Shown piece after piece: positions 1 to 64,000 of a stretch of 64,000 nt of DNA (within the stretch, counting starts at the first letter, position 1; each line of letters opens with the position of its first letter). The stretch is from Pseudomonas cavernae (GTDB taxonomy: Bacteria > Pseudomonadota > Gammaproteobacteria > Pseudomonadales > Pseudomonadaceae): positions 620,001-684,000 of the forward strand of contig NZ_CP032419.1 in assembly GCF_003595175.1 (NCBI RefSeq). Reading direction: 5' to 3'. The notes under the pieces are model-generated. The model was not told the origin of the DNA and made no database searches. It was given only the letters and a program-made list of their open reading frames with translations. A program made the translations under genes and the position numbers.

Positions 1-1
1 C

Positions 2-271
2 AAGGACAAGGGTAAGCGCGGTAAGGTGCTGAAAGTGCTCACTGACGACCGTCTGGTCGTCGGTGGGGTCAACTTGGTCAAGCGTCATACCAAGCCGAAC
101 CCGATGTCGGGCGTTCAGGGCGGTATCGTCGAGAAAGAAGCCCCTCTGCATGCTTCTAACGTCGCCATCTTCAATGCTGGAACCAACAAGGCTGACCGCG
201 TAGGTTTCAAAGTAGAAGACGGCAAAAAAATTCGTGTCTTCAAGTCGAACCAGAAGCCGGTCGACGCTTGA
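2..271 (+). CDS. rplX: 50S ribosomal protein L24 (5'-truncated)
   Basis: The window opens inside this gene. The reading frame begins at base 2 and stays open to the TGA at 269-271. The visible C-terminal part includes [10 protein letters not shown] and the stretch [12 protein letters not shown], both typical of bacterial L24, an early assembly protein of the 50S subunit. The true start lies upstream of the window. Nineteen bases separate it from rplE, as expected inside an spc operon. Confidence 0.95.
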
Positions 272-290
272 GCACTGCTAGGTAGATACC

Positions 291-830
291 ATGGCACGAC
301 TAAAAGAGCTGTACCGGAAAGAAATCGCGCCCAAGCTGAAGGAGCAACTTCAGCTGGCAAACGTGATGGAAGTTCCGCGCATTACCAAAATCACCCTGAA
401 CATGGGCTTGGGTGAAGCGATCGGTGACAAGAAGATCATCGAAAACGCTGTTGCTGATCTGGAAAAAATTACCGGTCAGAAGCCTATTGTGACTTACGCT
501 CGGAAATCCATCGCGGGCTTCAAAGTCCGTGAAGGTTGGCCGATCGGTGTCAAGGTTACCCTGCGTCGCGACCGTATGTATGAGTTCCTGGATCGCCTGC
601 TCGCCATCTCCCTGCCGCGCGTGCGTGACTTCCGCGGCCTGAATGCCAAGTCCTTCGATGGTCGCGGCAACTACAGCATGGGCGTTAAAGAGCAGATCAT
701 CTTCCCGGAAATCGATTACGACAAGATCGATGCCCTGCGCGGTCTGGACATTACCCTGACCACCACTGCTCGTACGGATGATGAAGGTCGTGCTCTGCTG
801 CGCGCCTTCAACTTCCCGTTCCGCAACTGA
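291..830 (+). CDS. rplE: 50S ribosomal protein L5
   Basis: A 179-residue protein, the usual length of L5, which binds 5S rRNA and forms part of the central protuberance of the large subunit. It begins M-A-R-L-K-E-L-Y and contains the family segments T-L-N-M-G-L-G-E-A and [12 protein letters not shown]. In E. coli the rplX-rplE junction is the mRNA target of S8 feedback repression. I did not model that fold here. It is followed by rpsN after 13 bases. Confidence 0.97.
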
Positions 831-843
831 TTGGAGTAGGAAC

Positions 844-1149
844 ATGGCCAAAACAAGCATGAAGAACCGCGAGCTGAAGCGTCAGCAAACGGTGGCTAAG
901 TTCGCGAAGAAGCGTGCCGAGCTTAAGGCTCTGATCGCCAATCCGAATACCAGTCCGGAAGCGCGCTGGGAGGCGCAGGTCGCTCTGCAGAAGCAGCCGC
1001 GTGATGCCTCTGCCTCGCGTCTGCGTAACCGTTGCCGCATCACCGGTCGTCCACACGGTGTTTACCGCAAGTTCGGCCTCGGCCGTAACAAGCTGCGTGA
1101 AGCGGCTATGCGTGGTGACGTGCCGGGTCTGGTCAAGGCCAGCTGGTAA
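844..1149 (+). CDS. rpsN: 30S ribosomal protein S14
   Basis: The start is the ATG at 844, preceded by GGAGTAGG, and gives the standard 101-residue long form of S14 (head of the 30S subunit). The frame is open further upstream, but that part overlaps rplE and is not coding. The C-terminal [16 protein letters not shown] segment is diagnostic. The four-cysteine zinc ribbon of the short form is absent, so this is the zinc-independent type. An unusually long 172-base gap separates it from rpsH. Confidence 0.97.
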
Positions 1150-1189
1150 GTGATCTTCGGCGGTCTTCGGGCTGCCGTTGTTGATCAAG

Positions 1190-1215
1190 AATCAAGCCCC
1201 TTTTGGGGCTTGATT
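1190..1215 (+). terminator. Hairpin in the rpsN-rpsH gap
   Basis: An 11-bp perfect stem (AATCAAGCCCC / GGGGCTTGATT) closes a TTTT loop. It is followed by CGTTTC rather than a clean T run, so it looks like a leaky terminator, attenuator or processing site inside the spc operon. Its 3' arm contains the TTGATT used in the promoter call that follows. Confidence 0.5.
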
Positions 1216-1238
1216 CGTTTCTGGGCTGTCTATAGAAT
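1210..1238 (+). promoter_or_regulatory. Possible internal sigma-70 promoter for rpsH onward
   Basis: TTGATT (1210-1215) and TAGAAT (1233-1238) are separated by 17 bases, about 84 bases before the rpsH start. The -35 hexamer lies in the 3' arm of the preceding hairpin. The same layout recurs upstream of rpsM. This is a pattern match only. Confidence 0.35.
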
Positions 1239-1321
1239 GACCGGCTCTTCTGGGCCCGGCTTTTGGGTTTGGTTGCTGTGGGGTCGCAAGGCCGAAATTT
1301 TGTTTTAGGAGCATCTAGCCC

Positions 1322-1714
1322 ATGAGTATGCAGGACCCGTTAGCGGACATGCTAACTCGTATCCGTAATGCCCAGATGGCTGAAAAGTCCGTTGTAAGCA
1401 TGCCGTCTTCCAAGCTGAAGGTGGCTGTAGCCAAGGTCCTCAAGGACGAAGGCTACATTGCGGGTTTTCAGACCACTGCTGAGGCGAAGCCGCTGTTGTC
1501 TATCGAGCTGAAGTATTTTGAAGGCCGTCCGGTCATCGAAGAGCTGAAGCGCGTTAGCCGTCCAGGCCTGCGCCAGTACAAATCCGTTGACCAGCTGCCG
1601 AAAGTTCGCGGCGGTCTCGGTGTGTCCATCGTCTCCACCAACAAGGGTGTGATGACGGATCGCGCTGCGCGCGCTGCCGGTGTCGGCGGCGAAGTGCTTT
1701 GCACTGTGTTCTAA
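1322..1714 (+). CDS. rpsH: 30S ribosomal protein S8
   Basis: A 130-residue protein beginning [18 protein letters not shown], the typical S8 N-terminus. The C-terminus [18 protein letters not shown] matches the rRNA-binding end. S8 binds helix 21 of 16S rRNA and in E. coli represses translation of the spc operon. TAGGAG about 8 bases upstream is the ribosome-binding site. Confidence 0.97.
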
Positions 1715-1726
1715 GGGGGGATAAGC

Positions 1727-2260
1727 ATGTCTCGCGTTGCTAAAAACCCCGTAAAGCTGCCCGCTGGCGTTGAGGTCAAACTGGCCGGTCAGCAGCTCTC
1801 GGTCAAGGGCGCAAAAGGTGCTCTCGAACTGAATGTGCACCCGTCCGTGGAAGTGATCCAGGAAGCGGGTGAGCTGCGTTTTGCTGCGCGTAATGGCGAT
1901 CAGCAGAACAGAGCCATGGCCGGTACTACCCGTGCACTGGTTAACAATATGGTCATTGGCGTAAGCCAGGGCTTCGAGCGCAAGCTGCAACTGGTCGGTG
2001 TGGGCTACAAGGCTCAGGCCAAGGGTCAGGTGCTGAATCTCGCTCTCGGCTTCTCGCATCCGGTTGATTACGAGCTGCCGCAAGGTGTCACCGCTGAAAC
2101 CCCTAGTCAGACCGATATTCTGATCAAGGGCATCGACAAGCAGTTGGTCGGTCAGGTGGCTGCGGAGATTCGCGACTTCCGTCGTCCTGAGCCTTATAAA
2201 GGCAAGGGCGTGCGTTACGCCGACGAAGTCGTCCGTCGTAAAGAAGCTAAGAAGAAGTAG
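1727..2260 (+). CDS. rplF: 50S ribosomal protein L6
   Basis: A 177-residue protein starting M-S-R-V-A-K-N-P-V and ending in the conserved P-Y-K-G-K-G-V-R-Y region with a basic lysine-rich tail. L6 sits near the sarcin-ricin loop and helps late 50S assembly. It follows rpsH after 12 bases, with a GGGGGGAT ribosome-binding region between them. Confidence 0.97.
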
Positions 2261-2270
2261 GGCATAGCAA

Positions 2271-2621
2271 ATGAGCGTAAAGAAAGAAACTCGTCTGCGT
2301 CGCGCTCGCAAGGCACGCCTGAAAATGCGCGAGCTGGAGGCCGTACGCCTTTGCGTGTACCGCTCTTCCCAGCATATCTACGCCCAGGTCGTTTCGGCCG
2401 ACGGCGGCAAAGTCCTGGCCAGTGCCTCGACTTTGGACAAAGAGCTGCGTGATGGCGCTACTGGCAATGTCGACGCTGCAAAGAAAGTTGGTCAGCTGGT
2501 TGCTGAGCGTGCCAAGGCCGCTGGTGTTACCCAGGTGGCATTCGACCGTTCTGGCTTCAAGTACCACGGCCGCGTGAAAGCGCTGGCTGATGCTGCTCGT
2601 GAAGGCGGGCTGGAGTTCTAA
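2271..2621 (+). CDS. rplR: 50S ribosomal protein L18
   Basis: A 116-residue protein with the L18 hallmarks: a basic N-terminus ([11 protein letters not shown]), [12 protein letters not shown] and the C-terminal [14 protein letters not shown]18 carries 5S rRNA into the 50S subunit together with L5. Normal operon position, 10 bases after rplF. Confidence 0.97.
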
Positions 2622-2624
2622 GTT

Positions 2625-3125
2625 ATGGCAAATAACGACCAAAAGCGCGACGAAGGCTACATCGAGAAGCTGGTTCAAGTTAACCGCGTTGCCAAAACCG
2701 TAAAGGGTGGCCGTATCTTCACCTTCACTGCGCTGACTGTAGTTGGCGATGGTAAGGGTCGTGTTGGTTTCGGTCGTGGCAAGTCACGCGAAGTGCCTGC
2801 TGCGATTCAGAAAGCAATGGAAGCTGCGCGCCGCAACATGATTCAGGTTGATCTGAACGGCACTACCCTGCAGTACGCAATGAAGTCCGGACATGGCGCC
2901 TCCAAGGTGTTCATGCAGCCTGCATCCGAGGGTACCGGTATCATCGCGGGCGGCGCCATGCGTGCCGTTCTAGAAGTCGCTGGGGTGCAAAACGTTCTGG
3001 CTAAGTGCTATGGCTCTACCAATCCGGTGAACGTGGTTCATGCCACTTTCAAAGGTCTGAAGGCCATGCAGTCTCCAGAGTCCGTGGCAGCCAAGCGTGG
3101 CAAGAGCGTCGAGGAGATTCTCTGA
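2625..3125 (+). CDS. rpsE: 30S ribosomal protein S5
   Basis: A 166-residue S5. It carries the [11 protein letters not shown] double-stranded RNA-binding segment, then [11 protein letters not shown], and the C-terminal ribosomal-protein S5 fold. It lines the mRNA entry channel and influences decoding accuracy. The start lies 3 bases after rplR, so translation is probably coupled. Confidence 0.97.
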
Positions 3126-3127
3126 CC

Positions 3128-3310
3128 ATGGCTAATGCAACAGTCAAAGTTACGCTGGTTAAGAGCGTGAGCGGCCGTTTGGCCAATCACAAGGCTTGCG
3201 TCAAGGGCCTCGGCCTGCGTCGTATCGGTCACACCGTTGAGGTTCTGGATACTCCGGAAAACCGCGGCATGATCAACAAGGCCTACTACCTTCTGCGTGT
3301 GGAGGGTTAA
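3128..3310 (+). CDS. rpmD: 50S ribosomal protein L30
   Basis: The ATG at 3128, two bases after rpsE, gives a 60-residue protein close to the usual L30 length. The upstream open frame overlaps rpsE and is not used. [11 protein letters not shown] and D-T-P-E-N-R-G-M-I are the recognisable family segments. L30 is a small peripheral 50S protein. Confidence 0.96.
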
Positions 3311-3313
3311 GAC

Positions 3314-3748
3314 ATGCAACTGAACGATCTGCGTTCTGCGCCGGGTGCCCGTCGCGAAAAGCACCGCCCTGGCCGTGGTATTGGTAGCGGGTTGGGTAAG
3401 ACCGGTGGCCGTGGTCACAAGGGTCAGACCTCGCGATCCGGCGGTACCATTGCTCCGGGCTTCGAGGGTGGTCAACAGCCGTTGCATCGTCGCTTGCCGA
3501 AGTTCGGCTTCGTTTCCCTGAAGGCTATGGATCGCGCCGAAGTGCGTACCTCCGAGCTGAATAAAGTGGAAGGCGATGTTGTAACTCTGCAGGCGCTGAA
3601 GGATGCCAACCTGATTAACCAAAACGTACAGCGCGTTAAAGTCATGCTGTCCGGTGAGGTTACTCGTGCGGTCACCCTTAAAGGTATCGCTGCCACCAAG
3701 GGTGCGCGTGCGGCTATCGAAGCAGCTGGCGGTAAGTTCGAGGAATAA
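3314..3748 (+). CDS. rplO: 50S ribosomal protein L15
   Basis: A 144-residue L15 with the glycine-rich basic N-terminal extension ([18 protein letters not shown]) that threads into the 50S core. It starts 3 bases after rpmD, and its stop is immediately followed by the secY start at 3749, consistent with translational coupling. Confidence 0.97.
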
Positions 3749-5077
3749 ATGGCTAAGCAAGGTGCTCTCTCAGCGCTCAGCAATGGTGGGTTGTCCGAAC
3801 TTTGGGCTCGTCTGCGCTTCCTGCTGTTGGCGATTATCGTCTATCGGATAGGTGCGCATATTCCGGTTCCGGGGATCAATCCAGACCGGCTGGCTGACCT
3901 GTTCCGGCAGAATGAGGGGACTATTCTTAGCCTGTTCAACATGTTTTCCGGCGGCGCGCTGGAGCGGATGAGTATCTTTGCCTTGGGGATCATGCCGTAC
4001 ATCTCGGCGTCGATCATCATGCAGCTGATGACCGCTGTCAGTCCGCAGCTGGAGCAGTTGAAGAAGGAAGGTGAGGCTGGTCGTCGCAAGATCAGCCAAT
4101 ACACACGCTACGGCACTTTGATTCTGGCTCTCGTTCAGGCTACTGGCATGTCCATTGGTTTGGCGGGGCAGGGTGTGGCGTTTTCGGCGGATTTCGGTTT
4201 CCACTTCGTGGCGGTCACCACTTTTGTGGCGGGGGCTATGTTCATGATGTGGCTCGGTGAGCAGATCACTGAGCGTGGTGTCGGTAATGGCATCTCGATG
4301 CTGATTTTTGCTGGAATTGTCGCGGGTTTGCCGCAGGCGATTGGGCAGTCTTTCGAGTCTGCTCGCCAGGGTGATATCAATATCTTTGCCCTGGTTGCCA
4401 TCGGTCTTCTGGCGGTAGCGATCATCGGTTTTGTGGTGTTCATTGAGCGTGGCCAGCGCCGCATTGCGGTGCACTATGCCAAGCGTCAGCAAGGTCGCAA
4501 GGTCTTCGCTGCGCAGACCAGCCATTTGCCGCTGAAAGTGAACATGGCGGGTGTGATTCCAGCCATTTTTGCCAGCAGCCTTCTATTGTTCCCGGCCTCG
4601 CTGGGTGCCTGGTTTGGGCAGTCTGAGGGTTTGGGTTGGCTGCAAGATGTTTCGCAGGCAATCGCTCCCGGGCAGCCGTTGAACATTTTGCTGTTTAGCG
4701 CAGGGATCGTGTTCTTCTGCTTCTTCTATACGGCCTTGATGTTCAACCCGAAAGACGTAGCAGAAAACCTGAAGAAGTCTGGTGCCTTTATTCCGGGTAT
4801 CCGTCCCGGTGAGCAATCGGCGCGCTATATCGACGGCGTGCTGACTCGCTTGACCTTGTTCGGTGCTCTGTACATGACGGCTGTTTGTCTGTTGCCCCAG
4901 TTTCTGGTGGTTGCTGCCAACGTGCCGTTCTACCTTGGCGGGACCTCGTTGCTGATCGTGGTCGTGGTTGTGATGGACTTTATGTCGCAAGTACAATCGC
5001 ACCTCGTTTCGCACCAGTACGAATCCCTGATGAAGAAAGCCAACCTGAAGGGTTACGGCAGCGGCATGCTCCGCTGA
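3749..5077 (+). CDS. secY: Preprotein translocase channel subunit SecY
   Basis: A 442-residue protein with about ten hydrophobic segments. SecY forms the inner-membrane protein-conducting channel with SecE and SecG and works with SecA. Family features visible are [25 protein letters not shown] and [12 protein letters not shown], a cytoplasmic loop. It lies between rplO and rpmJ in the standard order. Confidence 0.97.
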
Positions 5078-5105
5078 TGTTCCCGTAAGGTTCGAGGAGT
5101 TGGTG

Positions 5106-5222
5106 ATGAAAGTTCGTGCATCGGTGAAGAAGCTGTGCCGCAACTGCAAAATCATTCGCCGTGAAGGCGTTGTTCGAGTGATTTGCAGTGCGGAGCCGCG
5201 TCACAAGCAGCGCCAAGGCTGA
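5106..5222 (+). CDS. rpmJ: 50S ribosomal protein L36, zinc-ribbon form
   Basis: A short gene encoding 38 residues from the ATG at 5106, preceded by GAGGAGTTGGTG. It begins [14 protein letters not shown]. Cys11, Cys14, Cys27 and His32 form the zinc ribbon, so this is the zinc-containing (C+) paralogue of L36. It is the last gene before the junction with the alpha operon. Confidence 0.95.
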
Positions 5223-5242
5223 TTGTGAGCTAAAGCTACAAG

Positions 5243-5266
5243 CCCGGCAGCTAGTGCGCTGTCGGG
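5243..5266 (+). terminator. Hairpin at the spc/alpha operon junction
   Basis: CCCGGCAG pairs with CTGTCGGG (one G-U pair) across an 8-base loop, followed by TTGATTATTTGTTTTT. It is a plausible intrinsic terminator or attenuator closing the secY-rpmJ segment. Confidence 0.6.
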
Positions 5267-5295
5267 TTGATTATTTGTTTTTACAGCGCTAATAT
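5267..5295 (+). promoter_or_regulatory. Probable sigma-70 promoter of the alpha operon
   Basis: TTGATT (5267-5272), 17-base spacer, TAATAT (5290-5295): good matches to both consensus hexamers. It lies directly after the hairpin and about 58 bases before rpsM, so it can restart transcription of rpsM-rpsK-rpsD-rpoA-rplQ. Confidence 0.55.
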
Positions 5296-5353
5296 CTCGC
5301 GCCCTTTTCTTGGCTTCCGGGGCGTAGGTAGCTGTCAATTGGAGTCCCACTGA

Positions 5354-5710
5354 ATGGCCCGTATTGCAGGCGTAAACATTCCAGATAACAAACATGCTGT
5401 TATCTCGCTGACCTACATCTACGGTGTTGGTCGCACTACTGCGCAGAGTATCTGTGCGGCGACCGGGGTTAACCCGGCGGTAAAAATTAAAGATCTGAGC
5501 GATGAGCAGATTGAACTGTTGCGCGGTGAGGTGGCGAAGTTCACCACCGAGGGTGACCTCCGCCGTGAAATCAACATGAAGATCAAGCGCTTGATGGACC
5601 TGGGTTGCTATCGTGGCCTGCGTCATCGTCGCGGCCTGCCGGTCCGCGGTCAGCGCACCAAGACCAACGCCCGTACCCGTAAGGGGCCGCGCAAGCCGAT
5701 CCGCAAGTAA
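5354..5710 (+). CDS. rpsM: 30S ribosomal protein S13
   Basis: A 118-residue S13 starting [10 protein letters not shown]. It includes the helix-hairpin-helix-like region Y-G-V-G-R-T-T-A and the basic C-terminal tail [12 protein letters not shown]13 contacts the P-site tRNA and forms bridges to the 50S. First gene of the alpha operon. Confidence 0.97.
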
Positions 5711-5740
5711 TCGCATTCGCGAATCGACAGGAATCTAGTC

Positions 5741-6130
5741 ATGGCAAAACCTGCTGCTCGTCCTCGTAAGAAAATCAAAAAGACAGTGGTTGATGGCATC
5801 GCCCATATCCACGCTTCTTTTAACAACACCATCGTGACCATCACTGATCGTCAGGGGAATGCGCTGTCTTGGGCTACCTCTGGTGGTTCGGGCTTCCGCG
5901 GCTCCCGCAAAAGCACTCCGTTTGCTGCCCAGGTTGCAGCAGAGCGTGCCGGTCAGGCTGCTCTGGAGTATGGCCTGAAGAACCTCGACGTTAACGTCAA
6001 GGGCCCGGGTCCGGGTCGCGAATCCGCTGTGCGCGCTTTGAACGCCTGCGGCTACAAAATCGCCAGCATCACCGACGTGACGCCAATCCCGCATAACGGG
6101 TGCCGTCCGCCGAAGAAGCGTCGCGTGTAA
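5741..6130 (+). CDS. rpsK: 30S ribosomal protein S11
   Basis: A 129-residue S11. It contains [12 protein letters not shown] and the C-terminal [13 protein letters not shown], which are nearly invariant in bacteria. S11 sits on the 30S platform near the mRNA exit. It follows rpsM after 30 bases. Confidence 0.97.
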
Positions 6131-6147
6131 AAAGGAGACAGTGAGAA

Positions 6148-6768
6148 ATGGCTCGTTACATTGGTCCCAAGTGCAAACTGTCTCGTCGTGAAGGCACCGA
6201 TCTCTTCCTGAAGAGTGGTGTGCGCGCGCTCGAATCCAAGTGCAACATCGAAGCGGCTCCTGGCATTCATGGTCAGCGTCGTGGTCGTCAATCCGACTAC
6301 GGTACCCAGCTGCGCGAGAAGCAAAAAGTCCGTCGCATCTACGGTGTTCTCGAACGCCAGTTCAGCGGTTACTACAAGGAAGCAGCCAAGCGTAAAGGCG
6401 CTACCGGCGAGAACCTGCTGCAGCTGCTCGAGTGCCGTCTGGATAACGTAATTTATCGCATGGGCTTTGGCGCTACTCGTGCCGAATCTCGCCAGCTGGT
6501 ATCGCACAAATCGATCACAGTAAACGGTTCGACCGTGAACGTGCCGTCCTACCAGGTTAAAGCTGGGGATGTGGTTGCCGTTCGCGAGAAGGCGAAGAAC
6601 CAACTGCGTATCGCGCAGGCTCTCGAGCTGTGCTCTCAGCGCGGTCGCGTTGAGTGGGTGGATGTCGACTCCGAGAAAAAATCCGGCGTGTTCAAAAACG
6701 TACCGGCTCGCAGTGATCTGTCCGCCGACATCAACGAAAGCCTGATTGTCGAGCTCTACTCCAAGTAA
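6148..6768 (+). CDS. rpsD: 30S ribosomal protein S4
   Basis: A 206-residue S4. The N-terminal region is [16 protein letters not shown], and an S4 RNA-binding domain follows around residues 96-160 ([10 protein letters not shown]). S4 initiates 30S assembly on 16S rRNA and in E. coli autoregulates the alpha operon by binding the leader before rpsM. AAGGAGA lies upstream of the start. Confidence 0.97.
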
Positions 6769-6790
6769 GGGCTAGAAAATAGGTGCATCC

Positions 6791-7792
6791 ATGCAGATTT
6801 CGGTAAATGAGTTCCTGACCCCCCGCCACATCGATGTGCAGGTGGTCAGTCCAACCCGCGCCAAGATCACCCTCGAGCCCCTCGAGCGTGGTTTTGGCCA
6901 TACCCTGGGCAACGCGCTGCGTCGCATTCTGTTGTCCTCCATGCCTGGCTGTGCAGTGGTCGAGGCCGAGATTGACGGTGTGCTTCATGAGTACAGCGCC
7001 ATCGAAGGTGTGCAGGAAGATGTCATTGAAATCCTGCTGAACCTGAAAGGCCTGGCCATCAAGTTGCACGGTCGTGACGAAGTCACCCTGAATCTGGCCA
7101 AGAAGGGCTCGGGTGTGGTCACCGCGGCCGATATTCAGCTGGATCACGATGTCGAGATCGTCAACGGCGATCACGTAATCGCCAACCTGGCGGACAACGG
7201 TGCTCTGAACATGAAGCTCACTGTGCGTCGTGGTCGCGGCTATGAGCCGGCTGACGCGCGTCAGAGTGATGAAGATGAAAGCCGCAGCATTGGCCGTCTG
7301 CAGCTTGACTCCTCGTTCAGCCCGGTCCGTCGTGTGGCATACGTGGTGGAAAACGCCCGTGTCGAGCAGCGTACTAACCTGGACAAACTGGTTATTGATC
7401 TGGAAACCAACGGTACTCTGGACCCTGAAGAGGCAATCCGTCGTGCCGCGACCATCCTGCAGCAGCAGTTGGCCGCGTTCGTCGACCTCAAGGGCGACAG
7501 CGAACCGGTTGTGGTTGAGCAGGAAGACGAGATCGATCCGATCCTGCTGCGTCCAGTTGACGACCTTGAATTGACCGTGCGTTCGGCCAACTGCCTGAAG
7601 GCGGAGAACATCTACTACATCGGCGACCTGATCCAGCGCACCGAAGTAGAGCTGTTGAAAACTCCGAACCTGGGCAAGAAGTCCCTGACCGAGATCAAGG
7701 ACGTTCTGGCCTCCCGTGGTCTGTCCCTCGGCATGCGCCTCGATAACTGGCCGCCGGCAAGTCTGAAGAAAGACGATAAGGCGACTGCCTGA
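6791..7792 (+). CDS. rpoA: RNA polymerase alpha subunit
   Basis: A 333-residue protein with two domains. The N-terminal assembly domain (about 1-235) has [15 protein letters not shown]. The C-terminal domain (about 250-330) contacts UP-element DNA and activators and carries [14 protein letters not shown] and [10 protein letters not shown]. Alpha dimerises to nucleate core polymerase. Normal position between rpsD and rplQ. Confidence 0.97.
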
Positions 7793-7835
7793 TCGTCACG
7801 ATCACCGAACTTCAAGTTTGGTAAGGAATTGAACC

Positions 7836-8222
7836 ATGCGTCATCGTAAAAGTGGCCGTCATCTGAGCCGCACCAGCGCCCACCGTAAGGCCATGTTCCA
7901 GAACATGGCGGTGTCGCTGTTTGAACACGAGCTGATCAAAACCACTCTGCCGAAAGCCAAGGAGCTGCGCCGCGTTGCGGAGCCGCTGATCACCCTGGCT
8001 AAGGAAGACAGCGTAGCCAACCGTCGTCTGGCCTTCGATCGTACTCGTTCGAAAGCCATCGTCGGCAAGCTGTTCAACGATCTTGGCAAGCGCTACGCCA
8101 CCCGTCAGGGCGGCTACCTGCGCATCCTGAAGTGCGGTTTCCGCGCTGGCGACAACGCGCCGATGGCGTATGTCGAGCTGGTTGACCGTCCGGTCGCTGG
8201 TCAGGTTGAAGCTGCCGAGTAA
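7836..8222 (+). CDS. rplQ: 50S ribosomal protein L17
   Basis: A 128-residue L17 beginning [13 protein letters not shown], with H-R-K-A-M-F-Q-N-M just after, near the peptide exit tunnel. TAAGGAATTG precedes the start. Last gene of the alpha operon, followed by a clear terminator. Confidence 0.97.
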
Positions 8223-8242
8223 GTTACTGGTTGTGCGAAAAG

Positions 8243-8266
8243 ACCGGGCCTTGTGCCCGGTTTTTT
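8243..8266 (+). terminator. Intrinsic terminator of the alpha operon
   Basis: ACCGGGC and GCCCGGT form a 7-bp GC-rich stem with a five-base loop followed by six or more T residues, 20 bases after the rplQ stop. Confidence 0.9.
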
Positions 8267-8379
8267 CGTTATCAGGATGTGTAATTTGCGGTATGAAGAG
8301 TTGGTGGTGCGTAGATATTGGCTCAGACAAAGTCGTCCCTACCAATCCAGTGCTCTGACCGTCTCGTTGCTTATCACCT

Positions 8380-10950
<2,571 letters not shown>

Positions 10951-11013
10951 GTCGTGGACCGGCCTGGGCACTGAATGTGTCCCGGGCTGGGCGGCGAGCC
11001 CGTCCGCTTAGTG

Positions 11014-11045
11014 CAGCGCCTCCCTTGTGGAGGCGCTGTGCTTTT
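11014..11045 (+). terminator. Intrinsic terminator after katG
   Basis: A perfect 10-bp stem (CAGCGCCTCC / GGAGGCGCTG) with loop CTTGT, followed by TGCTTTTC, 63 bases after the katG stop. Confidence 0.8.
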
Positions 11046-11113
11046 CGCTTGACCGGCGTGTGCGTAGGGCAGAGCATTCGTGCATTCCAAGAGATGCAGC
11101 AAGGATTCCCGGC

Positions 11114-11578
11114 ATGAAAGGCCAGATCGAAGTCATCGACTACCTCAAGCAACTGCTTAAGGGCGAACTGGCCGCACGCGACCAGTATTTCATCCATTCG
11201 CGGCAGTATCTGGATTGGGGATTTACCAAGCTCTACGAGCGCATCAACCATGAAATGGAAGAGGAAACCCAACACGCGGACGCGCTGCTTCAACGCATCC
11301 TCTTCCTCGAAGGCACACCGGACATGGCGCCCAGCCCCTTCAAGTTCGGGCAGAGCGTTCCGGAGGCGTTGAAGCTGGACCTGGCCCTTGAGTACGAGAT
11401 GCGTGCCGCTCTGAGCAAGGGCATCGAGCTGTGTGAACGGCATCAGGACTATCAGAGTCGCGACATCCTGCTGGCTCAGCTCAAGGACACCGAGGAGGAT
11501 CATGCCTACTGGCTGGAGCAGCAGTTGCGCCTGATCAAGACCATCGGTCTGGAGAATTACCTGCAGTCGCAGTTCTGA
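11114..11578 (+). CDS. ftnA: Bacterial ferritin, bacterioferritin family without the haem ligand (FtnA/BfrA type)
   Basis: A 154-residue four-helix ferritin from the ATG at 11114, which iron-storage homologues share as M-K-G-Q. Ferroxidase ligands are visible: Glu18, Glu51, His54, Glu93 (Glu94 in E. coli Bfr), Glu127 and His130. The bacterioferritin haem ligand Met52 is replaced by Thr52 in E-E-E-T-Q-H-A-D. From memory this matches the P. aeruginosa protein first called BfrA and later reclassified as FtnA, also encoded beside a catalase. It should oxidise and store iron as a 24-mer but not bind haem at the two-fold interface. Confidence 0.9.
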
Positions 11579-11592
11579 GCGCGCGATCCAAG

Positions 11593-11630
11593 AAAAAGCC
11601 CCGGGGCCATTGCAGGCGCCGGGGCTTTTT
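11593..11630. terminator. Bidirectional terminator between ftnA and uvrA
   Basis: AAAAAGCCCCGG and CCGGGGCTTTTT form a 12-bp inverted repeat with a 14-base loop, giving a T run on either strand. It serves the convergent ends of ftnA (plus) and uvrA (minus). Confidence 0.9.
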
Positions 11631-11643
11631 CGTTGAGGCCGAT

Positions 11644-14478
<2,835 letters not shown>

Positions 14479-14612
14479 AAACAGCGGCCTCGCATGGCGG
14501 GCGGAAACCGCCAAGTATACGGCTCGTGTCAAGTCAGCGGCAAAGCGTCGCAGTCGTGCCGGAGTGGGGCGGGACTGGTAGAATCGCCGGCTGGTTTGAA
14601 TAGGGCTTTGCA

Positions 14613-16001
14613 ATGCACGATCTGCACAGTGAACGCATGAGTGGCAGCGAGACCCGCGCGGCGGGTGGCCTGGCGCTGGTGTTCGCGTTTCGTATGCTGG
14701 GGATGTTCATGATCCTGCCGGTCATGGCCACCTACGGCATGGATCTGGCGGGCGCCACGCCGGCGCTGATCGGTCTGGCCATCGGCGCCTATGGCCTGAC
14801 CCAGGCGCTGCTGCAGATCCCCTTCGGCGTGCTGTCCGACCGCATCGGTCGGCGCCCGGTGATCTATGTCGGCCTGCTGATCTTCGCCGCCGGTGCGGTG
14901 CTGGCGGCCAATGCCGACTCGATCTGGGGGGTGATCGCCGGGCGCGTGCTGCAGGGTGCCGGGGCAATCTCGGCGGCGGTGATGGCGCTGCTGTCGGATC
15001 TGACCCGCGAGCAGCACCGCACCAAGGCGATGGCGATGATCGGCATGAGCATCGGTCTGTCGTTCGCCGTGGCCATGGTGGCCGGGCCGCTGCTGACCCG
15101 CGCCTTCGGTCTTTCCGGGCTGTTCTGGACGACTGCCGGCATGGCCCTGCTCGGCCTGCTGATCGTCGCCGGCTTCGTGCCGCGCGCGGCCGGGCACCTG
15201 CAGCACCGCGAGTCCGGGGTGGCCAAGCAGGCACTGCTGCCGACCCTGCGGCATCCGGATCTGCTGCGCCTGAATCTGGGCATCTTCGTGCTGCATGCGA
15301 TTCTCATGGCCAGCTTCATCGCCCTGCCGCTGGCCTTGGTTGGGCAGGCCGGGCTGCCCAAGGAGGAGCACTGGTGGGTGTATCTGACCGCCTTGCTGGT
15401 GGGCTTCTTCGGCATGGTGCCGTTCATCATCTATGCCGAGAAACGGCGGCAGATGAAGCGCGTGCTGCTCGGCGCGGTGGCCGTGCTACTGGGTTGCGAG
15501 CTGTTCTTCTGGCAGTTCGGCAGCAGCCTGCAGACGTTGCTGCTCGGTACCGTGGTGTTCTTCACCGCCTTCAATCTGCTGGAGGCCAGCCTGCCGTCAC
15601 TGATCAGCAAGGTGGCGCCGGCAGGCGGCAAGGGCACGGCGATGGGGGTCTACTCCACCAGCCAGTTCCTCGGCGCGGCGCTGGGCGGCATCCTCGGTGG
15701 TTGGCTGTTCCAGCACTACGGTTTGTCGGGCGTGTTCCTGGGCTGCGCGGCCCTGGCTCTTCTCTGGCTGGCCTTTGCTGTTACTATGCGGGAGCCGCCC
15801 TATGTGACCAGCCTGCGCCTGCCGCTTTCCGCCGCGGCACTCGCGGATGCAGGACTGGCCGAGCGTTTACAGGCAGTGCCCGGAGTGGCGGATGCCATGG
15901 TGGTGGCCGATGAGGCCGTCATCTATATCAAAGTGGATACCCAACAATTGGACCGCACGTCCCTTGAGCGCCTGATCGAACCGGCGCCGGCGACGTGCTG
16001 A
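14613..16001 (+). CDS. yajR: MFS transporter, YajR family
   Basis: A 462-residue major facilitator with twelve predicted membrane helices. It carries the motif-A loop [11 protein letters not shown] and a C-terminal soluble ferredoxin-like YAM domain (about 395-462), the combination found in E. coli YajR. Segments such as [11 protein letters not shown] and [14 protein letters not shown] match that family. The substrate is unknown. A second ATG at 14637 is an alternative start. It is divergent from uvrA and 17 bases before ssb, the order known from Pseudomonas. Confidence 0.9.
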
Positions 16002-16018
16002 TAGCCTAGGAGAACGTT

Positions 16019-16504
16019 ATGGCCCGTGGGGTTAACAAAGTCATTCTGCTCGGTAACGTCGGTGGCGATCCGGAAACCCGTTACCTGCCCAACGGCAATG
16101 CCGTCACCAACATCACCCTGGCCACCAGCGACAGCTGGAAGGACAAGCAGACCGGCCAACAGCAGGAGCGCACCGAATGGCACCGCGTGGTGTTCTTCGG
16201 CAAGCTCGCCGAGATCGCCGGTGAATACCTGCGCAAGGGCTCGCAGGTGTATGTCGAGGGTCGTCTGCAGACCCGCGAGTGGGAGAAAGACGGCGTCAAG
16301 CGCTACACCACCGAGATCGTCGTCGACATGAACGGCAGCATGCAGCTGCTCGGTGGCCGTGGTGGTGCCGACGAAGGCGCGCCACGTCCGTCCCGTCCGC
16401 AGCAGTCGCAGCCGGCGCGTGAATCGCGTCCGGCCCCGCAGCCACAAGCGGCCGCGCAGCCGGCGCCGGACTACGACAGCTTCGACGACGACATCCCATT
16501 CTAA
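16019..16504 (+). CDS. ssb: Single-stranded DNA-binding protein
   Basis: A 161-residue SSB. An OB fold occupies residues 1-110 ([15 protein letters not shown]). A glutamine/proline-rich linker and the acidic tip D-D-D-I-P-F, which recruits repair and replication partners, follow. TAGGAGA precedes the start. In P. aeruginosa the gene after ssb is unrelated to what follows here. Confidence 0.96.
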
Positions 16505-16519
16505 TCGGGGCCGTCAACC

Positions 16520-17404
16520 ATGCGTATGCGCCTGATGTTGCTGGGCGGTGGTAGTGCCCTGGGTCAGGCGCTGATTCGCCTGGGTGCGGAGGAGGACATC
16601 GGTTTCCTCGCTCCGCGCCCGCCGCAGGACGGCTGGGATGCCGCCAGTCTCACCCAGTTGCTGGACGACACCCGCCCGGATGCCGTGATCAACCTGGCCT
16701 ACTACTTCGACTGGTTCCAGGCCGAAGAGGTCAGCGAGACGCGCTTCGCCGCTCAAGAACGAGCAGTCGAGCGGCTGGCCGAGCTCTGCCAGCACCACCA
16801 GATCATCTTGCTGCAGCCGAGCAGCTACCGGGTGTTCGACGGCTCGCGGGCCACCGCCTACAGCGAGAAGGAAGAGCAGGTGCCGCTCGGCCTGCGCGGC
16901 CAGGCGCTGTGGCGCAGCGAGCAGAGCGTGCGAGCGACTTGCCCGCGGCATGTGCTGCTGCGCTTCGGCTGGCTGATGGACGATAGCCCCGGCGGCCTAC
17001 TCGACCGCTTCCTCAGGCGGGCCGAGCAGGATGCCGAGCTGTTCGGCGCCGACGACCGCCGCGGCAACCCGACGCCGGTGGACGATGCCGCGCGGGTGCT
17101 GATCGCCGTGCTCAAGCAGCTCGACTGCGCAGCGCCGCTGTGGGGGACCTACCACTACGGCGGTCACGAGGCGACCACGGCGCTGGCGCTGGGCCAGGCC
17201 ATCCTCGGCGAGGCGCGCGCCTATCGGCCGGCGCTGCTTGAGCAGATCAGTCCGCAACCCCATGCCGCGCGCGCGGATGCCGCCGACGAGCCGCAGCATG
17301 CGGTGCTGGCGTGCAAGAAAATCCTCCATACCTTCGGCATCAAGCCGCGCGCCTGGCGTGCCGGCCTGCCGACCCTGCTGGATCGTTACTATCGCCATGT
17401 CTGA
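16520..17404 (+). CDS. RmlD-like sugar-nucleotide SDR, probably without normal catalysis
   Basis: A 294-residue protein with a degenerate Rossmann start (L-L-G-G-G-S-A-L-G) and the RmlD-type block S-S-Y-R-V-F-D-G. The family belongs to extended short-chain dehydrogenases that reduce nucleotide sugars. At the place of the Tyr-x3-Lys catalytic pair I read A-L-W-R-S-E-Q, with neither Tyr nor Lys, so catalysis is doubtful. The stop overlaps the start of the next SDR gene by 8 bases, suggesting that the two proteins work together. From memory this pair lies beside oprG in P. aeruginosa too. Function unknown. Confidence 0.75.
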   Translation: MRMRLMLLGGGSALGQALIRLGAEEDIGFLAPRPPQDGWDAASLTQLLDDTRPDAVINLAYYFDWFQAEEVSETRFAAQERAVERLAELCQHHQIILLQPSSYRVFDGSRATAYSEKEEQVPLGLRGQALWRSEQSVRATCPRHVLLRFGWLMDDSPGGLLDRFLRRAEQDAELFGADDRRGNPTPVDDAARVLIAVLKQLDCAAPLWGTYHYGGHEATTALALGQAILGEARAYRPALLEQISPQPHAARADAADEPQHAVLACKKILHTFGIKPRAWRAGLPTLLDRYYRHV

Positions 17405-18326
17405 AGCTCCCGTATTGATCACCGGCGGTGCCGGCTTCATCGGTTCGCATCTGGCCGACGCCCTGTTGGCCAAGGGCCACAGCGTGCGCGTGCTGGACAA
17501 CCTGTCCACCGGCAAGCCGGCCAACCTGCCGCTGGGCGACTCGCGCCTCGAGCTGATCGAAGGCGATGTCGCCGATGCCACTCTCGTGCGCCAGGTCATG
17601 GCCGGTTGCCGGGCGGTCGCCCATCTGGCCGCGGTGGCCTCGGTACAGGCCTCGGTCGACGACCCGGTGAGCACCCACCAAAGCAATTTCGTCGGCACCC
17701 TGAACGTCTGCGAGGCGATGCGCGAGCTGGGCCTCAAGCGCGTGCTGTTCGCCTCCAGTGCGGCGGTGTACGGCAATAACGGCGAAGGCCAGGCGATCGA
17801 CGAGGACACCGCGAAGGCGCCGCTGACCCCCTATGCCGCGGATAAGCTGGCCAGCGAGCACTACCTGGATTTCTACCGCCGTCAGCACGGCCTGGAGCCG
17901 GCGCTGTTCCGCTTCTTCAACATCTTCGGGCCGCGCCAGGATCCATCCTCGCCGTACTCCGGGGTGATCAGCATCTTCACCGAGCGCGCCCAGGCCGGCC
18001 TGCCGATCAGCGTGTTCGGTGATGGCGAGCAGACCCGCGATTTCGTCTATGTCGGCGATCTGGTCCAGCTGCTGGTGCAGGCGCTGGAAGCACCGAGGGT
18101 GGCGGCCGGGGCGGTGAACGTCGGGCTGAACCGCGCCACCAGTCTCAATCAGCTGCTGGCGGACATCCGCAGCGTGCTCGGCAGCCTGTCGGCGGTCAGT
18201 TACGCCGCGGCGCGGCCCGGCGATATCAAGCATTCGCGGGCGGATAACCGGCGCCTGCTGGAGCGTTTCGACTTCCCCGAGCCGACGCCGATGGCGGTCG
18301 GCCTGGCCCGTTTGCTCGGGCGCTAG
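17397..18326 (+). CDS. NAD-dependent sugar-nucleotide epimerase (GalE/WbpP-like SDR)
   Basis: A 309-residue extended SDR from the ATG at 17397. It has the dinucleotide-binding G-G-A-G-F-I-G-S near the N-terminus and the catalytic Y-A-A-D-K with upstream S-S-A-A-V-Y-G. The R-F-F-N-I-F-G-P-R-Q block is typical of UDP-sugar 4-epimerases. The substrate cannot be read from sequence. Candidates are UDP-Glc/Gal or UDP-GlcNAc/GalNAc. It overlaps the RmlD-like gene upstream and ends at a strong shared terminator. Confidence 0.85.
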   Translation: MSEAPVLITGGAGFIGSHLADALLAKGHSVRVLDNLSTGKPANLPLGDSRLELIEGDVADATLVRQVMAGCRAVAHLAAVASVQASVDDPVSTHQSNFVGTLNVCEAMRELGLKRVLFASSAAVYGNNGEGQAIDEDTAKAPLTPYAADKLASEHYLDFYRRQHGLEPALFRFFNIFGPRQDPSSPYSGVISIFTERAQAGLPISVFGDGEQTRDFVYVGDLVQLLVQALEAPRVAAGAVNVGLNRATSLNQLLADIRSVLGSLSAVSYAAARPGDIKHSRADNRRLLERFDFPEPTPMAVGLARLLGR

Positions 18327-18330
18327 AGCA

Positions 18331-18363
18331 CGAAAAAGCCGGCGATAAACGCCGGCTTTTTCG
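18331..18363. terminator. Bidirectional terminator between the epimerase gene and oprG
   Basis: A 14-bp inverted repeat (CGAAAAAGCCGGCG / CGCCGGCTTTTTCG) with a five-base loop. Both convergent genes end on it. Confidence 0.92.
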
Positions 18364-18378
18364 TATGCGCGGATGGCT

Positions 18379-19044
18379 TTAGAACTTGTAGCCCAGGCCG
18401 ACCATGTAGACCCAAGGGTCGACGTCCACATCGACGGTGACCCTGGTGGTCCCGGCGAAGGTGGTGGCCTCTTTGGTGTCGATATCGATATAGCGCACCT
18501 GGGCATTGAGCATGACCTTGTCGGTCAGCATGTAGTCCATGCCCAACTGGGCGGCGAGTCCCCAGGAGTCGTCCAGGTCCAGGCCGCGGAAGCCGGCGGC
18601 TTCGGCTTCGCTGCTGAGCTTGTCTTCGAAGAACCAGGTGTAGTTGATGCCCAGGCCGGCGTAAGGCTGGAAGGCCGAGGAGCGGTCCAGTGGGTAGTAG
18701 ACCGCGCTCAGGGTCGGCGGCAGTTGCTTGACCTCGCCCAGTTTCAGGCCGCCCAGGCCCTTGGTGCCGATGTCGTGGCTGAACGGGGTGGCGGCCAGCA
18801 GTTCGATGCCGACGTGATCGGTGACCATGTAGGCGAAGTTCAGGCCCAGTTGGGTATCGCTGTCGAGGGTGGCGCCGGTGCCGGCTTGGGCGACGCCGCC
18901 GATTTTCACCTTGCCGCTGTCCTCATGGGGGTCGACGGTGATGGCGCCGGCGCGAACGATGATGTCACCCGCCTGGTGCGCCATGGCCAGCGGACTGGCC
19001 AGGGCAAGGGCTGTCAGCGAGGCGGTGACGAGAGACTTGTGCAT
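18379..19044 (-). CDS. oprG: Outer-membrane protein OprG (OmpW family)
   Basis: A 221-residue eight-stranded beta-barrel with a signal peptide (cleavage likely after A-M-A) and a C-terminal aromatic G-L-G-Y-K-F, the outer-membrane insertion signal. The OmpW family forms narrow channels for small hydrophobic molecules or amino acids. P. aeruginosa OprG is linked to iron and anaerobic conditions. The gene is transcribed alone, with a strong terminator at its end and an inverted repeat about 65 bases upstream. Confidence 0.92.
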   Translation of the reverse strand: MHKSLVTASLTALALASPLAMAHQAGDIIVRAGAITVDPHEDSGKVKIGGVAQAGTGATLDSDTQLGLNFAYMVTDHVGIELLAATPFSHDIGTKGLGGLKLGEVKQLPPTLSAVYYPLDRSSAFQPYAGLGINYTWFFEDKLSSEAEAAGFRGLDLDDSWGLAAQLGMDYMLTDKVMLNAQVRYIDIDTKEATTFAGTTRVTVDVDVDPWVYMVGLGYKF

Positions 19045-19108
19045 GGGAACTCCTCAGCTTTAACAATTGGCTGAGGTCAATGTGCCGGAGGCGCGGCGGG
19101 CGGATATT

Positions 19109-19129
19109 GATCCAGCGCAACGCTGGATC
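19109..19129. promoter_or_regulatory. Perfect dyad upstream of oprG
   Basis: GATCCAGCG-CAA-CGCTGGATC is a 9+3+9 perfect inverted repeat in the 138-base gap between oprG and the DUF3299 gene, without a T run on either side. It could be an operator for oprG or a weak end hairpin of the zinc operon. It does not fit the FNR/Anr half-site spacing. Confidence 0.35.
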
Positions 19130-19182
19130 GAATAGGCCTAGGTTGGTGCGTTATTGCGACTTAAAAGAATAAGGCGAATGCG

Positions 19183-19701
19183 CTACTCGGAAATTTCATA
19201 GGGATAGATCTTGCTCGCCGCCAGCTGGTAGCCGGCCTCGGCCAGCTCGCTGCTGCTCGCCTCGACCTGCAGCGGCCCCTCGACCCAGAACGGCTGGTAC
19301 AGCGCGTCCATCTGCACGCCGAGTTCGCTGGTGACGTGGACGATCTGGTTCGACGGCGGTGGCGGCACATGGATGCAGGCGCCGAAGTAGGGCACCAGCA
19401 GGAAGTCGGTCACCCGGCCTTCCTCGCTGACGTCCAGCGGCACTATGTAGCCGGGGATCTTCACCTGCTGGCCATCCAGCGCCTTGACCACCGGCGCCGC
19501 CGGCGCTTGCTGCTTGGCCGCCGGCGCGGACTCGGCGGCCAGGGCGTCGGCCAGTTGCGCCAGATCATGGATCGGCGCCTGGGCCTGCGCTGCCGGCGGG
19601 GCGTCGGCCGGCACCAACTCGGACCAGCTCAGCTCGCGCGGCTCGGCCGCCCACAACGGGCTGCTCAGCAATAGGGTCAGGGCCAGCAGGCGGCGCAACA
19701 T
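19183..19701 (-). CDS. Secreted DUF3299 protein of the zinc operon
   Basis: A 172-residue protein with a signal peptide (L-L-A-L-T-L-L-L-S-S-P-L-W-A-A) and a DUF3299-type core containing I-P-G-Y-I-V-P-L-D and L-V-P-Y-F-G-A-C-I-H-V-P-P-P-P. The family's role is unknown. It is the last gene of a four-gene minus-strand operon (DUF2796 protein, ABC ATPase, permease, this gene), 10 bases after the permease, so a role in zinc-related transport across the periplasm is inferred. Confidence 0.8.
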   Translation of the reverse strand: MLRRLLALTLLLSSPLWAAEPRELSWSELVPADAPPAAQAQAPIHDLAQLADALAAESAPAAKQQAPAAPVVKALDGQQVKIPGYIVPLDVSEEGRVTDFLLVPYFGACIHVPPPPSNQIVHVTSELGVQMDALYQPFWVEGPLQVEASSSELAEAGYQLAASKIYPYEISE

Positions 19702-19711
19702 CGGGACTTCC

Positions 19712-21118
19712 TCACAGACGAATGGACAGGCCGTCGGCCAGCGACTGCCGGTAGGCGCGCCAGGCCGGCACGCCGCCCATCAACAGGGCGGCGGCCAGGA
19801 TAGCGCCGAGCAGCGTCCACTCATAGCCACTGGGCAGCGCCAGCGGCAGATGCAGGCCGTAATGGCTCTGCACATGGCCCTGGGCCAGGGCGATGCCCAG
19901 GTACAGCAGGGCGAGGCCGAGCAGCACCCCGGCCAGCGCCAGGGCGAAGGCTTCCAGCACCAGCAGGCTGGCGATATGCCAAGGGCGCGCGCCGACCGAG
20001 CGAAGGATGGCCATCTCGCGGCGGCGTTCGTTGAGGCTGGTGAGGATCGCCGTGAGCATGCCGATCAGGCCGGTCAGCACGACGAACAGCGAGACCACGA
20101 ACAGCGCCTGCTCGGCGGTGCCCATCAGGCTCCACAGTTCTTGCAGGGCCACGCCGGGGAGAATCGCCAGCAGCGGCTCGCCGCGATAGTCGTTGATCTC
20201 CCGTTGCACGGCGAAGGTGGCGATCTTGCTGTTGAGGCCGAGCAGCACGGCGGTGATCGCCTTCGGCGTCAGAACCTGTCCACAAGCTACTGCGCTTGGC
20301 GGTGCGGCGTTGAAAGCAGGCTCGGAATGCTCATTTACAGGCTCGTAAACTCCGCTTCCTCCTCTGCTTTCGCCTTGCCCCGCCTGCGCTCGTGACGCTT
20401 GTGGGCAGGCTCTTGCCAGTTGGCGCACCTGCTCGGCGCTGACCTTGCCGGCGCCGCGTGCCGGAACGCCGTTCTGCCAGTCGATGTGCAGCGCCTCCAT
20501 GCCGCCCAGGCCGATGTGCAGGGTGCGGTCGACCGGGGTGCCGGTGCGGGCGAGGATGCCGACCACGCGGAACGGCTTGTCGTCGTGTTTGACCAGGCTG
20601 ACCGTCGCCACGCCGTGGGCGAGGACGATCCGCTCGCCGAGCCGGTAGTGCAGCGCCGCGGCCACCTCGGCGCCGAGCACCACCTCGAACGGGTCGTCGG
20701 CGAAGGCCCGGCCTTGCGCCAGTTGCAGCTGTTGGCCACGCGCGTAGCGGTAGTGTTCGAAGTAGCTGGCGTCGGTGCCCATCACCCGGTAGCCGCGGTG
20801 CGAGTCGCCGAGGGAGATCGGGATCGCCCACTTCACCCGCGGACTGTGGGCGAAGTGCTCGAAGCTGTCCCAGCGGATGTTGTTGGTGGCGTTGCCGATG
20901 CGAAACACCGAGTACAGCAGCAGGTTCACCGAGCCGGAGCGCGCGCCGACGATCAGGTCGGTGCCGCTGATGGTGCTGGCGAAGCTCGCCCGCGCCTCGC
21001 TGCGCACCCGCTCGACGGCCAGCAGCAGGCACACCGACAGGGCGATGGCGAACATCGTCAGCAGGGCGGTGAAGCGGCGATTGTTCAGGCTCGCCAGGGC
21101 CAGACGCAGCAAATACAT
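19712..21118 (-). CDS. ABC transporter permease (MacB/FtsX type) with an internal insertion
   Basis: A 468-residue permease from the ATG at 21118, 2 bases after the ATPase gene. Helix 1 follows the start (R-F-T-A-L-L-T-M-F-A-I-A-L-S-V-C), then a large periplasmic domain, then three C-terminal helices with the FtsX-type N-E-R-R-R-E-M-A-I-L-R-S-V-G-A. Within the periplasmic domain about 47 residues (A-R-A-C-P-Q-A-S ... A-C-G-Q-V) interrupt what should be V-R-Q-L ... L-T-P-K-A-I. They are encoded by a repeat-like element with terminal inverted repeats. The frame survives, so the protein may still be made, enlarged. Confidence 0.82.
   Translation of the reverse strand: MYLLRLALASLNNRRFTALLTMFAIALSVCLLLAVERVRSEARASFASTISGTDLIVGARSGSVNLLLYSVFRIGNATNNIRWDSFEHFAHSPRVKWAIPISLGDSHRGYRVMGTDASYFEHYRYARGQQLQLAQGRAFADDPFEVVLGAEVAAALHYRLGERIVLAHGVATVSLVKHDDKPFRVVGILARTGTPVDRTLHIGLGGMEALHIDWQNGVPARGAGKVSAEQVRQLARACPQASRAQAGQGESRGGSGVYEPVNEHSEPAFNAAPPSAVACGQVLTPKAITAVLLGLNSKIATFAVQREINDYRGEPLLAILPGVALQELWSLMGTAEQALFVVSLFVVLTGLIGMLTAILTSLNERRREMAILRSVGARPWHIASLLVLEAFALALAGVLLGLALLYLGIALAQGHVQSHYGLHLPLALPSGYEWTLLGAILAAALLMGGVPAWRAYRQSLADGLSIRL
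20271..20413. mobile_element. MITE-like element inside the permease gene
   Basis: About 143 bases bounded by 17-base imperfect inverted repeats, AGAACCTGTCCACAAGC and GCTTGTGGGCAGGCTCT (15 of 17 paired). The core, with AATGCTCATTTACA and CGTAAACT, closely resembles the core of the element at 31203-31400, so both belong to one dispersed family. No transposase is encoded. The reading frame of the host gene passes through it without a stop. Confidence 0.65.
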
Positions 21119-21120
21119 GC

Positions 21121-21828
21121 CTACACCTCCGCCGGGCGCGCGGCGCGATTGAGCTCGGCCAGCGACAGGTGGCGATCGAACAGCGGCGCCAGGCTCTGGT
21201 CGTGGCTGACGAACAGCAGGCTGGAGTCGGCTGCGCGGCATTCGGCGAACAGCAGTTGGAGGAACGCCTCGCGGGCGTCGGCGTCGAGGGCCGAGGTCGG
21301 TTCGTCGGCGATCACCAGTTCCGGCTGGCCGATCAGCGCGCGGGCGGCGGCGACGCGTTGCTGCTGGCCGATCGACAGGCTGTCGGCGCGCCGCTCCAGC
21401 AGCTCGGCGTTGAGCCCGAGGTGGGCGAGCAGGCTGGCGGCGGCCGCATCGACGCTGCCGTGGCGCTGCTTCGCCCGGCGGGCGCGCAGCTGGGAGAAAT
21501 GACAGGGCAGCTCGACGTTGGCGCGCATCGAGAGGAACGGCAGCAGGTTGAACTGCTGGAAGATGTAGCCGGTGTGATCGGCGCGGAAGTGGTCGCGGGC
21601 GGCGGCGGATAGCGTGGTCAGTTGCTTGCCGAGCAGGCGGATACTGCCGCGTGCGGGCGTCTGCACGCCGCCGAGCAGGCCGAGCAGGGTGGTCTTGCCG
21701 CTGCCGCTGGGGCCCTTGAGGAACAGGGTTTCGCCGCTGCCCAGATGGAAGTGGGGGATGTCCAGGAGTTCGGGCTGACCGGGCCAGGCGAAGCCGAGGT
21801 CGCGGAGTTCAAGCAGGGTCGAGGTCAT
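21121..21828 (-). CDS. ABC transporter ATP-binding protein of the zinc operon
   Basis: A 235-residue LolD/MacB-type ATPase: Walker A G-P-S-G-S-G-K-T-T, Q-loop F-Q-Q-F-N-L-L-P-F, signature L-S-I-G-Q-Q-Q-R, Walker B L-V-I-A-D-E-P-T-S and H-loop S-H-D. It pairs with the permease that follows it. Such pairs usually drive extraction or export rather than import. 87 bases after the DUF2796 gene. Confidence 0.88.
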   Translation of the reverse strand: MTSTLLELRDLGFAWPGQPELLDIPHFHLGSGETLFLKGPSGSGKTTLLGLLGGVQTPARGSIRLLGKQLTTLSAAARDHFRADHTGYIFQQFNLLPFLSMRANVELPCHFSQLRARRAKQRHGSVDAAAASLLAHLGLNAELLERRADSLSIGQQQRVAAARALIGQPELVIADEPTSALDADAREAFLQLLFAECRAADSSLLFVSHDQSLAPLFDRHLSLAELNRAARPAEV

Positions 21829-21915
21829 GGGGGCGCCGATTGGACGGTGAAGGGGGGCAGTCTACGTGGTCTCCCGGGCGCCGCGCTAAGGGGCAGCGCC
21901 TGCGCTGGACGGCCT

Positions 21916-22497
21916 TCAGAGCTGCAGGCGGCTGTTGCTCGGGGTCAACTCGGCGCCTTGCTGGCCGTTCGGGCCGATCAGCTGCACCTTGAGCTTTTGC
22001 GTGGCCGGGAAGGCCTTGAAGAATACGCCGAGGTCCAAACCTTCCAGGGCTTCTGGATGGCTGCAGCTGAGCTTGTACCCCGCATCGATATCGCTGTGTT
22101 CGGACTCGTGGGCCGCGGCGTGGTCATCATCGCCGTGTTCATGCTTCTCGGCAGGGCCGCCGAAGAGCGGGCTGCGCAGGTCTTTTGCGCTGACGCTGCA
22201 GCCGGCCGCGGCCGGCAGGCCGAACAGCGCCAGCGGTTGTTCCAGCTGCGCCCGGGCGGCGGCGACCCTGGCCTGGTCCTCTGCACTCGAGGCCGCGTGT
22301 TCGAAGCCGAGCAGATTCATCGCCGGGCTTTCCAGGGCGATCTCCAGGGCCTGAGCGTCCAGCGCCACGTTCAGCGTCGCGACGCCGTGTTCGTGGGCGC
22401 CGAGGCTGCCGTGCGCCTCGTGGTCTTCATGGTGATCAGCGTGCGCCGCGGCGAGTGGCAGCAAGGCGAAGGGCAGGGCGAGCAACAGGCGGCGCAT
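21916..22497 (-). CDS. Periplasmic histidine-rich zinc-binding protein (DUF2796/ZrgA-like)
   Basis: A 193-residue protein from the ATG at 22497 (GGAGAG upstream), with a signal peptide and two histidine-rich stretches, H-A-D-H-H-E-D-H-E-A-H near the mature N-terminus and K-H-E-H-G-D-D-D-H around the middle. These suggest zinc capture in the periplasm. The family includes Vibrio ZrgA. A Zur-box-like palindrome sits 35 bases before the start, and the ABC genes lie downstream, so this is the likely binding component of a zinc-starvation system. Confidence 0.85.
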   Translation of the reverse strand: MRRLLLALPFALLPLAAAHADHHEDHEAHGSLGAHEHGVATLNVALDAQALEIALESPAMNLLGFEHAASSAEDQARVAAARAQLEQPLALFGLPAAAGCSVSAKDLRSPLFGGPAEKHEHGDDDHAAAHESEHSDIDAGYKLSCSHPEALEGLDLGVFFKAFPATQKLKVQLIGPNGQQGAELTPSNSRLQL

Positions 22498-22531
22498 GGA
22501 CAACTCTCCGGTAGCGAAGGCTTGCAATTGA

Positions 22532-22548
22532 TTGTTACGTTATAACAA
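22532..22548. promoter_or_regulatory. Zur-box-like operator
   Basis: A 17-base dyad, TTGTTA-CGTTA-TAACAA, containing GTTACGTTATAAC, one mismatch from the GTTATnnnATAAC pattern of gammaproteobacterial Zur sites. It lies between the divergent zinc operon and the small plus-strand gene at 22624. Confidence 0.6.
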
Positions 22549-22623
22549 GTTTTGGCGAATGGCTAGCCGCTTGGCGGCGACGATGCGGCGTGGGAGCATG
22601 CCGGCAATTGGCGGGAGGAGAGG

Positions 22624-22965
22624 ATGATGCTGCGGATTCGCGGAACGATTGGCGCTTGGCCGGTGGACCTGAGCGTGGAATTGGGCGACGAGGACTGGGC
22701 GCGTCTGGCCGCGCATTGGGCGGCCGGAGCGCCAGTGCAGCCGCCGGAGCGCGCGACGCTGCCGTCAACCGATGGGCTCTGGGACAGCGCTCAGGCGTTG
22801 CTGCGGCAGGCCGGGCAGGTGGAGGGCACGGCCTTGCTCGCCGAGCTGCAAGCGCTGGCCGGCAATGCGGCCGCCGGCAAGCGCTTGCTGGTGCGTCTGC
22901 GCCACTCCCCGCAGGTGCAGGTGGAGAGCGGCGTGGAAACGCCGTTGTATCGCTGGATCGGCTGA
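22624..22965 (+). CDS. Small conserved hypothetical protein
   Basis: A 113-residue soluble protein that I do not recognise functionally. It starts M-M-L-R-I-R-G-T-I-G-A-W-P and ends V-E-T-P-L-Y-R-W-I-G. GGAGGAG (22614-22620) favours the second ATG at 22627 slightly on spacing. It has no signal peptide or membrane segment. It is divergent from the zinc operon and could share its control region. A homologue lies in the same place in P. aeruginosa as far as I recall. Confidence 0.7.
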   Translation: MMLRIRGTIGAWPVDLSVELGDEDWARLAAHWAAGAPVQPPERATLPSTDGLWDSAQALLRQAGQVEGTALLAELQALAGNAAAGKRLLVRLRHSPQVQVESGVETPLYRWIG

Positions 22966-22974
22966 TGCTTTGCC

Positions 22975-23014
22975 GCGTAGGCTGGCGCTGAGCTGCGCGA
23001 AGCCCGACCTACGC
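22975..23014. repeat. GTAGG-type intergenic repeat, short copy
   Basis: GCGTAGG at one end and CCTACGC at the other enclose a GCTGAGCTGCGCGAAGC-like core. It lies between the ends of the hypothetical gene and the thioredoxin gene. It is one of at least ten related copies in this window. Confidence 0.6.
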
Positions 23015-23022
23015 AGCGGCGC

Positions 23023-23892
23023 TCAATAGATCGCCTGATACAGCTTGCGCCGATAGAGGGTGACCAGCGGATGGTCGCTGCCGAGCAGGTCGAACACCTG
23101 CAGCAGGGTCTTGTGCGGCAGGCCGTCGGCGTAGCCGCGGTTGCTGACGAACAGCTTGAGCAGGCCGTCCAGCGCCGCCTCGTATTGCTGGCGCGCCAGC
23201 TGCTGGATGCACAGCTGGTAGGCCGCTTCCTCATCCCCGGCGTTCTGTGCCAGGCGGCTCTTCAGCAGCGCCGCATCCGGCAGGTCGGCGGCCTGGCGCA
23301 GGAAGGTCAGCTGCGCGCGCGCCGCCGCCAGCGCCTGCTTGTGGGCGTCGCCCTTGACCGCATTGAGCACCGTATCGGCTTCGCCCAGTTCGCCGCGTTC
23401 GGCCAGGCAGCGGGCGTAGAGAATCAGCGCCGCGGGCTGGTCGCTGTTTTCCCCGAGCAGGGTCTGCAGCAGGCTTTCCGCCTCGCCGAAACGGCCTTCG
23501 GCGAACAGCGCCTGGGCGCTTTCCAGCGGATCGGCGGCGGCGGGCGGCGGCGCCTGCACATGCGGTTCGAGCATGGCGCGGATCGCCGACTCCGGCTGCG
23601 CGCCGGCGAAGCCGTCGACCGGCTGACCATCCTTGAACAGCACCACGGTGGGCAGGCTGCGGATACCGAAGCGGGCGACTATGTCCTGCTCGACGTCGCA
23701 GTTGACCTTGGCCAGCAACAGGCCGCCGCGGTAGCCCTCGGTGATCTGCGCCAGGAGCGGCATCAGCGCCTTGCACGGGGCGCACCAGTCGGCCCAGAAG
23801 TCCACCAGCACCGGCTGGTGGAAGGAGTTCTGGATCACCAGTTGGTCGAAGTAGGGGCTGCTGACATCGAAGATATGGGGGTTGTCGCTCAT
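23023..23892 (-). CDS. cnoX: Thioredoxin-TPR chaperedoxin CnoX (YbbN)
   Basis: A 289-residue protein from the ATG at 23892. An N-terminal thioredoxin fold carries the active site W-C-A-P-C (Cys37, Cys40), followed by TPR-like helical repeats (about 115-289). E. coli CnoX lacks a redox-active CxxC, while forms like this one keep it. CnoX protects unfolding proteins under oxidative stress and hands them to GroEL. It is a single gene, flanked by repeats on both sides. Confidence 0.88.
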   Translation of the reverse strand: MSDNPHIFDVSSPYFDQLVIQNSFHQPVLVDFWADWCAPCKALMPLLAQITEGYRGGLLLAKVNCDVEQDIVARFGIRSLPTVVLFKDGQPVDGFAGAQPESAIRAMLEPHVQAPPPAAADPLESAQALFAEGRFGEAESLLQTLLGENSDQPAALILYARCLAERGELGEADTVLNAVKGDAHKQALAAARAQLTFLRQAADLPDAALLKSRLAQNAGDEEAAYQLCIQQLARQQYEAALDGLLKLFVSNRGYADGLPHKTLLQVFDLLGSDHPLVTLYRRKLYQAIY

Positions 23893-23966
23893 GGTCGGTC
23901 TCGGGTGGGCGCAATGCTGATGACTATAAATGTGGGCGCCGTTGCATGGAAACAAGCCCGATATCG

Positions 23967-24047
23967 GTAGCTTGGTGCTGAGCCTGCGAAGCCCAGCAGC
24001 GCGTGCCGATGGTCCGTTGGGCATCGCTGCGCTCAGCGCCAACCTAC
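23967..24047. repeat. GTAGG-type repeat that supplies a stop codon
   Basis: The ends GTAGCTTGGTGCTGAG and CTCAGCGCCAACCTAC pair at 14 of 16 positions. The TAG stop of the methyltransferase gene (24044-24046, minus strand) lies within the right terminal GTAGG of this repeat. Confidence 0.6.
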
Positions 24048-24700
24048 GCCCGCCGCGCGTGATACAGGCTGACGTGGCGGAACTCCGCCGGTTCGGCCAG
24101 ATCCGGCCAGGTGCAGGCTTCGAGTATCGCCAGCCGCCGGTACAGCGGATGCTGGAAGTCGCGCACCCGCGAGTCGGCCACCAGCGCCTGGCGGCCGCGG
24201 CTGAGGAACTGGTCGAGCAGCGGCAGGTTGGCGCGGTCGTAGAGCACGTCGGCGACGATGATCAGGTCGTAGCGGTCTTCCTCGGCGAAGAAGTCCGCCG
24301 AATAGTTCAGGGTCACCCCGTTCAGCTCGGCGTTGGCGCGGCAGGCAGCGAGGGCCAGCGGGTCGAGGTCGCAGGCCACCACTTCCGCCGCCCCGGCCTT
24401 GGCCGCGGCGATCGCCGCCACCCCGGAGCCGGCGCCGAAGTCCAGCACGCGCTTGCCGCGCACCCACTGCGGCTGTTCGGCCAGCCAGCGCGCCAGCACC
24501 AGGCCGCTGGCCCAACAGAAGCTCCAGTAGGGCGGTTCCTCGAGGATGCGCCGGGTTTCCTCCGGGTTGAAGGCGCGGTCCATGTTGGCGGCGTCGATCA
24601 GCCACAGCTTGAGGTCGGTGCCGGGCAGGGTTTCGGCGCTCAGGCGGGCATCGCCGAGCAACTGGCCGAGGGCGTCTTGCAGGACTTGTGGCGCGTTCAT
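24044..24700 (-). CDS. Class I SAM-dependent methyltransferase (ETFB-lysine/Nnt1-like)
   Basis: A 218-residue Rossmann methyltransferase: motif [10 protein letters not shown], acidic loop A-C-D-L-D-P-L-A, and V-A-D-V-L-Y-D in place of motif IV. The [11 protein letters not shown] segment and this layout resemble the ETFB lysine methyltransferase group, so a protein lysine is a likely target, not proven. The start overlaps the stop of the lipoprotein gene upstream by ATGA. Confidence 0.75.
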
Positions 24701-25134
24701 GGGGCCGGCACCAGGTGCAGGGTGCCGAGGACCTGGCTGGTCGGCGCGACGATGCGTAGCGGCGGCAGGCGCCGGGTCAGGATGCCGGACTGGCTGGCGC
24801 GGCCGCGCAGTTCGACCCGTGCGCCCCGGGGAAAACTCTCGGGGTTGAAGCGCAGACGAAACGGCAACAGCGCGCCGGAACCCTGCAACTCGATGTTGGC
24901 CAGCAGGCGCTGCGGGCGGTCGCGTTCGTCGATCACCAGCAGCGCCAGCTCCACCGTGCTGTTGGCCGGCGCGCCGGCCAGGTTGCCGCTCAGCTCGCGC
25001 AGATGGGCCGGCAGCGGGACGACCATCGCCGTCTGCGGCTGTTGGCTCGGGGCCTGCTTCGGCGCCGGTGGTTCGGCGGCGCAGGCGGCGAGCAGGCCGG
25101 CCAGGGTGAGGAGCAGGAGAGGGCGCAACGGCAT
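24697..25134 (-). CDS. YbaY-type lipoprotein
   Basis: A 145-residue protein with a lipoprotein signal peptide. The lipobox L-L-A-A-C puts the lipidated residue at Cys18, followed by a proline/glutamine-rich linker and a beta-rich domain like that of YbaY (type III secretion pilotin-like fold). The role is unknown. It is likely cotranscribed with the methyltransferase, with which it overlaps by 4 bases. Confidence 0.75.
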
Positions 25135-25251
25135 GGCAAGGGTTCCATCACGGCGACAGCGGTGGGCGCCTATATACCGTATAGCCAGCGGCTTGTCTTG
25201 CCATCGGGATGCGCTACCATGAGCCCTCCCGTTCTCTGTTGCCTGCCTCCT

Positions 25252-25719
25252 ATGCACTGTCCCTTCTGCGCTGCCAATGACACCAAGGTGATCGACTCGC
25301 GCCTGGTCGCCGAAGGCGAGCAGGTGCGCCGCCGCCGCGAATGCCTGGCCTGCGGCGAGCGTTTCACCACCTTCGAGACCGCCGAGCTGGTGATGCCGCG
25401 CCTGATCAAGCAGGACGGCAGCCGCCAGCCGTTCGACGAAGACAAGCTGCGCGCCGGCATGCAGCGCGCGCTGGAAAAGCGCCCGGTGAGCATCGAGCGG
25501 CTGGATGCGGCGATCGCCCATATCAAGCAGCGGCTGCGCGCCACCGGCGAGCGCGAGATCAAGTCGCTGGTGCTCGGCGAGCTGGTGATGGCCGAGTTGC
25601 AGAAGCTCGACGAGGTCGCCTACATCCGCTTCGCCTCGGTGTACCGGCGGTTCCAGGACCTCAACGAGTTCCGCGAGGAGATCGACCGCCTCGCCCGCGA
25701 GCCGTCCAAGCATGAGTGA
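25252..25719 (+). CDS. nrdR: Transcriptional repressor NrdR
   Basis: A 155-residue protein from the ATG at 25252. The N-terminal zinc ribbon has C-P-F-C and C-L-A-C. An ATP-cone domain (about 49-139) follows. NrdR senses dATP/ATP and represses ribonucleotide reductase genes. The overlap with ribD by 8 bases is the usual Pseudomonas arrangement. Confidence 0.95.
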
Positions 25720-26842
25720 TGGCGCGCAGGACCGGCTCGACGCGCACTGCATGAGCCGCGCCCTCGAATTGGCGCGCCAGGGCCTGTATTCCACCCATCC
25801 CAATCCGCGCGTCGGTTGCGTCATCGTTCGCGACGGGCAGATCGTCGGCGAAGGCTGGCATGTCCGTGCCGGCGAACCGCACGCCGAAGTCCATGCCCTG
25901 CGCCAGGCCGGCGAACGGGCGCGGGGCGCCACCGCCTACGTGACCCTCGAGCCCTGCAGCCACCACGGCCTCACCCCGCCGTGCGCCGAAGCGCTGGTGC
26001 AGGCCGGCGTGGCGCGGGTGGTGGCGGCCATGCAGGACCCCAACCCGCAAGTCGCCGGGCGCGGCCTGTTGCGCCTGGCCGCGGCCGGCATTGCGGTGCA
26101 TAGCGGCGTGCTGGAGGGCGAGGCGCGGGCGCTGAACCCCGGCTTCATCAAACGCATGGAGCAGGGCCTGCCGTTCGTGCGGGTCAAGCTGGCGATGAGC
26201 CTGGACGGGCGCACGGCGATGGCCAGCGGCGAGAGCCAGTGGATCACCGGCCCAGCGGCGCGCGCCGCGGTGCAGCGCCTGCGTGCGCGCTCCAGCGTGG
26301 TGCTGAGCGGCGCCGACACCGTGCTGGCCGATGCTGCGCGGCTCACGGTGCGCGCCGAGGAGCTGGGTCTGAATGCCGAACAGACCGCCCTGGCCATGAG
26401 CCGTGCGCCGCTGCGCGTGCTGGTCGACGGCCGTCTGCGGGTGCCGCTGGAGGCGCCGTTCTATCAGGCCGGCGCGGCCCTGGTGGCGGCCTGCACGGCG
26501 GCGGGGCGCGAACGCTTCCGCGCCGCCGGCCATGAATTGCTGGCGCTGCCGGGCAGCAGCGGGCAGGTCGACCTGCACCGGCTGCTCGTCGAGCTGGCCG
26601 CGCGCGGCGCCAACGAGGTGCTGGTCGAGGCCGGGCCGCGGCTGGCCGGCGCGTTCGCCGCGCTCGGCCTGGTCGACGAGTATCAGCTGTTCGTCGCCGC
26701 CAAGTTCCTCGGCTCCAGCGCGCGGCCGCTGCTCGAGCTGCCGCTGACACGGATGGCCGAAGCGCCGGCACTGAAAATCGTCGAGATGCGTGCGGTCGGC
26801 GATGACTGGCGGATCATCGCCGTGCCCACGGCCGCGTCGTAG
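25712..26842 (+). CDS. ribD: Bifunctional riboflavin deaminase/reductase
   Basis: A 376-residue RibD. The N-terminal deaminase domain carries H-A-E-V-H-A and P-C-S-H-H-G-x-T-P-P-C zinc ligands. The C-terminal NADPH-dependent reductase domain (from about 150) has [10 protein letters not shown] and [10 protein letters not shown]. It catalyses the second and third steps after GTP opening in riboflavin synthesis. It lies directly upstream of the FMN riboswitch, so it is not itself controlled by it. Confidence 0.95.
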
Positions 26843-26905
26843 GTGGTGATGTGCCGCCTGGGCCTTTTGTGATAAAAAGCCCACTGTCACGCGAGTGACG
26901 ATGAC

Positions 26906-27046
26906 GTTCTCAGGGCGGGGTGCAATTCCCCACCGGCGGTAATGGTGCGCAATGCCCCTAGCCCGCGAGCGCTTCGCCGGCAACGGCGAAGGACAGCAGA
27001 CCCGGTGTGATTCCGGGGCCGACGGTACAGTCCGGATAAAGAGAGA
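26906..27046 (+). ncRNA. FMN riboswitch (RFN element)
   Basis: The conserved blocks are all present in order: CAGGGCGGGGTGCAATTCCC, CACCGGCGGTAAT, AGCCCGCGAGCG, GACAGCAGACCCGGTGTGATTCCGGGGCCGACGGTACAGTCCGGAT (quoted here by its parts, 26990-27037). It should sense FMN and control ribE and the genes after it. Confidence 0.95.
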
Positions 27047-27100
27047 GCGGGATAGCCTCACGGGCCGCGCGCCGGTGCCTGATCCCTTTCGATCCCATGC

Positions 27101-27120
27101 CCTGTTTTGACCAAAACAGG
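27101..27120 (+). promoter_or_regulatory. Hairpin of the riboswitch expression platform
   Basis: CCTGTTTT and AAAACAGG form an 8-bp stem with loop GACC. The 3' arm runs into AGGAG (27118-27122), a ribosome-binding site placed 7 bases before an ATG at 27130, so it could hide that site. There is no T run, arguing against a terminator. Confidence 0.5.
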
Positions 27121-27129
27121 AGTTTGCCC

Positions 27130-27186
27130 ATGTTGTTCTGCACTACCCCGAACCGTGCGCGGGAGGACCTATGTTCACCGGCATAA
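27130..27186 (+). CDS. Possible 18-codon leader peptide overlapping ribE
   Basis: ATG at 27130 with AGGAG 7 bases upstream opens an 18-codon frame ending TAA at 27184-27186, 13 bases inside ribE in another frame. The peptide would read M-L-F-C-T-T-P-N-R-A-R-E-D-L-C-S-P-A. Its ribosome-binding site is better than chance and partly held in the preceding hairpin. An alternative is that this is the ancestral ribE start region: ATGTT recurs 41 bases later at the real ribE start, as if a 41-base insertion separated them. Confidence 0.35.
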   Translation: MLFCTTPNRAREDLCSPA

Positions 27187-27833
27187 TCGAAGCCCTCGGT
27201 ACTGTCCGCGCGCTCAGCCCGAAAGGCGGCGACGTGCGCGTCTATGTCGAAACCGGCAAGCTGGATCTTAGCGACGTCAAACTGGGCGACAGCATCGCCG
27301 TCAACGGCGTCTGCCTGACTGCCGTGGAGCTGCCCGGCGACGGCTTCTGGGCCGACGTCAGCCGCGAGACCCTGGCGCGCAGCGCCTTCGTCGACCTCAG
27401 GGCCGGCAGTAAGGTCAACCTGGAGAAGGCCCTGACCCCGAGCAGCCGTCTCGGCGGCCATCTGGTCAGCGGCCACGTCGATGGCGTCGGCGAGGTAATC
27501 ACCCGTGCCGACAACGCCCGCGCGGTGCAATTCACCCTTCGCGCGCCGCGCGAGCTGGCCAAGTACATCGCCCTCAAGGGCTCGATCACCGTCGACGGCA
27601 CCAGCCTGACGGTCAACGCGGTGAATGGCGCCGAGTTCGAGCTGACCATAGTGCCGCACACCTTGGCCGAGACCATCATGGTCGACTACCGCCCGGGGCG
27701 CCTGGTCAACCTCGAGGTCGACCTGCTGGCGCGCTACCTCGAACGTCTGCTGCTCGGCGACAAGGCGGCCGAGCCGCAAGCCAGCGGCATCAGCGCAAGT
27801 TTCCTGGCCGAACACGGCTATCTGAAGAACTGA
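27171..27833 (+). CDS. ribE: Riboflavin synthase alpha chain
   Basis: A 220-residue protein of two homologous lumazine-binding barrels, starting M-F-T-G-I-I-E-A-L-G-T. The second barrel contains G-H-V-D-G-V-G-E. It dismutates 6,7-dimethyl-8-ribityllumazine to riboflavin (named ribC in P. aeruginosa). GGGAGGACCT precedes the ATG. It is the first gene after the FMN riboswitch. Confidence 0.95.
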   Translation: MFTGIIEALGTVRALSPKGGDVRVYVETGKLDLSDVKLGDSIAVNGVCLTAVELPGDGFWADVSRETLARSAFVDLRAGSKVNLEKALTPSSRLGGHLVSGHVDGVGEVITRADNARAVQFTLRAPRELAKYIALKGSITVDGTSLTVNAVNGAEFELTIVPHTLAETIMVDYRPGRLVNLEVDLLARYLERLLLGDKAAEPQASGISASFLAEHGYLKN

Positions 27834-27849
27834 ATTAGGGGCTGCCCAC

Positions 27850-28944
27850 ATGGCACTCAACAGCATCGAAGAACTGATCGAAGACATCCGCCAGGGCAAG
27901 ATGGTCATCCTCATGGATGACGAGGACCGCGAGAACGAAGGCGACCTGATCATGGCCGCCGAATGCGTGCAGGCCGAGCACATCAACTTCATGGCCCGCT
28001 TCGCCCGCGGTCTGATCTGCATGCCGATGACCCGCGAGCGCTGCGAAACCCTCAAGCTGCCGCTGATGGCGCCGCGCAACGGTTCCGGCTTCGGCACCAA
28101 GTTCACCGTCTCCATCGAGGCCGCCGAAGGCGTCACCACTGGCATCTCCGCCGCCGACCGCGCGCGCACCGTGCAGGCCGCCGCGGCGAAGAGCGCCAAG
28201 GCCGACGACATCGTCAGCCCCGGCCACATTTTCCCGCTGATGGCCCAGCCCGGCGGCGTGCTGGCGCGCGCCGGCCACACCGAAGCGGCCTGCGACCTGG
28301 CGCGCATGGGCGGCTTCGACCCCAGCGGGGTGATCTGCGAGATCATGAACGACGACGGCACCATGGCCCGGCGCCCCGAGCTGGAGGCCTTCGCCGCCGA
28401 GTACGGGATCAAGATCGGCACCATCGCCGACCTCATCCACTACCGGCTGATCCACGAGCGCACCGTCGAGCGCATCAGCGAACAGCCGCTGGACAGCGAA
28501 CTCGGCCATTTCACCCTGGTCACCTATCGCGACGCGGTGGAGAACACTGTGCACATGGCCCTGACCCTCGGTCAGATCAGCCCCGACCAGCCGACCCTGG
28601 TGCGCGTACACAACGCCGACCCGCTCCGCGACCTGTTCATGGTCAAGCAGCCGGGGCGCTGGAGCCTGCGTGCGGCGATGGCCAAAGTGGCCGAAGCCGG
28701 TCGCGGCGTGGTGCTGTTGCTCGGCAACCCGCTGACCGGTCCCGAGCTGCTCGCCAGCCTGGATCGGCAGCTGGGCAGCGAGGGCAAGGTCACCAGCCCG
28801 GCGACCTACAGCACCGTCGGCGCCGGCTCGCAGATCCTCCGCGATCTCGGCGTGCGCAAGATGCGCCTGATGAGCTCGCCGATGAAGTTCAACGCGATAT
28901 CCGGTTTCGACCTGGAAGTTGTAGAATACCTGCCTTCCGAATAA
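27850..28944 (+). CDS. ribBA: DHBP synthase with degenerate GTP cyclohydrolase II domain
   Basis: A 364-residue fusion. The N-terminal domain (1-205) makes 3,4-dihydroxy-2-butanone 4-phosphate and has M-D-D-E-D-R-E-N-E-G-D and S-P-G-H-I-F-P-L. The C-terminal part has the RibA fold, but the zinc-cysteine block H-S-E-C...C-D-C-G is replaced by V-H-N-A-D-P-L-R-D-L-F, so cyclohydrolase activity should be lost. The authentic RibA is at 37756. It is probably kept for structure or regulation. Confidence 0.92.
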   Translation: MALNSIEELIEDIRQGKMVILMDDEDRENEGDLIMAAECVQAEHINFMARFARGLICMPMTRERCETLKLPLMAPRNGSGFGTKFTVSIEAAEGVTTGISAADRARTVQAAAAKSAKADDIVSPGHIFPLMAQPGGVLARAGHTEAACDLARMGGFDPSGVICEIMNDDGTMARRPELEAFAAEYGIKIGTIADLIHYRLIHERTVERISEQPLDSELGHFTLVTYRDAVENTVHMALTLGQISPDQPTLVRVHNADPLRDLFMVKQPGRWSLRAAMAKVAEAGRGVVLLLGNPLTGPELLASLDRQLGSEGKVTSPATYSTVGAGSQILRDLGVRKMRLMSSPMKFNAISGFDLEVVEYLPSE

Positions 28945-28958
28945 GGCCTGTGGCCGAT

Positions 28959-28978
28959 GGGGCGCCAAGTTGCGCCCC
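28959..28978 (+). terminator. Possible attenuator between ribBA and ribH
   Basis: GGGGCGC and GCGCCCC pair around a 6-base loop, followed by GTCTTCTTTATTCTTT. The T content is moderate, so it is partial at best. Confidence 0.45.
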
Positions 28979-29031
28979 GTCTTCTTTATTCTTTACTCCT
29001 TAAGACCTGCTCTTTACAGACGAGAACGCTC

Positions 29032-29508
29032 ATGACCCTGAAGACCATCGAAGGTACTTTCATCGCTCCCAAAGGCCGCTATGCCCTGGTGGTCGGCCGC
29101 TTCAACAGCTTCGTGGTTGAGAGCCTGGTCAGCGGCGCGATCGACGCGCTGGTGCGCCACGGCGTGAGCGAGAGCGACATCACCCTGATCCGCGCGCCGG
29201 GTGCCTTCGAGATTCCGCTGGTGGCGCAGAAAATCGCCCAGCGCAGCGAGTTCGACGCCATCATCGCTCTCGGCGCGGTGATCCGCGGCGGTACCCCGCA
29301 CTTCGAATACGTCGCCGGCGAATGCACCAAGGGCCTGGCCCAGGTGTCCATGGAGTTCGGCGTACCGGTGGCCTTCGGCGTGCTGACCGTCGACTCCATC
29401 GAGCAAGCCATCGAACGTTCCGGCACCAAGGCCGGCAACAAGGGCGCCGAAGCCGCGCTGTCGGCCCTGGAAATGGTCAGCCTGTTGGCGCAGCTGGAGG
29501 CCAAGTGA
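29032..29508 (+). CDS. ribH: 6,7-dimethyl-8-ribityllumazine synthase
   Basis: A 158-residue lumazine synthase from the ATG at 29032. [14 protein letters not shown] and [14 protein letters not shown] line the active site of the 60-mer capsid. It condenses the RibD-branch pyrimidine with the RibB product. The stop overlaps the GTG start of nusB. Confidence 0.95.
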
Positions 29509-30002
29509 TTAGCGACGATAACGACAGCTTCAACCCGCAGCCCGAGAAGCGCCCGAACGCGCCGACCGGCAAGCTCGCCGCGCGCCGCCAGGCGCGCAGC
29601 TTGGCGATGCAGGCGTTGTATCAGTGGCAGATGGCCGGCCAGTCGCTGAACGAGATCGAAGCGCAGTTTCGCGTCGACAACGATTTCACCCAGGTGGATG
29701 GCGCCTACTTCCGTGAGATCCTGCACGGCGTGCCGGCCAACAAGAGCGAGATCGACGATGCGATCCTGCCCTGCCTGGACCGCCCGCTGGAGGATCTCGA
29801 TCCGGTCGAGCTGGCGATCCTGCGCCTGTCGACCTACGAGCTGCTCAAGCGCGTCGACGTGCCTTACCGCGTGGTGATCAACGAAGGCATCGAGCTGGCC
29901 AAGGTGTTCGGCGCCACCGACGGGCACAAGTTCGTCAACGGCGTGCTGGACAAGCTGGCGCCGCGCCTGCGCGACGCCGAAGTGCGCGGCGCCAAGCGCT
30001 AA
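29505..30002 (+). CDS. nusB: Transcription antitermination factor NusB
   Basis: A 165-residue all-helical protein. The GTG at 29505 is chosen because it overlaps the ribH stop (GTGA) and gives the usual length. [16 protein letters not shown] and [12 protein letters not shown] are diagnostic. With NusE (S10) it binds boxA RNA for rRNA antitermination. The ribH-nusB linkage is general in proteobacteria. Confidence 0.95.
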
Positions 30003-30072
30003 AGGATGCCGCACGCGTCTCCTTTCCCGCTCTGCCGGCCCGTTCTCCGTGACCGGGAGAGGGGTGTAGCGC

Positions 30073-31032
30073 ATGGGTGAGTTCGAACTGATCCGCCGCT
30101 TCTTCGCCGCCGCGCCCTGCGCGCAGACGGCGGCGGGCGTGGCCCTGGGCATCGGCGACGACTGCGCTTTGCTGCAGCTGGCCGCCGGCGAACAGCTGGC
30201 GGTGTCCACCGATACCCTGGTCGCCGGGGTGCATTTCCCCGATCCCTGTGATGCCTTCCTCCTCGGCCAGCGCGCCTTGGCCGTCGCCGCCAGCGACTTG
30301 GCGGCGATGGGCGCCGCGCCGTTGGCCTTCACCTTGGCGCTGACTTTGCCGGCGGCCGAAGCGGCCTGGCTCGAAGCCTTCGCCCGCGGCCTCGGGCAGA
30401 TGGCGCACGGTTGCGGCCTGGCGTTGGTCGGCGGCGATACCACCCGCGGACCGCTGAGCCTGACCCTCACCGTGTTCGGCCGGCTGCCGGCCGGCCTGGC
30501 GTTGACCCGCAGCGGCGCGCGCGTCGGCGATCTGCTCTGCGTCGGCGGCTCGCTCGGCGATGCGGCCGGCGCCTTGGCGCTGGTGCTCGGTCAGCAACAG
30601 GTCGAGGAGGCGCTCGCCGCACCGCTGCTGGCGCGCTACTGGGCGCCGCAGCCGCAACTGGCGCTCGGTCAGTTGCTGCGCGGCAAGGCCACGGCGGCGC
30701 TGGATATTTCCGATGGCCTGCTGGCCGACTGCGGGCACATCGCCCGCGCCTCGGGCGTCGCCCTGCTGATCGAGCGCGAGCGCCTGCCGCTGTCGCCGGC
30801 GCTGCTCGCCATCTATGACCGCGAAGCGGCGCTGAATCATGCGCTGGCCGGTGGCGACGACTATCGTCTGGCGTTTACCCTGCCGGCGGCGCAGATGGCC
30901 GAACTGCAGGCCGCCTGGCCGGAGCTGACGGTGGTCGGCCGGGTGGAGCAGGGTGAGGGGGTGCAGTTGCTGGACGCCGGCGGTCGATCGCTCGACCTGC
31001 CCGAGACGGGCTATCAACATTTCCGGCCATAG
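30073..31032 (+). CDS. thiL: Thiamine-monophosphate kinase
   Basis: A 319-residue PurM/AIR-synthase-like kinase that makes thiamine diphosphate. It starts M-G-E-F-E-L-I-R-R-F-F. G-I-G-D-D-C-A, S-T-D-T-L-V-A-G-V-H-F and L-D-I-S-D-G-L are the ATP- and metal-binding blocks. The 70 bases before it hold a GGGAGAGG-type repeat remnant. Confidence 0.95.
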   Translation: MGEFELIRRFFAAAPCAQTAAGVALGIGDDCALLQLAAGEQLAVSTDTLVAGVHFPDPCDAFLLGQRALAVAASDLAAMGAAPLAFTLALTLPAAEAAWLEAFARGLGQMAHGCGLALVGGDTTRGPLSLTLTVFGRLPAGLALTRSGARVGDLLCVGGSLGDAAGALALVLGQQQVEEALAAPLLARYWAPQPQLALGQLLRGKATAALDISDGLLADCGHIARASGVALLIERERLPLSPALLAIYDREAALNHALAGGDDYRLAFTLPAAQMAELQAAWPELTVVGRVEQGEGVQLLDAGGRSLDLPETGYQHFRP

Positions 31033-31105
31033 CCGCTCGGAAGACTATGGTCCAAACGCGAGTGAAGCAGGCCGGCCTTGTAGGCGATGCCCGCGGCAAG
31101 ATGAC

Positions 31106-31413
31106 GGGTAGGCTGGGTTAGCCGCAGGCGTAACCCGCCAACCCTGCAGGACAACGGTGTTCATGGCCACACCGCGGGTGGGTTACGCCGCTACGCGGCT
31201 AACAGGCCGTTGAAAAACTACCTACGTTGCCGATACGGCGTTAAAAGCGGCCTCAAAATGCTCATTTACAACACGTAAACTGCGCTTTTCCGGTCGTTTG
31301 ACTCGCTACGCTCGCCCTGCGGGCCAGCCTTCGGCTGTTACTCCGCTTCGCTGCGTTGCGCCTTGTCTCGGCTGCCTCGCCTACATTTTTCAACGGCCTG
31401 CTAACCCACTCTA
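31106..31413. repeat. GTAGG-type repeat interrupted by a MITE-like element
   Basis: The 443 bases between thiL and pgpA hold no gene. A repeat begins GGGTAGGCTGGGTTAGCCGC and continues to GCGGCTAA at 31195-31202. Its natural end CTAACCCACTCTAC resumes at 31401, after the inserted element. Joined, these parts form one copy of the family seen elsewhere in the window. Confidence 0.65.
31203..31400. mobile_element. MITE-like element with perfect 15-base terminal inverted repeats
   Basis: 198 bases bounded by CAGGCCGTTGAAAAA and TTTTTCAACGGCCTG. The flanking CTAA at 31199-31202 and at 31401-31404 looks like a 4-base target duplication. The core AATGCTCATTTACA ... CGTAAACT is shared with the element at 20271-20413. 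No coding capacity. Confidence 0.75.
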
Positions 31414-31475
31414 CAAAAGCCGTGCTACAAAAACCGTGCTCAAACTTAACAGGCCATAGCCTTCAGGAACGCCGC

Positions 31476-31988
31476 GTGCCCGAACATTCAGACCAAGCTC
31501 CCGCGCAACCCGTACCGCCGTCGGTATGGCGCAATCCTTGGCACTTCCTCGCCTTCGGTTTCGGCGCCGGCACCTTGCCGAAGGCGCCGGGCACCTGGGG
31601 CTCGCTGGTAGCGCTGCCGTTCATCCCGCTATGGCAGCAGCTGCCGGACTGGGGCTATTGGCTGATGCTTGGCCTGACCATGCTGTTCGGCTTCTGGCTG
31701 TGCGGCCGGGTCGCCGACGACCTGCGCGTGCACGACCACGAGGGCATCGTCTGGGACGAGATGGTCGGCATGTGGATCACCCTCTGGCTGGTGCCCGAAG
31801 GCTGGCAGTGGCTGTTGGCGGGCTTTCTGGTGTTCCGCATCTTGGATATCCTCAAGCCATGGCCGATCCGCTGGATCGACCGGCACGTGCATGGTGGCGT
31901 CGGCATCATGCTGGATGACGTCCTCGCCGGGGTGTTCGCCTGGCTGGTCATGCAACTGTTGGTGTGGGCCGTAGCGCTGGTGGGCTAG
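31476..31988 (+). CDS. pgpA: Phosphatidylglycerophosphatase A
   Basis: A 170-residue membrane phosphatase producing phosphatidylglycerol. The GTG at 31476 is chosen, with CAGGAA upstream, and gives the family N-terminus leading to W-R-N-P-W-H-F-L-A-F-G-F-G-A-G. P-K-A-P-G-T-W-G-S-L, H-D-H-E-G-I-V-W-D-E and K-P-W-P-I-R-W-I-D are the conserved motifs. thiL-pgpA adjacency is usual, but here repeats separate the two. Confidence 0.93.
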   Translation: MPEHSDQAPAQPVPPSVWRNPWHFLAFGFGAGTLPKAPGTWGSLVALPFIPLWQQLPDWGYWLMLGLTMLFGFWLCGRVADDLRVHDHEGIVWDEMVGMWITLWLVPEGWQWLLAGFLVFRILDILKPWPIRWIDRHVHGGVGIMLDDVLAGVFAWLVMQLLVWAVALVG

Positions 31989-32000
31989 GAAGGAGTCTGT

Positions 32001-32756
32001 ATGCGTGGCTGGATAGGGACATTGTTCTGCACGCTGGGTCTGCTCATGGCGGCGCAGGTGCAGGCACAGAGCGCGTTGCCGAGCGAGGTTCGTGTGGCCA
32101 GCGAGGTCTGGAGCCAATACACCGAGGCCGACGGCAGTGGCCTGGCGTGGGATGTGCTGCGCGCGGTGTTCGAACCGGCCGGGGTCAAGCTGCGCACCCG
32201 CAGCGTGCCCTATACCCGCTCGATCGGCCTGGTGCAGCGTGGCGCGGCGGATGCCTGGGTCGGCGCCTACCGCGATGAAATCGGCGGCGGGGTGGTCTAT
32301 CCGCTCTGGCACTTCGACGCCGATCAGATCTACGCCCTCGGCCGGGTCGATCAGCCCGCGGTGAATCCGGACAATCTCGGTCGCTTCCGCCTGGTGTGGA
32401 TGCGCGGCTACGGCTTCGACAAGTATCTGCCGAATTTGACCCACTTCGAGGAAATCCAGCGGCGCGACGGTATCCTGTCGATGCTCGATCGCAAGCATGC
32501 GGACTTCTACATCGATGCCCGCCCCGAGGTCGAGGAGGTGCTGAAGGGCGCCAAGGCCCCGTCCGCCTACCGGCTCACAGCGCTGACCCAGCTGCCGCTC
32601 TACCTCGGCTTCGCCGACACGCCGCAGGGGCGCGCGTTGGCCGCGCTGTTCGACCGGCGGATGGACGCGTTGGTGGCGGCCGGCAGCCTGCGGCCGATTT
32701 TTGCCCGTTGGCAGTATCCCTACCCATTCCAAGAGAAGTCCGATGCGTTGCCTTGA
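32001..32756 (+). CDS. Periplasmic substrate-binding protein, SBP_bac_3-like
   Basis: A 251-residue secreted protein with a signal peptide (cleavage near Q-V-Q-A) and the two-lobed fold of amino-acid-type binding proteins: G-L-A-W-D-V-L-R-A-V-F, Y-T-R-S-I-G-L-V-Q-R-G and D-A-W-V-G-A-Y. No transporter gene is adjacent, so it is an orphan whose ligand is unknown. It overlaps the next gene by 14 bases. Confidence 0.75.
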   Translation: MRGWIGTLFCTLGLLMAAQVQAQSALPSEVRVASEVWSQYTEADGSGLAWDVLRAVFEPAGVKLRTRSVPYTRSIGLVQRGAADAWVGAYRDEIGGGVVYPLWHFDADQIYALGRVDQPAVNPDNLGRFRLVWMRGYGFDKYLPNLTHFEEIQRRDGILSMLDRKHADFYIDARPEVEEVLKGAKAPSAYRLTALTQLPLYLGFADTPQGRALAALFDRRMDALVAAGSLRPIFARWQYPYPFQEKSDALP

Positions 32757-33390
32757 TCTGATCTGTGCCGCCGTCCTGCTGGCCACTGCCGGTTCGCTCA
32801 ACGCTGCGCCGCAGGTGCAGGTGGTCGGCCTGTTTCCCGGCGCGGCGGTGCTCAATGTCGATGGCCAGCGCAAGCTGGTGAAGGTCGGTCAGACCGGCCC
32901 CGGTGGGGTCCAGGTGATCAGTGCCGACAGCCGCGGCGCGGTGTTGCGGGTCGACGGCGTCGAGCGCAGCTATAGCCTCAGCCGTGAGTACGGCGAGGGC
33001 TTCGCGGTGCCGAGCAAGCAGCAGCTGAGCATCGCCAAGGGCATCGGCGGGCACTACTGGGTGGCCGGCTCGATCGACGGCCATCCGGTGCAGTTCCTGG
33101 TCGATACCGGCGCCACCTCGATTGCCCTCAACGAGGGGCAGGCGCGCATGCTCGGCCTGGACTTCCGGGTGCAGGGCCAGCCGCTGCAGGTCAGTACCGC
33201 CAGCGGCACGGCCAAGGCCTGGCGGGTCAAGCTCGACCGGGTCAAGGTCGGCACCCTGGAGTTGCTCGGCGTCGAGGCCATGGTGCTGGAGGGCGATTCG
33301 CCCAACGAGGCGCTGCTCGGCATGAGCTTCCTCAATCGCGTCGGCTGGCGCGAGGAGCAGGGCGTGTTGCTGCTGGAATCCAAGCACTGA
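32743..33390 (+). CDS. Retropepsin-like aspartic protease (TIGR02281/clan AA)
   Basis: A 215-residue protein from the ATG at 32743. A signal peptide is followed by a beta-rich N-terminal region and a single retroviral-protease-like domain. The catalytic motif is L-V-D-T-G-A-T (Asp121), with the second conserved block L-L-G-M-S-F-L near the end. Such proteins act as dimers in the periplasm, and the substrates are mostly unknown. It is linked to the binding protein by overlap. Confidence 0.85.
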   Translation: MRCLDLICAAVLLATAGSLNAAPQVQVVGLFPGAAVLNVDGQRKLVKVGQTGPGGVQVISADSRGAVLRVDGVERSYSLSREYGEGFAVPSKQQLSIAKGIGGHYWVAGSIDGHPVQFLVDTGATSIALNEGQARMLGLDFRVQGQPLQVSTASGTAKAWRVKLDRVKVGTLELLGVEAMVLEGDSPNEALLGMSFLNRVGWREEQGVLLLESKH

Positions 33391-33402
33391 CGCGCGCGCC
33401 CC

Positions 33403-33477
33403 GTAGGGTGGGTTGAGCGCCGCGATACCCACGCGGGAGTCTGATCGATGGGTATCGCTGCGCTCAACCCATCCTAC
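33403..33477. repeat. GTAGG-type repeat overlapping the pilX stop codon
   Basis: GTAGGGTGGGTTGAGCGC and GCGCTCAACCCATCCTAC are nearly perfect inverted ends of a 75-base palindromic unit. The TAG stop of the pilX-like gene (33474-33476, minus strand) lies inside the right end. Confidence 0.8.
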
Positions 33478-35495
33478 AAATAGCGGCTCCACAGCAGCTT
33501 GGCCTGGCTGCTCTGGCTGCCGTCTGAAGGTTCGCAGTCGGTCTGGCAGGTCTGCTCGCCACTGCCGCTCATGTCGGGGATAGCCCCCGGGTTGAAGCTC
33601 TGCGGCAGATTGCGCAGGTCGATCACCGTGTTGCCGGCGAACGTGTTGCTGCCGCCGCTGCCCTGTCCGGCGGCGGTGACATGTCCATGCACTGTGCTGT
33701 CGCCATCGGTCAGCAGCAGGTTGCCGGCGACCAAACTGCCGAAAGTCTCGCTGGCGGCGCCGAGCGCGATGTCGCCGCCGGAGAAACTGCTGTCGACATA
33801 GCCGCCGGCGAGCAGCGCGACGTTGCCCAGCGAGTTGGCGATCAGGCTTTGCGTGGCGGTGTCGCAGAAGTTGCTGGGAAACAGGTCGGCGAACAACAGG
33901 GTGCGGTTGAGCGGGTCTTGGTTGGCGCAGACCACCGGGTAGCCGGCGAAGTTGAGCGCCTGGCTGCGAAAGGACGCGGCGGTTTCGATATTTCCGGTGG
34001 CGATGAAGCCGTTGTAGAACATCGAGCCGTCGGTACTGCCACTGCCGAGCAGCAGGTTGCCGGCAAACCACATCACCCCCGGCGCCAGGCTGCGGCCCCG
34101 GACTCGCCAGGTGTTATCGGCATAGTCGAAGCAGCCGCTCTGCAGCGAGTCGCCCTGGCAGATGGTGCGGCTGTCGGTGGCCGCCACCGGCAGGGTGCAG
34201 AGACCGTCGACGCCGACTTCCTGGCACAGATAGTCATTGCGGTCGTTGTTCGGCGTCGGATAGCGGCCGAGGAAATAGACACCGCCGGGGATGCCGTTGA
34301 CATTCCGGACCGTGACCTTCTTCTTGCCGCCCTCGATCTCGAATACGTAGTTGGCCAAGGCCTGCAGTTCGAAGGCGTCGACATTGGGCTTGGGCAGGGT
34401 GAAGGGCTGCAGCGGCGCCATCAGGACGATGCTGACGGGCACTGGCGCATTGATCTGGGCGGCGCTGGCGCAGCTGACGTTGCCGCTGGCATTGATAGTG
34501 CCGGCGCTGCCGCCGCTGCAGCTGACATTGGCCTGGCTGTTGACGGTGTTGGCCGCGCCGCCGCTGATGCGCACGTCGCCGACGGCATTGTTCTGGCCAC
34601 TGCTGCCGCCATTCATTTCGATTCGCTGGCCGGCGGTCAGCTCGCCGTGGGGGGTGTCGCTCTGGGCGAAGATGCTGCCCAGAGCATTGACTACGCCGGT
34701 TTGCCCACCTTGCAGGCTGACATCGCCATTGGCGTTGATGAGGCCCTGGGTGCCTGAGCTGGTGATCGTGACATTCTCGACGGCCGAGGCCTTGAGGCTG
34801 GAGGCCGCGTTCTCGAGGAAGATGTCGGCGTTGGAGAACAGCTCCTCGATCAGGGTGTCGCCGCCGATGCGGATGTCATCGGTGGCCTGCAGGGTCTTGA
34901 TGCCGGTGAGCGAGCCGTTGTTCAGGGTGACTTTGCCCTGAACGTTAATTTTCGCCCCATCGCCACCCTTGACGTCGATGCCGCCGCGTAGATCCAGGTC
35001 GTTGAAGCTGTTCAGCGCACCATCCCAGGGTTCGCGGGTGTTGGTTTGGCCAGGGTTCAGCGGGGTGATGGCGAACACCGCCTGGAGCGTCGTCGCGGCG
35101 CGCGCGGCGCTGTCCTCGTTGCGGATGTTGGCGGTGATCCGGTAGCTCGGGTCGCTGGCCCCGGGAGTGGGTGCCTGGTTGGCGACTATCTTGGCCAGCA
35201 GGGTGCGCTCGCCGATGCGCATATCGACCACGTCGTCCGCCAGCAGGGCGCCGAGCGCGCTGGCGTCGAGCTGCTCCAGGTAGCTGCGGAAGATTTCCAC
35301 CCCGGCCCAGGCGCCGGCCTGGGCGTGGGTGCTGGCGTGCAGCGCCACCAGCTTCTCCTGGCTGCCGCGCACCGCGTGCATCACGCCGAGGGCGGTGACG
35401 GTCAGCGCCATGCCGGCCAGCAGGATGATCAGGATGGTGGCCATGCCGCGCTGGCGGGAGGGCAGCGGCTGGGATGTTTTCAGCATGCGGTCCAT
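33474..35495 (-). CDS. Giant PilX-like minor pilin with a beta-helix-type C-terminal region
   Basis: A 673-residue protein whose first 45 residues are PilX-like: R-Q-R-G then M-A-T-I-L-I-I-L-L-A-G-M-A-L-T-V, with no Glu at +5, as in PilX/GspK. A PilX-type domain follows to about residue 150. The rest is Gly/Asn/Ser-rich with repeats of the form I-N-A-x-G-x-V-S and V-N-A-L-G-S-I (about 170-360), resembling parallel beta-helix or polymer-forming domains, then a cysteine-containing region. Normal PilX is about 200 residues. It is the last gene of the cassette, 6 bases after pilW. I infer a pilus-tip adhesin role in place of the missing PilY1. Confidence 0.75.
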   Translation of the reverse strand: MDRMLKTSQPLPSRQRGMATILIILLAGMALTVTALGVMHAVRGSQEKLVALHASTHAQAGAWAGVEIFRSYLEQLDASALGALLADDVVDMRIGERTLLAKIVANQAPTPGASDPSYRITANIRNEDSAARAATTLQAVFAITPLNPGQTNTREPWDGALNSFNDLDLRGGIDVKGGDGAKINVQGKVTLNNGSLTGIKTLQATDDIRIGGDTLIEELFSNADIFLENAASSLKASAVENVTITSSGTQGLINANGDVSLQGGQTGVVNALGSIFAQSDTPHGELTAGQRIEMNGGSSGQNNAVGDVRISGGAANTVNSQANVSCSGGSAGTINASGNVSCASAAQINAPVPVSIVLMAPLQPFTLPKPNVDAFELQALANYVFEIEGGKKKVTVRNVNGIPGGVYFLGRYPTPNNDRNDYLCQEVGVDGLCTLPVAATDSRTICQGDSLQSGCFDYADNTWRVRGRSLAPGVMWFAGNLLLGSGSTDGSMFYNGFIATGNIETAASFRSQALNFAGYPVVCANQDPLNRTLLFADLFPSNFCDTATQSLIANSLGNVALLAGGYVDSSFSGGDIALGAASETFGSLVAGNLLLTDGDSTVHGHVTAAGQGSGGSNTFAGNTVIDLRNLPQSFNPGAIPDMSGSGEQTCQTDCEPSDGSQSSQAKLLWSRYL

Positions 35496-35501
35496 GGTCC
35501 G

Positions 35502-36161
35502 TTACTCCGCGATGTTCGGCAGGCAGATGCTGTAGCTGAGCGGGGCGATGCCGCCGGCGCCGGCCAGTTGGGCGCTGCTCGGGGCGCTGAGGGTGACCTG
35601 CGGGTGGCGGTCCGCGGCGCCGATGCCGAATGGTGCGCAGTTGAGGCTGGCGATGTCGAAGGTCACCAGCGGTTGCGGCGCGGCCTGCTGCGCGGCGGGC
35701 ACCGCCAGCTTGGCCAGGTCGCTGCGCACCGCCCAGTTCAACCCGCTGAGGCCGGCGCCGGCGCTGCAGCCGCCGGCGACCTGGAGCAGCGACAGCAGGC
35801 GCACCGGCTTGCCGCTGTGGGGGTCGCTGGCGCCACGGTCGATCAGGCCGCGGCACTGATAGCCGGCGCCGTCGAGGTAGCGCCAGAGCAGGGCCGGCTG
35901 GTTGACGCCGGCGAACGCCAGGGTGGTCTTCAGCAGGTTCGGCGGGCTGGCGCTGTCGATGCCGAAGCCGGCGCTCTGCAGCTCCAGCTGTGCGGTGAGC
36001 AGGCCGCTGGTGAGCTGCCCATCCTGGTTGGCATCCTGGGTGGCGACCACGGCGGTCTGCACCAGGTTCTTGTACAGCGCGAGCATCGCCAGGACGCACA
36101 GGCTGGAGAGCAGCATGCCGACCATTAGGCTGATCAGGCTGACGCCGCCTTGCCGCTTCAC
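35502..36161 (-). CDS. PilW-like minor pilin
   Basis: A 219-residue prepilin. The leader M-K-R-Q-G-G is followed by V-S-L-I-S-L-M-V-G-M-L-L and a hydrophobic helix. The Glu usual at position 5 of the mature protein is Ser here. The C-terminal domain is variable, with cysteines near the end. The start overlaps the pilV-like stop by 4 bases, so it is translated with its neighbours as a minor-pilin set. Confidence 0.75.
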   Translation of the reverse strand: MKRQGGVSLISLMVGMLLSSLCVLAMLALYKNLVQTAVVATQDANQDGQLTSGLLTAQLELQSAGFGIDSASPPNLLKTTLAFAGVNQPALLWRYLDGAGYQCRGLIDRGASDPHSGKPVRLLSLLQVAGGCSAGAGLSGLNWAVRSDLAKLAVPAAQQAAPQPLVTFDIASLNCAPFGIGAADRHPQVTLSAPSSAQLAGAGGIAPLSYSICLPNIAE

Positions 36162-36583
36162 AGGCCACCCCCCACCCGCACTTCGCCGCCCAGGGCTGGG
36201 TCGGTGACCGACAGTGACAACGGGCCGTGCAGGCCGGTGAGGGTCTTGCGCGCGCTATCGCTGGTTTTGCCCACCGAAGCGCTGAGGCTGGCGTCGCAGC
36301 CGCTGACGCTGACCGGAAGGCTCAGTTGCGGCGGCAGCTTAATGCTCGGCGCCGTGGCGCACAGGTCGAGGCTGCCGCTGCCGTTGCGCTGCAGCAGGTC
36401 GCGCAGTTGGGCGACGGCCAAGCTCTGCAGGTTCATGTCCTTGTGGCTGACTGCCACCCGCGAGCTGGTGTAGACCAGGCCGAGGCCGATGACCGCCACC
36501 AGCAACATGCCGATCAGCGCCTCGATCAACGCGTCGCCGCGCTGGCGCTGCGGCTCAGTTGAGGCTGATCGTGACATTCTCAC
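36158..36583 (-). CDS. PilV-like minor pilin
   Basis: A 141-residue prepilin with a long basic leader ending Q-R-Q-R-G, cleaved before D-A-L-I-E-A-L-I-G, which keeps Glu5. About 25 hydrophobic residues follow and then a small globular part. The start overlaps the fimT-like gene by 29 bases. An alternative ATG 6 bases later is possible. It fits the priming complex of a type IV pilus or secretion pseudopilus. Confidence 0.75.
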   Translation of the reverse strand: MRMSRSASTEPQRQRGDALIEALIGMLLVAVIGLGLVYTSSRVAVSHKDMNLQSLAVAQLRDLLQRNGSGSLDLCATAPSIKLPPQLSLPVSVSGCDASLSASVGKTSDSARKTLTGLHGPLSLSVTDPALGGEVRVGGGL

Positions 36584-37022
36584 TCCCCACGGCGAGGGCG
36601 AAGGTCAGGCCCTGGCTGCAGCCGCTGAGACTGGTCGGCGTCGCCTTGGCGTCGAAGGCCAGGCAGCTGAAGTCGGCGCCGCCGCTCTGCACGGCGACCC
36701 GCTTGGGCAACTGGGTGGTCCATACCGACGGGCTGCTGCAGCTGGCCGGGCTGTCGGCGGAGGCGGCCTCGTGCAGGCTCAGCCGCTTGTCCTGGCCGAG
36801 GCACAGGAGAGCGGCGGGCTTGTCGTCGATGATGCCGAAGCGGTTGCGCAGGGCGTGAGCCTTGGCCCGGGCGATGCCTTGGTTGAGCAGGCCCTCGGCG
36901 TCGCGCACCTGGGCGCTGTCCGACCAGGCGCCGGTGAAGGGCACGGCGATCATCAGCAGCACGCCGATCAGGGCGACCGTGATCATCAACTCGATCAGGC
37001 TGAAACCGCCATGGCGTTTCAT
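36555..37022 (-). CDS. FimT/FimU (GspH)-like minor pilin
   Basis: A 155-residue prepilin from the ATG at 37022: M-K-R-H-G-G before F-S-L-I-E-L-M-I-T-V-A-L-I-G-V. The cleavage site and Glu5 are intact. The C-terminal part is GspH-like with several cysteines. It overlaps the pilE-like stop (ATGA). In type IV pilus systems FimT/FimU links the tip complex to the major fibre and may bind DNA. Confidence 0.78.
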   Translation of the reverse strand: MKRHGGFSLIELMITVALIGVLLMIAVPFTGAWSDSAQVRDAEGLLNQGIARAKAHALRNRFGIIDDKPAALLCLGQDKRLSLHEAASADSPASCSSPSVWTTQLPKRVAVQSGGADFSCLAFDAKATPTSLSGCSQGLTFALAVGSENVTISLN

Positions 37023-37444
37023 AGCCAGTTGCCGTTGTGGTCCGCGCAATTGCTGATGGTGCGGACGTTGCTGTTGTCCAGGCTGATCTTGCAGCCCTCC
37101 AGGCGACCGCCGCTGCCGGTGGCGGTCAGGCTGTAGCCGCTGGCGACCGACGTCACGCTGTACACGAAGCGGGTCTCCGCCGGGTGCCAGCCGGCGAAGG
37201 CGGCCTTGCTGGCGGCGGTGTCAGCTGCGGTCACGGCCGGGTAAGCGAGGGTGCGCTGGTAGGCGTTTTCCAGGTTCAGGCTGAGGGCCACCAAGTCGGC
37301 CTGGGCCGTCTTGATCCGGCCCTTGTCGATGTAGCCGTGGTAGGCCGGCAGGGCGATGGCGGCGAGGATGCCGATGATGGCGATGGCGATCAGCAGTTCG
37401 ATCAGGGTGAAACCGTGCCTGTGCCCTGACGGGGTGGTCTGCAT
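37019..37444 (-). CDS. PilE-like type IV pilin
   Basis: A 141-residue pilin from the ATG at 37444 (GGAGGG upstream). The leader ends H-R-H-G, then F-T-L-I-E-L-L-I-A-I-A-I-I-G-I-L-A-A-I with Glu5. A globular domain with two cysteines near the C-terminus forms a D-loop. It is the first gene of the minor-pilin cassette. It could be the cassette's major or minor subunit. No assembly ATPase or secretin gene is present here, so the general pilus machinery must be used. Confidence 0.78.
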   Translation of the reverse strand: MQTTPSGHRHGFTLIELLIAIAIIGILAAIALPAYHGYIDKGRIKTAQADLVALSLNLENAYQRTLAYPAVTAADTAASKAAFAGWHPAETRFVYSVTSVASGYSLTATGSGGRLEGCKISLDNSNVRTISNCADHNGNWL

Positions 37445-37682
37445 GGAGGAACCCTCCGCAAAGCAGCAGTTCGTCAATGCGTTACTTCGGGCGGCTGCTC
37501 CGCGTGTGAATATGTGACGTGGTTCACGCTGTTTTGGCAGTCTAGACTGCTTGCGTATTGACTCGGCGCATTTTTCCGGAAATTGGGAGACTTTTTCTGC
37601 CTCATCGGCATGAGCGGTCGACTGCGCACGGTTATTGGCGGCGCTCTTCGAGATTTTCGATGGTTATCCCGCACTATTCGGT

Positions 37683-37713
37683 CTGACTGCTGCGCCGGCG
37701 CTGCTGCTACAAT
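37683..37713 (+). promoter_or_regulatory. Possible ribA promoter
   Basis: The 311-base divergent gap between the pilin cassette and ribA holds TACAAT (37708-37713) and CTGACT (37683-37688), with a 19-base spacer. The -10 box is very good, the -35 weak. No FMN riboswitch features are visible in this gap. Confidence 0.35.
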
Positions 37714-37755
37714 GCCGGCCCTTCGATCTTCCAGACTTCTAGACAGGAGCATCCG

Positions 37756-38376
37756 GTGTCCGTCGTTTTTGTCGCCGCCTCCCAACTGCCTACGCCCTTC
37801 GGCGTGTTCACCATGCACGGTTTCCGCGAGGAGGCCACCGGGCGTGAACATGTGGCGTTGACCCTCGGCGATGTGGCCGATGGCGAGCCGGTGCTGGGCC
37901 GCCTGCACTCCGAATGCCTGACCGGCGATGCGCTATTCAGCCTGCGCTGCGATTGCGGCTTCCAGCTCGAGGCGGCGCTGCGCGCGATCGCCGCCGAAGG
38001 CCGCGGCGTGCTGCTGTACCTGCGCCAGGAAGGCCGCGGCATCGGCCTGCTGAACAAGATCCGCGCCTACGAACTGCAGGACGGCGGCGCCGACACGGTC
38101 GAGGCCAACGAGCGCCTGGGCTTCGGTGCCGACCAGCGCGATTACGCCATCTGCCTGCCGATGCTCGATCATCTGGGCATCAAGGCGCTCAAGCTGATGA
38201 CCAACAACCCGCGCAAGGTCAAAGGCCTGGGCGAGCTGGGCATCCAGGTGGCGCTGCGGGTGCCGCTGCAGATCGCCCACAACCCGCACAACAAGAAGTA
38301 CCTGGCCACCAAGGCCGGCAAGCTCGGGCACATGCTCGGCAACCAGCATCAGGGCGAGGAAGAGGAAAACGCGTGA
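37756..38376 (+). CDS. ribA: GTP cyclohydrolase II
   Basis: A 206-residue stand-alone RibA from a GTG start, with AGGAG 6 bases upstream. It opens GTP in the first committed step of riboflavin synthesis. The zinc ligands Cys54, Cys65 and Cys67 lie in [18 protein letters not shown], and [11 protein letters not shown] binds substrate. It supplies the activity that the RibBA C-terminal domain here appears to lack. It is followed at GTGA by a small membrane-protein gene. Confidence 0.96.
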
Positions 38377-38786
38377 ACCGCAGCCAGTGGCGCCGGCGCC
38401 TGGCGCTGGAATGGTGGCTGCAGCTGGCGCTGACTCTGGCGCCCTGGCTACTGCTCAAGCTGTGGGTCGAGGCCGAGGGTCCCTCGCGCCTGGCCATGCC
38501 GCTGTTCATCGCCGGGCTGCTGGCGATGTTTCTCAGCCTGCCGCTGTTCCGCGCCTACAAACATGCCCTGATCGCCACCCAGCAGGCCTTCGACAGCTCG
38601 GGCGAAGATGCGGCCTGGAGGCAACTCGGCCAGCGCCGCCGCCGCGCGCTGCTCGGCGCCGGCCTGCCGGCCTGGATCGCCGCCCTCGGCCTGTTCGCCG
38701 GTCTCGAGGGCGTGCCGCAACTGCTGCTGCTGTGCTCCAGCCTGGTGCTGCTGGTGCTCTACCGCATTCCCCGCCAGCTGCGCTGA
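38373..38786 (+). CDS. Small conserved membrane protein
   Basis: A 137-residue protein from the GTG at 38373, overlapping the ribA stop. It has about four hydrophobic segments in two pairs (near 16-31, 45-60, 97-110 and 115-131) with a basic, amphipathic middle. It is not recognised functionally. Its stop overlaps the btuF start (TGATG), so the three genes ribA, this and btuF form a tight transcript, as I recall also for P. aeruginosa. Confidence 0.75.
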
Positions 38787-39586
38787 TGCCACGCCTGCTC
38801 GCCTGCCTGCTGCTGCTCCTGGCCGGACCGCTGCCGGCGGCCGAACGGGTGGTCAGCCTGGCGCCGTCGTTGTCGGAAATCATGCTCGAACTGGATTCCG
38901 CCGACCTCCTGGTCGGCGTGCTGGATGGCGGCGAGCGTCCGCCGGCGCTGGCGCGGCTGCCGTCGGTGGGGCGCTACGGCCAGCTCGAACTGGAAACCCT
39001 GCTGAGCCTCAAGCCCGACCTGCTTCTGCTGTGGCCCAACAGCGTGCCGCCGGCGCAGCAGGAGCAGCTCAAGCGCTTCGGCATTCCCACCTATGTCGCC
39101 GAGCCGCAGCGCCTCGATGAACTGGCCAGCGAGTTCGCCGCGATCGGTCGGCGTATCGGCCGCCCGGCGCAGGGCGAGCAGCTGGCCGCGCGCTTCCGCC
39201 AAGGCCTGGCCGAGCTGCGCCAGCGCTACCGGCGCGAGCCGCCGCTGCCGGTGTTCTATCAGGTCTGGCACAAGCCGCTGTACACCGTCGGCGGCGCGCA
39301 GATCATCAGTGACGCCCTGCAGGTCTGCGGCGCGCGCAACGTGTTCGCCGACCTCCGCCAGCCGGCGCCGCAGGTCGGCATCGAGGCGGTGCTGGCGCGC
39401 GATCCGCAGGTGATCCTCGGCGGCACCCGCGCCGAACTGGGCATCTGGCAAGCCTGGCCGCAACTCAGCGCGGTGCGCCTCAAACAAGTCTGGGAAGTGC
39501 CGGACAAGGGCCTGGAACGACCGAGTTTCCAGATGCTGGCGGCGACGGAGAAGCTGTGCCGGGTGCTGGCGAAAGCCAAGTCGTAG
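38786..39586 (+). CDS. btuF: Periplasmic cobalamin-binding protein BtuF-like
   Basis: A 266-residue secreted protein with the helical-backbone binding fold: signal peptide, R-V-V-S-L-A-P-S-L-S-E-I-M near the start, and S-V-G-R-Y-G-Q-L-E-L-E-T-L-L-S-L-K-P-D-L-L. It should deliver vitamin B12 to an inner-membrane BtuCD. The convergent btuB receptor gene nearby supports the assignment. The BtuCD genes are not in the window. Confidence 0.85.
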   Translation: MPRLLACLLLLLAGPLPAAERVVSLAPSLSEIMLELDSADLLVGVLDGGERPPALARLPSVGRYGQLELETLLSLKPDLLLLWPNSVPPAQQEQLKRFGIPTYVAEPQRLDELASEFAAIGRRIGRPAQGEQLAARFRQGLAELRQRYRREPPLPVFYQVWHKPLYTVGGAQIISDALQVCGARNVFADLRQPAPQVGIEAVLARDPQVILGGTRAELGIWQAWPQLSAVRLKQVWEVPDKGLERPSFQMLAATEKLCRVLAKAKS

Positions 39587-39647
39587 AAGCGTCCTCACCC
39601 CGGGCCTCTCCCGGCGGGAGAAGCACAGCGTCAAACCCGTGCAGCCG

Positions 39648-39773
39648 GTAGGATGGCGTTGAGCGCAGCGATACTCATCAAGCCTAGACTCCGCCATGTG
39701 CCCATGATGGGTTACGGCGCAACGGCTCGAGTGCCGGCCGATAAGCTTGTGCCAGGCGCCTAACCCATCCTAC
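39648..39773. repeat. GTAGGATGG...CCATCCTAC repeat, long copy
   Basis: A 126-base unit with inverted ends and an internal ATGGGTTACGGCGC block. It is clearly homologous to the copy at 42317-42442, with which it flanks btuB and its riboswitch. The 426-base gap between btuF and btuB holds only repeats and a terminator. Confidence 0.75.
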
Positions 39774-39786
39774 GGTTGCGAGGCAC

Positions 39787-39810
39787 TTACAGGGCCGGGG
39801 TCCAGGTCAG
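39787..39810. repeat. Duplicate of the btuB 3' end
   Basis: These 24 bases match the last seven codons and stop of btuB (40013-40036) at 23 of 24 positions, in the same orientation. It is a relic of a local duplication or of insertion of the 202 bases in between. Confidence 0.7.
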
Positions 39811-39811
39811 T

Positions 39812-39960
39812 CCGTAGGGTGGAAAACCGCGAAGCGTTTTCCACCTGTGCGTCGGTGGATGTGAAGAGCGACATCCAGCCTACAAGCCCGACACTGCGTA
39901 GCCCGGATGCAATCCGGGAGAACCGGCTCAGCACCGTCCCGGATTGCATCCGGGCTGCGG
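39812..39960. repeat. Two palindromic intergenic repeats
   Basis: GTAGGGTGGAAAACCGCGAAGCG ends at GCCTAC (39814-39885). It is followed by GTAGCCCGGATGCAATCCGGG ... CCCGGATTGCATCCGGGC (39898-39956), each with inverted ends. Confidence 0.65.
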
Positions 39961-39968
39961 CCAATAAA

Positions 39969-39995
39969 CCAAGGCCCCGCAGTGCGGGGCCTTGG
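39969..39995. terminator. Terminator of btuB
   Basis: A perfect 12-bp stem, CCAAGGCCCCGC / GCGGGGCCTTGG, with a three-base loop. It is followed by TTTATT on the minus strand (btuB direction) and CGTTTT on the plus strand. Confidence 0.85.
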
Positions 39996-40012
39996 CGTTT
40001 TCGCGGGAGGGT

Positions 40013-41920
40013 TTACAGGGCCGGAGTCCAGGTCAGCGAGAGCAGGGCGTTGCGCCCCTCCTGGCGATAGCCATGGGTGCTGGCGCTGGTGAAGAACGGG
40101 TCGTTCGGCCGGCTGTAATCGACCAGCGCGTACTCCTTGTCCAGCAGGTTGTCGACCTTGGCCTGCCATTCCAGCTCGTCGTTCATCTTCCAGCTGCCGC
40201 GCAGGCCGAGCACGCCGTAGCCGCCGATCTCGGTACGGTTGGCGGCATCGTCGAAGCGGCTGGACACCGCCTGCCAGCCCAGGCCGACACCGAAGGCACC
40301 GAACTGGCGATCCAGGTCCAGGCTGAGGGTGCGCTTGGCCCGGCGCGGCAGGGTATGGCCGCTGTCGCGGTCGCGTGGGTCGAGGATCCCGGCCGCCAGC
40401 GCGGCCTGCCAGCCCAGCACCTCGCGGCTCAGCTCCAGCTCCAGGCCCTGCAGGCGCGCGCGGTTGATGTTCTGCGGCTGGCTGAAGAAGGTCACGGGGT
40501 CGCTGACCACGGCGATCAGGTCGTCCACGTCGGTGCGGTAGGCGGCCAGGCTCCAGTGGGTGTCCAGCTGCTCGCCGCGCAGCTGCACCTCGTAGCTCTT
40601 CGAGCGTTCCGGGTCGAGGTTGGGGTTGCCGCTGAAGAACTGATCGGCCGGGAAGTACAGGTCGTTGAAGGTCGGCGCGTGGAAGCCTTCGGCGTAGCTG
40701 AAGATCAGCTCGCTGCTCTGGCCCAGGTCGAAACTGAGCGCGGCGTTCCAGGTGTTCTCGCTGCCGAACTGCTCGTTGTCGTCGTGACGCAGACCCAGCT
40801 CGGTGGCGAAACCGTTGCCCTGGTAGCGGTGCTGGACGTAGGCCGCCTGGTTCCAGCGCTCGGTCTGACTGAATTCGCTGTCGCTGTTCAGGCGGTCCTC
40901 GTACCAGTCGGCGCCGAGCAGCAGTTGCTGACTATCGGTCAGCTGCAGGGTGTTCAGCCAGCCCAGCGAGTCGCGGTAGGTGTTGAACTGGAAGTTGTTG
41001 AAGACGTTGAAGTCATCGTGGTTGTCGCTCTTGTCCTCGACGTGGCCGAGTTCCAGGCGGCTGGTCCACAGCTCGCTGAACTGGGCGTCGAGATGGCTGG
41101 CGACGCTGCTGAGGCTGAAGCGCTCGCTGGGGTTGCCCGGGTCGAAGCTGAAGGCGTCGTCGTATTCGGTTTCGCCGCGCTGATCGATGACGTTGAGGCC
41201 GGCCTTGAGGCTGTCGCTGAAGCGATGTTCCAGGCTCAGGTTGACGGCCTTGCGGCGCAGGCCGTCGTGGTCGGCGTCGCGCCCGCGGTTGTCACTGGTG
41301 CGGTCGAAGCCTTCGCTCTCGTCGAGGCTGGCACCGAGGTCGAAACGGGTCTGGTGGTCGCCGCCGGAGAGGCCCAGGCTGCGCTCGAACGTCTGCTGGC
41401 TGCCGGCGCCCAGGCGCAGACGCGGCTGCAACCCGGCTTCGCCGCGGCGGGTGAAGATCTGGATGACCCCACCGATGGCGTCGGCGCCATACAGGCTGGA
41501 GCGCGAGCCACGCAGCACTTCGACCCGCTCGATCTGATCGGGGCCGAGGAACTCCAGGCGCGCCAGGCCGCTGGCGGCGGCGTTGAGGCGCACGCCGTCG
41601 ACCAGCACCAGGGTCTGGTTGGCGTTGGCGCCGCGCAGGAACACGCTGGTCAGGCCGCCGCGGCCGCCGTTCTGGGCGATCGACACCCCCGGTACGCGCG
41701 CCAGCAGTTCCGGCACGCTGCGCGCCTGCAGGCGCTCGATGTCCTTGCGGGTGAACACTGTGGTGGCGGCGGTGGCCTGGGCGCGCGGTTCGACTTCGCG
41801 CCCGGAGGTGATCACCAGGGCCGGGGTTTTCAGTGCATCGGGGTTGTCGCCGGGCGCTTCTTCAGCCTGGGTAGTCAACGGCAGGAGGGCGATGGCCAGG
41901 GCCAGCGGGGAAAGTTTCAT
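40013..41920 (-). CDS. btuB: TonB-dependent vitamin B12 receptor
   Basis: A 635-residue outer-membrane receptor. It has a signal peptide and a plug domain (about 45-150) with V-P-E-L-L-A-R-V-P-G-V-S-I and L-R-G-S-R-S-S-L-Y-G-A-D-A-I-G-G-V-I-Q-I, then a 22-strand barrel rich in aromatic strands, ending T-W-T-P-A-L. The plug start A-L-V-I-T-S-G-R can act as TonB box. BtuB identity is supported by length, the adjacent btuF and an upstream cobalamin riboswitch. Confidence 0.93.
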   Translation of the reverse strand: MKLSPLALAIALLPLTTQAEEAPGDNPDALKTPALVITSGREVEPRAQATAATTVFTRKDIERLQARSVPELLARVPGVSIAQNGGRGGLTSVFLRGANANQTLVLVDGVRLNAAASGLARLEFLGPDQIERVEVLRGSRSSLYGADAIGGVIQIFTRRGEAGLQPRLRLGAGSQQTFERSLGLSGGDHQTRFDLGASLDESEGFDRTSDNRGRDADHDGLRRKAVNLSLEHRFSDSLKAGLNVIDQRGETEYDDAFSFDPGNPSERFSLSSVASHLDAQFSELWTSRLELGHVEDKSDNHDDFNVFNNFQFNTYRDSLGWLNTLQLTDSQQLLLGADWYEDRLNSDSEFSQTERWNQAAYVQHRYQGNGFATELGLRHDDNEQFGSENTWNAALSFDLGQSSELIFSYAEGFHAPTFNDLYFPADQFFSGNPNLDPERSKSYEVQLRGEQLDTHWSLAAYRTDVDDLIAVVSDPVTFFSQPQNINRARLQGLELELSREVLGWQAALAAGILDPRDRDSGHTLPRRAKRTLSLDLDRQFGAFGVGLGWQAVSSRFDDAANRTEIGGYGVLGLRGSWKMNDELEWQAKVDNLLDKEYALVDYSRPNDPFFTSASTHGYRQEGRNALLSLTWTPAL

Positions 41921-41926
41921 CGGTAA

Positions 41927-41957
41927 TCCTCAAAAGTGGTCAGCAAGCTTTTGAGGA
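41927..41957 (-). promoter_or_regulatory. SD-sequestering hairpin before btuB
   Basis: On the btuB mRNA, UCCUCAAAAG (41957-41948) pairs perfectly over 10 bp with CUUUUGAGGA (41936-41927). The last five bases GAGGA are the ribosome-binding site, 6 bases from the AUG. It forms the likely expression platform of the cobalamin riboswitch. Confidence 0.75.
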
Positions 41958-42029
41958 GGGCAGGAACAAGCGCTCGGCGGGGATTAAAGCGGCCAGCGCT
42001 TGACGGTGATGCCCTCCGCAACACCTGTC

Positions 42030-42214
42030 ACAACGCACCGAGGCCGGTCTCCGGGCTGCCGACTCACGCGGGTCTCACCTTCCCGGACGCGGAGGTCCAG
42101 TGGTCTATCGAGACAGCGTGCCATCCTCGGGATGGCGGTCGGTTTACCGTTGCGGGGGCAGCGCAGGCGTTTCACCTGCTTCCCGTTTAACGCCCATGAC
42201 TGGGCGACCTCGGT
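42030..42214 (-). ncRNA. Cobalamin riboswitch
   Basis: On the minus strand the signature blocks occur in order: GGGAAGCAGGTGAAACGCC, GCTGCCCCCGCAACGGTAAA, AAGGTGAGACC, GAGTC and the B12 box AGCCCGGAGACCGGCC (42057-42042). It lies about 110 bases before the btuB start. Confidence 0.95.
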
Positions 42215-42218
42215 ACAG

Positions 42219-42247
42219 CAAAAACGCCGCGCACCTTAAGCGCGGCG
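42219..42247 (-). terminator. Terminator between dxs and the btuB riboswitch
   Basis: On the minus strand CGCCGCGC pairs with GCGCGGCG and is followed by TTTTTGC. It lies 5' of the riboswitch and downstream of dxs, so it should end dxs transcripts. Confidence 0.75.
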
Positions 42248-42316
42248 GGGTAAGAGTACAAGCTGGGCCTGCTTTTATCCGCTCGCCATACAGGGGGCGG
42301 GCGTCATTTGTCGCTC

Positions 42317-42442
42317 GTAGGATGGGTTGAGCGTAGCGACACCCATCGAAACCGCGGCATGGTCAGACTCCGCTGATGGGTTACGGCGCCAGCGGCCGAG
42401 AGGCGGGCGACGATTCTGCGCCAGACGCCTAACCCATCCTAC
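42317..42442. repeat. GTAGGATGGG...CCCATCCTAC repeat, long copy
   Basis: A 126-base unit with inverted ends, homologous to 39648-39773. The right end lies 12 bases beyond the dxs stop codon. Confidence 0.78.
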
Positions 42443-42454
42443 GGTTTGCCGCGT

Positions 42455-44356
42455 CTACAACTTCTCCAGCCGCGCGCGCACGCTGCGCTCGATGCCGGCG
42501 GCATCCAGGCCGCATTCGGCGAGCATCTGCGCCGGTTTGGCGTGCTCGACGTAGTAGTCCGGTAGGCCCAGTTGCAGCAGCGGCTGGTGCAGGTTCTCGC
42601 GGGCGAGGAATTCGCCGACCGCGCTGCCGGCACCGCCCATCACGCTGTTTTCCTCGATGGTCACCAGCAGCTCGTGGCTGGCTGCCAGTTCGCGCACCAG
42701 CGCCTCGTCCAGCGGTTTGACGAAGCGCATGTCGACCACGGTCGCATCCAGCGCCGCGCCGACCTTGAGCGCCTCGGCCAGTTGCACGCCGAATACCAAG
42801 AGCGCGACTTTCTGCCCCTGGCGGCGGACCACGCCCTTGCCGATCTCCAGCGGCACCAGGGCCTCGTCGATCGGCGCGTTGGGGCCACTGCCGCGCGGGT
42901 AGCGCACCGCCGCCGGGCCGTCGAACAGGTAGCCGGTGGTGAGCATGCGGCGCAGTTCGTTCTCGTCGCTGGGGGTCATCACCAGCATGCCGGGGACGCA
43001 GCGCAGGTAGGTGAGGTCGAAGCTGCCGGCGTGGGTCGGGCCGTCTTCGCCGACCAGGCCGGCGCGGTCGATGGCGAACAGCACGTCGAGGTTCTGCACT
43101 GCGACGTCGTGGATCAGCTGGTCGTAGCCGCGCTGGAGGAAGGTCGAGTAGATCGCCACCACCGGCTTGGCGCCTTCGCAGGCCATGCCGGCGGCGAGGG
43201 TCACCGCGTGCTGCTCGGCGATGGCGACGTCGAAGTAGCGCGCCGGGAAGCGTTCGCTGAAGGCCACCAGATCGGAGCCTTCCTTCATCGCCGGGGTGAT
43301 GCCGAGCAGGCGTTCATCGCTGGCGGCCATGTCGCACAGCCACTGGCCGAACACGGCGGAGTATTTCGGTCCGGAGGCCTGCTTTGGGCTAGAGAGCGGC
43401 GCCACCGGGGCGTTGATCGGTTCGAGCTTGGTGATCGCGTGGTAGCCGATCGGGTCGGCCTCGGCCGGGGCGAAACCCTTGCCCTTCTTGGTGATCACGT
43501 GGAGGAACTGCGGGCCCTCGAGGTCGCGCATGTTGCGCAGGGTGGCGAGCAGGGTCGGCAGGTCGTGGCCGTCGATCGGGCCGATGTAGTTCCAGCCCAG
43601 TTCCTCGAACAGGGTGCCGGGGACCAGCATGCCCTTGGCGTGTTCCTCGGTCTTGCGCGCGATTTCCCAGGCGCCGGGCAGGCGCGACAGCACCTTCTTG
43701 CTGCCCTCGCGCATGCTCGCATAGGTGCGGCTGGAGAGGATCTTGGCCAGGTAGGTGGACAGCCCGCCGACGTTCTTGGAGATCGACATGTCGTTGTCGT
43801 TGAGTATCACGAGCATGTTGGCCTGCACGTCGGAGGCGTGATTGAGCGCCTCGAAGGCCATGCCGGCGGTCAGCGCGCCGTCGCCGATCACCGCCACGCT
43901 CTTGCGCTTGCTGCCTTGCAGCTTGGCGGCGATGGCCATGCCCAGGGCGGCGCTGATGCTGGTGCTGGAGTGGCCGACGCCGAAGGTGTCGTACGCGCTC
44001 TCGGAGCGGCGCGGGAAGGCGGCGATGCCGTCCTTCTGGCGCAGGCTCAGCATCTGCTGCCGGCGCCCGGTGAGGATCTTGTGCGGATAGGCCTGATGGC
44101 CGACGTCCCAGACCAGGCGGTCGTCGGGGGTGTCGAACACGTAGTGCAGGGCGATGGTCAGCTCGACCACGCCGAGGCCGGCACCGAAGTGCCCGCCGGT
44201 CTGGCCGACGGTGTAGAGCAGGTCCTGGCGCAGCTCGTCGGCCAGGGTTTCCAGCTCGGCCTCGCTCAGCCGGCGCAGCTCGTCCGGCGTCGCGGCGCGG
44301 TCGAGCAGGGGCGTGGCGGGGCGCTCGCGGGGAATCTCGTGAAACGTCGTGGGCAT
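42455..44356 (-). CDS. dxs: 1-deoxy-D-xylulose-5-phosphate synthase
   Basis: A 633-residue thiamine-diphosphate enzyme that starts the MEP isoprenoid pathway from pyruvate and glyceraldehyde 3-phosphate. The TPP motif is [10 protein letters not shown] ... N-D-N-D-M-S-I-S. The catalytic His region is [13 protein letters not shown] transketolase-type pyrimidine domain ([10 protein letters not shown]) and a C-terminal domain follow. In P. aeruginosa dxs directly follows xseB-ispA. Here 5.8 kb separates them, so dxs needs its own promoter, which I could not identify. Confidence 0.96.
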
Positions 44357-44496
44357 CAGGCAGATCGTTATAGGTAAAAGATGCGGCAGTTTACCCGATG
44401 CGCCGGAAGCTGCCCAATCCGCAAGGTTGGCGCTGAGGGGGAGGCGGCTGCCTGGGGGATATCCGGGCGACTGGACTGGGCGGCGTGCACGGACTG

Positions 44497-44598
44497 CCCC
44501 CTCTCCCGTTTACGGGAGAGGGCTGGGGAGAGGGTAGTTCTGCTCTGCGCCACCCTTTCCCCCCCCGGCCCCTCTCCCACAAGTGCGCGAGGGGCGGG
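44497..44598. repeat. CCCTCTCCC...GGGAGAGGG repeat, copy A
   Basis: It contains the inverted unit CTCTCCCGTTTACGGGAGAG and the unit GGCCCCTCTCCCACAAGTG. The same two units occur in swapped order at 49961-50068. The pair flanks the hydrolase-carboxylase-PAP2 segment. Confidence 0.7.
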
Positions 44599-44607
44599 CG
44601 CGGCGTC

Positions 44608-45564
44608 TCAGGCGGCGGGGTAGTGGCGGGCGAGGAAGTCCAGCAGCAGCGCATTCACCTCGGGCGCCCGCTCGTTCTGAATCCAGTGCCCGCAGCCTGG
44701 CAGCAGGTGCTGCTCGAGTGCGGGCACCAGCTCGGCCATGCGCTTGAGCGTATGGGTCTCGAGCTTGCCCACCGGGTCGCGGTCGCCGAGCAGGAACAGG
44801 GTCGGCTGCAGGACTTTCTGGCCGGCGAGAAACTCGCTGCGCTGCCAGTTGCGGGTGAAGTTGCGGTACCAGTTCAGCGGGCCGCGGAAACCGCGGGCGA
44901 GGGCGCGTTGGTAATAAGCGAAGTCATCCTCGCCGCACCAGGCCGGGAAGCCCTGCGGCTCCGGCAGGCCGTCGAGCAGTCCGGCGCCCTCCGGTTTGTC
45001 CTGCAGGAACGCCTCGCCCTGGCTGCCGAGCAGGATCAGGCGCAGGCTGCGGGCGATGTCGGCATCCAGCTCAGCCTCGGCCACACCCGGCTCCTGGAAG
45101 TAGAGGATGTAGTTGAAGCGGCCTGCATTCACCTCGCGCATGATGTCGATGGCCGGGCGCTTGGGCCGGCCGCCGAAGGGCACCGACAGGGTCGCCAGCG
45201 CCTTGACCCGCTGCGGTTCGAGCAGACCAAGATGCCAGGCCACCGGCGCGCCCCAGTCGTGGCCGACCACGCAGGCCTCGGTCTGGCCGAGGGCGTCCAT
45301 CGCCGCCTGGATATCCGCGCACAGGGTCAGCAGCTCGTAGGCCTGCGGCTCGGCCGGCGCGCTGCTCTGGCCGTAGCCGCGCATCTCCGGGATCAGCACC
45401 CGGTAGCCGGCACGGGCCAGCGGCTCGATCTGGCCGCGCCAGGAATGCCAGCACTCGGGAAAGCCGTGCAGCAGCCACACCGGCCGCCCCTGTTCGGGGC
45501 CGGCGCTGTAGAGGCTGAGGCTGATGCCGTTGACGGCCAACAGTTGGTGGGTGAGTTCAGGCAT
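44608..45564 (-). CDS. Alpha/beta hydrolase, epoxide-hydrolase-like
   Basis: A 318-residue hydrolase. The oxyanion motif H-G-F-P-E (33-37), nucleophile elbow G-H-D-W-G-A (Asp103), acid in L-L-G-D-R-D-P and base in G-C-G-H-W-I-Q are all present. An aspartate nucleophile with H-G-F-P and a lid of about 70 residues points to soluble epoxide hydrolases or haloalkane dehalogenase relatives. The substrate is unknown. Its start lies 13 bases after the carboxylase gene, so the two are likely cotranscribed. Confidence 0.85.
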   Translation of the reverse strand: MPELTHQLLAVNGISLSLYSAGPEQGRPVWLLHGFPECWHSWRGQIEPLARAGYRVLIPEMRGYGQSSAPAEPQAYELLTLCADIQAAMDALGQTEACVVGHDWGAPVAWHLGLLEPQRVKALATLSVPFGGRPKRPAIDIMREVNAGRFNYILYFQEPGVAEAELDADIARSLRLILLGSQGEAFLQDKPEGAGLLDGLPEPQGFPAWCGEDDFAYYQRALARGFRGPLNWYRNFTRNWQRSEFLAGQKVLQPTLFLLGDRDPVGKLETHTLKRMAELVPALEQHLLPGCGHWIQNERAPEVNALLLDFLARHYPAA

Positions 45565-45577
45565 GGTCGGGCTCCGC

Positions 45578-48500
45578 TTACCAGGTATCCACGAACGGCC
45601 GCTTCTTGCCCTCGCGCGGCGCCGGCTTCGGTGCCGCGTTGAGGCCGCGCAGCAGCCAAGCGCGGGTGTCCTGCGGGTCGATCACCGCGTCGATCTCGAG
45701 GAAGCTGGCCATGTTGATCGCCTTGCCGCTGTCGTAGGCCTTGGCCACCAGCTTGTCGAACAGCGCCTGGCGCGCCTCGGGTGTTGCCTGGGCCGCCAGC
45801 TCCTTAGCGAAGCCCAGGCGTACCGCGCCTTCCAGACCCATGGCGCCGAACTCGGCGCTCGGCCAGGCGATGGTGAACAACGGCGAGTGGAAGCTGCCGG
45901 CGGCCATGGCCTGGGCGCCGAGGCCGTAGCCCTTGCGCAGCACCACGGTGAAGAACGGCACGCTGAGGCTGGCGGCGGCGACGAACATGCGCGACACATG
46001 GCGCACCGTGGCCTGCTTCTCCGCCTCCGGGCCGACCATGAAGCCGGGCGTATCGCACAGCGAAATCATCGGCAGGTCGAAGGCGTCGCACAGCTGCATG
46101 AAACGCGCTGCTTTATCTCCGGCCAGCGCGTCGATGGCGCCGCCCAGGTGCGCCGGGTTGTTGGCGATCAGGCCGAACGGCTGACCCTCGATGCGCACCA
46201 GCGCGGTGATCAGCCCCGGGGCGAACTGGCGGCGCAGCTCCAGCACGCTGCCGCTGTCGGCGAGCTGCTCGATCACCCGGCGAATGTCGTAGACGCGCAG
46301 GCGGTTCTCCGGAATGGCGTGGCGCAGTTCGCGCTGGTCGACGCACTGCCAGTCGCGCAGCGGGCCCTGGAAGTAGGATAGGTACTGCTGGGCGACGCGC
46401 ACCGCCTCGGCTTCGTCCTCGACGATCACGTCTATCACCCCGTTGGGCCCCTGGACGCCGACCGGGCCGACCTGCTCGGGCGTGTAGCTGCCCAGACCTC
46501 CACCTTCGATCATCGCCGGGCCGGCCATGCCGAGGGTGGCGTCCTGGGCGGCGATGATCACGTCGCAGCAACCGAGCAGCGCGGCGTTGCCGGCGAAGCA
46601 GCGCCCGGAGACCACGCCGACCAGCGGCACCAGGCCGGACAGCTTGGCCATGCCGACGAAGGTGTGGCAGTCCAGCCCGGCGACGCCGACGAAATCGCTG
46701 TCGCCCGGCCGCCCGCCGCCGCCCTCGGCGAACAGCACCAGCGGCGTGCGCCACTGCTCGGCGAGCTGCAGCATGCGGTCGGTCTTCTTGTGATTCATCA
46801 TCCCCTGGGTGCCGGCGAACACCGTGTAGTCGTAGGCGATCGCCATACAGCGAGCTGCTTGCTGTCCAAACTGCGCGGCATTGACCGTGCCGAGGCCGGC
46901 GACCAGGCCGTCGGCCGGGCTCTGCTCGATCAGCTCCTCCAGCGAGCTGCGCCGGCGCCGCGCGGCCAGGGCCAGGGCGCCGTATTCGATAAAGCTGTTC
47001 TCATCCAACAAGTCCGCCAGATTCTCTCGAACCGTGCGCTGGCCGCTCTTGCGTCGCCGCGCCACCGCCTGTGGGCGGCGTTCGTCGGTCAGCACGGCGT
47101 GGCGCTCCAGCACCTCGGCGAGATCGGCGCGGATCTGCGCGAGGTCGCGGCTCTCTTCATCCTCCTGGCAGGTTCCTTCAACGTCGGCCGGCTCGATAAA
47201 CAGCAGCGCCTGGCCTTCGTTCAGCGCCTGGCCCGGCTGCGCGGCGAGCACGCGGACGATGCCGCTGGTGCTGGCCTTGACCACGAACTCCATCTTCATC
47301 GCCTCCAGCACCGCGACCGGCTGGCCGAGCGCCACCGCGTCGCCCTCGCCGACCTCCAGGGCGACCAGCACCCCGGTGCTCGGCGTGGCCAGCGGCAGGC
47401 AGCCGGGCGGCACGTCGAGGATGGCCTGCGCGGTGTCGGCGCTGGCGGCGGCACCGGCGAAATACAGGTGCGGATGGGCCTGTTCCTGCGGCGCCAGCAG
47501 CTGCTCCAGCTGGCGTTCGACGAAGCGGGTATCGACCCGGTAGCTCGCCACCTCGGGCAGGCGCAGCAGGTTCTGCAGCAGGTGCAGGTTGCTCGCCACG
47601 CCCTCCAGGCGGAACTCGCACAGCGCCCGGTAGGCGCGGCGCAGGGCGCTCGGGTAGTCGGCGGACTGGGCGATCAGCTTGGCCAGCAGCGAGTCGTAGC
47701 TGGGGCTGACTGGGTAGCCGGCGTAGCCGTAGCCGTCGACGCGCAGGCCGGGGCCGGACGGCGGCTCGTAGGCGCCGAGGGTGCCGGCGGCCGGGCGAGT
47801 GCTGCCGTCGGCGTTCATGCTTTCCAGATTGATGCGCAGCTGCACCGCAAAGCCCTGGGTGGCTGGTGGCTGTGCCAGGCCCAATTCGGCCAGCGACTGG
47901 CCGGCGGCCAGGCGCAGTTGCGTATGCAGCAGGTCGACGCCGGTGACCTGCTCGGTGACGGTGTGCTCGACCTGGATGCGCGGGTTGGCCTCCATGAAAT
48001 AGAAACGCTCGCCCTCAAGCAGGAACTCGAAGGTGCCCAGACCTTGGTAGCCGACTTCGCCGGCCAGGCGCAGGGCGGCGTCGATCAGATGGTCGCGCAG
48101 CGCGGGGTCGAGGCCCGGGCTGGGGGCGATTTCCACCAGTTTCTGGTGGCGGCGCTGCAGGCTGCAGTCGCGCTCCCACAGGTGGCTGACCGCGCCGCTG
48201 CCGTCGCCGAGCACCTGCACCTCGATATGCCGGGCGTTTTCCACCAGCTGCTCGGCGTACAGCGCGCCGTTGCCGAACGCCGTCTGCGCCTCGGACTGGC
48301 AGCGCGTGTAGGCCTCATCCAGTTCGGTATCGCTGTGCACCGCGCGCATGCCGCGGCCGCCGCCGCCGGCCAGGGCCTTGAGCATGAGCGCGCCGTGTGC
48401 GGCGAGGAAGGCGCGCGCCTCTTCCAGGCTCGCCGCGCGGTTGATCCCGGCCACCAGCGGCACCCCGCAGCGCTCGGCCAAGTCGCGGGCCCGGGCCTTG

Positions 48501-48844
48501 TCGCCGAACAGCTCGAGCACCTCAGGCGCCGGACCGATGAAGCGCAGGCCGGCCGCCGCGCAACGGCGGGCGAACTCGGCGTTCTCGGCGAGGAAACCGT
48601 AGCCGGGGTGGATCGCGTCGCAGCCTTGCTCGCGGGCGATGGCGATCAGCTGGTCCATGTCCAGATAGGCCGGCACGCCGCGGCCCTTGAGCGCCACGGC
48701 TTGGTCGGTCTTGCGAACGTGCAGGGAGGCGGCGTCGTCCTCGGCGTAGACGGCGATGCTGCGGATATCCAGCTCGGCGCAGGCGCGGGCGATGCGGATG
48801 GCGATCTCGCCACGGTTGGCGATCAGCAGGGCGGAGAAGGGCAT
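45578..48844 (-). CDS. Single-chain biotin-dependent acyl-CoA carboxylase
   Basis: A 1088-residue multidomain enzyme. Biotin carboxylase is at 1-450 (I-A-N-R-G-E-I-A-I-R-I, G-G-G-G-R-G-M-R, E-A-N-P-R-I-Q-V-E-H-T-V-T-E). The carrier domain has E-A-M-K-M with biotinyl Lys517. The carboxyltransferase is from about 590 to the end. This one-polypeptide BC-BCCP-CT order matches the long-chain acyl-CoA carboxylase type described from mycobacteria and some pseudomonads. The substrate acyl length cannot be read. It sits with an epoxide-hydrolase-like gene in an inserted segment, suggesting a catabolic or lipid-modifying role. Confidence 0.88.
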   Translation of the reverse strand: MPFSALLIANRGEIAIRIARACAELDIRSIAVYAEDDAASLHVRKTDQAVALKGRGVPAYLDMDQLIAIAREQGCDAIHPGYGFLAENAEFARRCAAAGLRFIGPAPEVLELFGDKARARDLAERCGVPLVAGINRAASLEEARAFLAAHGALMLKALAGGGGRGMRAVHSDTELDEAYTRCQSEAQTAFGNGALYAEQLVENARHIEVQVLGDGSGAVSHLWERDCSLQRRHQKLVEIAPSPGLDPALRDHLIDAALRLAGEVGYQGLGTFEFLLEGERFYFMEANPRIQVEHTVTEQVTGVDLLHTQLRLAAGQSLAELGLAQPPATQGFAVQLRINLESMNADGSTRPAAGTLGAYEPPSGPGLRVDGYGYAGYPVSPSYDSLLAKLIAQSADYPSALRRAYRALCEFRLEGVASNLHLLQNLLRLPEVASYRVDTRFVERQLEQLLAPQEQAHPHLYFAGAAASADTAQAILDVPPGCLPLATPSTGVLVALEVGEGDAVALGQPVAVLEAMKMEFVVKASTSGIVRVLAAQPGQALNEGQALLFIEPADVEGTCQEDEESRDLAQIRADLAEVLERHAVLTDERRPQAVARRRKSGQRTVRENLADLLDENSFIEYGALALAARRRRSSLEELIEQSPADGLVAGLGTVNAAQFGQQAARCMAIAYDYTVFAGTQGMMNHKKTDRMLQLAEQWRTPLVLFAEGGGGRPGDSDFVGVAGLDCHTFVGMAKLSGLVPLVGVVSGRCFAGNAALLGCCDVIIAAQDATLGMAGPAMIEGGGLGSYTPEQVGPVGVQGPNGVIDVIVEDEAEAVRVAQQYLSYFQGPLRDWQCVDQRELRHAIPENRLRVYDIRRVIEQLADSGSVLELRRQFAPGLITALVRIEGQPFGLIANNPAHLGGAIDALAGDKAARFMQLCDAFDLPMISLCDTPGFMVGPEAEKQATVRHVSRMFVAAASLSVPFFTVVLRKGYGLGAQAMAAGSFHSPLFTIAWPSAEFGAMGLEGAVRLGFAKELAAQATPEARQALFDKLVAKAYDSGKAINMASFLEIDAVIDPQDTRAWLLRGLNAAPKPAPREGKKRPFVDTW

Positions 48845-49045
48845 GCGGCAATCCTGACGGGAAGGTTCGAGTTGTGCCCCAGCTTAGGCGCTCACGACGG
48901 TGAGCTGAACACTTGCCCACTGCGGCGAATATCGCCACCTCTTGCGCGGTTATCCAAATGAATCATTTTTACCCTTCCGGGTACTGGCGGCGGGGTCGTG
49001 CCTGCGGGTTCAATAGTCACTCCATAACAATAAGACGGACTGGTC

Positions 49046-49957
49046 ATGCTCGAATTGCTGCACAACATGGACTGGGTGCTGCCGCTGCGCTCGCCGGCGC
49101 TGACCCAGGTGGCCAACGGCTTCACCTGGCTGGGCTACGCCACTTTCATCCTGTTCGCCCTGCCGATCGGCTACTGGGTGTGGAACAAGGGCACATTCTT
49201 CCGTTTGCTGGTGCTGATCGCCGTGACTGCCTGGCTGAATGCGCTGCTCAAGGACATCTTCCAGGACCCACGGCCGCCGTTGGAGCTGCGCCTGGACGAC
49301 CGCGTCGGCGACAGCTACGGCCTGCCCAGCGGCCACGCGCAGATCGCGGTGGTGATGTGGCTGTGGCTGGCCTATGAGGTGCGCCGCGCCTGGTTCTGGG
49401 TGGTCTGTGCGCTGATCTGTCTGGGGGTGTGCCTGAGCCGCCTGTATCTCGCCGCCCACGATGTCGAGGACGTGCTGGTCGGCGCCTTGCTCGGCGGCGC
49501 CACCCTGCTGCTGTTCGCCCGGGTCAAGGACTGGGCGTTCTGGCGCGAGGCGAATCTGGGCTGGCCGCTGGGTGCGGCGCTGCTGGTGACCGCCGCCAGC
49601 CTGGCCCTGTGGCCGGGGCAGGCGCCGGACTATGTGCCGCTGCTGGCCGGCCAACTGGTCGGGGTCAGCCTGGGCCTGCGCCTCGAACAGCGGACACTCG
49701 GCTTCGGCATCGCGGTGCCGGCCTGGCGCCGGCTGCTGGCCGGGGTGCTCGGCGCCGTCGGCTTTGTGCTGCTGCAAAAACTGCTCAAGCTGCTCGGCGC
49801 CAACCTGGAGCTGCCGCCGCTGTACTGGCAGGGCCTGCGCGGGCTGCTTATGGGCCTGTTCGTCACCCTGCTGATGCCCTGGCTGCTGGTCAAGGCGCGG
49901 CTGCTGTCGGCGCGCCAGCGCGAGCCGGTGGCGGTGGCGGACGTGGCAGGGGCGTAG
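49046..49957 (+). CDS. PAP2-family membrane phosphatase
   Basis: A 303-residue membrane protein with about eight helices. The three phosphatase motifs are K-D-I-F-Q-D-P-R-P, P-S-G-H and S-R-L-Y-L-A-A-H-D-V-E-D. Such enzymes dephosphorylate lipid phosphates, for example undecaprenyl pyrophosphate or phosphatidic acid. The C-terminal helices extend beyond the core. It is divergent from the carboxylase gene, over a 201-base gap in which I see no clear signals. Confidence 0.85.
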   Translation: MLELLHNMDWVLPLRSPALTQVANGFTWLGYATFILFALPIGYWVWNKGTFFRLLVLIAVTAWLNALLKDIFQDPRPPLELRLDDRVGDSYGLPSGHAQIAVVMWLWLAYEVRRAWFWVVCALICLGVCLSRLYLAAHDVEDVLVGALLGGATLLLFARVKDWAFWREANLGWPLGAALLVTAASLALWPGQAPDYVPLLAGQLVGVSLGLRLEQRTLGFGIAVPAWRRLLAGVLGAVGFVLLQKLLKLLGANLELPPLYWQGLRGLLMGLFVTLLMPWLLVKARLLSARQREPVAVADVAGA

Positions 49958-49960
49958 ACA

Positions 49961-50068
49961 CCCCCTCTCCCCCGGCCCCTCTCCCACAAGTGGGAGAGGG
50001 GCGCAAAGCTGAGCGCCCGCACGTGCCAGTCCCCTCGCCCGTTTACGGGAGAGGGTTAGGGAGAGGGC
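49961..50068. repeat. CCCTCTCCC...GGGAGAGGG repeat, copy B
   Basis: It contains CCCCTCTCCCACAAGTGGGAGAGGGG followed by the CCCGTTTACGGGAGAGGG unit, homologous to 44497-44598 with the units in the other order. Confidence 0.7.
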
Positions 50069-50140
50069 GGCAGCGTCAGCTCACGCCCCGCCCTACCTGG
50101 TCAATGAATGCAGGAAGCGGCATCCATCCGATAGGGCTTG

Positions 50141-50176
50141 AATAAAAAACGCCGGGCATGCCCGGCGTTTTTTATT
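50141..50176. terminator. Perfect palindromic bidirectional terminator
   Basis: All 36 bases form one perfect palindrome: AATAAAAAACGCCGGGCA and its exact reverse complement. It serves the convergent PAP2 gene and ispA. Confidence 0.92.
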
Positions 50177-50187
50177 GCGGCTGACGA

Positions 50188-51075
50188 CTAGCTGCGCCGT
50201 TCGACTATATAGCGCGCCAGCTCGCGCAGCGGCTCGGCGCGCTCGTCGAACGGGCGCAGGGCGTGCAAGGCCTGGTCGCGTAGTTCGAGGGCGTAGGCCT
50301 TGGCGACATCGAGGCCGAGCAGCGCCGGGTAGGTCGGCTTGTCGTGCGCTTGGTCCTTGCCCTGGGTCTTGCCCAGGGTGACGGTGTCGCTTTCCACGTC
50401 GAGGATGTCGTCCTGCACCTGGAACGCCAGGCCGATGGCCTGCGCGTAGGCGTGCAGGGCCTTGAGGCTGCGCTCGTCGGCGCGGCCGCTGGCCAGGGCG
50501 CCGAGGCGCACGCTGGCTTCGATCAGCGCGCCGGTCTTGTGCCGGTGCATGACCTCCAGGGCTTGTTGATCGAGCCGGTGGCCGACCGAGCCGAGGTCGA
50601 TGGCCTGGCCGCCGACCATGCCGGCCGGGCCGGCGGCGCGACTGAGGGCGACCAGCATGGCCAGGCGGATATCGGCTTCGTGCGGGTTCAGCCGGCGGTC
50701 GGCGAGCACCTCGAAGGCCAGGCTCTGCAGACCATCGCCGGCGAGGATCGCGCAGGCCTCGTCGAAGGCCTTGTGGGTGGTCGGCTGGCCGCGGCGCAGG
50801 TCGTCGTCATCCATGGCCGGCAGGTCGTCGTGCACCAGTGAATAGGCGTGGATCAGTTCCACCGCACAGGCGGCGCCATCGGCCTGCTCATCATGGCCGC
50901 CAAGCGCCTCGCAGGCGGCATAGACCAGCAGCGGACGGATGCGTTTGCCGCCATTCATCACGCTGTAGCGCATGGCCTGGTAGAGGCGGTCGAGCTCATG
51001 GCGCGGCGCTTGGAACAGCTGGTCGAGCGCCGCATCGACGCGCTGCTGGCAGCGTTTCTGGTAGCTCGCGGTCAT
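50188..51075 (-). CDS. ispA: Farnesyl/geranyl diphosphate synthase
   Basis: A 295-residue trans-prenyltransferase from the ATG at 51075, which overlaps the xseB stop. The first aspartate-rich motif is [12 protein letters not shown], the second [17 protein letters not shown] binds isopentenyl diphosphate. It makes FPP for undecaprenyl phosphate and quinones. dxs normally follows it but has been moved away. Confidence 0.95.
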
Positions 51076-51314
51076 GCCTGGTCGTCCGCCTCGAAGGGCG
51101 CCTCGGCCAGTTCGCCATCGCGTTCGAGGAGGATCTGCACCTTCTGCTCGGCCTGCGCCAGCGCGCCCTGGCACTCACGGGTCAGGCGGATGCCCTGCTC
51201 GAAGGCGGTCAGTGAGTCTTCCAGCGACAGTTCGCCGCTTTCCAGGCGTTCGACCAGGGTTTGCAGTTCGGTGAGCGACTGCTCGAAATCGGGGGTGGTT
51301 TTCTTGCGGGCCAT
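51072..51314 (-). CDS. xseB: Exodeoxyribonuclease VII small subunit
   Basis: An 80-residue helical protein from the ATG at 51314. [20 protein letters not shown] followed by L-S-L-E-D-S-L is the XseB signature. It forms ExoVII with XseA. The ATGA overlap with ispA shows that they share a transcript. Confidence 0.93.
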
Positions 51315-51387
51315 GGCGGCTATCTCGGCGGGACTCAGCGTGCGCGACACTAGCAGAGCCGCGCCCGGCGGGGCAAATCGCGGGCAA

Positions 51388-51417
51388 TAAAAAAGCCGGC
51401 TTGTGGTCGGCATTTTT
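51388..51417. terminator. Terminator upstream of xseB
   Basis: GCCGGC (51395-51400) pairs with GTCGGC (51406-51411), flanked by A6 and T5 runs. On the minus strand it lies just after the open frame ending at 51437, so it probably served a gene now lost. Confidence 0.65.
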
Positions 51418-51436
51418 AGATAATTAAGATATTGGT

Positions 51437-51712
51437 TTATAACTGTATTTTATTTTTCTCATTGTTTGTCCCCCCATTTGTCCCCCCATGTTGATTCTGC
51501 GTGACATTATCCCATCTCACTGTTCGAACCCATTCGAGCCCCGAAAGTGTACAGAGCGTTCGAGCTGTCGGATGGAATCCGTCTTCGCCTCCTGCCTGGA
51601 TAAGTCGAGCGCGTTCTTCCAAAACGGTAGCGACGAGCTGTTCACGACTGGTTGAGCTGTTAAAGCTTGGGCGCTGGTTACGAGTGACCGACTCCAGCCT
51701 CGCATTTTGGCG
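51437..51712 (-). pseudogene. Possible 3' remnant of a minus-strand gene
   Basis: The 770 bases between xseB and the rfaH-like gene hold no intact gene I recognise. On the minus strand one frame is open for 92 codons to a stop at 51437, directly before a terminator. It includes T-S-R-E-Q-L-V-A-T-V-L-E-E-R-A-R-L and ends in tandem H-G-G-T-N-G-G-T-N, encoded by a 12-base direct repeat (51465-51488). The end is AT-rich, unlike its surroundings. It could be the tail of an integrase-type gene at an island edge. This is a weak inference. Confidence 0.3.
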
Positions 51713-52085
51713 TCAGGCGAGCAAAGCGCTTGAGGACACTGCTCCATAAGCCGAAGCTGCTGGGGGAGTATTCGCCATTGGGCTGCACTACGAAGCGCCC
51801 TCAGCGTTGCCGCGACAAGCCGGCGACAGCTCGCTACCATTCATCAATGGAACCCTCTTCGTGGCGCTCAGCAGGCTCTGTATACGTGCCCAATCGTTAT
51901 CGCTCAGTTGGCTTCTGTCGGTCATGGCAAAAGCAAAATTCTGGTGGCGGGCTTAGGTCAACAGAGTCGAGGGAAACTCGCTCGCAGCAAGAGAGGCGCA
52001 CAGCCTTCTACGCCCCCAAGGGCTAGGAGACAGGGACGCGCGAAGCACTCGCCAGATCGCGACGTAAGCAAGGAAGTCCACGCGA

Positions 52086-52592
52086 ATGAACTCCAGCAAG
52101 GAAAATACAGGCAAAGCCTGGTATCTAGTCCAGTGCAAGGCACGCCAGGACGAGCGCGCAGAAGAAAATCTGCTGCGCCAGGGGTACGTCTGCTATCGCC
52201 CCAAGCTCAAGCGCGAACGCCTGTTGCGCAGACATAGGCAAATGGTCGAGGAGTCCCTTTTTCCGGGTTACCTGTTCGTCCAGCTCAGCCAGCAGGATGG
52301 CTGGGGGCCGCTGCGCTCCACCCGTGGCGTGACCCGCATCGTCAGCTTCGGCAGTCAGCCGGTGGCCGTCGACGATTACCTGATTGAGCAGCTCCAGCAG
52401 CACGAGCATGAACCCTATACGCAAGAGCTTCTTACCGCAGGTGAAAAGGTCCGCATCAATGAAGGGCCTTTCGCCGAGTTGGAGGGGATATTTCTGGCAA
52501 TGGATGGAAATAAGCGTGTGGTGCTCCTGCTGAATTTCCTGCAACGCGAGCAAAAAATCCTCATGCCAGTGACTGGCATCAGCAAAATCTGA
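52086..52592 (+). CDS. rfaH: RfaH-type transcription antiterminator (NusG paralogue)
   Basis: A 168-residue protein with a NusG-N domain (W-Y-L-V-Q-C-K-A-R-Q-D, L-F-P-G-Y-L-F-V, S-T-R-G-V-T-R-I-V-S-F-G) and a short KOW-type C-terminal domain with V-R-I-N-E-G-P-F-A-E-L-E-G-I-F. This matches E. coli RfaH in length and landmarks rather than NusG. RfaH binds the ops sequence in paused elongation complexes and suppresses termination in long polysaccharide operons. An ops element lies 341 bases downstream, making a self-contained regulator-target pair. Confidence 0.9.
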   Translation: MNSSKENTGKAWYLVQCKARQDERAEENLLRQGYVCYRPKLKRERLLRRHRQMVEESLFPGYLFVQLSQQDGWGPLRSTRGVTRIVSFGSQPVAVDDYLIEQLQQHEHEPYTQELLTAGEKVRINEGPFAELEGIFLAMDGNKRVVLLLNFLQREQKILMPVTGISKI

Positions 52593-52900
52593 AGGAGGCG
52601 CCGCCTCCGTGCCGACAATGCTCCAATCATCGGGGCGGGGTTCGACTCGCTAGAGTGAATCTGTATACTCGCTCGCAGAATGAACAGGGGGGCGCGACTC
52701 AAGTCCAGAGCGCGTCATCCAAACCCACAAAAAAAGCAGAAAAATCAATAGGGTGAGAGCAAGGAGGCATCCGGCCAGCGCAACATAGCACCCAAAGGGC
52801 TGGATACAAGCCTGGGGCATTAGCATTTCATCATTAGCTCAATTTGCCTTCTTCACAGCGTGCTGCGCGGTTAAGTTTTGCCTGTAAAAACAATTAGTAC

Positions 52901-52944
52901 CATCGTGCTCGGGAAGCTACGGAAAATCCTGGGGCGGTAGCGTG
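52901..52944 (+). promoter_or_regulatory. JUMPstart element with ops site
   Basis: CATCGTGCTCGGGAAGCTAC is followed by GGAAAATCCTGG and ends GGCGGTAGCGTG (52933-52944), matching the E. coli ops core GGCGGTAGnnTG exactly. The upstream part fits the longer JUMPstart consensus seen before polysaccharide operons. Confidence 0.88.
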
Positions 52945-53040
52945 TCAGGACCCAGGCTTTTACCCTGACGGGCAAAGTTGTAGCAGGACATGCGCCGATG
53001 AGTCAGCCAGGCGAAACTGTTGATAGCAGTCGGGTTGCCC
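52944..53040 (+). ncRNA. Structured leader RNA candidate
   Basis: Directly after ops, GTCAGG (52944-52949) can pair with CCTGAC (52964-52969). GGGCAA (52970-52975) can pair with TTGCCC (53035-53040), enclosing hairpins CGCC/GGCG (52993-52996 with 53010-53013) and ACTG/CAGT (53016-53019 with 53027-53030). The pairing is read by eye. No known riboswitch class was matched. The rest of the 775-base gap to 53368 shows no recognisable gene. Confidence 0.4.
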
Positions 53041-53367
53041 AGGAGTCCGCAGGGTGATTTATCGACGAGTAACTGTTAAGGGACTAACAGCATGTCAGTT
53101 TTCATAGCCTCCCCCATGGTTCCGGGCATGGAGCCAGTTCTTGTGGATTTGCACTGGCTTTGCCGTGCGACAGAGTTCGCTGCGCCGGTGCGCAAGCAAT
53201 CAGGCTGCGCAATGCCATGTGCGCGGAATCTGGGAGAGGTGGGGCCGCGGGCTGGATGCAAGCATTTGCAAGACACGAATAACAACCTTTGCAATAACCA
53301 AAACTGCCCACTGCTCACCGCAGAAAAGGGACAGGATTCCATGCAACATCTAACGAGGACGTTTGAT

Positions 53368-53934
53368 ATGCGTAAAGCCCTTTCCAGCCTCACTCTGGCG
53401 GTGGCATTGGCCTCCGGCCAGGCCTTCGCTGACCAAGCCACCCTGGCAGCCCTGCAGACGGCAGGTGTAGCTCTGACCGAAGCCCAGACCCAAGCTGTAG
53501 CCGCCGCGGAAGGTGATGCTCTGGCTGAAGCAATCGCCGGCATCGTTGCCGCCAACCCTGAGGCTGCTGCCAGCATCGTTGCCGCTGCCGTGGCCGCGGC
53601 GCCGGCTCAGGCCGCTGCCATCACCGCGGCTGCCGTAAGCGCGGCGCCGGCTCAAGCCGCCGCTATCACCGCTGCTGCGGTAAGCGCGGCTCCGGCTCAG
53701 GCTGCCGCCATCACTTCGGCTGCAGTAAGCGCAGCTCCGGCTCAGGCCGCAGCCATCACCGACGCGGCGGTAAGTGCAGCCCCGGCTCAGGCCGGCGCGA
53801 TCAACGCCGCAGCGAACAATGCTGTCGGCAACACCGCAGTTGCCTCGGCTGCTACCAGCTCCGGCAACACCACCGCCTCCTCCAGCGTGCCAAGCAGCAG
53901 CGGTGGCGGCGGCGGTTCTGCCAGCCCGAACTAA
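53368..53934 (+). CDS. Secreted alanine-rich tandem-repeat protein, first gene of the EPS operon
   Basis: A 188-residue protein from the ATG at 53368 (GAGGA 8 bases upstream). The frame extends back to an ATG at 53092, but only the internal start gives a clean signal peptide (K-A-L-S-S-L-T-L-A-V-A-L-A-S-G-Q-A-F-A). The mature protein has five 15-residue repeats, residues 77-151, of consensus A-A-P-A-Q-A-A-A-I-T-A-A-A-V-S, then a Ser/Gly-rich tail with G-G-G-G-G. No family recognised. The repeats should form an amphipathic helix or solenoid. Its position suggests a matrix or export-associated protein made in large amounts, because a hairpin terminator follows directly. Confidence 0.75.
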   Translation: MRKALSSLTLAVALASGQAFADQATLAALQTAGVALTEAQTQAVAAAEGDALAEAIAGIVAANPEAAASIVAAAVAAAPAQAAAITAAAVSAAPAQAAAITAAAVSAAPAQAAAITSAAVSAAPAQAAAITDAAVSAAPAQAGAINAAANNAVGNTAVASAATSSGNTTASSSVPSSSGGGGGSASPN

Positions 53935-53961
53935 TCGGCTGAGCTTCAGCTGAATCAACAC

Positions 53962-53993
53962 CGATGCTGGCGTCCATGTGCCAGCATCGTTTT
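53962..53993 (+). terminator. Intra-operon terminator/attenuator
   Basis: A perfect 10-bp stem, CGATGCTGGC / GCCAGCATCG, with an 8-base loop followed by TTTTGCCTTTT, lies between the repeat protein gene and the beta-barrel gene. It should end most transcripts unless antiterminated. Confidence 0.8.
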
Positions 53994-54039
53994 GCCTTTT
54001 CCACCGGCAAAATCACAGGTAAGGAACGCTAGGTTCTCT

Positions 54040-55203
54040 ATGAGTATGAAATTCACCGCAAGTTCACTGGCTGCCGCCGTTTCGGCTGCGCTTTGTGCCA
54101 ATGCCTGGGCCATCGAGCCGCAAAGCGTCAAGCTGTCCGACGGCCTGACCTTCACGCCCACCCTGGAAGTGAGTGAGCGTTACGACGACAACTTCCGAGC
54201 TGTCGAAGATGGCGAGGAATCCTCCTGGATTACCGGCATCACCCCGACCTTCGTACTCGGTGCCCTGGGCCGCAAGAGTGAGTACGCGCTGAGCTACTCG
54301 GCCGCCAGTGACATTTTTCACTCGAGCCATGACGACGACAACACGGACCACCATCTGAACGCAGATGCCGGGTTTGAATTCGATGCGCGCAACCGGCTGA
54401 AGCTGAACGCCGGCTACGACAAGGTTGAAGAGACCGCCTCGCTAGACCAGAACGTCGAAAACGACAAATACACCACCAGCAACCTGGGCGGTGTGTACAC
54501 CTATGGCGCCGAGAGCTCCCGCGCGCAGGTCGATTTCGGCGCCAACTACGAGGAGCTGCGTTACCAGAACAGCGACCACCTCAATGCCGACAAAGAGCGC
54601 GACACCACCGCCCTCAGCAGCACCTTCTACTACCGAGTGGCGCCCAAGACCCGCGCCTTGGTCGAAGCCCGCCACACCGAGTACGACTACGTCTCCAACG
54701 ACCGTCTCAACAGCAACAACATCGCTCTGCTCGGCGGTCTGACCTGGGACGCAACTGCCAAGACCAGCGGTACCGTCAAGATCGGTGGCGAGAAGAAGCG
54801 TTTCGATGACTCCAGCATCGACGACAAGAGCGGTTCGCTGTGGGAAGTGGGCGCCAGCTGGAAGCCGCGCACTTACTCCACCTTCAACCTGAAGACGCGC
54901 CGTGCGCTCGACGAAGGTGACAATGGTGCCTCCTCCATCCAGTCCCAGAGCTCCACCCTGAGCTGGGAGCACGAGTGGCTCGAGCGCCTGACTTCCGACG
55001 TCAGCTACACCTACTCTGACCAGGAGTACCAGGACATCGATCGCGACGACAAGATCGACACCTTCGGCCTCGGTCTGACCTATGAAATGCGCCGCTGGCT
55101 GGATGTGGGTGTCGGTTACAAGTATTCCGAAAACGACTCCAGCGCACCTAACGAAAGCTACCAACGCAACATCTACTCGCTCAGCTTCACCGCCAGCCTG
55201 TAA
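54040..55203 (+). CDS. Outer-membrane beta-barrel of EPS export (BBP2/VpsM-like)
   Basis: A 387-residue secreted protein. The start is ATG 54040 with a signal peptide ending A-N-A-W-A. Alternating beta-strands with many D/Y/N turns follow (V-S-E-R-Y-D-D-N-F-R) and the C-terminus is S-L-S-F-T-A-S-L. This is the 'putative beta-barrel porin 2' type found in polysaccharide clusters, as VpsM in Vibrio cholerae. It probably forms the outer-membrane pore or an accessory to it. Confidence 0.82.
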   Translation: MSMKFTASSLAAAVSAALCANAWAIEPQSVKLSDGLTFTPTLEVSERYDDNFRAVEDGEESSWITGITPTFVLGALGRKSEYALSYSAASDIFHSSHDDDNTDHHLNADAGFEFDARNRLKLNAGYDKVEETASLDQNVENDKYTTSNLGGVYTYGAESSRAQVDFGANYEELRYQNSDHLNADKERDTTALSSTFYYRVAPKTRALVEARHTEYDYVSNDRLNSNNIALLGGLTWDATAKTSGTVKIGGEKKRFDDSSIDDKSGSLWEVGASWKPRTYSTFNLKTRRALDEGDNGASSIQSQSSTLSWEHEWLERLTSDVSYTYSDQEYQDIDRDDKIDTFGLGLTYEMRRWLDVGVGYKYSENDSSAPNESYQRNIYSLSFTASL

Positions 55204-55223
55204 CCTTGCGCCCGTAAAAAAAT

Positions 55224-55247
55224 AGGGGGGCTCTTCGCCCCTCTTTG
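55224..55247 (+). terminator. Second weak intra-operon hairpin
   Basis: AGGGG and CCCCT enclose a 10-base loop region, followed by CTTTGTT, 21 bases after the barrel gene stop. Partial terminator or processing hairpin. Confidence 0.4.
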
Positions 55248-55280
55248 TTCCCCCGAGATATTTGAGAGCAACCGAGCCAT

Positions 55281-55820
55281 ATGGTCATTCGCATTTTTTT
55301 CAGCCTGATCCTTGGCATGCTGCTGATCAACAGCAGCGTCGTGCAGGCGGAGGGCAACTCCCAGTACAAACTGGCTTCGGGTGATGTCATCCGCATCAAT
55401 GTCTTCGGTGAACAGGATCTCAGCTTCGAAGAGCTGCGCCTGACCGATGCCGGCACCTTCTCCTACCCCTTCATTGGTGAAGTCCAGGCCAAAGGTAAGA
55501 CCGCTGCCGAGATCGAACAGATGATCATCGACAAGCTCAAGGGCGATTACCTGGTCGACCCGCGCGTATCGGTCAGCGTCCTGCAATACCGCGAATTCTT
55601 CATCAGCGGCGAGGTGAAAGAGCCCGGCGGCTATCCCTTCCAGCCCGGCCTGACCCTGCGGCGTGCCGTTGCTCTGGCTGGCGGCCTGACCGAGCGCGCA
55701 TCGGAGGGCCGGATCACCATCATCCGCGACCACGATGCCAGCCGCACCCCGGAGGCAGCCTCCCTCGACACCCAGGTCATGCCCGGCGATACCATCACGA
55801 TTGACCAGGGTTTTTTCTAA
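55281..55820 (+). CDS. Polysaccharide export protein (Wza family, short VpsN-like form)
   Basis: A 179-residue periplasmic protein with a signal peptide (cleaved near V-V-Q-A). It has the Poly_export domain Y-K-L-A-S-G-D-V-I-R-I-N-V-F-G-E and a SLBB domain (F-I-S-G-E-V-K-E-P-G-G-Y-P-F). It lacks the lipobox cysteine and the C-terminal helix of Wza, as do short forms that cooperate with a separate outer-membrane barrel. The preceding gene is a candidate partner. Confidence 0.88.
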   Translation: MVIRIFFSLILGMLLINSSVVQAEGNSQYKLASGDVIRINVFGEQDLSFEELRLTDAGTFSYPFIGEVQAKGKTAAEIEQMIIDKLKGDYLVDPRVSVSVLQYREFFISGEVKEPGGYPFQPGLTLRRAVALAGGLTERASEGRITIIRDHDASRTPEAASLDTQVMPGDTITIDQGFF

Positions 55821-55922
55821 GCATCGAGCCGTCCTCCCGGCGAGCCTGGGCACAGGCCGCAGCGCGCGGCCTGCCCTCACCGGTGCCTGAGCGCCTTCAA
55901 CTTTTTCAGAGTTTCCCCAAGC

Positions 55923-58163
55923 ATGGAAAGTAATACCCATATCCTCGAGCGCAACCTGATCGCCCAGCGCCAGGAGGAGGATGACGACGAGATCGACCTG
56001 CTCAAGCTGTGGCAAACCATTTGGCACCGCAAGTGGAGCATCCTCACCCTGGTGCTGGTGGTCAGCATGGTCGCGATTCTCGCGGTTTTCGCCATCACGC
56101 CCATCTACCGCGCCGCCGCCACCCTGATGATCGAGGAGAAAGCCGCCAAGGTGGTGTCCATCGAACAGGTCTACGGCCTAGAAGGGACGGGCAGCGAATA
56201 CCTGCAAACCCAGTTCGAACTGCTCAAGTCGCGCTCCCTCGCCGAGCGCGTGGTACGTCAGTTGAACCTGACCACCCACCCCGAGTTCGACCCGCGCCAG
56301 CAGCCCGAACCGCTGATCGACATCAGGGGCCTGTTGGCCAATTTCGACTTCAACAAGGTCGTGCCGGCAACCCTGCCCGGTGACCTGGAGGAGGGGATCG
56401 ACCCCACCGAAGCGGAAATCTTCGATACCGTCACCAAGGACTTGATGGAACGCATCAGCATCGAGCCGCAAGGCAAGAGCCAACTGGTCAAGGTGCAGGT
56501 GGACATGGCCGATGCGCGCATGGCCGCGCTCGCCGCCAATGCCCTGGCCAATGGCTTCATCGAAAGCCAGCTGGAAGCGACCATGGACATGTCCATGACC
56601 GCCACCAACTGGATGAATAGCCGTCTAGGTGAGCTGCGCACCAAGTTGAAAGATGCAGAAGACCGCCTGCAGGCCTTCCGCGAAGCGGAAAACCTGGTGG
56701 ATGTGGACGGCGTGGCCACCATCAGCGCCGCCGAGCTGACCCTCACCGGTGAGCGCATGATCGATGCGCGCCGCCAGCGCGCCGAAGCCGAAAGCCAGTA
56801 CCGCCAGGTCCAGGCCATGCGCGGCGGTGGCTGGGAGCGCCTGGCCAGCATTCCGGCCGTACTGGGGCATCCGCTGATCCAGCAGTTCAAGGCGGAAGAA
56901 GCCAAGGCCAGGGCCAAGGTCGACGAGCTGTCGCGCCGCTATGGTGCGCGTCACCCGGCCATGGATGCCGCCCGCTCCGATCTGAGCGCCGGCTCCGCCA
57001 GCCTGCGCGGTCAGGTCGAGCAGGTGGTTGCCGGTATCGAGCGCAACTATCAGCTGGCCGCCGCCAACGAAAATTCCCTGCAGGCCTCATTCAACACCAA
57101 CAAGTCGCAGATCCAGGACATCTCGCGCAAGGAGTTCAAACTGCGTGAACTGCAGCGTGAAGTGGAAGGCAACCGCGCGCTCTACGACACCTTCATGACC
57201 CGACTGAAGGAAACCGCCGCCACCTCCGACCTGGACAGCGCCAATGCCCGGGTTGTGGATCAGGCCGTGGTTCCGTCTGAGCCCATCAAACCGAAGAAGT
57301 CGCTGATCGTCGCGATCGCCGCCCTGCTGGCCGGCTTCATCGGTGTGGGCCTGACCCTGCTGCTGGACGCGCTGAACAACACCTTCAAGAGCACCGAACA
57401 GGTGGAAAGCCGCCTGAACATTCCGGTGCTTGGCATCCTGCCGTTGATGAAAAACTTGGAACGCAGCGACCTTGCGCGGATGTTCACGATCGACAAGGAC
57501 AAGAGCTTCTCCGAGTCGATCCGCACCATTCGTACAGGCGTTGTGCTTTCGGGCATCGATCACCCGCACAAGGTCATGGTCATCACCTCCTCCATCCCAG
57601 GCGAAGGCAAGAGTACCGTCTCGGTCAACCTGGCCTTCGCCCTCGGCCAGATGGAAAGGGTATTGCTGATCGACGCGGACCTGCGTCGCCCGACGCTGGC
57701 CAAAAGCTTCGAGTTCCCGGTTGGTACTCCTGGTCTGGCCAACTTGATCGCCGGCACCGCCACGCTGGAGGAATGCATCAAGCATGTCGACGGCATTGAC
57801 ATGATCAGCGCCGGCACCGTGCCGCCAAACCCGCTGGAACTGCTATCGTCGCCACGCTTCGCCAAGGCCATCGAAGTGCTCAAGAGCAAATACCAGCGCG
57901 TCATCATCGACTCGCCACCGACCCAAGCGGTGAGCGACGCGGTGGTTCTGTCGACCTTTGCCAACTCGCTGATCTACGTGATCAAGTCCGACTCCACGCA
58001 CATCCCGTTGGTGGAGAAGGGCGTCGGCCAGTTGCTGCAGAACAATGCCCCAATCAACGGCATCGTGCTCAACCAGGTCGATATCAAGAAGGCCAAGAAG
58101 TACGGCTACAGCTACGGCGGTTACTACGACTACTACGGCTACAGCAACGCCAAGCAAGCCTAA
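55923..58163 (+). CDS. Polysaccharide co-polymerase/tyrosine autokinase (Wzc family)
   Basis: A 746-residue inner-membrane protein. A Wzz domain with helix 1 (about 38-60) and a long coiled-coil periplasmic region comes first, helix 2 is near 460-484, then a cytoplasmic BY-kinase domain. Walker A is I-P-G-E-G-K-S-T (558-565), Walker A' L-L-I-D-A-D-L-R-R-P (Asp584, Asp586), Walker B V-I-I-D-S-P-P (Asp663). The C-terminal tail holds eight tyrosines between 727 and 740, the autophosphorylation cluster. It controls chain length and export with the Wza-like protein and the phosphatase encoded next. Confidence 0.93.
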   Translation: MESNTHILERNLIAQRQEEDDDEIDLLKLWQTIWHRKWSILTLVLVVSMVAILAVFAITPIYRAAATLMIEEKAAKVVSIEQVYGLEGTGSEYLQTQFELLKSRSLAERVVRQLNLTTHPEFDPRQQPEPLIDIRGLLANFDFNKVVPATLPGDLEEGIDPTEAEIFDTVTKDLMERISIEPQGKSQLVKVQVDMADARMAALAANALANGFIESQLEATMDMSMTATNWMNSRLGELRTKLKDAEDRLQAFREAENLVDVDGVATISAAELTLTGERMIDARRQRAEAESQYRQVQAMRGGGWERLASIPAVLGHPLIQQFKAEEAKARAKVDELSRRYGARHPAMDAARSDLSAGSASLRGQVEQVVAGIERNYQLAAANENSLQASFNTNKSQIQDISRKEFKLRELQREVEGNRALYDTFMTRLKETAATSDLDSANARVVDQAVVPSEPIKPKKSLIVAIAALLAGFIGVGLTLLLDALNNTFKSTEQVESRLNIPVLGILPLMKNLERSDLARMFTIDKDKSFSESIRTIRTGVVLSGIDHPHKVMVITSSIPGEGKSTVSVNLAFALGQMERVLLIDADLRRPTLAKSFEFPVGTPGLANLIAGTATLEECIKHVDGIDMISAGTVPPNPLELLSSPRFAKAIEVLKSKYQRVIIDSPPTQAVSDAVVLSTFANSLIYVIKSDSTHIPLVEKGVGQLLQNNAPINGIVLNQVDIKKAKKYGYSYGGYYDYYGYSNAKQA

Positions 58164-58194
58164 TTGCTTGATGCCTGCGCCAGGTGAGTTACGG

Positions 58195-58448
58195 CGTGTA
58201 GGCTGGGTAGAGCGGAGCGAAACCCAGCAAGACTGGCCGTCGCTGGGTTTCGGCAAAAAAACGCCTCTACCCAGCCTACCTCGGCCTGCACGTTGGGCTA
58301 CGTAGGATCGCAGGGTGGAATCCCCGAAGGGGCTTCCACCGCTCGCCGCGCAGGGGCCGAGCCCAACACGCAGGCCAGCCTGAACACATTGCCCGCATGG
58401 GCACGCAACGGTGGCTTACGCCGCTGCGCGGCTAATCCACCCTACGGG
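58195..58448. repeat. GTAGG-type repeats in the EPS operon
   Basis: The 360 bases between the kinase and phosphatase genes hold two units: GTAGGCTGGGTAGAGCGGAGC ... CTACCCAGCCTAC (about 58199-58281) and a GGGTGGAATCCCCGAAGGGG ... CTAATCCACCCTAC unit (about 58310-58446). No gene is seen here. Confidence 0.65.
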
Positions 58449-58523
58449 TACGACAAGCAACCCGCACCACCCTGTAGAAACGCCGCCCCGGAGCGAGACA
58501 AACATAGGTTTTCAGCACTGACT

Positions 58524-59249
58524 ATGATCGACCTGCACAACCACCTGCTCCCCGGCATCGACGACGGGGCCCCCAACCTCGAAGCTTCGCTGGCACTGGC
58601 GCGCGTGGCCGTGCAGGACGGCATCACCCATCTGGTCTGCACCCCGCACATCCATCCCGGCCGTTACGACAACAGCCCCGCCAGCATCCAGGCAGCGCTG
58701 GCCCTGTTTGTCGCCGCCCTGAAAGAGCAGGGCATCCCCCTGCAGGTGGCGGCCGCAGCGGAAGTGCGCTTCGGCATGGAGCTGATGGTCGGCGTCAGCC
58801 AGGGGGCCATTCCTTTCCTGGGCGAATGGCAGGGCAAGAAGGTCCTGCTGCTCGAATTCCCCCATGGCGAAATACCCTTCGGCGCCGAGCGCCTGATTAG
58901 CTGGTTGCTGCAACGCAACATCATTCCGATGATTGCTCACCCGGAACGCAACAAAGGCATCATGCGCACACCGTCCAGGCTCAAGCCCTTCCTTGAGCAG
59001 GGTTGCCTGCTGCAGGTCACGGCCGCTTCCGTGGCCGGCCGCTTCGGTCCAGCCGCCCAGGACGTTGCCCATGCACTGCTGGAGCAAGGCGTGGTCAGCA
59101 TACTCGCCAGCGATGCGCACAACCTGCAGCACCGCCCGCCCTTGCTCAGCGAGGGCCTGCAACAGGCCGCTCGCATAGTCGGCGATGCCAAGGCCGAAGC
59201 CCTGGTCAAACACACTCCCTGGGAAATCGCCCAGAGCCATTTCGCATGA
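58524..59249 (+). CDS. PHP-type protein-tyrosine phosphatase (CpsB/YwqE-like)
   Basis: A 241-residue metal-dependent phosphatase from the ATG at 58524. Metal-binding motifs are D-L-H-N-H-L-L-P-G-I-D-D-G, C-T-P-H-I-H-P-G, A-H-P-E-R-N and S-D-A-H. This class, common in Gram-positives, replaces the low-molecular-weight Wzb phosphatase and removes phosphate from the Wzc-type tyrosine tail. It overlaps the next gene by ATGA. No strong ribosome-binding site is seen, and a repeat lies just upstream. Confidence 0.9.
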   Translation: MIDLHNHLLPGIDDGAPNLEASLALARVAVQDGITHLVCTPHIHPGRYDNSPASIQAALALFVAALKEQGIPLQVAAAAEVRFGMELMVGVSQGAIPFLGEWQGKKVLLLEFPHGEIPFGAERLISWLLQRNIIPMIAHPERNKGIMRTPSRLKPFLEQGCLLQVTAASVAGRFGPAAQDVAHALLEQGVVSILASDAHNLQHRPPLLSEGLQQAARIVGDAKAEALVKHTPWEIAQSHFA

Positions 59250-60001
59250 ACCCCAGCCTATCCATCGACCGGCTCAGCCGCCGGCAGCAGCGCTCGCCCG
59301 CGGGCGAGAAAAATGTGAGTGCCATCACACAAAAAGTGTCTGCCGTGCTGGTGTTGCTGTTGGCCTTGGTCCTGTTATTTGCAGGGGGCCGCATGATCGT
59401 GGCCGGCATCGCCAGCTACCAGGCTGAAGCCTTTCTAGCCGCGTGGGAAAAGGCCGGTAACGAGCCCGAAGCCCGTGCCTGGCAAATCGCCCACGATGCG
59501 GCGCAACGTGCCATCGGCTTGTACCCGGTTGCCAATGGCGATTACCTCGACCGCCTCGGGCGTATCCACAGCTGGCAGCAATTCCGCCAACCCTATGCCG
59601 CCCCGACTGCGGAGCTCTCGCGGCGTGCCGCATTAGCCGCCTACCGGGCTGCGGTAGTTGCCCGCCCGGCCTGGCCCTACACCTGGGCGCGTCTGGCCCA
59701 CAGCAAGCTGTACCTGCAGGAGTTCGATGGCGAGTTCGACCAGGCCCTGGCCCAGGCTTTCCAGCTGGGCCCCTGGCGCATCGGGGTGAACCGCGAACTG
59801 GCGGAAGTCGGCTTCAGTGCCTGGCCGCATCTGGATGAGAGCCAGCGTCAGGCCACCCTCGAATCGGCGCGGCGCAGCGTGGCCTACGGGCCAGCAGAAG
59901 CCCAGCGCCTGCTCAAGGTCGCTCAGCACACCGGCATGCTCCAGATGCTTTGCGACAGCCTGAACAGCGAACTGAAAAGCACCCGCAAACTATGCCTCTG
60001 A
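59246..60001 (+). CDS. VpsP-like membrane-anchored protein
   Basis: A 251-residue protein with one N-terminal membrane helix (V-L-V-L-L-L-A-L-V-L-L-F-A-G-G) and a periplasmic helical part with TPR-like features, including R-P-A-W-P-Y-T-W-A-R-L-A. Genes of this type stand beside vpsO-like kinases in Vibrio and other EPS clusters. No biochemical role is established as far as I know. It is coupled to the phosphatase by a 4-base overlap. Confidence 0.65.
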   Translation: MNPSLSIDRLSRRQQRSPAGEKNVSAITQKVSAVLVLLLALVLLFAGGRMIVAGIASYQAEAFLAAWEKAGNEPEARAWQIAHDAAQRAIGLYPVANGDYLDRLGRIHSWQQFRQPYAAPTAELSRRAALAAYRAAVVARPAWPYTWARLAHSKLYLQEFDGEFDQALAQAFQLGPWRIGVNRELAEVGFSAWPHLDESQRQATLESARRSVAYGPAEAQRLLKVAQHTGMLQMLCDSLNSELKSTRKLCL

Positions 60002-60023
60002 CAGTCACGCATTCACCGATATT

Positions 60024-60205
60024 CGTAGGGTGGAATCCCCGAAGGGGCTTCCCGCCCGAGACGCATCGCCAGAGCCCAACACAAGCAAGCCTGCCAGAGC
60101 GCTTAGCCCGTATTGGCACGGGGCGGCGGATTACGCTTCGCTAATCCGCCCTACCAAGCCCCAGAGATTCGTAGGGTGGGTTGTAACCCACCAATAGAGC
60201 TCGCT
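60024..60205. repeat. GTAGGGTGG repeats before the sugar transferase gene
   Basis: GTAGGGTGGAATCCCCGAAGGGG (from 60027) ends at GGCGGATTACGC ... CCGCCCTACC (to 60155). A short GTAGGGTGGGTTGTAACCCACC unit (60171-60192) follows. The 371-base gap holds no gene. Confidence 0.65.
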
Positions 60206-60372
60206 GACCACATTGCCTCAATCTCTACAGGTAACTGTTTGTGCCACAGAACCACCCAGCAACCCCAGCGGCCCATAGAGCACCTCACAGGTCGAATAGC
60301 CCGTTCAGCAAAGGCATAGCAACAGCGCGAGGCCGGGACGCCAGCGTCAATCACCCACGCAGGGACATCAAC

Positions 60373-61764
60373 TTGATCGGCAAACGCGACACGAGCATTC
60401 CCGGCGGGCGAGGCCTGACCTTCTGGGGGCAGTGGCTGGCAGCAGCCACCCTGCTCATTCTCCTGCTCTGCACACTGGCCATGCTGAAGACCGGGGAGAT
60501 AGGCACCCAATACCGCGTCCTGGCGGCCTTTGCCTTGTTCGCTTCGGTACCCGTTTACTCATTGATGCGGGTCTATCACAAGCAGCATGGCTACCTGGTT
60601 GGCCTCGGCCGTTTGCTCGGTGGCTGGCTGATCCTGCTGTCCATGCTCACAGTTGCAGCTTTCGTTACCAAGACCAGCGAACTCTTCTCCCGTGAAGTGA
60701 CCCTCACCTGGGGCGTGCTCGGCTTCGCCCTGCAAGTCGGCCTTTACGTGCCGCTGCATGGCGTCTCCAGGCGCTACCACCAGAAGCTGCAAGCCGCACG
60801 CACCTCGCTGATCATCGGCACCGGCGAGCTGGCCATGGACCTGGCGGACAAGCTCGTGCGGCAGAAGAGCGAGCCCATGATGGGCCTGGTGGCAGCGAAC
60901 GACCACCTGCAACCGGATAACCTCCTGTACCCGATCATCGGCAGCCTCGCCCATCTGCGTGACCTGATCGCGGCCCATCGCATCCGCCGCCTCTATATAG
61001 CCCTGCCCCTGACCGAGGCCGAGCAGATCGAAGGCCTGTATATCGACCTGCTTGACTCCAGCGTCGACGTGGTGTGGATTCCCGACTTGCGCAGCCTGAT
61101 GCTGCTCAACCACTCGGTTGCTGAGATCGAAGGCATGCCGGCCATTCACCTCAATGAAAGCCCGCTGACCGCCTACCCCACTGCAGCCCTGACTAAGGCG
61201 TTGATGGACCGCGCGGTCGCCCTGCTGGCCATCCTCGCCCTCAGCCCCGTGCTGCTAGCCACCGCCATCGCCGTGAAGTATTCATCGCCCGGCCCGATCC
61301 TGTTCAAGCAGAAACGCCACGGCTGGAACGGCAAGATCATCAAGGTGTGGAAGTTCCGCTCCATGCGCCTGCACGACGATAAACAAGTCAAGCAGGCCAG
61401 CCGCGAAGACCCGCGCATCACCCGTGTCGGCCGCTTTATCCGCCGCACCTCGATCGACGAGCTGCCGCAGCTGTTCAACGTCCTGCAGGGCCAAATGTCC
61501 CTGGTGGGTCCGCGCCCGCATGCCGTCGCCCACAACGACTATTACACCGGCAAGATCGACGCCTATATGGCCCGCCACCGGATCAAGCCCGGCATCACCG
61601 GCCTGGCACAGATCAGCGGCTGCCGTGGCGAAACCGAAACCCTCGACAAGATGGAGAAGCGCGTGGAACTCGACCTGGCCTACATCAACAACTGGTCGCT
61701 GTGGCTGGACATCAAGATCCTGATCAAGACGCCGTTTACCCTGCTGTCGAACGACATTTATTGA
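60373..61764 (+). CDS. Undecaprenyl-phosphate glycosyl-1-phosphate transferase (VpsL/WcaJ-like)
   Basis: A 463-residue initiating transferase. A TTG at 60373 with AGGGA 7 bases upstream gives the usual length. The longer frame from a GTG at 60241 overlaps repeat DNA and has no such site. Four or five N-terminal helices are followed by a nucleotide-binding-like domain and a C-terminal catalytic domain: K-V-W-K-F-R-S-M-R, R-R-T-S-I-D-E-L-P-Q-L-F-N-V-L and M-S-L-V-G-P-R-P-H. It loads the first sugar phosphate onto the lipid carrier. Confidence 0.9.
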   Translation: MIGKRDTSIPGGRGLTFWGQWLAAATLLILLLCTLAMLKTGEIGTQYRVLAAFALFASVPVYSLMRVYHKQHGYLVGLGRLLGGWLILLSMLTVAAFVTKTSELFSREVTLTWGVLGFALQVGLYVPLHGVSRRYHQKLQAARTSLIIGTGELAMDLADKLVRQKSEPMMGLVAANDHLQPDNLLYPIIGSLAHLRDLIAAHRIRRLYIALPLTEAEQIEGLYIDLLDSSVDVVWIPDLRSLMLLNHSVAEIEGMPAIHLNESPLTAYPTAALTKALMDRAVALLAILALSPVLLATAIAVKYSSPGPILFKQKRHGWNGKIIKVWKFRSMRLHDDKQVKQASREDPRITRVGRFIRRTSIDELPQLFNVLQGQMSLVGPRPHAVAHNDYYTGKIDAYMARHRIKPGITGLAQISGCRGETETLDKMEKRVELDLAYINNWSLWLDIKILIKTPFTLLSNDIY

Positions 61765-61769
61765 AATCA

Positions 61770-61793
61770 GTCGCTCCTCCCCGTAGGAGCGAC
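61770..61793. repeat. Short GTAGGAGCGAC hairpin repeat
   Basis: GTCGCTCCT and AGGAGCGAC form a 9-bp stem around a 6-base loop, 6 bases after the transferase stop, without a T run. It belongs to a common Pseudomonas REP-like type. Confidence 0.5.
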
Positions 61794-61862
61794 GTCCCGG
61801 CGCGAAATAAACAACCGCGCAGTGACACATCTACTAACCCCTAACCATCCCGAGTTTTTCTT

Positions 61863-63176
61863 ATGTCCGAACACCAGGAAGCAAGCGTTGCTAAGTTCAA
61901 AAGCAAGGAAGCCATTATCGGCATCGTCGGCCTCGGCTACGTAGGCTTGCCGCTGATGTTGCGCTACAACGCCATCGGCTTTCGTGTACTGGGCATCGAC
62001 ATTGACGAGAGCAAGGTGACCAGGCTCAACGCCGGCCAGAGCTATATCGAGCACATCCCGGCTGACAAGATTGCAGCGGCCCGTGACAGTGGGTTCATAG
62101 CCACCACCGACTTCAGCCGCGTCAGCGAGTGCGATGCGCTGATTCTCTGTGTTCCGACTCCGCTCAATAAATACCGCGAGCCGGACATGAGCTTCGTGAT
62201 CAACACCACCGATGCGCTCAAACCCTATCTGCGCGCCGGTCAGATCGTTTCCCTGGAAAGCACCACCTACCCCGGCACCACCGAAGAAGAACTGTTACCG
62301 CGTGTACAGGAAGGCGGCCTGGTCGTTGGCGAGAGCATCTTCCTAGTCTACTCGCCGGAGCGCGAAGATCCGGGCAATCCCAACTTCGAAACCCGCACCA
62401 TTCCCAAAGTGATCGGCGGTCATACTCCGGCCTGCCTTGAAGTTGGCATTGCTTTGTACGGGCAGGCCATCGACAAGGTCGTAGCGGTCAGCTCGACCAA
62501 GGCAGCGGAAATGACCAAGCTGCTAGAGAACATCCACCGTGCAGTCAATATCGGCCTGGTCAACGAAATGAAAGTCGTTGCCGACCGCATGGGCATCGAT
62601 ATCTTCGAAGTGGTTGATGCCGCCGCCACCAAGCCGTTCGGTTTCACTGCCTACTATCCCGGCCCCGGCCTTGGTGGTCACTGCATCCCAATCGATCCTT
62701 TCTACCTGACCTGGAAAGCCCGCGAGTACGGTTTGCATACCCGCTTCATCGAACTGTCCGGTGAGGTCAACAAAGCCATGCCAGAGTACGTGCTCAGCAA
62801 GCTGATGGACGGCTTGAACAACAGTGGCAAGGCACTCAAAGGCAGCAAAGTCCTGGTGCTGGGCATTGCCTACAAGAAGAACGTCGACGACATGCGCGAA
62901 TCTCCCTCCGTGGAAATCATGGAACTGATCGAAGCCAAGGGCGGTATCGTCGCCTACAGTGACCCGCACGTACCGGTCTTCCCGAAAATGCGCGAGCACC
63001 ATTTCGAACTAAGTAGCCAAGCACTGAGCGCAGAAAACCTCGCCAACTTCGACGCGGTGGTGCTCGCCACCGACCACGACAAGTTCGACTACGAGCTGAT
63101 CAAGCAGCACGCTCGCTTGATCGTCGACAGCCGTGGCAAATACCGCGCTCCCGTCGAGCACATCATCAAAGCCTGA
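61863..63176 (+). CDS. wbpA: UDP-N-acetyl-D-glucosamine 6-dehydrogenase (WbpA type)
   Basis: A 437-residue UDP-sugar dehydrogenase. N-terminal Rossmann motif [11 protein letters not shown]. Catalytic cysteine in [11 protein letters not shown]. Conserved V-P-T-P-L-N and the C-terminal domain [15 protein letters not shown]. The WbpA assignment, UDP-GlcNAc to UDP-GlcNAcA, rests on overall resemblance and on wbpB following it. A UDP-GalNAc-acting homologue is possible. It provides an acidic sugar for the polymer. Confidence 0.88.

Positions 63177-64000
<824 letters not shown>

Follow-up and report, generated by a model that had tools for sequence, protein, structure and literature searches.

Genes and features at the locus

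The window analysed here is the whole stretch of 64,000 nucleotides from Pseudomonas cavernae (contig NZ_CP032419.1, positions 620,001 to 684,000 of the forward strand), and all coordinates refer to it. Papers given by PMC number are cited for the part of their text that was available to us. The window contains an rfaH gene, an ops core within a JUMPstart element, a long leader and a run of exopolysaccharide (EPS) genes, all on the forward strand:

52086–52592, forward strand: rfaH, 168 amino acids (open reading frame; AlphaFold predicts a NusG-like N domain and a beta-barrel C domain)
52904–52944, forward strand: JUMPstart element, comprising a proposed pseudoknot and ops (Rfam RF01707 at 28.6 bits, below gathering; 71-row alignment)
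52904–52907, forward strand: stem S1, 5′ arm, putative pseudoknot helix (covariation)
52910–52914, forward strand: stem S2, 5′ arm (covariation; Rfam JUMPstart stem)
52918–52921, forward strand: stem S1, 3′ arm (covariation)
52927–52931, forward strand: stem S2, 3′ arm, 1 nt ahead of ops (covariation)
52933–52944, forward strand: ops core, the expected RfaH recruitment and pause site (exact match; conserved in relatives)
52945–53340, forward strand: remaining leader up to ATG 53341 of the Ala-rich reading frame (sequence)
53341–53934, forward strand: Ala-rich repeat protein with a signal-peptide-like start and no Pfam family (open reading frame, Pfam search)
54040–55203, forward strand: outer-membrane beta-barrel, BBP2_2 (Pfam)
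55281–55820, forward strand: polysaccharide export protein, Poly_export/SLBB (Pfam)
55923–58163, forward strand: Wzz/Wzc chain-length determinant with tyrosine autokinase (Pfam, NCBIfam)
58524–59249, forward strand: CpsB/CapC phosphatase, start set at the Pfam match (Pfam)
59003–60001, forward strand: VpsP-like protein, open reading frame as listed, true start unsure (NCBIfam below cut-off)
60331–61764, forward strand: WcaJ-type undecaprenyl-phosphate sugar transferase (Pfam, NCBIfam)
61863–63176, forward strand: nucleotide-sugar (NDP-sugar) dehydrogenase (Pfam, NCBIfam)

The EPS operon that the initial annotation had placed after ops is borne out by the families identified there (barrel, Poly_export/SLBB, Wzc-type kinase, CpsB, VpsP-like, WcaJ-type and dehydrogenase), and the cluster may extend beyond 63176. 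Its likening to vps-II is loosely supported, with a VpsP family match of 109.1 bits that is below the cut-off of 125. The leader from ops to ATG 53341 is about 400 nt long; an alternative in-frame ATG at 53092 would give an Ala-rich protein of 280 amino acids. Immediately before this ATG, at 53072–53094, there is a CTGTTAAGGGACTAACAG-like stretch that is a candidate ribosome-site element, and similar stretches are located past ops in L036, L054, L055 and L077.

The surroundings contain other features. Directly behind the rfaH stop codon is an inverted repeat (52594–52608, GGAGGC-N3-GCCTCC) without a T run on the forward strand. A promoter scan gave only a chance-level site. A GC-rich stem between A and T runs at 50144–50174, perhaps a two-way terminator, is matched by unrelated Rfam families below their gathering scores. 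On the reverse strand at 45578–48844 a reading frame of 1088 amino acids resembles, by its translation only, a fused biotin carboxylase, biotin carrier and carboxyltransferase.

The ops core and JUMPstart

The sequence GGCGGTAGCGTG at 52933–52944 is an exact ops core, lying 341 nt past rfaH, and no second exact copy occurs in the 4.95 Mb genome. The letters of ops prove nothing alone, because there are 56 sites within one mismatch genome-wide (one of them exact) compared to 69 for a reversed control, and the window itself contains 16 sites within two mismatches where 13.0 are expected. Letter-level significance was therefore discarded as evidence, and it is the position after rfaH, the JUMPstart context and the conservation in relatives that raise this site above chance.

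The Rfam JUMPstart model RF01707 matches 52904–52944 over all 38 of its positions, with a stem followed by the exact ops. The match scores 28.6 bits (E 0.0071) and does not reach the gathering score of 35, so we describe the element as working like JUMPstart and do not call it an Rfam member. With this proviso on the score, the canonical ops core in a JUMPstart-like sequence recorded by the initial annotation is confirmed: 52933–52944 is an exact ops core inside a full-length JUMPstart, ahead of an EPS gene cluster.

The RfaH protein

The gene at 52086–52592 encodes an RfaH-family protein and not NusG. The product scores 174.7 bits against the RfaH equivalog TIGR01955, above the cut-off of 144.5, and its closest solved structures are RfaH chains in E. 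coli complexes (E 1.7e-25). Identity as NusG was considered and rejected, with TIGR00922 (nusG) giving 55.3 bits against a cut-off of 135.7; the one-contig genome (4.95 Mb) contains a single NusG-family gene besides rfaH. Grouping with NusG in a phylogeny had been named as the outcome that would speak against an RfaH-like gene, and in both a careful and a quick tree the protein sits among RfaHs. The E. coli RfaH itself falls within the first of the two groups described below on a very long branch, a position from which we draw nothing.

The residues that contact ops in E. coli RfaH give the same picture. The window protein has equivalents of K10, Q13, R16, R23, T72 and R73, with H20 replaced by N. 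Among 85 tabulated relatives K10, Q13, R16 and R73 are kept in all 85, T72 in 81 and R23 in 76, and the ops-contacting residues are kept in both Pseudomonadaceae RfaH groups. The NusG of the same genome keeps only T72 of these six positions and has H in place of R16.

Conservation of rfaH and ops in the Pseudomonadaceae

A search with a profile of 38 relatives gave 186 confirmed rfaH loci, of which the best 80 were analysed. An ops core is found in 73 of these 80 loci (69 exact within the flanks, and the variants L038, L076, L079 and L108), so the ops core is conserved in homologous loci, and a JUMPstart-like stretch lies ahead of each aligned ops as judged by eye. The site is downstream of rfaH on the same strand in 50 loci, and on the opposite strand, 3–5 kb to the 5′ side, in the other 23. 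Two loci, L073 and L074, have two JUMPstart-ops sites behind one rfaH, 1.4 and 1.9 kb apart. Six of the seven remaining loci were searched genome-wide, the seventh (L062) being left out as its contig ends before the expected site; four of the six genomes have a JUMPstart-like ops elsewhere, and the ops pattern was not found in the other two RfaH-bearing genomes (G667 and G671).

The initial annotation had proposed that the antitermination module moves with this EPS cluster, and this holds for a part of the loci. Matches to the outer-membrane barrel, export protein and Wzc of the window follow ops in that order in 11 of the 80 loci, but many of the others have none of these matches past ops, and 23 have ops on the opposite strand. 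Clusters were compared solely by matches to the window's own proteins.

Across the family, RfaH was called present in a genome where TIGR01955 gave a best E-value under 1e-20 that was also far lower than the NusG one. By this measure 170 of 298 Pseudomonadaceae genomes are RfaH-positive, 166 of them above the curated TIGR01955 cut-off. The ops pattern TGGGGCGGTAGCGTG occurs in 87 of the 298 genomes, and the reversed control pattern in 2. RfaH and ops are found together in 85 genomes, RfaH only in 85, ops only in 2 and neither in 126 (Fisher p 1.3e-23, a value not to be taken literally because the genomes are related). Thus ops is present in 85 of 170 RfaH-positive and 2 of 128 RfaH-negative genomes; the ops-negative counts are too high because TGGGGCGGTAGCGTG misses variants such as L218 and the second RfaH group. 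In L218 a JUMPstart with CCTAGGGCGGTAGCGTG is a stem variant outside the family pattern. The two RfaH-negative genomes with the pattern are G188, which has a JUMPstart-like site (L270) in a fragmented assembly that is 92% complete, and G260, where the context (L157) is unlike JUMPstart by eye. The co-occurrence supports a pairing of protein and site and, together with the RfaH identity and the conservation of ops, the interpretation given in the initial annotation.

A stem touching ops is seen by a loose score in 104 of 110 sites read, of 112 listed. The figure of 85 of 87 genomes with a stem-touching ops is an upper one because this score passes chance-like sites (L149, L152 and L157), and even under a stricter form of it about 22% of shuffled type A stretches pass (16.1 of 73). 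At the level of the class, where sampling was sparse, 6 of 370 genomes matched the pattern, the genome studied here included, and the JUMPstart context was absent by eye in the other five. A search of phages for JUMPstart gave nothing of use.

A second group of RfaH proteins

In the trees 26 RfaH proteins of family genomes stand apart from the first group, with support of 92/96 in the careful analysis and 65 in the quick rerun, and we term the two sets only groups because of this difference in support. No ops was found within the 1.5-kb flanks of these 26 rfaH genes. Longer upstream stretches were fetched for 19 of the 26 genomes and for G160, 20 in all, and in 19 of the 20 the sequence GGCGGTAGC is present on the rfaH strand 7.8–8.8 kb upstream of rfaH; it was not found in L247, where 9.4 kb upstream were examined. 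The lack of TGGGGCGGTAGCGTG in 85 of the 170 RfaH-positive genomes is accounted for in these 19 of 20 stretches and in L218.

The tail of the second-group core is often ATT, TTT or TTG in place of GTG, and several genomes have two ops sites about 100 bp apart. In L239–L241 and L243–L246 two ops cores lie about 80–110 bp apart, and a GGATC-AGCA-GATTC-like stem often accompanies the downstream core. In L248 six open reading frames lie between ops and rfaH, five of them matching an aminotransferase, a polysaccharide flippase-type family, a glycosyltransferase, Wzc and WbqC. Since rfaH is thus the seventh gene, it would form a positive feedback loop if the run is one operon.

A proposed RNA pseudoknot ahead of ops

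In an alignment of 71 JUMPstarts two helices, S1 and S2, are interleaved and would therefore form an H-type pseudoknot; S2 is the stem of the RF01707 model. Paired cells amount to 93.6% for S1 and 97.5% for S2, with both sides changed in six of the nine pairs. On each of five measures none of 500 shuffles reached the observed covariation, a type of test that kinship between the sequences inflates, and slid registers gave 19–49% paired cells. The outer pair of S1 fails in 13 of 70 rows of this alignment.

S1 was also examined over a wider set of 160 distinct Pseudomonadaceae sites. Eighteen without an S2 of loop 11–18 were dropped, and among the remaining 142, which include close relatives and may contain a few chance sites, the mean best run of S1 was 3.65, compared to 3.12 with the 5′ arms re-dealt (0 of 500 as high). 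Reducing the set to 40 rows, one for each different 5′ arm, gave 3.40 against 2.75 (0 of 1000). Fourteen plasmid leaders of other gammaproteobacteria (13 from Enterobacterales and one from Aeromonas) were also fetched, and S1 was absent by eye in three of them (L187, L191 and L192). Ten leaders were aligned, leaving out two near-duplicates together with L191 and L192 and keeping L187. In these ten S1 is 85% and S2 96% paired, two S1 pairs show changes in both arms, between 0 and 7 of 500 shuffles score as high depending on the measure, and slid registers are 18–59% paired.

Several of L326–L337, together with L160, represent a third leader type with CTACAGGG or CTACACAGG, a short loop and CCTGG abutting ops, and without a clear S1 arm. 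Folding of single sequences was uninformative and was rejected as evidence: the thermodynamic fold of 52900–52944 does not outdo shuffled sequences (z −0.20, 77 of 200 of them being as good) and favours a different pairing that takes in ops.

Interleaved helices and compensatory changes, as expected of an H-type pseudoknot, are thus found by sequence comparison, and we hold with considerable confidence that the RNA structure in JUMPstart is real. A JUMPstart pseudoknot was not found in the literature searched, whose coverage of subscription journals was slight, and as far as this literature shows our comparison suggests that the pseudoknot with a covarying S1 is new.

Spacing between the stem and the ops pause

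In the complex paused at ops the RNA ends at U11 (PMC11001881). S2 ends at 52931, 1 nt before ops, so 12 nt separate it from the 3′ end of the paused RNA (T11 at 52943). This is inside the pause-hairpin range of 11–13 nt, a distance from hairpin to 3′ end that is common at NusG-suppressed pauses (PMC10268239).

Among 73 distinct stretches of type A, taken from the window and the 80 loci, a strong stem ends 0–3 nt before ops in 64, and the other nine have a 4-bp stem ending 2 nt before ops; shuffles gave a mean of 16.1 of 73 and at most 28. In type B, that of the second RfaH group, a stem touches ops in 23 of 24 distinct sites, compared to a shuffle mean of 5.4 and a largest value of 10, and the stem sequences are quite different. 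Chance ops-like sites have a stem in 11 of 39 against 11.4 when shuffled, although L160, which is included in the 39, may be real. To judge from the literature searched, these comparisons suggest that it is a new observation to find a stem abutting ops in both RfaH groups even though the stems themselves differ.

Predicted fold of the C-terminal domain

The best AlphaFold model of the window RfaH, built on a 38-row alignment, has a five-stranded beta C-terminal domain (CTD) with block pLDDT values of 67–87 from residue 111, and its top fold match is 8phk_P, the fully recruited RfaH on ops-paused polymerase. As a control we modelled Cedecea lapagei RfaH (P0224), which is 78% identical to E. coli RfaH, also with 38 rows, and obtained the autoinhibited alpha hairpin at low confidence, with helices at 120–131 and 135–146 and block pLDDT values of 36–62 there. 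The equivalents of E48 and R138, which lock the alpha state, are kept in the window RfaH, as they are across the RfaH models in PMC13015549. That study treats beta models as putative monomorphic RfaHs acting in cis, making up 3%, 22% or 40% depending on the data set.

Because the alignments differ in diversity (55–80% identity for the window, 75–87% for the control) and a single control was modelled, with the best of five models considered in each case, we regard it as about equally probable that the window RfaH is or is not monomorphic and non-fold-switching, yet paired with a perfect ops. Should the prediction hold, the combination of a beta CTD with a perfect ops is suggested to be new by the literature searched.

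Proposed mechanism and alternatives

In E. coli, RNA polymerase pauses at ops and RfaH attaches to the hairpin that ops forms in the non-template strand; further downstream it opposes pausing and Rho termination. At this locus it is very likely that RfaH acts on the EPS operon through ops, and it is likely that the whole forms a dedicated RfaH-ops antitermination unit for the EPS operon next to it, with the pseudoknot aiding the pause. Polymerase would initiate upstream of JUMPstart, read through it and pause once the transcript has reached T11 of ops, and the non-template ops DNA exposed at the pause would bind RfaH. RfaH would then remain on the polymerase, suppressing pausing and Rho termination along the long EPS operon, and would probably aid ribosome loading. 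In the cell the nascent JUMPstart RNA would fold into the H-type pseudoknot (S1 52904–52907/52918–52921; S2 52910–52914/52927–52931), S2 being completed as polymerase arrives at ops, so that the stem would lie at the exit channel, 12 nt behind the 3′ end of the transcript. There the stem would probably strengthen or time the pause until RfaH loads.

On balance, though by a narrow judgement, we favour pause stabilisation as the way in which the RNA structure acts. The effect of RNA hairpins that stabilise pauses is suppressed by RfaH but not by NusG (PMC6391919). In PMC11001881 the ops pause is described as distinct from hairpin pauses and the RfaH cycle as set by the ops and RfaH sequences alone; the exit-channel step goes further than this account and possibly conflicts with it, since on that account E. 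coli might do without the RNA part in vitro.

Such sufficiency of ops and RfaH in E. coli (PMC11001881) would also suit ordinary E. coli-type control, in which the part of JUMPstart ahead of ops owes its conservation to something else (a role as promoter or operator) and the arms pair only because they are palindromic DNA, and the unremarkable fold energy of 52900–52944 fits this too. We consider it unlikely, since the arms interleave in the manner of an RNA pseudoknot, unlike the usual operator, they covary, and the second RfaH group has a stem of another sequence at the same place. It is likewise improbable that the RNA fold serves the leader, blocking Rho loading or shaping ribosome entry, with nearness to ops mattering little: the stem ends 0–3 nt before ops across many stems, a spacing that a Rho or ribosome role does not need, even though a long leader of about 400 nt separates ops from ATG 53341 and RfaH-dependent ribosome recruitment has been described (PMC13015549). 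A chance ops beside a NusG paralogue acting through another site is hardly credible, for although an exact ops is unsurprising by its letters in this genome (56 sites against 69 in the control), ops is kept in 73 of the best 80 of 186 loci and RfaH and ops co-occur over 298 genomes.

The antitermination unit with a pause-aiding pseudoknot leads to a broader proposal, which we offer tentatively and think somewhat doubtful as a whole. The gammaproteobacterial RfaH signal would be bipartite, consisting of the ops DNA hairpin and an RNA pseudoknot or hairpin 11–13 nt behind the 3′ end, and its partner in the Pseudomonadaceae would be an RfaH that is constitutively beta and not autoinhibited, with its gene next to or within the operon on which it acts. 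Because the two-part signal would then work with a beta RfaH, ops recognition would have come before fold-switching or outlived it, and the protein would be a living intermediate between NusG and RfaH. If true, a natural beta-CTD RfaH with a perfect ops would make the evolutionary order, whether ops or autoinhibition came first, directly testable with environmental Pseudomonas genes.

Comparison with known systems

To our knowledge only the last 12 bp of JUMPstart, those of ops, have a mechanism, and a covarying pseudoknot at a fixed distance from the ops pause would give the rest of the element a testable role. JUMPstart goes back to a 1994 description of an element of 39 bp, listed among the references of PMC2864571. 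The JUMPstart RNA of Rfam RF01707 (Weinberg et al. 2010, PMC2864571) has S2 and ops in the same place as here; it is described there as a conserved stem-loop, to which our alignment adds the putative covarying pseudoknot helix S1. Pauses of the hisL type, stabilised by hairpins, share a stem 11–13 nt from the RNA 3′ end (PMC10268239), whereas here the stem is joined to the ops consensus pause and RfaH target.

The E. coli RfaH/ops/JUMPstart operons share with this locus RfaH, the exact ops 12-mer, a stem just ahead of ops and polysaccharide genes. They differ in that here rfaH adjoins its target, the genome has a single exact ops, the stem is of the CAGGA/TCCTG type in an element below the Rfam gathering value, and the CTD is predicted to be beta and not alpha. 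The putative monomorphic RfaH orthologues acting in cis (PMC13015549) have in common with it the AlphaFold beta CTD and an rfaH beside or within a long operon, but their recruitment is described as ops-independent, whereas a perfect ops and JUMPstart are retained here. The Shewanella CL7 RfaHs in putative EPS operons (PMC7593976) resemble the second Pseudomonadaceae group in having rfaH within a run of polysaccharide genes; in the second group an ops core with an abutting stem is found, and for the Shewanella proteins no mode of recruitment is given there.

The initial annotation had suggested that the pairing of RfaH and ops with such a cluster might be little described in a Pseudomonas-like genome. 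Published work already records RfaH genes within an EPS locus of Pseudomonas stutzeri and next to LPS clusters of Azotobacter (PMC5532660, PMC4465626), so that part of the claim falls away, but the word ops is absent from the available texts of both papers. RfaH/ops itself is a known kind of system, and it is the proposed pseudoknot and the combination of ops with a predicted beta CTD that are, as far as the literature searched shows, its new and testable parts.
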